DNA from: Cryobacterium sp.
GTDB taxonomy: Bacteria > Actinomycetota > Actinomycetes > Actinomycetales > Microbacteriaceae
Direction of reading: 5' to 3'
Length of the DNA stretch: 32,237 nucleotides
Assembly (NCBI GenBank): GCA_014376815.1
Contig: JACMQV010000095.1
Coordinates: 1 to 32,237, forward strand
In this document: positions 1-32,237 of the stretch, piece by piece
Numbering within the stretch: the first letter of the stretch is position 1
Layout of the letters: every line of letters starts with the position of its first letter
Notes under the pieces: model-generated
What the model was told of the DNA's origin: nothing
The model's database searches: none
What the model saw: only the letters and a program-made list of their open reading frames with translations
Made by a program: the position numbers and the translations under genes

Positions 1-292
1 AGCGGTCTACCCGGAAACTCGGCGAGCCGCCTTAACGTTTCCTGTCTGACCTTGCTCCGGACGAGGTTTACCAAGCCGACCAGGTCACCCTGGCCTCTGG
101 TGGTCTCTTACACCACCGTTTCACCCTTACCTCCGGCCGAAGCCGAGGGCGGTCTACTTTCTGTGGCACTGTCTCGCGGGTTACCCCGGGTGGGTGTTAC
201 CCACCATCCTGCTCTGTGGAGCCCGGACGTTCCTCGGCATCCGCCACCCCGAAGGGAAGCGGATGACGCGACCGTCTTGCCGACCCATTCCA
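1..292 (-). ncRNA. rnpB: RNase P RNA (rnpB), class A, 3' end cut by window edge
   Basis: Catalytic RNA of ribonuclease P, which matures tRNA 5' ends. Read on the minus strand, the sequence holds the conserved P4/J3-4 region (GAGGAACGTCCGGGCTCCAC) followed by ACAGAGCAGGATGGTGGGTAAC and ACCCGCGAGACAGTGCCACAG, then GTAAACC and AGGTCAGACAGGAAACG, which are hallmarks of bacterial class A RNase P RNA. The 3' part, including the conserved ACAGAACCCGGCTTA segment, is not in the window, so the gene is truncated at position 1. The 5' end is estimated from a TATTCT -10 box at 299-304 and could be off by several bases. It lies downstream of the zinc-ribbon gene, a placement common in actinobacteria. ORFs called across this region are artefacts. 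Confidence 0.93.
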
Positions 293-298
293 CTGACC

Positions 299-304
299 AG
301 AATA
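299..304 (-). promoter_or_regulatory. -10 box of rnpB
   Basis: TATTCT on the minus strand lies about 7 nt before the inferred 5' end of the RNase P RNA. No convincing -35 element is visible 17 nt upstream (AGCGAG), so the assignment rests on the -10 and its position only. Confidence 0.4.
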
Positions 305-331
305 CAGGCCGCGGACGGAGCCTCGCTCCAC

Positions 332-1069
332 CTAGATCCCGGACTCCTCCGTGCGCACCAGGATCGCGCCGCAGTCCGGGCAGAACAGAACCTCATCGGC
401 CGGCGCGGAGCGCACGGCATCCAGATCGCTGCCGGTGAGCGTCATGGTGCAGCCGCTGCAGGTGCGGGCCCGGAGCAGGGCCGCAGCGTTGCCGCGGCCG
501 GCCACGAAGCGCTTCTCGTAGAGGGCGGCGAGTTCTTCGGTGACACCGCCGGCGATGGCTGTGCGGTCACGGCGAAGTTCTCCGAGCTGTCGGTTCAGGT
601 CGGCGAGGCTGAGATCCCGCGCCTTTTCGGACTCGCCCATCCGGGCCACGATGGCATCGCGCTCTCCCGCCACGGCGGCAGCGGCGGCTTCGCGCTCCTC
701 GAGTCGCTCCATCACCGCGATCTCAATCTCCTCGAGCGCCAGCAGACGCTTCCGGAGTGCGGCGAGCTCGGTCTCAAGAGCCTGGACGTCTTTCACCGAA
801 GAGGTGTGCTGCACCCGGTCGGTATCCCGCGCGATGCGTTTCTCGACCACGTCAACATCGGACTCGATCCGGCTCAGTTCGAGCCGCACGTCGTCGACCT
901 CGCCCGTGCGCGTGAGCAGGGTCATGCGGGTCTTGTCGGCCAACGCGCCCAGGTCGCGCAGTTCAGCGAGCTGCGGAAGGGCCTTCGTCTGATGCTCGAC
1001 CTGCTGGAGCCTGATGTCGAGGGCCTGAAGCCGAAGAAGCTCCTTCTGTTCAACTGGAGATGCCTTCAC
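332..1069 (-). CDS. zinc ribbon domain-containing coiled-coil protein (Rv2229c-like)
   Basis: A 245-residue protein. It is rich in Glu/Arg/Leu heptads through roughly residues 10-180, predicting a long coiled-coil hairpin, and ends in a C4 zinc ribbon (CSGC at the first knuckle, CPDC at the second). This is the C4-type zinc ribbon (zf-RING_7/DUF164) family found beside nif3 in many actinobacteria; its biochemical role is not settled, with nucleic-acid binding often proposed. I chose the GTG at 1069 (VKASPVEQK) because AAAGGTCAGGA sits 4 nt upstream; the longer ORF to 1123 has no clear ribosome site. It is 67 nt downstream of the nif3 gene on the same strand, so co-transcription is likely. The family assignment is secure; the function is not. 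Confidence 0.9.
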   Translation of the reverse strand: MKASPVEQKELLRLQALDIRLQQVEHQTKALPQLAELRDLGALADKTRMTLLTRTGEVDDVRLELSRIESDVDVVEKRIARDTDRVQHTSSVKDVQALETELAALRKRLLALEEIEIAVMERLEEREAAAAAVAGERDAIVARMGESEKARDLSLADLNRQLGELRRDRTAIAGGVTEELAALYEKRFVAGRGNAAALLRARTCSGCTMTLTGSDLDAVRSAPADEVLFCPDCGAILVRTEESGI

Positions 1070-1136
1070 GATGTCCTGACCTTTGCGAGTGTTGAGTTTG
1101 AACGGGCGTTGGGGTGAAACCACATCCTTCGGCAGG

Positions 1137-1958
1137 TTACTGCATGATGACGAAGTCCCACGGATCTGTGCGCAGGTCGCTGCAGGTGACCGTGATTCCG
1201 GGGAGCGCTGACCGGAGCTGTTCGGCGGCCGGTTCGAGCCAGAGCCATTCGCTGGCCCAGTGTGACACGTCGATCAACGCCGGCGTGCCGCCGGAGTGCA
1301 CCGCCTGCTCGCGGGCCTCTGAGGCGGGGTGGTGCCGGAGGTCGGCCGTGATGTACACGTCCGCCGAGACCACGGACGGGTGCGCGAGGAGCGAGTCACC
1401 GGCACCACCGCACAGAGCCACGGTGTCGACGAGGGCGTCGTAGTCCCCCGACACCCGCACTCCGGATGCGGTGGCTGGCAGAAGTTCGGCCAGTCGTCGG
1501 GCCAGCCGGCCGAGTGACGTGCGTTCCGGCAGCCGGCCGACCCGGCCGATTCCCGTGCCGGGCACGGTTCCCACCGTGATCGGGTGCGCGTCCAGGAGTC
1601 CGAGGCGGGAAGCGAGGATGTCCGACACGCCGTCGACGACGACATCCGCATTGGTGTGCGCTGCCAGGAGGGCGCAGTCCGCCCGGATCAGGCGGCGCAG
1701 CAGCGCGCCCTTGTACCGGTCCTCCGCGACGGACGTCACCGCGCGCAGCAGCAGGGGATGATGCACCAGCAACAGGTCCGCACCCCGTTCGACGGCCTCG
1801 TCCACGGTCGCGGAGACCGCGTCGACCGCCAAGTGGATGGAGGTGACGTAGTGTGCCGGGTCGCCGCTCACGAGACCGGGGGCATCCCAGTCTTCGGCCC
1901 CGGACAGCGGCCACAGTTCATGGACGATCCGAGTTACATCGGCGAGCGAGACTGACAC
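1137..1958 (-). CDS. Nif3-like dinuclear metal centre hexameric protein
   Basis: 273 residues, a normal length for the short (no insert) Nif3/YbgI family. These proteins form toroidal hexamers with two metals per subunit; a GTP cyclohydrolase I type 2 name is often attached, but the substrate is unproven. Visible metal motifs are HHPLLL near residue 65, HTNAD near residue 100 and DVSHWASE near the C terminus, matching the family's HHP, HTxxD and H..SE ligand sets. The start is GTG, with only a weak purine-rich stretch upstream. It begins 9 nt after the stop of the decayed permease, so its natural promoter may lie inside or before the pseudogene. The zinc-ribbon gene follows. Confidence 0.93.
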   Translation of the reverse strand: MSVSLADVTRIVHELWPLSGAEDWDAPGLVSGDPAHYVTSIHLAVDAVSATVDEAVERGADLLLVHHPLLLRAVTSVAEDRYKGALLRRLIRADCALLAAHTNADVVVDGVSDILASRLGLLDAHPITVGTVPGTGIGRVGRLPERTSLGRLARRLAELLPATASGVRVSGDYDALVDTVALCGGAGDSLLAHPSVVSADVYITADLRHHPASEAREQAVHSGGTPALIDVSHWASEWLWLEPAAEQLRSALPGITVTCSDLRTDPWDFVIMQ

Positions 1959-1967
1959 CCCGCCAGC

Positions 1968-3527
1968 CTACCGGTGAGTGGACTGCGCGTGCTCCTGGCG
2001 CCGAATGGCGGGAATGCCCAGGACCAGCGGAGTGAGGAGTCCCAGCACGAGTGCAACCGGCACGCCGAGCCCGGTCGTCGCCAACACGCCGCGAGGGTCG
2101 ACGCCTGCCCCGTTCAGGAGGAAGCCCTGCCAGGCCAGCCACCCCAGGCCGGACCCGATCAGCCCGTAGCCCACCACGGCTGTCACGGCGAGAGCGCTGA
2201 GGTTGACCCAGCGCCAGTCCGCGTAGCGGCCACCGCGATGCAGCAGGCTCATCGTGTCCAACGGACGCCGTCGAATCAGCACCTCCGCGCAGAACAGGCC
2301 GGCCCAGGCGGCAACGGGTACGGCCAGTGTGACCGGCAGGGCCAGGAACGCCTCGGCAGACCGGTTCTGCCGACCAGGATCACCACGGCGAGGATGGCTG
2401 TCCCGAGCGCCGTGAGCAGGACGCCAACGGGACGGGAGATTCGGCTGTCGACGGCGGCGAGGGCGAGGCCGCCCGAGTAGAGGTTGAGGATGATCGCGGA
2501 CAGGAGGGTCAGAGTGCCTACGAGCAGAAGGGGAATTCCCGTCCAGCCTGGCAGGAGTCCCACCAGGCTGCCGACCGGATCGATCGCGAAAGCCGCGGCC
2601 TGCACCGGGTTCGACGCGGCCAGGAGCGCCCCGAATGAGATCAGAACCAGGGACGGCAAGCCCAGGCCGACCACCGCCGCCAGCATCGAGGACCGGCCGG
2701 ACGAGTCCGACCTCTGATACCGGGCCAGGTCTGCGCTGCTGGTTGCCCATGCCAGCCCAAGATTGGCGAAGACGAGGATTGCGCCGGTCAGCACGCCTGG
2801 TCCGATCCCGTCGGAGTCGGCCAGGGCTGGTCCGGCATCGATCAGCCCTGCGCTCATGATCATCGCCAGGGCGAGCAGGACCGTGGAAGCGAAGAGCAGC
2901 ACGAACTGGACGAGGCGGAGCAGCGCGTAACCGAGGACCGCGACCGCGGCCGCGACCACGATGACGGCGAGTGCGCCGATGACGGCCGGCGCGGTGCCCT
3001 ACCCGGATTGTTCGCTTTCTGCCGGCCCGGCAACCGTGCCGACTGTCTCCCCAGCCACCGCCGCGAGCACCGCGCCCCACACGACTCGCACCAGGACGGC
3101 CAGAGCGGCGGGCAGGATGTTCCCGACCAGGGCGAAGGTGGCCCGGGACAGGACCATCGTCGGTTGCCCGCTCCGCTGACCGGCCAGGGTGCCGATCCCC
3201 ACGGGAATGAACGACAGAATGATGCCGAGAAGTGTGGACAGCACCGCTTCGAGCACGTTGAGGCCGAGCGCGACCAGCCGCGCCCCCAGCGCGACGCTGA
3301 CCACGGATGCGGTTACGGCGAACCAGAGCCGGAACATCCGGTTGGGGCGCCCGACGCGGTTGTGCGGGGGCACCGGCTCCTGACCGCTCCGTTCGATTCG
3401 GCGCACCAGCGGGTCCCGTAGCCCGGCGTCGGGGATGACAGACTCGGTCGCGGCGACGCGCCGGGTCGTCGCCGGGGTTTCCGCGTGCGTGGGAGCCGAC
3501 CTGCCCCGCCCTGCCCAGCTCGGCCAT
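1968..3527 (-). pseudogene. NCS1-family (cytosine/purine-type) permease, degraded
   Basis: The translation in one minus frame from about 3500 to 2360 gives an NCS1 permease: NRVGRPNRMFRLWFAV, then transmembrane segments with SGQPTMVLSRATF, a family signature. The frame carries an in-frame TAG at 2999-3001 (after ESEQSG) and resumes as GTAPAVIGALAVIVV. Around 2352-2376 the homology jumps by -1 to the frame reading SAEAFLALPVTLAVPVAAWAGLF, which continues through RGGRYADWRWVNLSALAV to the stop at 1968. The N-terminal frame also reads sensibly upstream of its only start candidate (GTG 3406) with no ATG, so the start may be lost too. The intact protein would have about 500 residues and 12 membrane helices and would import a nucleobase or related compound. 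At least two lesions of different kinds make true gene decay more likely than a single sequencing error. Confidence 0.82.
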
Positions 3528-3627
3528 GGCCCGAGTCTACCGAGGAAAGCTCACCTACGCCCCCAAAGGAGGGCGGCCAGAATGATCGGGATCACTCCGG
3601 GTCCCGGCCGGAACGTTCGCGGCGCGG

Positions 3628-4131
3628 TCACCAGCCGAGCGTGCCGGGCTCCCCCTTGAACGGGCCGACCACCCGGGACGTGATCCAGCCGCCATAGAAG
3701 TCGCCCGGCTGCGGCTGCACCCGTTCCCCGTTGACTGTGCATTCCTCCATCCGACCGGGATACAGGGCAATACGGTCGACGAGCGCCTCATACCCCTTCG
3801 CGGGCGCAGGGTAGGTCCAGGCGGCCGATTCCTCCCGGCGGCCGGGTGCGACCACGCTCAGGTACGACGCCCGCCCTTTGTATTCGCACCACGAGTTCCC
3901 GGCTGCCGGCTCGAGGCTTCCCGGCGGGAAGGCCGCGCGAGGCAGGTAGTAGACCGGGGGGTGGCTCGTCTCGAGTACCCGGATCACATCATCGGTATCG
4001 ACGATGACGTCCCCGCCGAACCTGACGACGACGCGGTCGGTGCTCGGCTCTACCCGGGGCGGTCGGGGGTAGTCCCAGACCGACTCCTGTCCGGGGCCCG
4101 GCACGGCCGGTGTGACACGCTTCTGCTTCAT
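3628..4131 (-). CDS. DUF427 domain-containing protein
   Basis: 167 residues with the typical DUF427 features: VWDYPRPPRVEPS near the N terminus, GDVIVDTDDVIRVLETSHPPVYYLP, a WCEYKGRASYLSV core, then YPGRMEECTVNGERV near the end. The family is a small beta-rich fold of unknown biochemical activity that is common in actinobacteria. Its ATG overlaps the devR stop codon (ATGA), so it is translationally coupled to the two-component system and is the third gene of the devS-devR operon. That placement suggests it is co-induced with, or acts within, the redox/dormancy response, but the sequence shows no catalytic motif I can name. Confidence 0.9.
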   Translation of the reverse strand: MKQKRVTPAVPGPGQESVWDYPRPPRVEPSTDRVVVRFGGDVIVDTDDVIRVLETSHPPVYYLPRAAFPPGSLEPAAGNSWCEYKGRASYLSVVAPGRREESAAWTYPAPAKGYEALVDRIALYPGRMEECTVNGERVQPQPGDFYGGWITSRVVGPFKGEPGTLGW

Positions 4132-4811
4132 TCAGACAGCGTACCGGCAGGCGCGCGTCGAATTCGAGGAGCGGAACCTCCCTCGCGCCGGTGCAGATCC
4201 GCACCGAAAACAGCGGCCTGGGTTCTGCGTTCCATCCCGAGTTTGCTGAGCACGGCCGACACGTAATTCTTGACGGTCTTCTCGGCCAGTTCCAGCTCGA
4301 GGCCGATCTGGCGGTTGGTGAGGCCCCGGGAGATGAGGTCGAGAACCTGTCGCTCCCGAATGGTCAGAGTCTGGACAGCCCGGTCTTGCCCGCCCGCGCT
4401 CAGCATCCCGACGATGCGCCGGGCGGTCAGATCGGTGAGCAGTCGCTCGCCGCGGGCCACCCGGCGGATGCCGTCGATCAGCCGATCACCACGGATCTCC
4501 TTCAAGACGTAACCCGCGGCCCCTGCCGATGCGGCGGCGCACAGGGCCGCGTCATCATCGAAGGCTGTGAAGATCAGGCAGCGGATGCCCGGGTCCCGGG
4601 AGAGGATCTCGCGGCAGACGTCGATGCCGCTTCCGTCGGGCAAGCGGACGTCGATGACGGCGACGTCCGGCCGGGTGGCGGCGACCCGGGCCACCGCCTC
4701 CCGCCTTGTCCCCGCCTCGCCCACGACCTCCAGGTCTGGTACGGCATTGATCAGGTGGACGAGTCCCTGCCGAACGATTTCGTGGTCGTCCACCAGGAAG
4801 ACCCGGGTCAT
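4128..4811 (-). CDS. devR: DevR/DosR-like NarL-family response regulator
   Basis: 227 residues. The receiver domain (1-120) has the acidic pair VDDH, phospho-acceptor D54 in VIDVRLPDG, T82 and K104; these positions equal those of mycobacterial DosR. The LuxR-type helix-turn-helix (about 148-210) reads LTIRERQVLDLISRGLTNRQIG...AEKTVKNYVSAVLSKLGMERRTQAAVF; the recognition helix AEKTVKNYVS is, as far as I remember, the same as in DosR, whose Lys/Lys/Asn there contact the GGGACT half-site. I moved the start from 4841 to ATG 4811, which overlaps the devS stop (ATGA) and gives the standard MTRVFLVDDHE start. The C terminus is extended by an Arg-rich tail. It probably activates the three DevR-like boxes in this window. 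Confidence 0.93.
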   Translation of the reverse strand: MTRVFLVDDHEIVRQGLVHLINAVPDLEVVGEAGTRREAVARVAATRPDVAVIDVRLPDGSGIDVCREILSRDPGIRCLIFTAFDDDAALCAAASAGAAGYVLKEIRGDRLIDGIRRVARGERLLTDLTARRIVGMLSAGGQDRAVQTLTIRERQVLDLISRGLTNRQIGLELELAEKTVKNYVSAVLSKLGMERRTQAAVFGADLHRREGGSAPRIRRAPAGTLSE

Positions 4812-6490
4812 CGGCGCGCCGCAACGGTTGCGTCCGACCACCGGGCCGACCAGCGCAGCCGGGTGCCCTGAGGCTCCCGGTCGTCAAGGGAGACGCTCCC
4901 CTGCCACCGCTCCGCACGGGCCGCCAGATTGGCGATTCCGCTCGAGCGCCCGGCGTCCGTCCGGCCCCGGCCGTCATCACTGATCTCCATCGTGATCGTG
5001 TCGGCGACGACGGTCAGGCTCACGACCGTCTCGCTGGCCCGGGCGTGCCTGACCACGTTGGCCAGTCCCTCGCGGACGGCTGCCACGAGGTCTTCGGCCA
5101 GGTCGGCCGACGTGATCAGGTCGATCGGGCCCGAGAAGATCACCCTCGGCGGATGATCGAACAGGGGGCCGAGTTCGGTCAGCACATCGATGACACGGTG
5201 CCGCAGGGACGGCCGGTCGGGGTGGGCCGGGAGGGTCAGGGCGAAGATCGACGTGCGGATCTCGACGATCGCGGCATCCAGCGCCTTGACCTCCTCGTCG
5301 AGCCGCAGACGCAGCGCATGTTCGGTTATCTCCCCGCCGATGGCCTGCAGGGCCATTCCGGCGGCAAATACCCGTTGGATGACACGGTCGTGCAGGTCCC
5401 TGGCGATCCGGCCGCGATCCTCCAGCACCGCCAATCGGGCCAGGTCGGCCCGTCCCACGGCGAGCTCAAGCGCCACGCTCGCCTGCTCCGCGAAGTCCGA
5501 CGCCATCGCGAGGTCCGAGGCGCTGAACCGGGCCGCCCCGCGGAGTCGCGAGGCCGTCAGTATCCCGTGCGGAACGCCGGCCGCCAGGGGGATGATCAGC
5601 GTCGGTCCGCAGAACAGGGCGGAGTCGGGGCTCGACCGGACGCCGTCACCGCCCTCCAGGAGAAGCGGCTGCCCGCCGGACAGTGACCGGCCGCACACGC
5701 TCCCGGCGCTCGGGAAGACAAGCCCGGATGCCTGCCCGGCGAGTGGCCCCCTGGCGATCTCGACGACGAGTGAGGCCTCGTCGCCGCCAGGGACGACGAC
5801 GCAGACCAGCTGCGCATCCGCTGTCTGGGCGAATCGGTCGGCCAGGAGGGCCAACGAGTCGTCCGAGCGATCGGTCAAAAGGGCCGCGCTGACCTCGGCC
5901 GACGCCGCCGACCAGCGCTGGCGCCGCTGGCTCTCATCGAACAGCAAGGCGTTGTCCATTGCGATCCCGGCCGTCGCCGCCAGGGCGCACAGCAGGTCCT
6001 CGTCCTCGTGATCGAATGCGCCGGGTACCATGCTGGCGAGATACAGGATGCCGGAGACCTCGCCGCGCACCCGCACCGGAACAGCCAACAGGCTCTGCAT
6101 CAGCGGATGCACAGCCGAGAAACCGGCCCAGCGAGAGTCGACCCACGCCCGGTTCAGCCGAAGCGGAACCGGATCATCGATGAGGGCGCCCACCAGACCG
6201 GGGGCCCCGGCCAGCCGACCGCGCCACTCGGCACCGTCCCCGGCTGCCCCGATCTGGACGCACTGCTCGAAACGGCCATTCTCGGTGGTGGTGACGAGCG
6301 CCCCGAACTGCGCCGGACACAGGTCGACCGCCGCGTCGACGATCCGCCGCTGCGCGGAGGGAAGGTCGAGCTGGCCGACGATGGCCTGGCTGGCCAGAAG
6401 AAGGCGGCGCAGGCGCGCGTCCTGCTGGTTCACCAAGTCGGCCCGGTCGAACGGGGTGGCATCCGGGACGGAGAACTCGCGCTGGTGCAT
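4808..6490 (-). CDS. devS: DevS/DosS-like GAF-GAF sensor histidine kinase
   Basis: 560 residues: N-terminal linker, GAF-A (about 45-185), GAF-B (about 205-345), a HisKA_3 dimerisation domain with phospho-acceptor H367 in RIARDLHDRVIQ, and an HATPase with N478 (EGLANVVRHARA) and DDGRG. No membrane segments are visible, so it is a cytosolic sensor. In GAF-A, HPLM puts His128 and LYL puts Tyr150 with a spacing of 22, the same as DosS heme ligand His149 and distal Tyr171. Heme binding and sensing of O2, NO or CO is therefore plausible but inferred. It is the first gene of an ATGA-overlapped operon with devR and DUF427. Its upstream region is shared with a divergent USP gene and contains a DevR-like box. 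Confidence 0.92.
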   Translation of the reverse strand: MHQREFSVPDATPFDRADLVNQQDARLRRLLLASQAIVGQLDLPSAQRRIVDAAVDLCPAQFGALVTTTENGRFEQCVQIGAAGDGAEWRGRLAGAPGLVGALIDDPVPLRLNRAWVDSRWAGFSAVHPLMQSLLAVPVRVRGEVSGILYLASMVPGAFDHEDEDLLCALAATAGIAMDNALLFDESQRRQRWSAASAEVSAALLTDRSDDSLALLADRFAQTADAQLVCVVVPGGDEASLVVEIARGPLAGQASGLVFPSAGSVCGRSLSGGQPLLLEGGDGVRSSPDSALFCGPTLIIPLAAGVPHGILTASRLRGAARFSASDLAMASDFAEQASVALELAVGRADLARLAVLEDRGRIARDLHDRVIQRVFAAGMALQAIGGEITEHALRLRLDEEVKALDAAIVEIRTSIFALTLPAHPDRPSLRHRVIDVLTELGPLFDHPPRVIFSGPIDLITSADLAEDLVAAVREGLANVVRHARASETVVSLTVVADTITMEISDDGRGRTDAGRSSGIANLAARAERWQGSVSLDDREPQGTRLRWSARWSDATVAARR

Positions 6491-6536
6491 GGCCTGGGTC
6501 CGCCTCTCGGTCTGGTGTCGGGGATTCTACTCGCGT

Positions 6537-6550
6537 GGGACTTTCGCCCC
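6537..6550 (+). promoter_or_regulatory. DevR-box-like site between devS and USP gene
   Basis: GGGACTTTCGCCCC resembles the DosR/DevR consensus GGGACTWWAGTCCC, with a perfect left half-site. It lies 59 nt before the ATG of the plus-strand USP gene and 46 nt before the ATG of devS on the other strand, so it could serve both. Its near-identical copy is at 9332-9345. The link to DevR is inferred from the conserved recognition helix. Confidence 0.6.
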
Positions 6551-6609
6551 TTTCCGACACTTCCCGGCGCTGTCACCCTGAGGGGCGACGCGAGAGCAGG
6601 AGCGCATTC

Positions 6610-7515
6610 ATGGTTGAAAAAGTCATCGTCGCCATCGACGGAGGGCCCGCCAGCAGGGCTGCACTCGAGTGGGCTCTCGATCGAGCCCTGACGGCCGAGC
6701 GGCTTCAGTCGACGCCGGTGACCCTCGAGCTGACGACGGTGGTGGAGTTGGGCTGGTCCCCCGCCGGCGCACCGCAGGACGATTTCCAGCCCGCCTACGA
6801 GCGTGCGCTCGCCGCGGCCGTCCGACGGGTCGAACAGGCCGCGCCCCAGTGCCGGAAGACCGGGTACATCCGCCACGGCGTCCCCACCGACGAACTCGTG
6901 AGGGCTTCGCAGGCCGCTGACCTGCTCGTGATCGGAACCAACAAGACCGGCGCACTGGCCGGGGCCGTCTACGGGACACTTCCCCTGCGCCTCGCCGCCC
7001 ATGCCAAATGTCCCGTCATCGTCGTCCCCGCGGCGTGGGCACCGCGCACCGGGCACGTCGTCGTCGGATTGGAAGACGATGCGACGGCAGCCGGGGCGCT
7101 GTTCTTCGCCGCCCGCGAGGCCGCGCGTTTCGGCCGCCCGCTCAGCCTCGTGCACGCCTGGGAAATCCCGGCCACGGTAGCGGTCGAATTCGGGGCCGTG
7201 ATTCCCTACGACGAGTTGAGGCAGGCGCACACCGAGATCCTCGCCTCCCGCGCAGGGCGGGTCCGGGCAGCGAATCCGGCGTTAGAGGTGACGGAAGTCC
7301 TGGAACAGGGCCCGCCCGCGTACGTGCTCGTGGAGGCGGCCCGGGACGCCGCTCTGATCGTCGTCGGGACCCACGGCAGGAGTGCCGTCGGCAGCTTGAT
7401 CCTCGGATCGGTCAGTCACGACGTCCTGCTCAACCTGCCCTGCCCGGTCGCGGTCGTTCCCCGCCCCGACGATGCCGGTGACCGCGACCACCCGGCCGGC
7501 AAGGATGCGCCGTGA
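6610..7515 (+). CDS. universal stress protein, two tandem UspA domains
   Basis: 301 residues with two Usp folds (about 3-140 and 150-290). The second domain keeps the ATP-binding signature G-x2-G-x9-G-S (GTHGRSAVGSLILGS); the first has GTNKTGALAGAVYGT, in which the second Gly is replaced by Lys. Tandem USPs of this kind are core members of the mycobacterial DosR regulon (for example Rv2623), where they bind ATP and affect growth arrest. The ATG at 6610 (MVEKVIVAIDGG) was chosen over the track start at 6535 because of GCAGGAG 7 nt upstream. It is divergent from devS, with a DevR-like box 59 nt upstream, and is followed by a second USP gene with a 4-nt overlap. Confidence 0.93.
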   Translation: MVEKVIVAIDGGPASRAALEWALDRALTAERLQSTPVTLELTTVVELGWSPAGAPQDDFQPAYERALAAAVRRVEQAAPQCRKTGYIRHGVPTDELVRASQAADLLVIGTNKTGALAGAVYGTLPLRLAAHAKCPVIVVPAAWAPRTGHVVVGLEDDATAAGALFFAAREAARFGRPLSLVHAWEIPATVAVEFGAVIPYDELRQAHTEILASRAGRVRAANPALEVTEVLEQGPPAYVLVEAARDAALIVVGTHGRSAVGSLILGSVSHDVLLNLPCPVAVVPRPDDAGDRDHPAGKDAP

Positions 7516-8342
7516 GTACCTACTACATCGGTGCCGACGGCTCCGAGCCGAGCCGGGCCGCGATTCGCTGGGGGTTGTCCCGGGCAGCCGAGGATGACTC
7601 CCCCGCCGTCCTGGTCAACGTCGTCGACGACGAGTGGGGTCTCCTCGGCCCGGCCTACGCGCAGGATGCCGAGCGCCATGCCGACGCCCTGCCGGCCGAG
7701 GATCTCGCCAGCGCGAAGGAGACGCACCCCGGTCGCGACATCGGCGCGATCATCCTGCACGGCGCGCCTGCCTGGACCCTCGCCGCGCTTCCGATGCCCG
7801 AAGATACCCTGGTCGTGGGAACCCACAAGACCGGGTTCCTGCGTGGACGTGTGCTCGGATCGCGCAGTGTGCAGATCGCGGCTGCGGCACGGTGCACGGT
7901 GGCGGTCATCCCCGACACGACGTTCGACACCCGGCGCGGGGTCGTCGTCGGGGTGGACCGGTTCGAGGGCTCGACGTCGGCCGTCCTCCGCGGCGCGCGC
8001 GAAGCCGACCGGCTCGGCCAGGAACTCATCCTCGTGCATACGCCGCCGGCTCGTCCCCCGGCGCAACCGTCGCCCGATCTGCCCGAGAGCACCACCTCCG
8101 CGCAACGGCTTCTCAGCGAGGCTGCGGAGCTTGCCGCCGCCACCGCGCCACACGTCGTCGTTCGCCGACGTGTGGCGCACCGAGACCCGGCGGAAGCGCT
8201 GCTGGACGCGGGCGCCGGCGCATCCCTGATCGTTGTGGGGGTGTCCCACCCGCATGGTGCGACACAGTCGGTGATCGGCTCGGTCACCCACGATGTCCTG
8301 ATGAACATCAACGTGCCCGTTCTCATCGCCCGGGCCGTCTGA
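7512..8342 (+). CDS. universal stress protein, two tandem UspA domains
   Basis: 276 residues with two Usp domains (about 4-135 and 140-275). The GTG start overlaps the stop of the preceding USP gene (GTGA) and has AAGGA upstream, so the pair is translationally coupled. The ATP-loop motifs are weakened: GTHKTGFLRGRVLGS in domain 1, and GVSHPHGATQSVIGS in domain 2, where the G-x2-G spacing is lost. It may bind nucleotide poorly or in a different way. It shares the DevR-like box of the upstream gene through the operon. A short 15-bp tandem repeat follows before the convergent third USP gene. Confidence 0.92.
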   Translation: MSTYYIGADGSEPSRAAIRWGLSRAAEDDSPAVLVNVVDDEWGLLGPAYAQDAERHADALPAEDLASAKETHPGRDIGAIILHGAPAWTLAALPMPEDTLVVGTHKTGFLRGRVLGSRSVQIAAAARCTVAVIPDTTFDTRRGVVVGVDRFEGSTSAVLRGAREADRLGQELILVHTPPARPPAQPSPDLPESTTSAQRLLSEAAELAAATAPHVVVRRRVAHRDPAEALLDAGAGASLIVVGVSHPHGATQSVIGSVTHDVLMNINVPVLIARAV

Positions 8343-8380
8343 GTCGGGCGTCGGTCATTGCGGCCGGTCACGCGCTGTCG

Positions 8381-8432
8381 GTCACACGTCTTTCGGTCAC
8401 ACGTCTTTCGGTCACACGTCTTTCGGTCACAC
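8381..8432. repeat. 15-bp tandem repeat, about 3.5 copies
   Basis: GTCACACGTCTTTCG is repeated exactly three times (8381, 8396, 8411), followed by a partial GTCACAC that runs into the stop codon of the minus-strand USP gene at 8427. A diverged copy (GTCACGCGCTGTCG) precedes the array. It lies between convergent stop codons and is not a CRISPR, having no spacers. Confidence 0.9.
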
Positions 8433-9272
8433 CGCCCGGATCACGGCCACCGGGCAGGGCATGGTCAGCACGATGACGTGACTGACCGAGCCGAGCCAGA
8501 AGCGGGCGAACCCCTGCCGGGTGTGGCTGCCCACGACGAGCAGACGCGCGTCGGTCGCCGCGGTGACGAGCGCGTCGACGGGCAGCCCCAGATCGAGCCG
8601 GAGGTCCAGCTCCAGGTCGGGGTAGAGCTCGGCCAGGCCCGCGACCGCTTCGGCCAGAACCAGGCGATCCGCGTCATCCGGTTCCATCGGCCAGTCGATC
8701 ATCGCCCCCTCTTCGGTCCACGGAGCGGGGGCGCTCCAGCAGTACACGGCGGTCAGCCGCTGCCCCAGGCGGTCCGCCTGCTCGGCGGCGAACCGGACAG
8801 CGGCAAGCGAAACCTCGGAGCCGTCCACGCCGACTACGACGCCGCTGCCGTTCCTGTCCGCACGTTCGGGGACGATGACGACGGACCCGGGTGCATGCGC
8901 CGCGATCTGCGCGGACCGGGTGCTGAAGAGATAGTCGCGAAAACGTCCGAGAGCGTGTGAGCCGATCACCAGCAGTTCCGCACCTTCTGCCCAGTCAGTC
9001 AGCGCCCCGGTCGCGGAACCTTCAAGCACGGTTGCGTGGAGATTCGGCCCGAGCGCCCGCGGCGCTGCGTCCGCGATCTCCCGGGCGAGACTGCGTTCCG
9101 CCTGCTCCCGCGCCCTGTGGGTGTACCCCTCCGCGATATTCGCCCAGTTCTCGTCGACGACGTGCACCAACTCGACGGCGAGACGCCGCGGTCGCGCGTA
9201 GTCGAGGGCCCAGCGTAGGGCCTCCCGGTCCGATGGCCTGCCGCTCATCCCGACCACAACGCGTTCGTCCAT
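8427..9272 (-). CDS. universal stress protein, two tandem UspA domains
   Basis: 281 residues, third tandem-domain USP of the block, on the opposite strand and convergent with the other two. Domain 1 spans about 1-140 (GSHALGRFRDYLFSTRS) and domain 2 about 142-281 (GSHTRQGFARFWLGS near the C terminus), with partial ATP-loop consensus. MDERVVVGMSGRPSDREALRWAL is a typical Usp start; the ATG is preceded by GGAGAAGG. A DevR-like box (GGGACTTTCGGCCC) lies exactly 59 nt before the ATG, the same spacing as for the USP gene at 6610. The stop codon lies inside the last partial copy of a 15-bp tandem repeat. Confidence 0.93.
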   Translation of the reverse strand: MDERVVVGMSGRPSDREALRWALDYARPRRLAVELVHVVDENWANIAEGYTHRAREQAERSLAREIADAAPRALGPNLHATVLEGSATGALTDWAEGAELLVIGSHALGRFRDYLFSTRSAQIAAHAPGSVVIVPERADRNGSGVVVGVDGSEVSLAAVRFAAEQADRLGQRLTAVYCWSAPAPWTEEGAMIDWPMEPDDADRLVLAEAVAGLAELYPDLELDLRLDLGLPVDALVTAATDARLLVVGSHTRQGFARFWLGSVSHVIVLTMPCPVAVIRAV

Positions 9273-9331
9273 GACCTTCTCCGTTCCCCCGCAACGGAGT
9301 CAATGCTGACGGGACAGAACCGAGCCTGAGA

Positions 9332-9345
9332 GGGCCGAAAGTCCC
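9332..9345 (-). promoter_or_regulatory. DevR-box-like site upstream of third USP gene
   Basis: On the minus strand GGGACTTTCGGCCC differs from the site at 6537 by one base and lies 59 nt before the ATG at 9272. It overlaps a small hairpin (CCCGGT-ctc-ACCGGG at 9343-9357), which could instead be a weak terminator for the gene ending at 9376. Confidence 0.6.
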
Positions 9346-9375
9346 GGTCTCACCGGGGGCGGCGACAGCGGGACG

Positions 9376-9714
9376 TCAGTAGTCGAACTCGTCGAATTGC
9401 GGGGAATCGAGCCCGTCACCAGTCCACGATACCCGACCGCTCGCTGTGCAGGACAGGGCCTTCCGGCGCAGGTCGTCCGACATCTCCGAGTCCACCAATT
9501 CCTCGCGGACGGAGTCGGCGGTGACGCAGACCAGCTGGCTGAAGGCACCGATCAGGAACTGGGCGCGACCGGGCAGCCCGGTCTTACCCAGGACCGGGAT
9601 ATCGACCACGTCGACCCGGCTCCAGGTGCTCAAAGCCTCCGCGTAGTACATCACAGCATCCGCCAGCTCGCTTCCGGTGACGACGGAGCTGCCGGAATGG
9701 AAAATGCGCTTCAT
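9376..9714 (-). CDS. small protein of unknown function, putative DevR-regulon member
   Basis: 112 residues starting MKRIFHSGSSVVTGSELADAVMYYAEAL. I do not recognise a named domain; similar short proteins occur, as far as I recall, as hypothetical proteins in Microbacteriaceae. The N terminus has an alternating beta/alpha pattern, the middle is hydrophobic (AQFLIGAFSQLVCV), and the C terminus is acidic (DSPQFDEFDY). No signal peptide or clear membrane segment is visible. It sits between the USP gene and the GAF-ANTAR gene on the same strand, with a DevR-like half-site 57 nt upstream of its ATG, which suggests co-regulation with the USPs. Function unknown. Confidence 0.75.
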   Translation of the reverse strand: MKRIFHSGSSVVTGSELADAVMYYAEALSTWSRVDVVDIPVLGKTGLPGRAQFLIGAFSQLVCVTADSVREELVDSEMSDDLRRKALSCTASGRVSWTGDGLDSPQFDEFDY

Positions 9715-9771
9715 GGAAACCTCGCTAGCTCACAGAAAAAGAACACGTGGAGCCAGGGTCCGGGGCGTGGT

Positions 9772-9785
9772 ATAACTATAGGCCC
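9772..9785 (-). promoter_or_regulatory. degenerate DevR-box-like site upstream of the unknown gene
   Basis: On the minus strand GGGCCTATAGTTAT matches GGGACTWWAGTCCC at 10 of 14 positions, with a good left and central part and a poor right end. It ends 57 nt before the ATG at 9714, close to the 59 nt seen twice elsewhere. The TATAGTTATA core could also contain a -10 element, so regulation by DevR is tentative. Confidence 0.4.
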
Positions 9786-9814
9786 CGCCGGAGCGAGATA
9801 TCTAGAGACCCAGC

Positions 9815-11161
9815 CTAAAGAGAGAGGGAGCGGTTGACGATCCGCTCCGCCACCTCGTTCAGCGGCAGGCTGTTACTGCGCGCATACTGCCGCAGCAGGT
9901 TGAAGGCCCCATCCATGTTGACGGTGTGGGTGAAGGCGACGACACCCTTGGCATGCTCGATCAGCACACGGCTGCTGAGAGCGTATTGCAGCTGGGAACG
10001 GGCCATATCGCTTTCCCGGATCGCCCGTTCCTGGAGAATGCCGATCGTCGCGGTGTCGGCCAGAGCCTGTACCGTGCTCAGGTCCTCCGCTCCCAGCCCG
10101 CCAAGACGGTCCCAGAAGAGGTTGAGCGAACCGATCGTCGTCGCACGTAAGCGCAGCGGAACCGAGTGCATGGACTTGAACCCGAGCTCGAGGGCTCCGG
10201 CACGGAACCGCGGCCAGGCCGGTTCGAGGACGTCGAGGCCGGGGATCGCAACGGGCTTGCCGGTCGAGTAGCACTCGACGCACGGTCCGTTGCCGGTTCG
10301 CAGTTGCAGGATCTCGATCAGACGGCTGCGCTCATTCGTCGAGGCCACAACCTCGAGATCGATGTCATCACCGGCGGTCAGGATGATCCCCACGGCCGAC
10401 GCTTCGAAGAGCGTGGCGCACGTCTCGACGAGCGTGTGCAGGAGATCGACAACGTCGTAGCCGACCACGAGTGTGTCGGCCAGAGTGACGAAAGTCTCAA
10501 CCAGCTGACCTTCGCGTGTCCTCGTCACCATGTTCTCATCCCAAGACCCGTCTAATTCTGAAGTAAAGTCAACATTTCGTGCGACCGCGCTCTCCGCGAC
10601 CTCCCGGACCGTCTGACCATGCGAAAAGGCATAGCCCTGCAGAATGAGCAGCGCATCCGAGGCTGACACGTCCAACTGGGCCAGCACCATTCCCGTCGCC
10701 TGATGCACAACGCGCCGGGAGTAACCCCGATCGTCGTCAGGATCAGGTTTCATCGCATGCGAGAGCAGCACTCGCCGGAGTACCTGCCGGGCCGCGATCC
10801 CGACGAGGGTCACGGCGTCCTGAACCTGCACGCGGGTGAGCGTGCGCGGCGTCCGGGTGTACAGGTCGACGGCGCCGATATCCAACGAGCCGACCAGCAT
10901 GGGGAAAGCGAAGAAACCGCCGATCTCATCTTCATCCAGTGAGCTCTGGAAGACCGACCAAGCGGCATTCTCCTGGTGCCGGATGCCCGGCGAGAGTACC
11001 GGCCGACGGGTCGCTCGGGCGTCCCAGCACGGTCCTTCGCCGAGGTCGAATTGGATCTCGTCGATGCGGGCGGCCGCGGCGTTGCTCGCGCAGAAGGTTT
11101 CGGTGCTGAACGGCATCCCCAGGGTGGAGATCGCCAAGCCGTCGACGGGCAGAACCCGCAA
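9815..11161 (-). CDS. double GAF-ANTAR transcription antitermination regulator, 5' end probably frameshifted
   Basis: The open frame gives 448 residues from a TTG: GAF-1 (about 1-130; DLGEGPCWDARATRRPVLSP, FPMLVGSLDIGAVDLY), ANTAR-like helices (about 148-198; RRVVHQATGMVLAQLDVSASDALLIL), a linker, GAF-2 (about 218-385; TGNGPCVECYSTGKPVAIP) and a second ANTAR (about 390-445; SRVLIEHAKGVVAFTHTVNMDGAFNLLRQYA). ANTAR domains bind paired hexaloop hairpins in nascent RNA and block termination. Such GAF-ANTAR proteins usually carry one copy of each; ATG 10531 (MVTRTREGQ) could start the second half separately. Upstream, the +1 frame reads ATG 11252 MTRSDHLSLGVAVEELTSAHLHQT, while the main frame resumes as DLCAPFLRVLPVDGL, so a small indel near 11175-11185 probably split the true N terminus. 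Confidence 0.8.
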   Translation of the reverse strand: MRVLPVDGLAISTLGMPFSTETFCASNAAAARIDEIQFDLGEGPCWDARATRRPVLSPGIRHQENAAWSVFQSSLDEDEIGGFFAFPMLVGSLDIGAVDLYTRTPRTLTRVQVQDAVTLVGIAARQVLRRVLLSHAMKPDPDDDRGYSRRVVHQATGMVLAQLDVSASDALLILQGYAFSHGQTVREVAESAVARNVDFTSELDGSWDENMVTRTREGQLVETFVTLADTLVVGYDVVDLLHTLVETCATLFEASAVGIILTAGDDIDLEVVASTNERSRLIEILQLRTGNGPCVECYSTGKPVAIPGLDVLEPAWPRFRAGALELGFKSMHSVPLRLRATTIGSLNLFWDRLGGLGAEDLSTVQALADTATIGILQERAIRESDMARSQLQYALSSRVLIEHAKGVVAFTHTVNMDGAFNLLRQYARSNSLPLNEVAERIVNRSLSL

Positions 11162-11373
11162 GAACGGAGCACAGAGATCTCGTCTGGTGCAGGTGGGCGC
11201 TGGTCAGTTCTTCGACCGCGACGCCAAGAGACAGGTGGTCAGACCGGGTCATGACGCTCACCGCCTCGACGGACCCAGCGGGAGACGGTGGCGGCACCTG
11301 TGTGCTCATTCTGGTGCACGGTGCCCACACGGCCTCTCGCTGGGCGGAAGAGTGACGGGTGGTTCTTGAGGGG

Positions 11374-11446
11374 TGGGCCCTACCGGGCTCGAACCGATGA
11401 CATCCACGGTGTAAACGTGGCGCTCTACCAACTGAGCTAAAGGCCC
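11374..11446 (-). tRNA. tRNA-Val (anticodon UAC)
   Basis: A 73-nt cloverleaf on the minus strand: acceptor GGGCCTT/AGGGCCC, D arm GCTC-AGTTGGTA-GAGC, anticodon stem CCACG/CGTGG with loop TTTACAC (anticodon TAC), variable ATGTC, T arm ATCGG-TTCGAGC-CCGGT, and discriminator A. CCA is not encoded. It lies between the GAF-ANTAR gene and the peroxiredoxin gene, all on the minus strand. Confidence 0.97.
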
Positions 11447-11516
11447 CTGAAACATCAACCTCTTCAGGCCGAGCACAATCATACCGATATGCGCGGCCGC
11501 CGTGGGACGGGCTGGA

Positions 11517-11984
11517 TCAGGCCGGCTGGAGTTCGTCGATTGCGGCGCGGTACGCCTCGAGCGAGCGGGCTTCGCCCGGCGCGGTGATGAAACTGGCCCG
11601 GATGATGCCGTCCGGGTCGATCAGGAACGTGGCCCGATTCGCGAAACCCTTGTCTTCGAGGAAGACCCCGTATTCCTTGGCAACGGCACCGTGCGGCCAG
11701 AAATCCGCCAGAAGGTCGAAGGTGTACTTCTCCTGCTCACCCCACGCCCGGAGCGTGTGCCGGGAGTCGACCGAGATGCCGACCACCTCGACGCCGCTCG
11801 CCTCGAACAGCGAGAGGTTGTCCCTCAGTTCGCACAGCTCGCCGCTGCAAATGCCGGAGAACGCGAGCGGGAAGAACACGAGGGCAACCGACTTCTCCCC
11901 GCGAAACCGGCTCAGCTGGACCCGCTCTCCGAACTGGTTGACGAGCTCGAAATCGGGTGCCTGGGTGTCATTCTCCAGAGCCAT
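11517..11984 (-). CDS. ahpE: AhpE-type peroxiredoxin with PrxQ-like second cysteine
   Basis: 155 residues, thioredoxin fold, reducing hydroperoxides through a peroxidatic cysteine. FFPLAFSGICSGELCELRDN contains the AhpE-type active site with C46; a second Cys at 51 gives the C-x4-C spacing used as peroxidatic/resolving pair in PrxQ enzymes, whereas mycobacterial AhpE has Asp there. FWPHGAVAKEYGVF and NRATFLIDPDGIIR are further AhpE signatures. I used ATG 11984 (MALENDTQAPDFEL), preceded by AGAGGAAG, instead of the track start at 12032. It is divergent from aceE across about 258 nt. The family is secure; the resolving role of Cys51 is inferred. Confidence 0.93.
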   Translation of the reverse strand: MALENDTQAPDFELVNQFGERVQLSRFRGEKSVALVFFPLAFSGICSGELCELRDNLSLFEASGVEVVGISVDSRHTLRAWGEQEKYTFDLLADFWPHGAVAKEYGVFLEDKGFANRATFLIDPDGIIRASFITAPGEARSLEAYRAAIDELQPA

Positions 11985-12242
11985 GGTGCGCTTCCTCTCG
12001 TCCGCCCGCTGGAACATGAGCGGCGGCGACACAGCCTAGCCCCGGCGGCTGAGGGAACCAAGCATCGCGCCCGCACGCCGGCATCCGGGGGATGAGAAAC
12101 AACACGCATCGTTCGTGCACAGACCACAGGCATCCTCTGTAGGCTTGCGTGGTGCCATCGGTCGTGACCCGACCGTCAACCGGCGCAGCTAATCCGGCAC
12201 GATCGGCACCTACACGGTCTGCCCAACAGAGAGAGGTCGAGT
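11985..12242. promoter_or_regulatory. divergent intergenic region ahpE / aceE
   Basis: No gene is supported in this stretch of about 258 nt. It must hold promoters for the peroxiredoxin (minus) and the pyruvate dehydrogenase gene (plus). TAGGCT at 12140-12145 could be an aceE -10 box, but no matching -35 is obvious. The ribosome site of aceE (AGAGAGG) is near the right end. Confidence 0.35.
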
Positions 12243-14969
12243 GTGACTGTCAACGACCAGGACCCGTATTCGGTGAACAGCACGGATGCGGACCCGGAGG
12301 AAACGGCCGAATGGTCGGAGTCGCTGGACTCGCTCGTATCGGCTCAGGGACACCAGCGTGGTCGCGAGATCATGCTCAGCCTCCTGAAACGCTCCAAGGA
12401 ACTGCACCTGGGCGTGCCCATGGTGCCGACCACGGACTACATCAACACGATCGCCGTCGACGGCGAGCCCGATTTCCCCGGCGACGAAGACATCGAACGA
12501 CGCTACCGCGCCTGGATCCGCTGGAACGCAGCGGTCCTCGTTCACCGCGCCCAGCGTCCGGGCATCTCCGTCGGTGGGCACATCTCCACCTACGCGTCGT
12601 CCGCCGCCCTCTACGAGGTCGGCTTCAACCACTTCTTCCGCGGCCAGGACCACCCGGGCGGCGGCGACCAGATCTTCATCCAGGGCCACGCCTCCCCCGG
12701 CACCTACGCACGCGCGTTCCTCGAGGGCCGCCTCAGCGCCGACCAGCTCGACGGTTTCCGCCAGGAGAAGTCACACGCCCCGAACGGCCTGTCGTCCTAC
12801 CCGCACCCGCGTCTGATGCCGGAATTCTGGCAGTTCCCGACCGTGTCCATGGGGCTCGGTCCGATCAATGCGATCTACCAGGCACAGACCAACCGCTACC
12901 TCACCAACCGCGGGATCAAGGACGCCAGTGACCAGCAGGTCTGGGCCTTCCTCGGTGACGGCGAAATGGACGAGGTCGAGAGCCGCGGCCAGCTGCAGGT
13001 TGCCGCCAATGAGGGCCTCGACAATCTCAACTTCATCATCAACTGCAACCTTCAGCGCCTCGACGGACCGGTGCGCGGCAACGGCAAGATCATCCAGGAA
13101 CTGGAGAGCTTCTTCCGCGGCGCCGGCTGGAACGTCATCAAGGTGGTCTGGGGCCGCGAGTGGGACGACCTCCTCGACCGCGACTCTGACGGCGCCCTGC
13201 GCGCCCTGATGAACGCCACCCCCGACGGTGACTACCAGACCTACAAAGCGGAGAGCGGCGCCTATGTGCGCGAGAACTTCTTCGGCCGGGACCCCCGCAC
13301 GCTCAAGCTCGTCGAGGGCTACACGGACGATGAGATCTGGAACCTCAAGCGCGGCGGGCACGACTACCGCAAGGTCTACGCGGCGTTCAAGGCGGCCTCG
13401 GAGCACAAGGGCCAGCCCACGGTCATCCTCGCGAAGACCGTCAAGGGCTACGCCCTCGGCCCGAGCTTCGAGGGACGCAACGCGACCCACCAGATGAAGA
13501 AGTTCACCCTCGACAACCTCAAGACCTTCCGCGACAGCACCCACATGCCGATCACGGATGCCCAGCTCGAGGAAAACCCGTACCTGCCGCCGTACTTCAA
13601 GCCGGACGACAACGACGAGGCCATCCAGTACCTTCACGAGCGCCGCCGTGCCCTCGGCGGCTACCTGCCCGAGCGTCGCAGCAAGTACACCCAGATCAAC
13701 CTTCCGAACGATGCCACCTACGCGCCCACGAAGAAGGGGTCCGGCACGCAGGAGATCGCGACCACGATGGCCTTCGTTCGGCTACTCAAGGAGCTGCTGC
13801 GCGCCAAGGACTTCGGGAACCGAATCGTGCCGATCATCCCGGACGAGGCTCGCACCTTCGGCATCGACGCATTCTTCCCGAACGCGAAGATCTACAACCC
13901 GAACGGCCAGCAGTACACCTCGGTCGACCATGCGCAGCTCCTGGCCTACAAGGAAAGCCCGCAGGGCCAGATCCTGCACGTGGGGATCAACGAAGCCGGA
14001 GCGATGGCCGCGTTCACGAACGTGGGCACCTCGTACGCCACCCAGGGTGAGCCGCTGATCCCGATCTACGTGTTCTACTCCATGTTCGGCTTCCAGCGCA
14101 CGGGCGACGCGATGTGGGCTGCCGGCGACCAGATGACCCGCGGATTCATGATCGGCGCCACTGCCGGACGCACCACCCTGACCGGAGAAGGCCTGCAGCA
14201 CGCCGACGGGCATTCCCCGTTGCTGGCCTCGACCAACCCCGCCGTCGTGTCGTACGACCCGGCATTCGGCTACGAGATCGGGCACATCATGCGCTCCGGA
14301 CTCGAGCGGATGTACGGCGGGACGCACACCGACCCGAACGTCATGTACTACATCACGGTCTACAACGAACCGCAGGTGCAGCCGGCGGAACCCGAGGACG
14401 TGGACGTGGACGGTATTGTGCGCGGCATCCACCGCGTCAATCACTCCCCGATCACCGGGCCCAAGGCCCAGCTGCTGGCATCGGGCGTCTCCGTGCCCTG
14501 GGCACTCGAGGCGCAGACCCTCCTGGCCGAGGACTGGGGGGTGTCGGCGGATGTCTGGTCGGTCACATCCTGGGCCGAGCTGCGGCGCGACGGTATCCGG
14601 GCCGAGGAGCACAACTTCCTCTACCCGGACGACGAACCCCTCGTCCCGTACGTCACGGAGAAGCTCGCCGGAGCAGCGGGACCCTTCATCGCGGTCTCAG
14701 ACTTCATGCACGCCGTGCCCGACCAGATCCGCCAGTTCGTTCCCGGCGATTTCGCGACACTCGGCGCCGACTACTTCGGCTTCTCCGACACCCGACCCGC
14801 AGCCCGCCGGTTCTTCAAAATCGACGGACCGTCGATGGTGGTGCGCACGCTGCAGCTCCTCGCCAAGCGTGGCGAGATCGACCGGAGCCTGGTCGGCCAG
14901 GCCATCGCCAAGTACCGGCTGCACGACGTGACCGCGGGAACCACCGGTTCCGCCGGGGGCGAGAGCTAA
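12243..14969 (+). CDS. aceE: pyruvate dehydrogenase E1 component, homodimeric type
   Basis: 908 residues, full length for the homodimeric AceE family. It decarboxylates pyruvate with thiamine diphosphate and passes the acetyl group to the lipoyl E2, making acetyl-CoA. The thiamine diphosphate/Mg motif GDGEMDE...[26 protein letters not shown] is complete, and the second half contains [50 protein letters not shown]. The GTG start has AGAGAGG upstream. The stop is 7 nt before the fasR-type gene, and the fatty acid synthesis genes follow, so acetyl-CoA production and use are genetically linked, as in Mycobacterium (Rv2241) and Streptomyces. Confidence 0.97.
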
Positions 14970-14976
14970 CCACCCC

Positions 14977-16182
14977 GTGGCAGCGACGCCGAAGACGAAA
15001 GAACAAACGCTCACCTGGCTCCGCACGATCTCGGGCGAGCTGTCTACAGCGACGCTCAAACGTCTCGAGGACACGCTGCCCTGGTACGGCGATATGCCGC
15101 CAGGGCGGCGGTCCGCGGTTGGCCTGGTCGCCCAGGCCGGGATCACCTCGTTCATCTCGTGGTTCGACGATCCGCGGTCCACCCCCTGGATTGCCGCGGA
15201 CGTCTTCGGCGCGGCCCCACGCGAACTCCTGCGGTCCATCAGCCTCCAGCAGACGCTGCAACTCATCCGGGTCACCGTCGAGGTGGTCGAGGAACGGGTC
15301 AAGGACGGCGGCGAGATCCTGCGGGAGGCAATCCTCCTGTACTCGCGGGAGATCGCCTTCGGAGCGGCCGATGTCTACGCCAGGGCCGCGGAGGCGCGCG
15401 GGCTCTGGGATGTGCGCCTGGAAGCTCTCGTCGTCGACTCGATCCTGAGCGGCGAATACGACGACGAACTGCCCAGCCGGATCGCCGCTCTGGGCTGGCA
15501 CGGGCACGGTGAGGTCTGCGTCCTCGTCGGCACGACCCCCAAGATGCTCGACGTCGACCAGCTGCGCCGGTCGGCCCGGCACATGGCCGCGGACGTCCTG
15601 ATCGGCGTGCAGGGCAATCGCCTCGTCCTGGTCATCGGTCGCGCCCACCCCACTCGCACGGATGCGGAGGAGTCCATCGGAACGGCCTCCGCGCTCAGTT
15701 TCATGGAGATCGCGGTACAGCTGGAACCGAGCTTCGGAGCCGGCCACCTGGTGCTCGGCCACGAAGTGCCGAACCTGGTCGACGCCTCCAAGAGCGCCAA
15801 GGCCGCCCTCGCCGGATTCGCCGTGGCCCGCTCCTGGCGCAATGCACCCCGCCCCGTGCAGGCGGACGACCTGCTCCCGGAGCGTGCCCTCGCCGGCGAC
15901 CCGCTCGCCCGGGCCACCCTGATCCACCGCATCTACCGCCCTCTGCAGGCCCATTCGACCGAGCTGCTCACCACTCTCTGGTGCTACCTGGACAACGGCC
16001 GGTCCCTCGAGGCGACGGCGCGGGAACTCTTCGTACACCCGAACACGGTTCGGTACCGCCTGAAACGGGTCTCCGAGGTCATCGGCTACGACGCGACGGG
16101 GGCCAGGGAGGCCCTCATCCTGCAGGCCGCGCTCATCATCGGTTCGATCAGCGATCATGATGGTTCCACTCGACGGCGGTGA
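14977..16182 (+). CDS. fasR: FasR-type (Rv2242-like) PucR/CdaR-family transcriptional regulator
   Basis: 401 residues. The C-terminal 60 residues form a PucR-type helix-turn-helix (LWCYLDNGRSLEATARELFVHPNTVRYRLKRVSEVIGYD), and the middle has a GGDEF-like degenerate fold typical of CdaR regulators. Genes at this exact position, between aceE and fabD, include Streptomyces FasR and mycobacterial Rv2242, which activate fatty acid synthesis genes. GTG start 7 nt after the aceE stop, so co-transcription with aceE is likely. It presumably acts on the promoter region between itself and fabD; I could not identify its operator with confidence. Confidence 0.92.
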   Translation: MAATPKTKEQTLTWLRTISGELSTATLKRLEDTLPWYGDMPPGRRSAVGLVAQAGITSFISWFDDPRSTPWIAADVFGAAPRELLRSISLQQTLQLIRVTVEVVEERVKDGGEILREAILLYSREIAFGAADVYARAAEARGLWDVRLEALVVDSILSGEYDDELPSRIAALGWHGHGEVCVLVGTTPKMLDVDQLRRSARHMAADVLIGVQGNRLVLVIGRAHPTRTDAEESIGTASALSFMEIAVQLEPSFGAGHLVLGHEVPNLVDASKSAKAALAGFAVARSWRNAPRPVQADDLLPERALAGDPLARATLIHRIYRPLQAHSTELLTTLWCYLDNGRSLEATARELFVHPNTVRYRLKRVSEVIGYDATGAREALILQAALIIGSISDHDGSTRRR

Positions 16183-16291
16183 GCCGCAGCGCCGTCAGGA
16201 CCCCCAATCTGGTGGTTACCGACAAACGTTCACCGGATAGTTGGTGGAGAGTCGACACCCGTTCCGGCGAGGAGCTTGCGAGACTGTACAA

Positions 16292-17218
16292 ATGATTGTT
16301 GTCGTCTGCCCGGGTCAGGGCTCGCAAACCCCTGGTTTCCTCGAACCCTGGCTGGCGGACCCCGCTTTTGCCGCGGGCCTGGCCGAGATCTCAGACGGCT
16401 GCGAGATGGACCTCGTGCTCCACGGCACGGTCAGCGACGCCGACACGATCCGGGACACCCGGATCGCCCAGCCTCTGATCGTGGCCGCCGGCCTTCTCAC
16501 CCTGGATGCACTCCTGGTCGATGGTCGCCGGGATCGGATCAGCGGGATCGCCGGGCATTCAGTGGGCGAGATCACGGCCGCGGCCGGTGCGGGCATCCTC
16601 AGCGCGGCGGACGCCGTGCGGTTCGTGCGTGAGCGAGGGAACGCCATGGCCGAGGCCGCCGCGTTGGAACCGTCGGGCATGAGTGCGGTCATCGGAGCGG
16701 ATGAGACCGAACTACTCACCCGTCTCGACGAGCTCGGACTCTCCCCGGCCAACTTCAACGGCGGCGGCCAAATCGTCGTGGCCGGGTCCCTCGCGGCGCT
16801 CGCGGCCCTCGGCCAGAACCCGCCGACCCGCGCCCGCGTCATTCCCCTGCAGGTGGCCGGCGCATTCCACACCCGGTATATGCAGCCTGCCGTGGAGCAT
16901 CTCACCCGGGTGGCGGCGGCGCTTCCCCGGGCTGACCCGACCCTCCCGATCTGGACCAACCAGGACGGAACGTCGGTCTCCAGCGGGGCTCGTTTCGTCG
17001 ACCTGCTCGTTCACCAGGTCTCCTCGCCGGTACGGTGGGACCTGTGCATGAACTCGTTCGCGGCTGCCGGGGTCACCGGAGTCATCGAGCTCGCGCCGGC
17101 CGGCGCCCTCGTCGGTCTCGCGAAACGTGCACTCAAGGGCGTGCCCAGCGTCGCCATCAAGACGCCGGACGACCTCCCCGCTGCGTTCGACCTGATCGAC
17201 CAGCAGAACCAAGCCTGA
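16292..17218 (+). CDS. fabD: malonyl-CoA:ACP malonyltransferase
   Basis: 308 residues. It transfers malonyl from CoA to ACP for type II fatty acid synthesis. The nucleophile Ser90 is in GHSVGE, the N-terminal oxyanion-hole motif is CPGQGSQ, the substrate Arg is in RERGNAMAEA, and the catalytic His is in AGAFHTRYM. The ATG at 16292 (MIVVVCPGQGSQ) is used, as in the family; the longer track start at 16241 reads through non-conserved sequence. The ribosome site is weak (GCGAG), so efficiency may depend on the leader. A 109-nt gap after fasR probably contains the fab promoter. fabH follows after 12 nt. Confidence 0.97.
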   Translation: MIVVVCPGQGSQTPGFLEPWLADPAFAAGLAEISDGCEMDLVLHGTVSDADTIRDTRIAQPLIVAAGLLTLDALLVDGRRDRISGIAGHSVGEITAAAGAGILSAADAVRFVRERGNAMAEAAALEPSGMSAVIGADETELLTRLDELGLSPANFNGGGQIVVAGSLAALAALGQNPPTRARVIPLQVAGAFHTRYMQPAVEHLTRVAAALPRADPTLPIWTNQDGTSVSSGARFVDLLVHQVSSPVRWDLCMNSFAAAGVTGVIELAPAGALVGLAKRALKGVPSVAIKTPDDLPAAFDLIDQQNQA

Positions 17219-17230
17219 CCGAAAGGGACT

Positions 17231-18235
17231 ATGTCCAAGCCAACACTCCAGCAGTCGCACGGACCCCAGTTCACCCGCATCCTCTCCGTCGGCGCCGCCC
17301 GCGGGGATCTCATCGTTCCTAACGACGCCCTGGTCGGGCCGATCGACTCCTCCGACGAGTGGATCCAGCAGCGAACGGGCATTATCACCCGCACCCGGGC
17401 CAGCCAGTCCGTCGAGGCGGTCGACCTGGCCACGGACGCCGCCCGCGAGGCCATCGAGAAATCCGGCATCGCACCGGAGCTGATCGACGCCGTGATCGTG
17501 GCCACCATCAGCAACGGCCGTCAGACGCCCTCCATCGCCGCCGTCGTGGCCGACCGTGTCGGCGCCAACCCCGCCGCGGCCTACGACATCAACGCGGCCT
17601 GCGCAGGGTATGCCTACGCCGTCGCGCAGGCCGACGCCCTGATCCGCACCGGGGCAGCCCACTTCGCCCTGGTCATCGGCGCCGAGAAGCTGTCCGACCT
17701 GGTCGATCCCACGGATCGAAGCATTTCCTTCCTGCTCGGCGACGGCGCCGGCGCCGTGGTCATCGGCCCCAGCGAGTTCCCCGGTATCGCCCCCACCGTG
17801 TGGGGATCCGACGGGTCCAAGGCCGACGCGATCACCATGAACGCGACCCTGCAGGAATATCGCCGCGGCGAGGCCGACTGGCCCACCCTGCGCCAGGAGG
17901 GCCAGACCGTCTTCCGCTGGGCCGTCTGGGACATGGCGAAGGTCGCGAAGAAGGCCCTCGAGGTTGCCGGAATCGAGAGCAGCCAGCTCGACGCGTTCAT
18001 TCCGCACCAGGCGAATATGCGCATCATCGACGAATTCGCCAAGCAGCTCAAGCTGCCGGAATCGGTCGTCATCGCCCGTGACGTCGCGACCACCGGGAAC
18101 ACGTCCTCGGCGTCGATCCCGCTGGCCACCCACCGTCTGCTCGCCGAGCACCCGGAGCTCAGCGGAGGCCTCGCCCTCCAGATCGGCTTCGGAGCCGGTC
18201 TGGTCTTCGGCGCGCAGGTCATCGTGCTTCCCTGA
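17231..18235 (+). CDS. fabH: 3-oxoacyl-ACP synthase III
   Basis: 334 residues. It condenses an acyl-CoA primer with malonyl-ACP to start chain synthesis; in this group branched primers are usual. The catalytic triad is visible: Cys124 in NAACAG, His259 in PHQANMRI and Asn290 in TTGNTSSAS. The N terminus SSDEWIQQRTGI is standard. ATG start with GAAAGGG upstream, 12 nt after fabD. Downstream, 62 nt separate it from acpP; TAAACT at 18253-18258 in that gap could be an internal -10 for acpP. Confidence 0.97.
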   Translation: MSKPTLQQSHGPQFTRILSVGAARGDLIVPNDALVGPIDSSDEWIQQRTGIITRTRASQSVEAVDLATDAAREAIEKSGIAPELIDAVIVATISNGRQTPSIAAVVADRVGANPAAAYDINAACAGYAYAVAQADALIRTGAAHFALVIGAEKLSDLVDPTDRSISFLLGDGAGAVVIGPSEFPGIAPTVWGSDGSKADAITMNATLQEYRRGEADWPTLRQEGQTVFRWAVWDMAKVAKKALEVAGIESSQLDAFIPHQANMRIIDEFAKQLKLPESVVIARDVATTGNTSSASIPLATHRLLAEHPELSGGLALQIGFGAGLVFGAQVIVLP

Positions 18236-18297
18236 ATTTCACGCATCCCCCTCTAAACTGAACCTCGGTCATACGAGACACCCCCAAGGAGAAAAAA

Positions 18298-18546
18298 ATG
18301 GCATTGTCCACTGAAGAAGTTCTTGCCGGCCTGGCCGAGCTCATTAACGACGAGACGGGCATCGCGACCGACACGGTCGAGCTGGGGAAGTCGTTCACCG
18401 ACGACCTGGACATCGATTCCATCTCGATGATGACCATCGTCGTCAACGCAGAAGAGAAGTTCGACGTCAAGATCCCCGACGAAGAGGTCAAGAACCTCAA
18501 GACCGTCGGCAACGCCGTCGATTTCATAGTCAAGGCGCAGGTCTAG
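18298..18546 (+). CDS. acpP: acyl carrier protein
   Basis: 82 residues, acidic four-helix carrier protein. Ser41 in DDLDIDSISMM is the phosphopantetheine attachment site; the usual DSL is DSI here, a conservative change. It has a very strong ribosome site (AAGGAG, 6 A residues, ATG), as expected for an abundant protein. It is followed by a 47-nt hairpin before fabF, which could let ACP be made in excess over FabF. Confidence 0.97.
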   Translation: MALSTEEVLAGLAELINDETGIATDTVELGKSFTDDLDIDSISMMTIVVNAEEKFDVKIPDEEVKNLKTVGNAVDFIVKAQV

Positions 18547-18563
18547 CCCTCACCGAACAGGGC

Positions 18564-18610
18564 CACACGGGTCAGGCCGGCCGGCATCGCCGACCGGCCT
18601 GACCCGTGTG
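18564..18610 (+). terminator. long hairpin between acpP and fabF (attenuator or partial terminator)
   Basis: Perfect 17-bp arms CACACGGGTCAGGCCGG / CCGGCCTGACCCGTGTG surround an inner 4-bp stem after one mismatch, with a 3-nt loop. A run of six T lies 11 nt after the stem (18622-18627), so it is not a textbook intrinsic terminator but could stall RNA polymerase or protect acpP mRNA from 3' decay. Position inside the operon favours a role in setting the ACP:FabF ratio. Confidence 0.75.
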
Positions 18611-18649
18611 ACCTGTCCACGTTTTTTCGTCTCACGGAGAGTTAACGTT

Positions 18650-19885
18650 ATGACCAAGAAGATCGTTATCACCGGCATCGGTGCGACCTCCCCCCTCGGC
18701 GGCACGGCCGCCGACAGCTGGGCTGCCCTGCTCGCCGGCGAATCGGGAACGAGCACGCTGGACCACGAATGGGTGGCCCGCACCCAGCTCCCGGTGACCT
18801 TCGCCGCCCAGGCCCGGGTACCCGCCAACGAGGTGCTCGCCCGGCACGAATCGAAGCGTCTCGACCCCTCCAGCCAGTTCGCACTGATCGCCGGCCGTGA
18901 GGCCTGGGCGGATGCGGGCTCTCCCGAGGCCGACCCCGAGCGGCTGGCGGTCGACTGGGCGACCGGCATCGGCGGAGTATGGACGCTCCTCGACGCCTGG
19001 GACACCCTCCGTGAACGCGGCCCCCGCCGAGTACTGCCGATGACCGTGCCGATGCTCATGCCCAATGGGCCCGGAGCGGCCATCGGGATGGATCTGCATG
19101 CGCGGGCCGGCATCACGACCGTCGTCTCGGCGTGCGCCTCGAGCACCGAGTCCCTCGTGAACGCCTACAACCGCCTTCAGGCCGGCCTCGCCGACATCGT
19201 GATCGCCGGTGGCTCCGAAGCCGCCATCCACCCATTGCCCATCGCATCCTTCGCGGCCATGCAGGCCCTCTCCAAGCGCAACGACGACCCGGCAACGGCG
19301 TCCCGCCCCTATGACGTCAGCCGCGACGGGTTCGTGCTGGGCGAAGGGGCCGCGGCACTCGTCGTCGAAACGGAAGAGCACGCGAAAGCTCGCGGCGCCC
19401 ACATCTACGCCGAGCTCCTCGGCGGCGCCGTGGCGAGCGACGCGTACCACATCACCGCGCCGGACCCCGAGGGAACGGCTGCTGCCCGTGCGATGATCAC
19501 GGCGATCCAGAACGCCGGGGCGAGTCTCTCCGACGTGGCCCACATCAACGCCCACGCGACCAGCACCCCGGTCGGCGACATCGCGGAGTTCAACGCGCTC
19601 CGCCGCGTCTTCGGCGACCTGCTTGAGGGCATCCCGGTGTCAGCGACGAAGGCCTCCACCGGTCACCTTCTGGGAGGCGCCGGAGCGATCGAGGCCCTGT
19701 TCACGGTGCTGGCCCTGTCCGAGCGCACCATGCCGCCGACAATCAACCTGCAGCACCAGGATCCGAACATCCCGCTCGACGTCGTGACGAGTCCGCGTGC
19801 GCTGCCGAAGGGCGACCTTCTCGCCATCAGCAACTCCTTCGGGTTCGGCGGCCACAACGCCGTCGTCGCCTTCCGCTCGGCGTAA
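18650..19885 (+). CDS. fabF: 3-oxoacyl-ACP synthase II
   Basis: 411 residues. It elongates acyl-ACP chains by decarboxylative condensation with malonyl-ACP. The catalytic residues are visible: Cys162 in VSACASSTE, His302 in NAHATSTPVGD and His339 in TGHLLGGAGA. The C terminus NSFGFGGHNA is standard. ATG 18650 was chosen, with GGAGA upstream, over the track start at 18608, which begins inside the hairpin region. Last gene of the fab cluster; a long hairpin follows before the convergent DUF3145 gene. Confidence 0.97.
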   Translation: MTKKIVITGIGATSPLGGTAADSWAALLAGESGTSTLDHEWVARTQLPVTFAAQARVPANEVLARHESKRLDPSSQFALIAGREAWADAGSPEADPERLAVDWATGIGGVWTLLDAWDTLRERGPRRVLPMTVPMLMPNGPGAAIGMDLHARAGITTVVSACASSTESLVNAYNRLQAGLADIVIAGGSEAAIHPLPIASFAAMQALSKRNDDPATASRPYDVSRDGFVLGEGAAALVVETEEHAKARGAHIYAELLGGAVASDAYHITAPDPEGTAAARAMITAIQNAGASLSDVAHINAHATSTPVGDIAEFNALRRVFGDLLEGIPVSATKASTGHLLGGAGAIEALFTVLALSERTMPPTINLQHQDPNIPLDVVTSPRALPKGDLLAISNSFGFGGHNAVVAFRSA

Positions 19886-19911
19886 CACCCACTCACGAAC
19901 GGAAACGACTC

Positions 19912-19962
19912 ACCAACGGGAACGACTCCGACCGGTATCCGGCCGGAGTCGTTCCGGTTGGT
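19912..19962. terminator. bidirectional terminator-like hairpin after fabF
   Basis: ACCAAC / GTTGGT outer stem, then GGAACGACTCCG / CGGAGTCGTTCC (12 bp), then CCGG / CCGG with a TAT loop, separated by single mismatches. It lies between the convergent ends of fabF and the DUF3145 gene, and its right end touches the latter's stop codon. There is no T-tract. Confidence 0.7.
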
Positions 19963-20483
19963 CAGCCGACCTGGTGCAGCCAGACGACGGCATTGAAATC
20001 GCTCGCGTGCCGGAACGGCTCCAACTCGTCGTCCCACGCCTGGCCCAGGACCAGCCGCAACTCCCGGTGAAGGGCCAGCGCATTCGCACCAGCCACCTCC
20101 ATCGCGTTGCGCAGCCGGTCCTCCGGGATCACGACGTTCCCGACCGTATCCGTCTGGGCGAAGAAGATGCCCAGTGCCGGCGTGTGCAGCCAGCGCCCGC
20201 CATCAGTGCCGAGTCCGGCGTCCTCGGTCACCTCGAACCGCAGATGCTCCCACCCGCGAAGGGACGAAGCGAGCGCCGCCCCGGTGCCGCGAGGCCCCTC
20301 CCACTGGAATTCCGCACGCTGGGCGCCCGGCAGCACGGGCTGGTCGCTCCAGTCGAAATTGACCGGCAGCCCCAGCGCGCGACCGACGGCCCACTCCACG
20401 TGGGGACTCAGCGCCCGGGGCGCCGAGTGCACATAGAGTATTCCCCGCGCAGTCGTCGCCTGCCGAGCTTGGGTTGCCACCAT
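19962..20483 (-). CDS. DUF3145 family protein
   Basis: 173 residues. RGILYVHSAPRALSPHVEWAVGRALG at the N terminus and GRWLHTPALGIFFAQTDTVGNVVIPEDRLR in the middle are typical of DUF3145, an actinobacterial family of unknown function whose gene is regularly found beside fabF. ATG 20483 was chosen, with GGAGAAG upstream; the track start at 20615 runs through a direct repeat and non-conserved sequence. No membrane segments or catalytic motifs are apparent. The conserved linkage to the fab genes hints at a role in lipid metabolism, but nothing in the sequence proves it. Confidence 0.92.
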   Translation of the reverse strand: MVATQARQATTARGILYVHSAPRALSPHVEWAVGRALGLPVNFDWSDQPVLPGAQRAEFQWEGPRGTGAALASSLRGWEHLRFEVTEDAGLGTDGGRWLHTPALGIFFAQTDTVGNVVIPEDRLRNAMEVAGANALALHRELRLVLGQAWDDELEPFRHASDFNAVVWLHQVG

Positions 20484-20526
20484 CGTTTCTTCTCCGTTCT
20501 GTGAGATGCGTCTTCCCCAACGACCT

Positions 20527-20556
20527 CTGAACGAAACAATTCCTGAACGAAACAAT
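20527..20556. repeat. 14-bp direct repeat upstream of the DUF3145 gene
   Basis: CTGAACGAAACAAT occurs at 20527-20540 and again at 20543-20556, separated by TC (16-bp period). On the minus strand it reads ATTGTTTCGTTCAG twice, about 45-75 nt before the DUF3145 ATG, in promoter position. It could be a duplicated -35 or operator, or a slippage product. Confidence 0.7.
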
Positions 20557-20675
20557 GCAGCGAATATGTGACTCTGTTCGACCGGGGCCCGGGGGCCCTG
20601 GAGTCGATAGCGCAATTATGCCTCAGTCACGCGGGCGATGACAAGACCGGTACCGAGGCCCGGGTCGTCGTTCGC

Positions 20676-20687
20676 TATACTCAGTAT
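20676..20687 (+). promoter_or_regulatory. -10 box and overlapping palindrome of the padR gene
   Basis: TATACT (20676-20681) is a good -10 and overlaps the perfect short palindrome ATACT-C-AGTAT (20677-20687). With transcription starting near 20688, the leader would be about 25 nt. A palindrome on the -10 is expected for an autoregulating PadR repressor, so this is a likely operator. Confidence 0.6.
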
Positions 20688-20712
20688 GGTTTTCACCCGA
20701 TCCGGAGGTCCC

Positions 20713-21303
20713 GTGTCCGTACGTTGCGCCTTGTTGGCGATCCTCACGATCGGCCCGGCCTACGGCTTCCAGCTGCACGGCGAACTGGGTTCCAGAACGG
20801 CCGGACGCCGACAGGTCAACGCCGGTCAGATCTACGCGACCCTCGACCGCCTCGTGAAGCAGGGGGCCATCGAATCGGCGGGCGCAACCGCGGATGGCCT
20901 GCCGTTGTACCGGAACACGGCCCTCGGCCGGGACGAGGGCCTGGCCTGGCTGCACGACACCGCCAGTGCGAGCGGGGAGGAATGGAACGATCTGGTCGAC
21001 CGCGTGCTGATCGCGTCGTCCCTCCCCCACTTGGATGTGCGGGCCATCATCGCCCGGTACCGTGATCGGTGGCGATCAGTCGTCGACTCCATCGATGCCC
21101 GGTGCGGCGCAGGCCCGCAGCCCGGAATCGGGCAGGATCGCCTCGCGGCGCAGGCGCAGCGCGCCCTGGCACACGCTGCGCTGTCCTGGCTCGACGAAGC
21201 CGACGCGCAACTCTGCACCGGACCCGCGGATGCGCTCCAGCACGGGCTCAGCCTCGCCCGGCCCAAACGCGGGCGCCGCCCGGCCGTATCCGTCCCGGTG
21301 TGA
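20713..21303 (+). CDS. PadR family transcriptional regulator
   Basis: 196 residues. The N-terminal winged helix reads VRCALLAILTIGPAYGFQLHGEL and YATLDRLVKQGAIES, the PadR signature, followed by a helical C-terminal dimerisation part with TASASGEEWNDLVDRVLIA. I chose GTG 20713 because GGAGG lies 4 nt upstream and the protein then starts at the usual family position; ATG 20686 would place the start inside the inferred promoter. PadR repressors respond to small molecules or stress and often control an adjacent transporter; no such partner is obvious here, so its target may be itself or elsewhere. Confidence 0.9.
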   Translation: MSVRCALLAILTIGPAYGFQLHGELGSRTAGRRQVNAGQIYATLDRLVKQGAIESAGATADGLPLYRNTALGRDEGLAWLHDTASASGEEWNDLVDRVLIASSLPHLDVRAIIARYRDRWRSVVDSIDARCGAGPQPGIGQDRLAAQAQRALAHAALSWLDEADAQLCTGPADALQHGLSLARPKRGRRPAVSVPV

Positions 21304-21444
21304 CGACACGAGCCGCCCGGGGATCTCCCCTGATCCACTGCGTGTTCACCAGCGCCAGATTGCCCTGCGGGGCGACAATCAGATTGGCGACTCTCCAGGG
21401 AACAGTTGACGGGCGGCCTTTATTGCGCCTCTGGGCCGCCCCGG

Positions 21445-23154
21445 TCATTTGGCCTCGGCATAGCTGTCGACCGTCGCGACGGTGAGCAGGAAATCGACCG
21501 GAAAGTCACCGAACAGGTGCCGGCCGGCCGTCGCCGCGGCACGGGTCACGATCTGTTCGACGTCGTCGGCCAGCGCCGCCGGCGTGTGCACGATGACCTC
21601 ATCGTGGAGGAAGAACACGAGGTGCGGGGACTCGGCGAAGACCGGGCCCGGCGAGGGCCGGCCCGAATCGAACTGGCGCGGTGCCAGCAGGCGGAGCTCA
21701 CGTCTAATCTCCGCCATCCAGCACAGCGCCCACTCCGCCGCACTCCCCTGCACGATGAAGTTGCGGGTGAACCGGCCCCAGTCACGGGCCTGGCTGCGGG
21801 CGCGGCGTTCGTCGGCATCCGTGGCCCCGGGGTGGTACGCCTGTGCCTGGGTGGCCAGCCACCGCTCCCCGGGACGAGGCGAGGACCGCCCAAGCCGGGT
21901 CGAAACCACGTCGCCGCGCTCCCCCGCGCGGGCGGCCGTTTCGGTGAGCTCGATCGCCCGCGGGTAGGCCTTCTTCAGCTGTGGCAGCAGCCGACCGCTT
22001 TCCCCGGTGGTCGCTCCGTACATGGCTCCCAGCATGGCCACCTTGGCGTGGTCCCGGGTTTCGACCACGCCGCTGGCCACGATGCCGGCATAGAGGTCGG
22101 TGCCCCGGCCCGCCGTCGCCATGGCCGTGTCCCGGGACAGCGCCGCGAGGATGCGCGGTTCCAACTGCGCGGCATCCGCCACGACGAGTTTCCAGCCCGT
22201 ATCGGCGACGACCGCACCGCGCACCTGCTTGGGCAACTGCAAGGCGCCGCCGCCCCGGGTCGCCCAGCGTCCGGTCACCACACCGCCGGGAACGTACTCG
22301 GGGTGGAAGCGGCCGTCGACGATCCAGGTGTCCATCCAGTACCAGCCGTTGGCGCTCAGCAGGCGGGCCAGCTTCTTGTAGTCGAGCAGTGGGGCGATCA
22401 CCGGATGCTGCAACTTCTGCAGTTCCCAGGCCCGCGTCGACGAGACCTCCAGCCCGACCCGTTGGAGGGCGCGCATCAGGTCCGGCTGCGAATCCGGATT
22501 CAGGTGCGGGTCACCCAGCTCCCTCCGGATGACCTGCGCGAGCCCCTCCAGCCTTTCCGGCCGGATGCCCGGGGCCACGCGCGGACCCAGCTCGCGGGTG
22601 AGCAGCCCCTCGTGGATGTCCGTTCGCCACGGCAGCCCCGCGAACTGCATCTCCGCCGCGATCAGCGCCCCGGCCGATTCCGCGGCCAACAGGAGCCGGA
22701 GCCGCCCCGGGTCGGCGCAGGTCGCGACGGCCTCCAGCTGTCGCCGGAACTCCTCCGTCGAGTCATTCTCCACGGTGTCGTCGTCGAAGACGAGGTCGAA
22801 GAGCGTCGAGCCGGGCTCCGCTGCCTGGGGCTCAAGGGCCGGCGCCCGGTCCCACCGGTTCGGCTCTGCCCGGGCGAGTTCACTCGACTGGGTCGCGGCC
22901 GACAGGCGCAGGATTGCGTGGCACAGGCGCAGATCGTGGCCGCGCTGTACCTTCACCCCGCCGCCGAGCAGAATCGGGTAGATGCGGGACGTGTCCTCGA
23001 AGACCCAGCGCGGAGCAGACGCCTCCTGCCGGAGGGCGTACCGCGGAAAATCGTGCTCGGCGAGGAGGGTGGCTGGTTCGCTGGGGCGACCCGAGGAGTC
23101 GAGGGGCCGGACGAGGATCTCGCCGTTGGCCGTTCGGCTCGCCAGAAGGTGCAC
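21445..23154 (-). CDS. family A DNA polymerase (polA-like, without 5' nuclease domain)
   Basis: 569 residues, usually annotated as bifunctional 3'-5' exonuclease/DNA polymerase in actinobacteria. Polymerase motif A is VVADAAQLEPR (Asp327, Glu332), motif B RDHAKVAMLGAMYG (Arg367, Lys371, Tyr379) and motif C LHDEV (His517, Asp518, Glu519), so the catalytic carboxylates are present. The residue matching E. coli Pol I Phe762 is Leu375. The N-terminal 160 residues do not show the DEDD exonuclease residues clearly, so proofreading is doubtful. The GTG start has GGAAGG immediately before it, a tight spacing. Role in repair is inferred from the family. It is convergent with padR and downstream of the phosphoribosyltransferase on the same strand. 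Confidence 0.9.
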   Translation of the reverse strand: MHLLASRTANGEILVRPLDSSGRPSEPATLLAEHDFPRYALRQEASAPRWVFEDTSRIYPILLGGGVKVQRGHDLRLCHAILRLSAATQSSELARAEPNRWDRAPALEPQAAEPGSTLFDLVFDDDTVENDSTEEFRRQLEAVATCADPGRLRLLLAAESAGALIAAEMQFAGLPWRTDIHEGLLTRELGPRVAPGIRPERLEGLAQVIRRELGDPHLNPDSQPDLMRALQRVGLEVSSTRAWELQKLQHPVIAPLLDYKKLARLLSANGWYWMDTWIVDGRFHPEYVPGGVVTGRWATRGGGALQLPKQVRGAVVADTGWKLVVADAAQLEPRILAALSRDTAMATAGRGTDLYAGIVASGVVETRDHAKVAMLGAMYGATTGESGRLLPQLKKAYPRAIELTETAARAGERGDVVSTRLGRSSPRPGERWLATQAQAYHPGATDADERRARSQARDWGRFTRNFIVQGSAAEWALCWMAEIRRELRLLAPRQFDSGRPSPGPVFAESPHLVFFLHDEVIVHTPAALADDVEQIVTRAAATAGRHLFGDFPVDFLLTVATVDSYAEAK

Positions 23155-23175
23155 CCTTCCATTCTGCCGTGAAGG

Positions 23176-23856
23176 TCAGGCTTCCCCGGTGCTCGTCCGG
23201 TCGTACCGAGACCATGCAGCCTGCAGCAACTCCACCGTCTCGTCATCGGAAAGCTGGTGGAAATCCTCGTAGAACGGGCCGATCGCCCAGAATTCCCGGG
23301 GTGCGTGCAGCACGATCAGCTCATCGGCGTACTCGAGCATGTCGTCGATCGAGTCGGCCGGAGCGACTGGAACGGCGAGCACGGCCAGCCGGGCCCCCTG
23401 CCGTTTCACTGCCGCGAGGGCGGCCTTGGCGGTGGCTCCGGTCGCGAGGCCGTCGTCAACGATCACCGCCACCCGCCCGGCCGGGCTGATCCGAGAGCGG
23501 TCGCCCAGGTACCGGATGCGACGGCGCTCGATTTCCGCCAGCTCCCGGCTCCCGGCCCGGCTGAGGCCCGCCGCATCGCCCCCGGTGGCAGCGAAGACGT
23601 CCTCGTTCAGGATGGTCTGCGGGTCCGCACCGTCGACCACGGCTCCCATCGCCACCTCGGGGTAGCCCGGCGCCCCGATCTTGCGCACGAGCACGAGATC
23701 CAGCGGTGCGTCCAGACGTTTGGCGATCTCGGCGGCCACCGGCACCCCGCCCCGCGGCAGGGCGTAGATCACCGGGTCTGTCACGTGCAGCGCGGCCAGC
23801 CGTTCGGCGACCCGGTCGGCCAGCAGCCGGCCGGCCTCGCTCCGATCCGTGAACAT
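23176..23856 (-). CDS. phosphoribosyltransferase family protein
   Basis: 226 residues. The PRPP-binding loop VIVDDGLATGATAKAA is complete near residue 125, and the N terminus YALPRGGVPVAAEIAKRLDAPLDLVLVRKIGAPGYPEVAMGAV is the usual PRTase core of the group often found with stress proteins and dienelactone hydrolase fusions. The substrate base is unknown. ATG 23856 with GGGAG upstream was chosen; the track ORF extends 146 codons further into a non-coding region that overlaps the kdp leader. It ends 21 nt before the polymerase start, so the two genes are probably co-transcribed. It is divergent from the kdp operon. Confidence 0.92.
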   Translation of the reverse strand: MFTDRSEAGRLLADRVAERLAALHVTDPVIYALPRGGVPVAAEIAKRLDAPLDLVLVRKIGAPGYPEVAMGAVVDGADPQTILNEDVFAATGGDAAGLSRAGSRELAEIERRRIRYLGDRSRISPAGRVAVIVDDGLATGATAKAALAAVKRQGARLAVLAVPVAPADSIDDMLEYADELIVLHAPREFWAIGPFYEDFHQLSDDETVELLQAAWSRYDRTSTGEA

Positions 23857-24105
23857 CCGGCTCCCGTCCGGTCCCGGTCTGGGCTCGTCTCCGGTCGATT
23901 CTGCCGTCCGCGTCCTGATTTGTCGAGGGAGTCGTGCCGGATCCGGGTGTCGCTGGCTGGATTCCGTTAGGGGCCGGCGGCATTGTGCATGGAAACCGTT
24001 AGGGCCGGCCTCACGGTGCAGCACAGGGTGTCCACTTGGGTGTTGTGCCCCAGAGGCACCCGCGCGGCAAACGGTGGCGCGGTCGGTTCTCGGATGGAGT
24101 TTTCT
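23857..24105. promoter_or_regulatory. divergent intergenic region, phosphoribosyltransferase / kdp
   Basis: About 249 nt without a supported gene. It contains a direct repeat of CCGTTAGG(G)GCCGGC (see separate entry). No clear sigma-70 -35/-10 pair or riboswitch fold was recognised. The kdp promoter and KdpE sites should be here. Confidence 0.4.
23963..24009 (+). repeat. direct repeat CCGTTAGGGCCGGC upstream of kdp
   Basis: CCGTTAGGGGCCGGC (from 23964) and CCGTTAGGGCCGGC (from 23996) are spaced 32 nt apart, about three DNA turns, placing both on the same helix face. It lies about 100-140 nt before the first kdp ORF. OmpR-family regulators such as KdpE bind direct repeats, so this is a candidate operator. 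Confidence 0.5.
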
Positions 24106-24189
24106 GTGTTGGACCTCGCCTACGTCCTCGGTGTCCTCGCCGTGTTCGCCCTCGTCGGCGTCATCGCCCGGGGGGTGGAGAAGCTGTGA
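24106..24189 (+). CDS. small membrane protein preceding kdpF
   Basis: 27 residues from GTG 24106 (or 31 from ATG 24094): [26 protein letters not shown]. One hydrophobic helix followed by a basic/acidic tail. GGAG 6 nt before the GTG supports that start. The stop overlaps the kdpF GTG (GTGA), so it is coupled to the kdp operon. Small single-helix ORFs ending in a similar RGVE(K/R)L sequence precede kdpF in other actinobacteria, to my recollection. A role as a Kdp accessory peptide is inferred. Confidence 0.65.
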   Translation: MLDLAYVLGVLAVFALVGVIARGVEKL

Positions 24190-24275
24190 TCGTCTTTGAC
24201 CTCGTGGCGGGGGCCCTCGCCGTCCTGGCCGTCGGTTACCTCGTTTTCGCCCTGGTGAAGCCGGAGAAATTCTGA
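24186..24275 (+). CDS. kdpF: K(+)-transporting ATPase subunit KdpF
   Basis: 29 residues: [30 protein letters not shown] single membrane helix ending in the KPE(K/R)F motif typical of KdpF, which stabilises the KdpABC complex. GTG start overlapping the previous stop; its own TGA overlaps the kdpA ATG (TGATG). Too short for its own line in the ORF track. Confidence 0.9.
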
Positions 24276-25948
24276 TGGTCGTCTGGTTCGCCATCCTCCC
24301 GGCGCTGACTCTCGCCCTCGCCCTCGCCGCCGTGCACCGCCCGCTGGGCGACTATATGGCCTGGGTCTACCGGTCCAGGACCGACTGGCGGATCGAACGT
24401 GGCTTCTACCGGCTGACCGGTGTGGACCCTCGGCAACAGCAGACCTGGCAGTCCTACCTGCGCGGCGTTCTCGCGTTCTCCGTGGTCGGAGTGCTGTTCC
24501 TGTACGCCCTCCAGCGCACCCAGGCGGTCCTGCCGTATTCGCTCGGGTTGCCGGCCGTTCCGGAAGCGCTCTCGTTCAACACCGCCGTGTCCTTCGTGAC
24601 GAACACGAACTGGCAGTCGTACTCACCCGACGTGACCTTGGGGTACTCCGTGCAACTGGCCGGTCTGGCCGTGCAGAACTTCGTTTCCGCCGCGGTCGGC
24701 AGTGCCGTCGCCATCGCCCTCGTGCGTGGGTTCGCACACCGTCGAAGCGACACCATCGGCAACTTCTGGGTGGACCTGACCCGCGGCACACTGCGTCTGC
24801 TTCTGCCGCTGTCGATCATTGCCGCGGTGGTTCTGGTGGCGGGCGGGGTGATCCAGAACGTCAGCGGCTTCACCGACGTAACCACCCTCAGCGGGGCGAC
24901 GCAGTCCCTACCCGGCGGGCCGACCGCATCCCAGGAATCGATCAAACTGCTCGGCACGAACGGCGGCGGGTTCTTCAATGCCAACTCCGCGCATCCGTTC
25001 GAGAATCCGACCCCCTGGACGAGCCTGTTCGAAATCTTCCTGATGCTGGCCATCCCGTTCAGCCTGCCCCGCACCTTCGGAACCATCATCGGTGACCGGA
25101 GGCAGGGTTACGCGATCCTGGCCGCCATGGGCGTGATCTTCCTCGTCTCCCTGACGGCGCTGACGGCCTTCGAGACCGGTGGTGCGGGGTCCGCCCCCGA
25201 AGCGGCCGGCGGCGCGCTGGAGGGAAAGGAGCAACGGTTCGGCATCATCGGGTCCGCCCTGTTCGCCACGGCGAGCACCCTGACCTCGACCGGTGCCGTC
25301 AACTCGATGCACGACTCGTTCACCTCCCTCGGCGGCATGATGCCGATGCTGAACATGATGCTTGGCGAGGTCGCACCCGGCGGCGTCGGGTCCGGCCTCT
25401 ATGGGATGCTCGTGCTGGCCGTGATCACGGTGTTCATCGCAGGCCTGCTCGTCGGCCGCACCCCGGAATACCTGGGCAAGAAGATCGGGCCGCGCGAGAT
25501 CAAACTCGCGAGCCTGTACATCCTGGTGACGCCGACTCTGGTCCTCGGCGGAGCCTCGCTGAGCTTCGCCATTCCGGCGATCCGGGCGGATGTCGACGGG
25601 ACCTCGATCCTGAATCCCGGACTGCACGGTCTGTCCGAGGTGGTCTACGCGTTCACCTCGGCGTCGAACAACAACGGTTCGGCTTTCGCCGGTCTGACAG
25701 CGGACACCCCATGGTTGAACACCGCGCTGGGTGTGGCCATGCTTCTCGGACGGTTCCTCCCAATCGTCTTCGTGCTCGCCCTGGCCGGTGCCCTGGCCGC
25801 GCAAGACAGCGTGCCGGCAACGGTTGGAACCCTGCCGACGAGCCGGCCCCTCTTCGTGGGCCTGCTCATCGGGATCACGGTCATCGTCACGGCACTCACC
25901 TATTTCCCCGTACTCGCGCTGGGCCCCCTGGCGGAAGGACTGCAGTAA
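24275..25948 (+). CDS. kdpA: K(+)-transporting ATPase subunit KdpA
   Basis: 557 residues, the channel-like potassium-binding subunit in the membrane. All four selectivity-filter regions are recognisable: [49 protein letters not shown] and [14 protein letters not shown]. About ten membrane helices are seen. ATG overlaps the kdpF stop. kdpB follows after 5 nt. Confidence 0.98.
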
Positions 25949-25953
25949 CCATC

Positions 25954-28119
25954 ATGTCGACACTCACCCAGATACCGGTCCCGGACGGAAAAACCGGCGG
26001 TACGCGCCGCACACGGCCAACGGGCGCGATCAGCGCACCGCAACTGGTCGGGGCGCTACCCGGAGCCTTCCGCAAACTTGATCCACGCCAGATGTGGCGT
26101 AACCCCGTCATGTTCATCGTCGAGGTCGGCGCCGCCCTGACGACACTGCTGGCACTGTGTGAGCCGTTCCTCGGCGGTCCCGCCAAGTCAGGAGGTTCCG
26201 AGGTGCCGGTCACGTTCACCGCGGGGATAGCCGGGTGGCTCTGGCTGACGGTCGTCTTCGCCAACCTGGCCGAATCCGTTGCCGAGGGACGGGGAAAGGC
26301 CCAGGCCGACAGCCTCCGCCAGACGCGCACCAGCACCGCTGCTACCCGTGTGCCGGACTACGACCCGGCCGCCGACCCCGCCGCCGAACGCTGCCCCGTT
26401 CAGCTGATGTCCTCGGCGGACCTCACGCTCGGGGACACCGTCGTCGTCGTCGCCGGCGACCTGATACCCGGCGACGGGGACATCGTGTGGGGCATCGCCT
26501 CCATAGATGAATCCGCGATCACCGGGGAATCGGCCCCGGTGGTGCGCGAATCGGGCGGCGACCGCAGCGCCGTCACCGGCGGAACCCGGGTGTTGTCGGA
26601 CCGTATCGTGGTGCGCATCACGAGCAGGCCGGGCGAGACTTTCGTCGACAGGATGATCGCGCTGGTCGAAGGTGCGTCCCGCCAGAAGACCCCGAACGAG
26701 CTGGCCCTGAACATCCTGCTGGCCAGCTTGTCCATCGTCTTCGTGGTGGTCGCCCTCACGCTCAACCCCATCGCCTCGTACGCGGCGGAGTCCGTGAGCC
26801 TGCCGGTTCTGGTCGCCCTGCTGGTGTGCCTGATCCCGACGACGATCGGGGCGCTCCTCTCGGCCATCGGTATTGCGGGAATGGACCGGCTGGTGCAGCG
26901 CAACGTCCTGGCGATGTCGGGGCGTGCGGTCGAAGCCGCCGGGGACGTCACGATCCTCTTGCTGGACAAGACCGGTACGATCACCTACGGCAACCGCCAG
27001 GCGCGCGAGTTCACCCCGCTGGACGGAGTCAGCATCACCGAGCTCGTCGAGGCGGCCGCGCTCTCTTCGCTCAGCGACCCGACGCCGGAAGGCAAATCGA
27101 TCGTCGATCTGGCCGGGGAGCTCGGCGTCGACCGAACCGGTTCCGTCGCCGTCGCCGGCGACGTCGTCGCGTTCACGGCACAGACCAGGATGAGCGGCAT
27201 CGTCCTGCCCGACGGTTCCTCAATCCGGAAGGGAGCAGGGTCGGCCGTGACGGCCTGGGCCCAGGAGTTCGGTCCGATCGAGGCTGTCGTGCTGCGAGAG
27301 TTGGTCGAGGACGTCGCCCGGATCTCCCAGCTGGGCGGGACACCCCTGGTCGTCGCCGGCGGCACTGCGGACGGACCGCGGCGGATCCTCGGTGTCGTCT
27401 ACCTCAAGGACATCGTCAAGGACGGGCTCTCGGCGCGCTTCGCGGAGCTGCGACCCATGGGCATCCGAACCATCATGGTGACCGGGGACAACCCGCTCAC
27501 GGCGAAGACGATTGCCGCCGAGGCGGGAGTCGACGACTTCCTCGCCGAGGCCACGCCCGTGGACAAGCTTGCCCTGATCCGCCGGGAACAGGCCGGCGGC
27601 AACCTCGTCGCGATGACCGGGGACGGCACCAACGATGCTCCGGCGCTCGCCCAGGCCGACGTCGGTGTAGCGATGAACACGGGGACCTCTGCCGCCAAGG
27701 AGGCCGGCAACATGGTCGATCTGGACTCGGACCCCACCAAACTGATCGACATCGTACGGATCGGAAAACAACTCCTGATCACGCGCGGGGCCCTGACCAC
27801 GTTCTCGATCGCGAATGACCTCGCCAAGTACTTCGCGATCATCCCCGCGATGTTCGCGGGCGTCTTCCCCAGCCTGGCCGTGCTGAACGTGATGCAGCTG
27901 CACTCACCGGCGTCGGCGATCATGTCCGCAATCATCTTCAACGCGGTCATCATCGTGGCGCTGATCCCGCTTGCCCTGCGTGGGGTCACGTACCGGCCCG
28001 GGTCCGCGTCGAGCATCCTGAGTCGCAACCTGCTGGTCTACGGGCTCGGCGGCGTCATCGCGCCGTTCATCGGCATCAAACTCGTCGACCTCGCCGTCGC
28101 GCTGATTCCCGGATTCTGA
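25954..28119 (+). CDS. kdpB: K(+)-transporting P-type ATPase subunit KdpB
   Basis: 721 residues. It hydrolyses ATP to drive potassium uptake. Phosphorylated Asp338 is in [12 protein letters not shown]; the actuator motif is ITGESAPV; the hinge motif is [22 protein letters not shown]. The N terminus carries a basic, Thr/Pro-rich stretch of about 40 residues before the first helix. I used ATG 25954 ([12 protein letters not shown]); the track start at 25711 lies inside kdpA. KdpC follows after 36 nt. Confidence 0.98.
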
Positions 28120-28155
28120 GATGCCGGGACCACACCTCGAACCGGAAGAAACACC

Positions 28156-28764
28156 ATGACCTCAGCACGCACCGCCACCCGGCACTACTGGGTCGCAATC
28201 CGGGCACTCCTCATTCTCACCGCCGTACTCGGGCTGCTGTACCCGCTGGCCATCGCCCTGATCGGACAGGCCATCTTCCCGGCGCAGGCAAACGGCTCAC
28301 CGGCCACCGCGGGCGCCCGCACCGTCGGCTCCAGCCTGATCGGGCAGGCCTTCTCCGACCCGGCCGGCGTCCCTTTGCCTGAGTGGTTCCAGCCGCGCCC
28401 GTCAGCGGCCGGAGATGGCTACGACTCCGCGGCCTCCGGGGGCAGCAACCTCGGGCCGGAGAACCCGGATCTGGTCGCCGCCATCACGGGGCGCCGGACG
28501 GCCATCGCCGCTCGTGACGGCGTCACCCCTGATCGGATCCCGGTGGACGCAGTGACCACATCCGCGTCAGGTCTGGACCCCCACATCAGCCCGGCCAATG
28601 CACTCCTGCAAGTGACGCGGGTTGCCCAGGCCCGGGGGCTGCCGGCACCGATGGTGCGGGCCCTCGTCGAGTCTAGGATTCAGGGACGGGACCTGGGTTT
28701 TCTGGGCGAACCCACGGTCAATGTGCTTGAGTTGAATCTCGCCCTGTCGAGACTGAAAGGCTAA
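28156..28764 (+). CDS. kdpC: K(+)-transporting ATPase subunit KdpC
   Basis: 202 residues, the accessory subunit. One N-terminal membrane helix (ALLILTAVLGLLYPLAIALIG) is followed by the typical soluble part: GSSLIGQAF, PEWFQPRPSAA, GGSNLGPENPDL, SASGLDPHISPANALLQVTRVA. ATG with GGAAGAAA upstream. Its stop directly abuts the kdpD start. Confidence 0.98.
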   Translation: MTSARTATRHYWVAIRALLILTAVLGLLYPLAIALIGQAIFPAQANGSPATAGARTVGSSLIGQAFSDPAGVPLPEWFQPRPSAAGDGYDSAASGGSNLGPENPDLVAAITGRRTAIAARDGVTPDRIPVDAVTTSASGLDPHISPANALLQVTRVAQARGLPAPMVRALVESRIQGRDLGFLGEPTVNVLELNLALSRLKG

Positions 28765-31314
28765 GTGGTGAAACGCGGTCGGCTTCGAGTGCTTCTCGGC
28801 GCGGCTCCCGGCGTCGGAAAGACCTACGCGATGCTCGAAGAGGGTCGGCGCCTCTGCACCGAGGGCAAGGATGTCGTCGTCGCGGTCGTCGAGACCCACG
28901 GCCGACCGGCCACGGCGGGGAGGTTACAGGGGCTGGAAATCATTCCGCGCCTCACCGTGCGGCACCGCGACATCGAACTCACCGATCTGGACCTGTCCGC
29001 GGTGCTGGCCCGGCGCCCGTCGATCGCGCTGGTCGACGAGCTGGCGCATTCCAACGCACCCGGTCTGGCGCATGAGAAACGTTGGCAGGACGTGGAGACG
29101 CTCCTGAACGCCGGCATCGACGTGATCTCCACCGTCAACATCCAGCACATCGAGTCGCTCAACGACGTCGTGCAACAGATCACCGGCGTGACCCAGCGGG
29201 AGACCCTGCCCGACGCTGTGCTGCGCGCTGCGGACCAGGTCGAGGTCGTGGACCTCGCCCCGCAAATGCTGCGCGATCGGCTCGCCGAGGGGCATGTGTA
29301 CCCCGCCGCCCGGATCGACGCCGCACTGTCGAACTACTTCCGGCTCGGCAATCTGACCGCGCTGCGGGAGCTTGCCCTGCTGTGGCTGGCCGACGAGGTC
29401 GACACAGCCCTGAAGAACTACCGGGACGAGCATGGCATCAGCAGCAAGTGGGAGGCACGAGAACGCGTCGTCGTCGCTCTGACCGGTGGTCCGGAGGGCG
29501 AAACCCTGATCCGGCGCGGAGCCCGCATTGCCGGGAGGGCCGCGGGAGGTGAGCTCATTGCCGTGCACGTGATCAGCCAGGACGGCCTGCGCTCGCCACA
29601 TCCGGGCACCCTCGCCGCGCAGCGGGCGCAGGTGGACAAACTGGGCGGGAGGTACCACCAGCTGGTCGGCGACGACGTGCCTCGGGCCCTGGTCGAGTTC
29701 GCCCGGGCCGCGAACGCCACCCAGCTCGTGGTCGGAGTCAGTCGACGCAACCGCTTGCGGGCGGCCCTCAGCGGACCCGGCATCGGAGCGACCGTGGTGC
29801 GCGAATCCGGCGATATCGACGTACATGTCGTGACGCACTCCGCCGCCGGCGGCAGTCTCACCCTCCCCAGGCTGGGCGGTGCGCTGAGTCCGACGCGCCG
29901 GCTGGCGGGGCTGGCTCTCGCACTACTGGGCGGCCCCCTCCTGACCTGGCTCCTGGTCTCCCTGCGCACGGAGGAGTCGATCACAGGTGAGGTCCTGAGC
30001 TACCAGCTGCTGGTGGTGCTGGTCGCACTCACCGGCGGATTGTGGCCGGCTCTCTTCGCCGCTCTCCTGTCCGGGCTGACCCTCGATTTCTTCTTCGTTG
30101 CACCCCTGTACACCGTCACCATCGCCGACCCTCTGCACGCCATCGCCCTGCTGCTGTATCTCGTGAATGCCGGCCTGGTCAGTTACGTCGTCGACCAGGC
30201 CGCCCAGCGCACCCGGAAGGCGTTGAGAGCCGCCGCGGAATCTGAGCTGCTCGCCACGATTGCCGGCAGCGTCCTGCGCGGAGAAGACGCCCTCCAGGCG
30301 CTGGTCACCCGCACCCGGGAGGCGTTCACGTTCCACGCGGTGCGCCTGCTCGACGGCGACACCGTCCTGGCCGAAGCCGGGGAGCCGGACCCGGACGATC
30401 CCGTCACGACCGTGCCGGTCGGGACGCGGGCCACGCTCGAGCTGCACGGCCATGAACGGGCCGCATCCGAACGAAGACTGCTCGGCGTGATCGCCACCCA
30501 GATCGACGCGGCGCTCGAACACAGCGACCTGGCCAGGACGGCACGCGCGATCGGCCCACTGGCCCAGGCGGACCGAATGCGCAGCGCCCTCCTCGCCGCC
30601 GTCGGCCACGACCTGCGCCGCCCGCTGTCCGCAGCGATCGCCGCGATCAGCGGCCTGCGCTCAACCGATGTCGCCCTCTCCAGCGAAGACCGGGAGGAAC
30701 TGTTCGCCACGGCGGAAGAGAGCCTGGAGGCGTTGTCCTCCCTGGTGACCAATCTGCTCGACGTCAGTCGGCTGCAGGCCGGGGCACTGGCGGTGTCCCT
30801 CGGACCGGTGGACCTGCCCGACGTCATCCTGCCCGCCCTGGACGAGCTGGGGCTCGGGCCGGCGAACGTCGAACTCGCCCTTCCCTCGGACCTGGCCACT
30901 GTCCTTGCGGATGCCGTCCTGCTCCAGCGGGTGGTGGTCAACGTGCTCGCCAATGCCGGCCGTTTCGCTCCGCCGGGCGTGCCGGTGCGCATCTCGGCGA
31001 GCGAATTCGCCGGCGCCGTCGAGATCCGCATCGCAGACCGTGGGCCGGGTATCCCGCCCGAGCGCCGTGACGACGTCTTCGTGCCCTTCCAGCGTCTGGG
31101 CGATACCGACAACCTCACCGGGCTCGGCCTCGGCCTCGCTCTGTCCAAGGGATTCATCGAAGGGATGGGCGGAACCCTCGAAGCGGACGACACCCCGGGG
31201 GGCGGCCTGACCATGGTGATCTCGCTCCCCGTTTTCGACCGCGGCGTTTTCAACCGCACCCTTTTCGACCGCACCGCTGCCTACGGGCCCCCGTCCGGGG
31301 AGGTGCCGGCGTGA
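28765..31314 (+). CDS. kdpD: KdpD sensor histidine kinase
   Basis: 849 residues. N-terminal KdpD domain with Walker A GAAPGVGKT (12-20) and LVDELAHSN, a USP-like domain (about 230-365), four membrane helices (about 375-475, DUF4118), a GAF-like linker, the HisKA box AVGHDLRRPLSAAIAAI, and an HATPase with VVNVLANAGRF, DRGPGIP and GLGLGLALSKG. It senses low potassium or turgor and phosphorylates KdpE. The start is one of two adjacent GTG codons; AAGG suits either. The C-terminal tail holds a three-fold 5-residue repeat (VFDRG, VFNRT, LFDRT) from a 15-bp DNA repeat. Confidence 0.97.
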   Translation: MVKRGRLRVLLGAAPGVGKTYAMLEEGRRLCTEGKDVVVAVVETHGRPATAGRLQGLEIIPRLTVRHRDIELTDLDLSAVLARRPSIALVDELAHSNAPGLAHEKRWQDVETLLNAGIDVISTVNIQHIESLNDVVQQITGVTQRETLPDAVLRAADQVEVVDLAPQMLRDRLAEGHVYPAARIDAALSNYFRLGNLTALRELALLWLADEVDTALKNYRDEHGISSKWEARERVVVALTGGPEGETLIRRGARIAGRAAGGELIAVHVISQDGLRSPHPGTLAAQRAQVDKLGGRYHQLVGDDVPRALVEFARAANATQLVVGVSRRNRLRAALSGPGIGATVVRESGDIDVHVVTHSAAGGSLTLPRLGGALSPTRRLAGLALALLGGPLLTWLLVSLRTEESITGEVLSYQLLVVLVALTGGLWPALFAALLSGLTLDFFFVAPLYTVTIADPLHAIALLLYLVNAGLVSYVVDQAAQRTRKALRAAAESELLATIAGSVLRGEDALQALVTRTREAFTFHAVRLLDGDTVLAEAGEPDPDDPVTTVPVGTRATLELHGHERAASERRLLGVIATQIDAALEHSDLARTARAIGPLAQADRMRSALLAAVGHDLRRPLSAAIAAISGLRSTDVALSSEDREELFATAEESLEALSSLVTNLLDVSRLQAGALAVSLGPVDLPDVILPALDELGLGPANVELALPSDLATVLADAVLLQRVVVNVLANAGRFAPPGVPVRISASEFAGAVEIRIADRGPGIPPERRDDVFVPFQRLGDTDNLTGLGLGLALSKGFIEGMGGTLEADDTPGGGLTMVISLPVFDRGVFNRTLFDRTAAYGPPSGEVPA
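31231..31275 (+). repeat. three imperfect 15-bp repeats in the kdpD 3' end
   Basis: GTTTTCGACCGCGGC, GTTTTCAACCGCACC and CTTTTCGACCGCACC follow one another in frame and encode VFDRG, VFNRT and LFDRT. This lies beyond the HATPase core, so it is probably a tolerated slippage expansion. Confidence 0.85.
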
Positions 31315-32030
31315 AGATCCTCATCGCCGACGACGACCCGCAGATCCTGCGGGCCCTCCGAATCACCCTCGGCGCGCGCGGATACGACATCGTCACTGCG
31401 CAGGACGGCACGGCCGCGCTCAACGCCGCGATCGAACACCACCCGGACCTGGTCATGCTCGACCTCGGGATGCCCCGGCTCGACGGACTCGGGGTTATCG
31501 CGGGACTGCGCGGCTGGACACAGGTTCCCATCCTCGTCGTCTCCGGCCGGTCAGGGGCCGCAGACAAAGTCGATGCACTGGACGCGGGGGCGGACGATTA
31601 CGTGACGAAACCCTTCTCGATCGACGAGCTCCTGGCCCGGATCCGCGCACTCACCCGCCGGGTGCCGTCAACGGACGACGAACCGGTCGTGGTGTTCGGC
31701 AGCATCACCGTTGACCTCTCGGCGAAAAGCGTCCGCCGCGAAGCGGACGGGAACCGGGCGGCCATCCGTCTGACCCCCACGGAATGGCGCATCCTCGAAG
31801 TGCTGCTGCGAAACCCGGGACGGCTGGTCACCCGGCAGACGCTCCTCACCGACATCTGGGGCCCACACCACAACACGGACTCCGGCTACCTGAGGCTCTA
31901 CCTGGCGCAGCTGCGCAAGAAGCTCGAAACCGACCCGTCCCAGCCGCGATATTTCCTCACGGAGGCCGGCATGGGCTACCGCTTCGACCCCGACCCTCAC
32001 ACGGAAGCTCACACCGGCGCCCACGGCTGA
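31311..32030 (+). CDS. kdpE: KdpE response regulator
   Basis: 239 residues, OmpR/PhoB family. Receiver domain with IADDD, phospho-acceptor Asp51 (LVMLDLGMP) and Lys in DDYVTKPFS; winged helix with RLTPTEWRILEVLLRNPGRLVTRQTLLTDIWG and YLRLYLAQLRKKLE. It activates kdp transcription. The GTG start overlaps the kdpD stop (GTGA). Last gene of the operon. Confidence 0.97.
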   Translation: MKILIADDDPQILRALRITLGARGYDIVTAQDGTAALNAAIEHHPDLVMLDLGMPRLDGLGVIAGLRGWTQVPILVVSGRSGAADKVDALDAGADDYVTKPFSIDELLARIRALTRRVPSTDDEPVVVFGSITVDLSAKSVRREADGNRAAIRLTPTEWRILEVLLRNPGRLVTRQTLLTDIWGPHHNTDSGYLRLYLAQLRKKLETDPSQPRYFLTEAGMGYRFDPDPHTEAHTGAHG

Positions 32031-32061
32031 GCGGCACGGCGGCAGGGTTCGGCCCGGGAAC

Positions 32062-32237
32062 CTACCGGCGTCTCGTCTCGGCCGCCCTGGCGCAGTCGAT
32101 GCACAGGTCGGCGGCCGGTCGAGCCAAGAGTCGCTCATCACCGATGCGCTCGCCCCCGCGGGTGCAGAAACCGAAGGTTCCACCGGCCAGCCGCTGCAGA
32201 GCAGCGTCGATGGCCGCCAGCTCCTCCGCGAACTCGC
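32062..32237 (-). CDS. DksA/TraR-type zinc finger protein, 5' end outside the window
   Basis: The last 57 residues are visible: EFAEELAAIDAALQRLAGGTFGFC..., ending in CIDCARAAETRRR and a TAG stop. LxxGTFGFC...G.RIG..RL.ARPAADLCIDC is the DksA/TraR C4 zinc finger, which in full-length proteins follows a coiled coil and binds RNA polymerase. The first knuckle is CTRG rather than CxxC, so one zinc ligand is missing. It is convergent with kdpE, 31 nt from its stop. Not in the ORF track. Confidence 0.85.
   Translation of the reverse strand, partial: EFAEELAAIDAALQRLAGGTFGFCTRGGERIGDERLLARPAADLCIDCARAAETRRR

Follow-up and report, generated by a model that had tools for sequence, protein, structure and literature searches.

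A probable DevR/OsdR-type two-component stress regulon in Cryobacterium with two predicted operators upstream of universal stress protein genes

Results

Gene content and arrangement of the locus

The stretch of DNA analyzed here, hereafter the window, comprises 32 kb of a genome assembly of 3.1 Mb in 301 contigs (G000). It contains the following genes of interest:

3628-4131, minus strand: DUF427 protein, final gene of the devS operon, overlapping the end of devR and conserved beside devR in relatives
4128-4811, minus strand: devR-like response regulator with receiver and LuxR/GerE DNA-binding domain, best PDB match 3c3w
4808-6490, minus strand: devS-like sensor kinase, GAF-GAF-HisKA_3-HATPase
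6610-7515, plus strand: USP1, tandem-domain universal stress protein (USP)
7512-8342, plus strand: USP2, overlapping USP1 in a single operon
8427-9272, minus strand: USP3, tandem-domain universal stress protein
9376-9714, minus strand: 112-aa protein without a known family, encoded by a genus-wide core gene that has its own promoter

The genes for the DUF427 protein, DevR and DevS form one overlapping operon on the minus strand, from which USP1-USP2 diverges, and the minus strand also carries USP3, the 112-aa gene and a gene for a GAF-ANTAR protein. Between the convergent USP2 and USP3 a unit like ggtcacacgtctttc is repeated in tandem (about 8378-8440). Cryobacterium sp. 1639 matched several genomes of the same genus at about 82% DNA identity across 17.6 kb, and the relatives compared in the following are very probably Cryobacterium.

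The best PDB match of the response regulator is DevR of M. tuberculosis (3c3w, E 9e-67, 55% identity), followed by VraR (5.5e-39), and with its receiver and LuxR-type DNA-binding domain it is nearer to DevR than to other NarL-family structures. Residues D8, D9, D54, T82, K104, K179, K182, N183, T198 and Q199 are kept; of these, D54 corresponds to the phospho-acceptor of M. tuberculosis DevR, and K179, K182 and N183 to its DNA contacts. This similarity supports the original prediction of a DosR-like regulator next to the boxes described below.

Boxes 1 and 2: sequence, rarity and conservation

Three similar boxes had been proposed as DevR sites, upstream of USP1, USP3 and the 112-aa gene. Their coordinates and their distances of 59, 59 and 57 nt from the start codons are correct as read, but the proposal holds for boxes 1 and 2 (by rarity, orthologous conservation and promoter spacing) and not for the third. 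The features in question are:

6537-6550, plus strand: predicted DevR box 1, GGGACTTTCGCCCC, between the divergent USP1 and devS, exact in the window
6574-6579, plus strand: CACCCT, the putative −10 hexamer of the USP1-USP2 operon, beginning 23 nt past box 1
6524-6529, minus strand: TAGAAT, the putative −10 hexamer for devS-devR-DUF427, at 7 nt from box 1
9332-9345, minus strand: predicted DevR box 2, GGGACTTTCGGCCC, preceding USP3
9303-9308, minus strand: CAGCAT, the putative −10 hexamer of USP3, beginning 23 nt past box 2
9772-9785, minus strand: claimed box 3, GGGCCTATAGTTAT, rejected here, overlapping TATAGT at 9775-9780, the −10 element of the 112-aa gene

In the whole window only boxes 1 and 2 differ from GGGACN4GTCCC by no more than one base, and two of the three exact occurrences of GGGACTTTCGNCCC in the 3.1-Mb assembly fall in the window. 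The locus thus bears a mark of DevR/DosR/OsdR regulons, namely palindromes of the form GGGNCN4GNCCC that precede USP genes in the neighbourhood of the regulator. Comparison of the intergenic regions across relatives, which had been suggested as a check, found both boxes kept at orthologous USP genes: each of the 14 examined genomes that bear the module, that of the window counted, has box 1 before USP1, and box 2 precedes USP3 in seven genomes, in three of which it is degenerate. Because the relatives share ancestry, the count of 14 and that of 21 sites used below are not independent. In nine near-complete relatives GGGACNTTCGNCCC has one to five matches per genome, and 11 of the 23 listed matches fall in the module; the reversed control gave five in all nine genomes. 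We regard boxes 1 and 2 as real DevR/OsdR-type operators in the sense of predicted binding sites.

Spacing and promoter grammar

The distance of exactly 59 nt between box and ATG holds for the window's genome and its closest relative, but in the other relatives it amounts to 78-82 nt (USP1) and 61-73 nt (USP3), and as a rule it is unsupported. The constant spacing is that from box to −10 hexamer and not from box to ATG: at 20 of 21 sites NANNNT, with A2 and T6 conserved, starts 23 nt past the box, and the runner-up offset occurs at eight. When this hexamer is read as −10, box 1 comes to lie at about −49 to −36 with its centre at −42.5, a position from which activators make contact with RNA polymerase. 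The boxes would thus cover the −35 region of their target promoters, as judged from the −10 kept at that distance, the USP hexamers being weak and the USP transcription starts inferred. In M. tuberculosis, the −35 element is likewise overlapped by the proximal Dev box (PMC3029386).

Towards devS, TANNNT stands 7 nt away from box 1 in 14/14 genomes, the sequence around it varies between subgroups, and no other offset on that side is conserved among the 14. If TANNNT is the −10 of devS, box 1 covers about −33 to −20 and repression is therefore predicted.

The box-to-hexamer spacing recurs across actinobacteria. In 80 devS loci, whose counts are not independent because many of them come from related Streptomyces, the exact motif occurs at 320 sites (103 in the reversed control), the offset of the −10 peaks at 23/24 nt (34 and 37 versus a mean of 6.4), and 71 motif sites against two in the control are left when a −10 at this offset is required. 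These 71 sites precede USPs, devR homologues and alcohol dehydrogenases. A second offset peak at 46 would fit paired boxes. The devS-side arrangement gives no peak in the other genera of this set.

Genome-wide searches and other candidate targets

The whole genome was scanned by pattern searches with the reversed pattern as control, and at one to two mismatches the motif was not enriched over that control; therefore no large regulon is claimed, and the searches point to its absence, with two to three boxes found. Outside the window, a perfect palindrome, GGGACTTTCGTCCC, precedes a gene for a DUF6326 membrane protein at the end of contig C269 (L003:1501-1514, G000). A box is retained there in the relatives G026 and G033 (GGGACCCTTGTCCC and AGGACTTTTGTCCC), followed after 24 or 23 nt by a hexamer that resembles a −10; its counterpart in the genome of the window, GGCCAT, is without the conserved A. 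The DUF6326 gene is the likeliest additional target predicted for DevR. Since this conserved box lies on a different contig, the module is not fully self-contained, contrary to the original prediction.

Several further sites were discarded. A perfect palindrome at C85:6027 before a gene of PEP synthase/PPDK type, resembling the OsdR target SCO0208, was rejected because the box is not part of the corresponding stretch in the closest relative; of the sites with one mismatch, those on C102, C214 and C238 run into coding sequence or start codons, and that on C168 precedes no clear gene.

The genus also holds a second DevS-like system (L089, L090, L091), with two boxes 46 bp apart before a USP gene, one of which is exactly GGGACTTTCGGCCC.

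The third box and the 112-aa gene

That all three boxes, the one at 9772-9785 included, are DevR sites and that the 112-aa gene belongs to the regulon is very improbable. The half-site GGGCC and the distance of 57 nt in the window's genome speak for it, but box 3 mismatches four of ten half-site positions, which is chance level, as more than 2,000 14-mers of the window (both strands) match equally well or better. In the aligned leaders of relatives its place is that of a plain −10 element (TATAAT, TATACT, TAGAAT), which is conserved, while GGGCC is not. Moreover, the 112-aa gene occurs in nearly all genomes listed for the genus, usually at more than 50% identity and weakly in a few, and in some of them it and the devS homologue are on separate contigs, which argues against its being a target through box 3.

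Between −10 and start codon of the 112-aa gene the leader GCCCCRGACCCYGGCTGCAC (9715-9775, minus strand), directly downstream of the GAF-ANTAR gene, is strongly conserved throughout the genus. Its RNA fold had almost no covariation support (0.02 kcal/mol) and the Rfam search of the region returned tRNA only, with no match for the leader, so that no RNA element is claimed. The 112-aa protein matched nothing in Pfam or NCBIfam; weaker relatives of it exist in other genera of the family.

The sensor kinase

The kinase has the domain order of DevS, and its H128 and Y150 align with the haem His and the distal Tyr of DevS, which we take to be His149 and Tyr171. In the closest relative, G026, the haem-aligned His is replaced by Asp, and in G008, G012 and G025 (L088, L086, L087) the gap between box and kinase is too short for a GAF-A domain while the boxes are kept; the kinase protein of G008 indeed has no GAF-A domain. 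Because relatives have lost the haem His or the whole GAF-A and keep the boxes nonetheless, an oxygen or NO input of the kinase is uncertain, and the redox or dormancy function named in the original prediction cannot be taken as its settled input.

Discussion

The locus is best explained, and with good probability, as a DevR/OsdR-type two-component stress regulon that would work as follows. The GAF-domain DevS-like kinase would phosphorylate the DevR-like regulator of the NarL family, and the phosphorylated dimer would bind both palindromes (GGGAC TTTC G[CG]CCC). These have their centres at about −42.5 and are followed closely by weak −10 elements ([CG]ANNNT) for which no −35 is recognisable. 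Bound DevR would then recruit RNA polymerase, and USP1-USP2 and USP3 would be transcribed. DevR on box 1, at about −33 to −20 of the devS-devR-DUF427 promoter, may at the same time block that promoter and damp the synthesis of the system itself.

For comparison, OsdR of S. coelicolor bound a probe of the SCO5978-5979 intergenic region, and its predicted site before SCO5979, CGGGACCTTCGGCCCT, contains GGGACCTTCGGCCC (PMC5069765). This 14-mer is identical to the boxes of several relatives and one or two bases away from boxes 1 and 2. That the boxes serve another NarL-family regulator, with the adjacent DevR acting elsewhere, is improbable: such regulators are numerous in genomes of this kind and the genus has another DevS-like system (G029-type) that carries this box, but the DNA-contact residues of the regulator are identical to those of DevR, the box fits known DevR/OsdR sites and it sits in the very promoter from which the devS operon is read. 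The notion that boxes 1 and 2 arose by chance in GC-rich DNA draws on the finding that weak variants of the motif are no commoner than the control in the window's genome; it is refuted for these two by orthologous conservation, fixed spacing and recurrence across genera, and its probability is negligible.

The sign of the feedback is a more delicate matter. Our tentative proposal, to which we give somewhat less than an even chance, is that box 1 is a two-way switch, at which the USP operon is activated from −42.5 and devSR repressed from about −26.5, and that within the genus the haem input domain has degenerated or disappeared. The negative autoregulation contained in it is predicted from position alone and runs contrary to the activating feedback described in M. 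tuberculosis, where phosphorylated DevR autoregulates (PMC3029386), and in S. coelicolor, where OsdR activates its target promoters, osdR being among those tested (PMC5069765). Both systems favor the opposite reading, that box 1 activates both divergent promoters and that the true start of devS lies elsewhere. This positive autoregulation is less likely than not, as the TANNNT at 7 nt is conserved without exception and as the sole devS-side offset, and activators do not usually have their centre near −26.5. If the two-way switch applied, it would represent DevR-family regulation with negative feedback, in which the output wiring outlives the signal.

Among known systems, the locus resembles OsdK-OsdR of S. 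coelicolor (SCO0203/SCO0204; PMC5069765) in its DevR-family regulator and in adjacent USP genes under palindromic boxes. It differs in scale, OsdR being predicted for 27 transcription units (PMC5069765) as against the two to three boxes found in the genome of the window, and in feedback, since OsdR is an activator at its own promoter (PMC5069765), whereas box 1 is placed to repress devS. With DosT/DevS-DevR of M. tuberculosis it shares a regulator of 55% identity with the same contact residues and a GAF-GAF-HisKA_3 kinase, and with the dormancy regulon of that species the targeting of USP genes and a box that would overlap the −35 region. However, paired boxes are frequent in mycobacterial promoters and the USP gene Rv3134c lies in the devRS operon of M. 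tuberculosis, whereas at the present locus the boxes are single, the genes diverge, targets are few and the input domain lacks conservation. A regulon of this type outside mycobacteria, as originally envisaged, is supported by the DevR-like regulator with its USP boxes (similarity, conservation and spacing), but its kind is not new, for DevR regulons beyond mycobacteria are already known from OsdR of Streptomyces coelicolor.

Conclusions

Across actinobacteria, the rule of a box followed after 23-24 nt by NANNNT tells boxes that are likely to function from fortuitous ones (71 sites versus two in the control). With strong comparative support, the analysis extends the DevR/OsdR dormancy-type regulon to what is very probably Cryobacterium, where the sign of the feedback and the sensor input offer a testable contrast with the tuberculosis system.

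Follow-up and report, generated by a model that had tools for sequence, protein, structure and literature searches.

A structure-conserved hairpin between acpP and fabF in the fatty acid synthesis operon of Cryobacterium and its relatives

Cells require acyl carrier protein (ACP) in larger amounts than the condensing enzymes, although the genes for both lie in one operon. How might such an imbalance be set within one transcript? The question is raised by a locus of Cryobacterium sp. (Microbacteriaceae), whose genome is available as a 3.1-Mb draft (301 contigs, 87.5% complete) and in which a strong hairpin separates acpP from fabF. The window, i.e. the whole stretch of 32,237 nucleotides that was analysed, carries on its plus strand aceE, a regulator gene, fabD, fabH, acpP and fabF. 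The features needed for the argument are given below.

16292..17218, plus strand: fabD, malonyl-CoA:ACP transacylase (TIGR00128, 174.6 bits, below the equivalog cut-off); first fab gene of the operon, adjacent to fabH, with its start codon set by eye
17231..18235, plus strand: fabH, beta-ketoacyl-ACP synthase III (NCBIfam NF006829/TIGR00747, above cut-off)
18298..18546, plus strand: acpP, acyl carrier protein of 82 aa (NCBIfam NF002147, 127 bits, cut-off 84); the stop codon TAG is at 18544-18546
18557..18616, plus strand: intercistronic acpP/fabF hairpin, 26 pairs in total (sequence, inverted-repeat search and RNAfold)
18622..18627, plus strand: run of six T (T6) between the hairpin and the fabF ribosome-binding site
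18637..18640, plus strand: fabF ribosome-binding site GGAG (sequence), 3' of the hairpin and not inside it
18650..19885, plus strand: fabF, beta-ketoacyl-ACP synthase II (NCBIfam NF005589, 467.7 bits, cut-off 387), starting with ATG at 18650

The regulator gene lies directly upstream of fabD (14977-16182) and gave a weak match to a CdaR/PucR-type helix-turn-helix; we assume that it may be a FasR-like regulator of the fab operon. Two ordinary RNA genes were also seen on the minus strand of the window, an RNase P RNA truncated at the edge of the window (1-287) and a tRNA (11374-11446).

The gap between acpP and fabF measures 103 nt, in agreement with an earlier note on this DNA that put it at roughly 100 nt and described a perfect 17-bp stem with an inner extension. 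This stem was recovered without mismatch (18564-18580 with 18594-18610). Inside it, a C-A mismatch (18581/18593) is followed by a 4-bp helix (18582-18585/18589-18592) and a loop of three bases, ATC (18586-18588). All the pairs listed in the earlier note are real, but the helix is somewhat longer than described there, as an outer helix of 5 bp (ACAGG/CCTGT, 18557-18561/18612-18616), separated from the 17-bp stem by a 2x1 internal loop, had been omitted. The arms span 25 nt and are 92% complementary. Beyond the hairpin, the motif GGAGAGT is retained in most Cryobacterium acpP-fabF gaps.

The RNAfold energy of the gap was -61.2 kcal/mol, compared with -33.9 +/- 3.2 kcal/mol in dinucleotide shuffles (z -8.5, 0/200). 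The hairpin was the top inverted repeat among the intergenic gaps of the window, and when 296 tandem gaps of 50-150 nt were checked in the complete genome of a relative, fewer than 2% held one as strong. Its energy lies below the limit of about -23 kcal/mol for an I-shaped, U-poor structured 3' end, and the stable GC-rich hairpin expected of a canonical (L-shaped) intrinsic terminator is likewise present. No Rfam family scored above its gathering threshold at the hairpin, and relaxed thresholds returned for the most part generic models of microRNA precursors, none of which came near its gathering score.

A strong fold could still be functionless, for GC-rich intergenic DNA folds readily: high GC lowers folding energy everywhere, and the random intergenic background of S. 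clavuligerus is -15 kcal/mol (PMC8269248). Relatives of the locus make this explanation scarcely credible. Sampling of 60 related genomes, 80 named contigs and, more widely, the class yielded 183 distinct acpP-fabF gaps, and a stem-loop below -20 kcal/mol was present in 104/106 of the distinct gaps at family level. Controls from the same loci seldom reached this value: stretches ahead of acpP did so in 18% of cases, stretches within acpP in 7% and stretches within fabF in 27%. The hairpin finder is single-branch and misses branched stems (e.g. L087, L128 and L150), so the count of 104/106 is conservative. Over the 106 gaps, the family hairpins have a median of 16 bp and -32.6 kcal/mol, start at a median of 9 nt past the acpP stop and end at a median of 44 nt before fabF. 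As the family gaps are rich in GC, the single best hairpin in each gave only a modest z (median -2.4). Judged by this comparison, the hairpin is not a chance palindrome.

At the order level, a hairpin was found in at least 15 of the 18 sampled families; among the remaining ones, one showed a branched structure, and two, whose gaps are short (5 and 38 nt), lacked a hairpin. Other orders gave a mixed picture. In many of their families acpP and fabF lie 0-5 nt apart with no hairpin, while some families retain a gap with a stem. The function is therefore dispensable, or otherwise met, in those actinobacterial families where the two genes nearly touch. As a separate observation, most acpP-fabF gaps of L161-L170, from large class-level genomes of family f35, contain a shorter hairpin of the conserved sequence GCCACCCGGCGGTGGC. 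The stems in the window's order vary freely in sequence, in contrast to this one, which may be another, sequence-specific kind of element.

Covariation was examined in 35 Cryobacterium gaps, for which alignment is safe. Over the inner 12 pairs, 94.7% of cells were paired, and both-side changes were found in 25 cells versus 8.1 +/- 2.0 in shuffles (0/500 as high), while every slid register paired less than half of the cells. A 19-pair version of the stem left the covariation result unchanged. G-U pairs occur as intermediates, and one stem position shows A-U in 22 gaps, G-U in 6 and G-C in 7. Compared with the window, the otherwise nearly identical stem of the nearest relative carries a compensatory change from G-C to A-T plus a change from G-C to G-T, and the helix is kept. 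The covariation in relatives that the earlier note had proposed to look for is thus present, and it also speaks against a functionless fold. The element is real and structure-conserved.

The same data bear on another explanation, in which the palindrome acts as DNA, either as the site of a dimeric regulator or as a mobile (REP-like) repeat, and not as an RNA structure. Arms of this length and complementarity would permit a cruciform or the binding of a dimer. Moreover, the minus strand of 18557-18616, where no gene is evident, folds better than the sense strand (-69.4 kcal/mol), because the C-A mismatches turn into G-U pairs. However, stem sequences vary widely from genus to genus with the pairing retained. 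Among mispairs, G-T outnumbered A-C by 53 to 33 when counting did not favour wobble (p about 0.04, ignoring relatedness), which leans toward selection on the plus-strand RNA. Apart from the locus and its own reverse complement, no further copies were found in the assembly, whereas a REP element would be expected in multiple copies. A role as DNA therefore seems rather improbable to us.

The earlier note had placed the T6 run 11 nt past the stem, and it is indeed found there (18622-18627); from the end of the outer helix the distance is 5 nt. A partial U-tailed intrinsic terminator, in which hairpin and T6 release some polymerases before fabF, was hinted at in that note. It could draw on the strong GC stem with T6 nearby and on the 3 T in the 8 nt past the outer helix, which are barely enough for the U-rich class of S. 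clavuligerus (PMC8269248). Counted from the 17-bp stem, the figure is 2/8; a U-poor end of that scheme has fewer than 3 U in these 8 nt. Against it, T6 is displaced from both helices and no U tract lies directly 3' of the stem, as a canonical L-shaped terminator would have it. A consensus promoter/terminator scan of the 15-24 kb part of the window reported no terminator site. A run of at least four T no more than 12 nt from the stem occurred in 1/102 family acpP-fabF gaps, which leaves the hint unsupported, and five or more T anywhere in the gap were seen in four family genomes only (that of the window, its nearest relative and two other members), while nearly all have the stem. Across the sequences compared, the T6 run is outside the conserved element and is not itself conserved. 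T6 is probably not a functional terminator tail, and we consider the U-tailed terminator an unlikely explanation. In short, the likeness to a canonical intrinsic terminator extends to the GC-rich stem-loop and, in the window genome, a nearby T run; the difference is that the run is displaced and not conserved and that fabF needs transcription through the hairpin.

Hairpins of the same U-less kind were surveyed in the complete genome of a Cryobacterium congener, over 2.0 Mb and with home-made, rough gene calls. An inverted-repeat score of at least 12 was reached in 42-50% of the gaps between convergent genes, in 8-22% of those between tandem genes and in 0-7% of those between divergent genes. 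In divergent gaps of 50-150 nt the share was 0%, which again argues against a functionless fold. None of the 57 convergent-gap hairpins was followed by four or more T. Given this order of convergent over tandem over divergent gaps and the missing T tails, U-less hairpins are a usual mark of gene 3' ends there. The window itself provides a second example.

19913..19961, plus strand: second strong U-less hairpin (RNAfold -39.9 kcal/mol, z -5.4), at the end of the fab operon between fabF and a convergent minus-strand gene ending at 19962

The boundary between binding-protein and permease genes is a classical site where the upstream product is required in excess. In the congener, U-less hairpins seem to be over-represented where a putative solute-binding-protein gene precedes a permease gene: a score of at least 10 was found in 4/6 gaps of this kind compared with 101/464 other tandem gaps (p 0.024), a result that comprises six gaps only and depends on the rough gene caller. 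Strong hairpins between such putative genes were observed at about 4511-4600 of L214 and at G031:C1:1139545-1141961, placed as in malE-malF. The intergenic gaps of L201-L220 also contain a REP-like palindrome family that recurs between genes of the congener G031, CCGCGAAC(C/T)GTGAG...CTCACAGTTCGCGG.

The position of the hairpin also bears on the possibility that it is a 5'-end element of fabF, which would protect the fabF message after upstream cleavage or insulate its ribosome-binding site from acpP structure. The hairpin does precede fabF without burying its GGAG, and 5' hairpins of the papBA type are known (PMC5927463). Nevertheless, the stem is nearer to the acpP stop than to the fabF start by the family medians given above (9 against 44 nt), and the strong hairpins of the genus track gene 3' ends and are nearly missing from divergent 5'-5' gaps. 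We thus regard a 5' role as doubtful.

What remains is to ask which known devices resemble a U-less hairpin behind an abundant gene. Among 34 E. coli operon gene pairs in which the upstream gene is stabilised, the 3' end lies at a stable hairpin free of a U tract in 26, and such hairpins were interpreted as barriers to 3'-5' exonucleases; in ABC transport operons, the binding-protein genes are the stabilised ones (PMC5927463). The malE-malF intercistronic hairpin is a case of differential operon decay (PMC5927463, citing Newbury et al. 1987). The acpP-fabF hairpin resembles it in being a stable hairpin right 3' of a gene required in excess, with the downstream gene transcribed through it, and its relatives have no U tract. 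The malE-malF element is a REP sequence, whereas the acpP-fabF hairpin exists in single copy, and the likeness is drawn from sequence and position.

Two further systems are comparable. Among the structured transcript 3' ends of S. clavuligerus, those poor in U are more numerous than those rich in U and show more read-through when internal (PMC8269248). These HS-U-lack TEPs (I-shaped) share with our element a long GC stem near -32 kcal/mol and no conserved U tract, though in the window 3 of the 8 nt past the outer helix are T. Selective RNA processing and stabilisation at intergenic stem-loops sets the subunit ratios of the Clostridium cellulolyticum cip-cel operon (PMC4423207); these stem-loops, too, stand at the 3' end of an abundant gene, in an unrelated operon and phylum. 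The 3' ends of the Streptomyces transcripts and the processing sites of cip-cel were mapped, while the operon-internal acpP-fabF hairpin is known from its sequence. The element is probably functional and of a known kind.

We therefore favour, as reasonably likely, a reading in which the hairpin is an intercistronic 3'-end element of the acpP message, of the malE-malF type, leaving more acpP than fabF mRNA. RNA polymerase would transcribe fabD-fabH-acpP, and the hairpin would fold right behind the acpP stop, so that the upstream transcript would end at, or be trimmed to, the base of the stem. This could happen by cleavage in the fabF part followed by 3'-5' exonuclease trimming to the stem as in malE-malF, and/or by inefficient U-less (I-shaped) termination at the stem. 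Other transcripts would continue into fabF by read-through. The outcome would be more acpP mRNA than fabF mRNA, in line with the demand for carrier protein in excess. Which of these mechanisms acts, which way and how far the mRNA ratio shifts, and the tie to ACP demand are inferred. The roles named in the earlier note, partial termination or mRNA-end protection, give the best fit to the 3'-end position, the covariation and the likeness to the 3'-end hairpins of the genus.

Read-through is also the simplest way to reach fabF, because a promoter-like motif is absent in 95 of 102 family gaps: a TANNNT -10-like motif was found in the stretch from the hairpin to fabF in 7/102 only. In the window, the 33 nt from the hairpin to the fabF start contain no recognisable fabF promoter, and promoters inside acpP are conceivable. 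It is conceivable, and in our view very unlikely, that the hairpin is a regulated control point of fatty acid synthesis throughout the order, where a protein, an RNase or a small RNA modulates read-through or decay such that ACP:FabF follows lipid demand or temperature. In S. coelicolor microarrays, acpP as well as fabF was over-represented when compared with the operon's first gene (PMC1779546); therefore, a strong drop at fabF is no general feature of actinobacteria.

Devices of this kind are known, but no account of the acpP-fabF hairpin or of its retention in the FAS II operon across the order was found in the accessible, incomplete literature. A structure-conserved hairpin exactly at the acpP-fabF boundary is a concrete point where actinobacteria could set the ACP:FabF ratio. 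As a rule for reading such genomes, strong U-less hairpins inside operons may mark gene-dosage steps.
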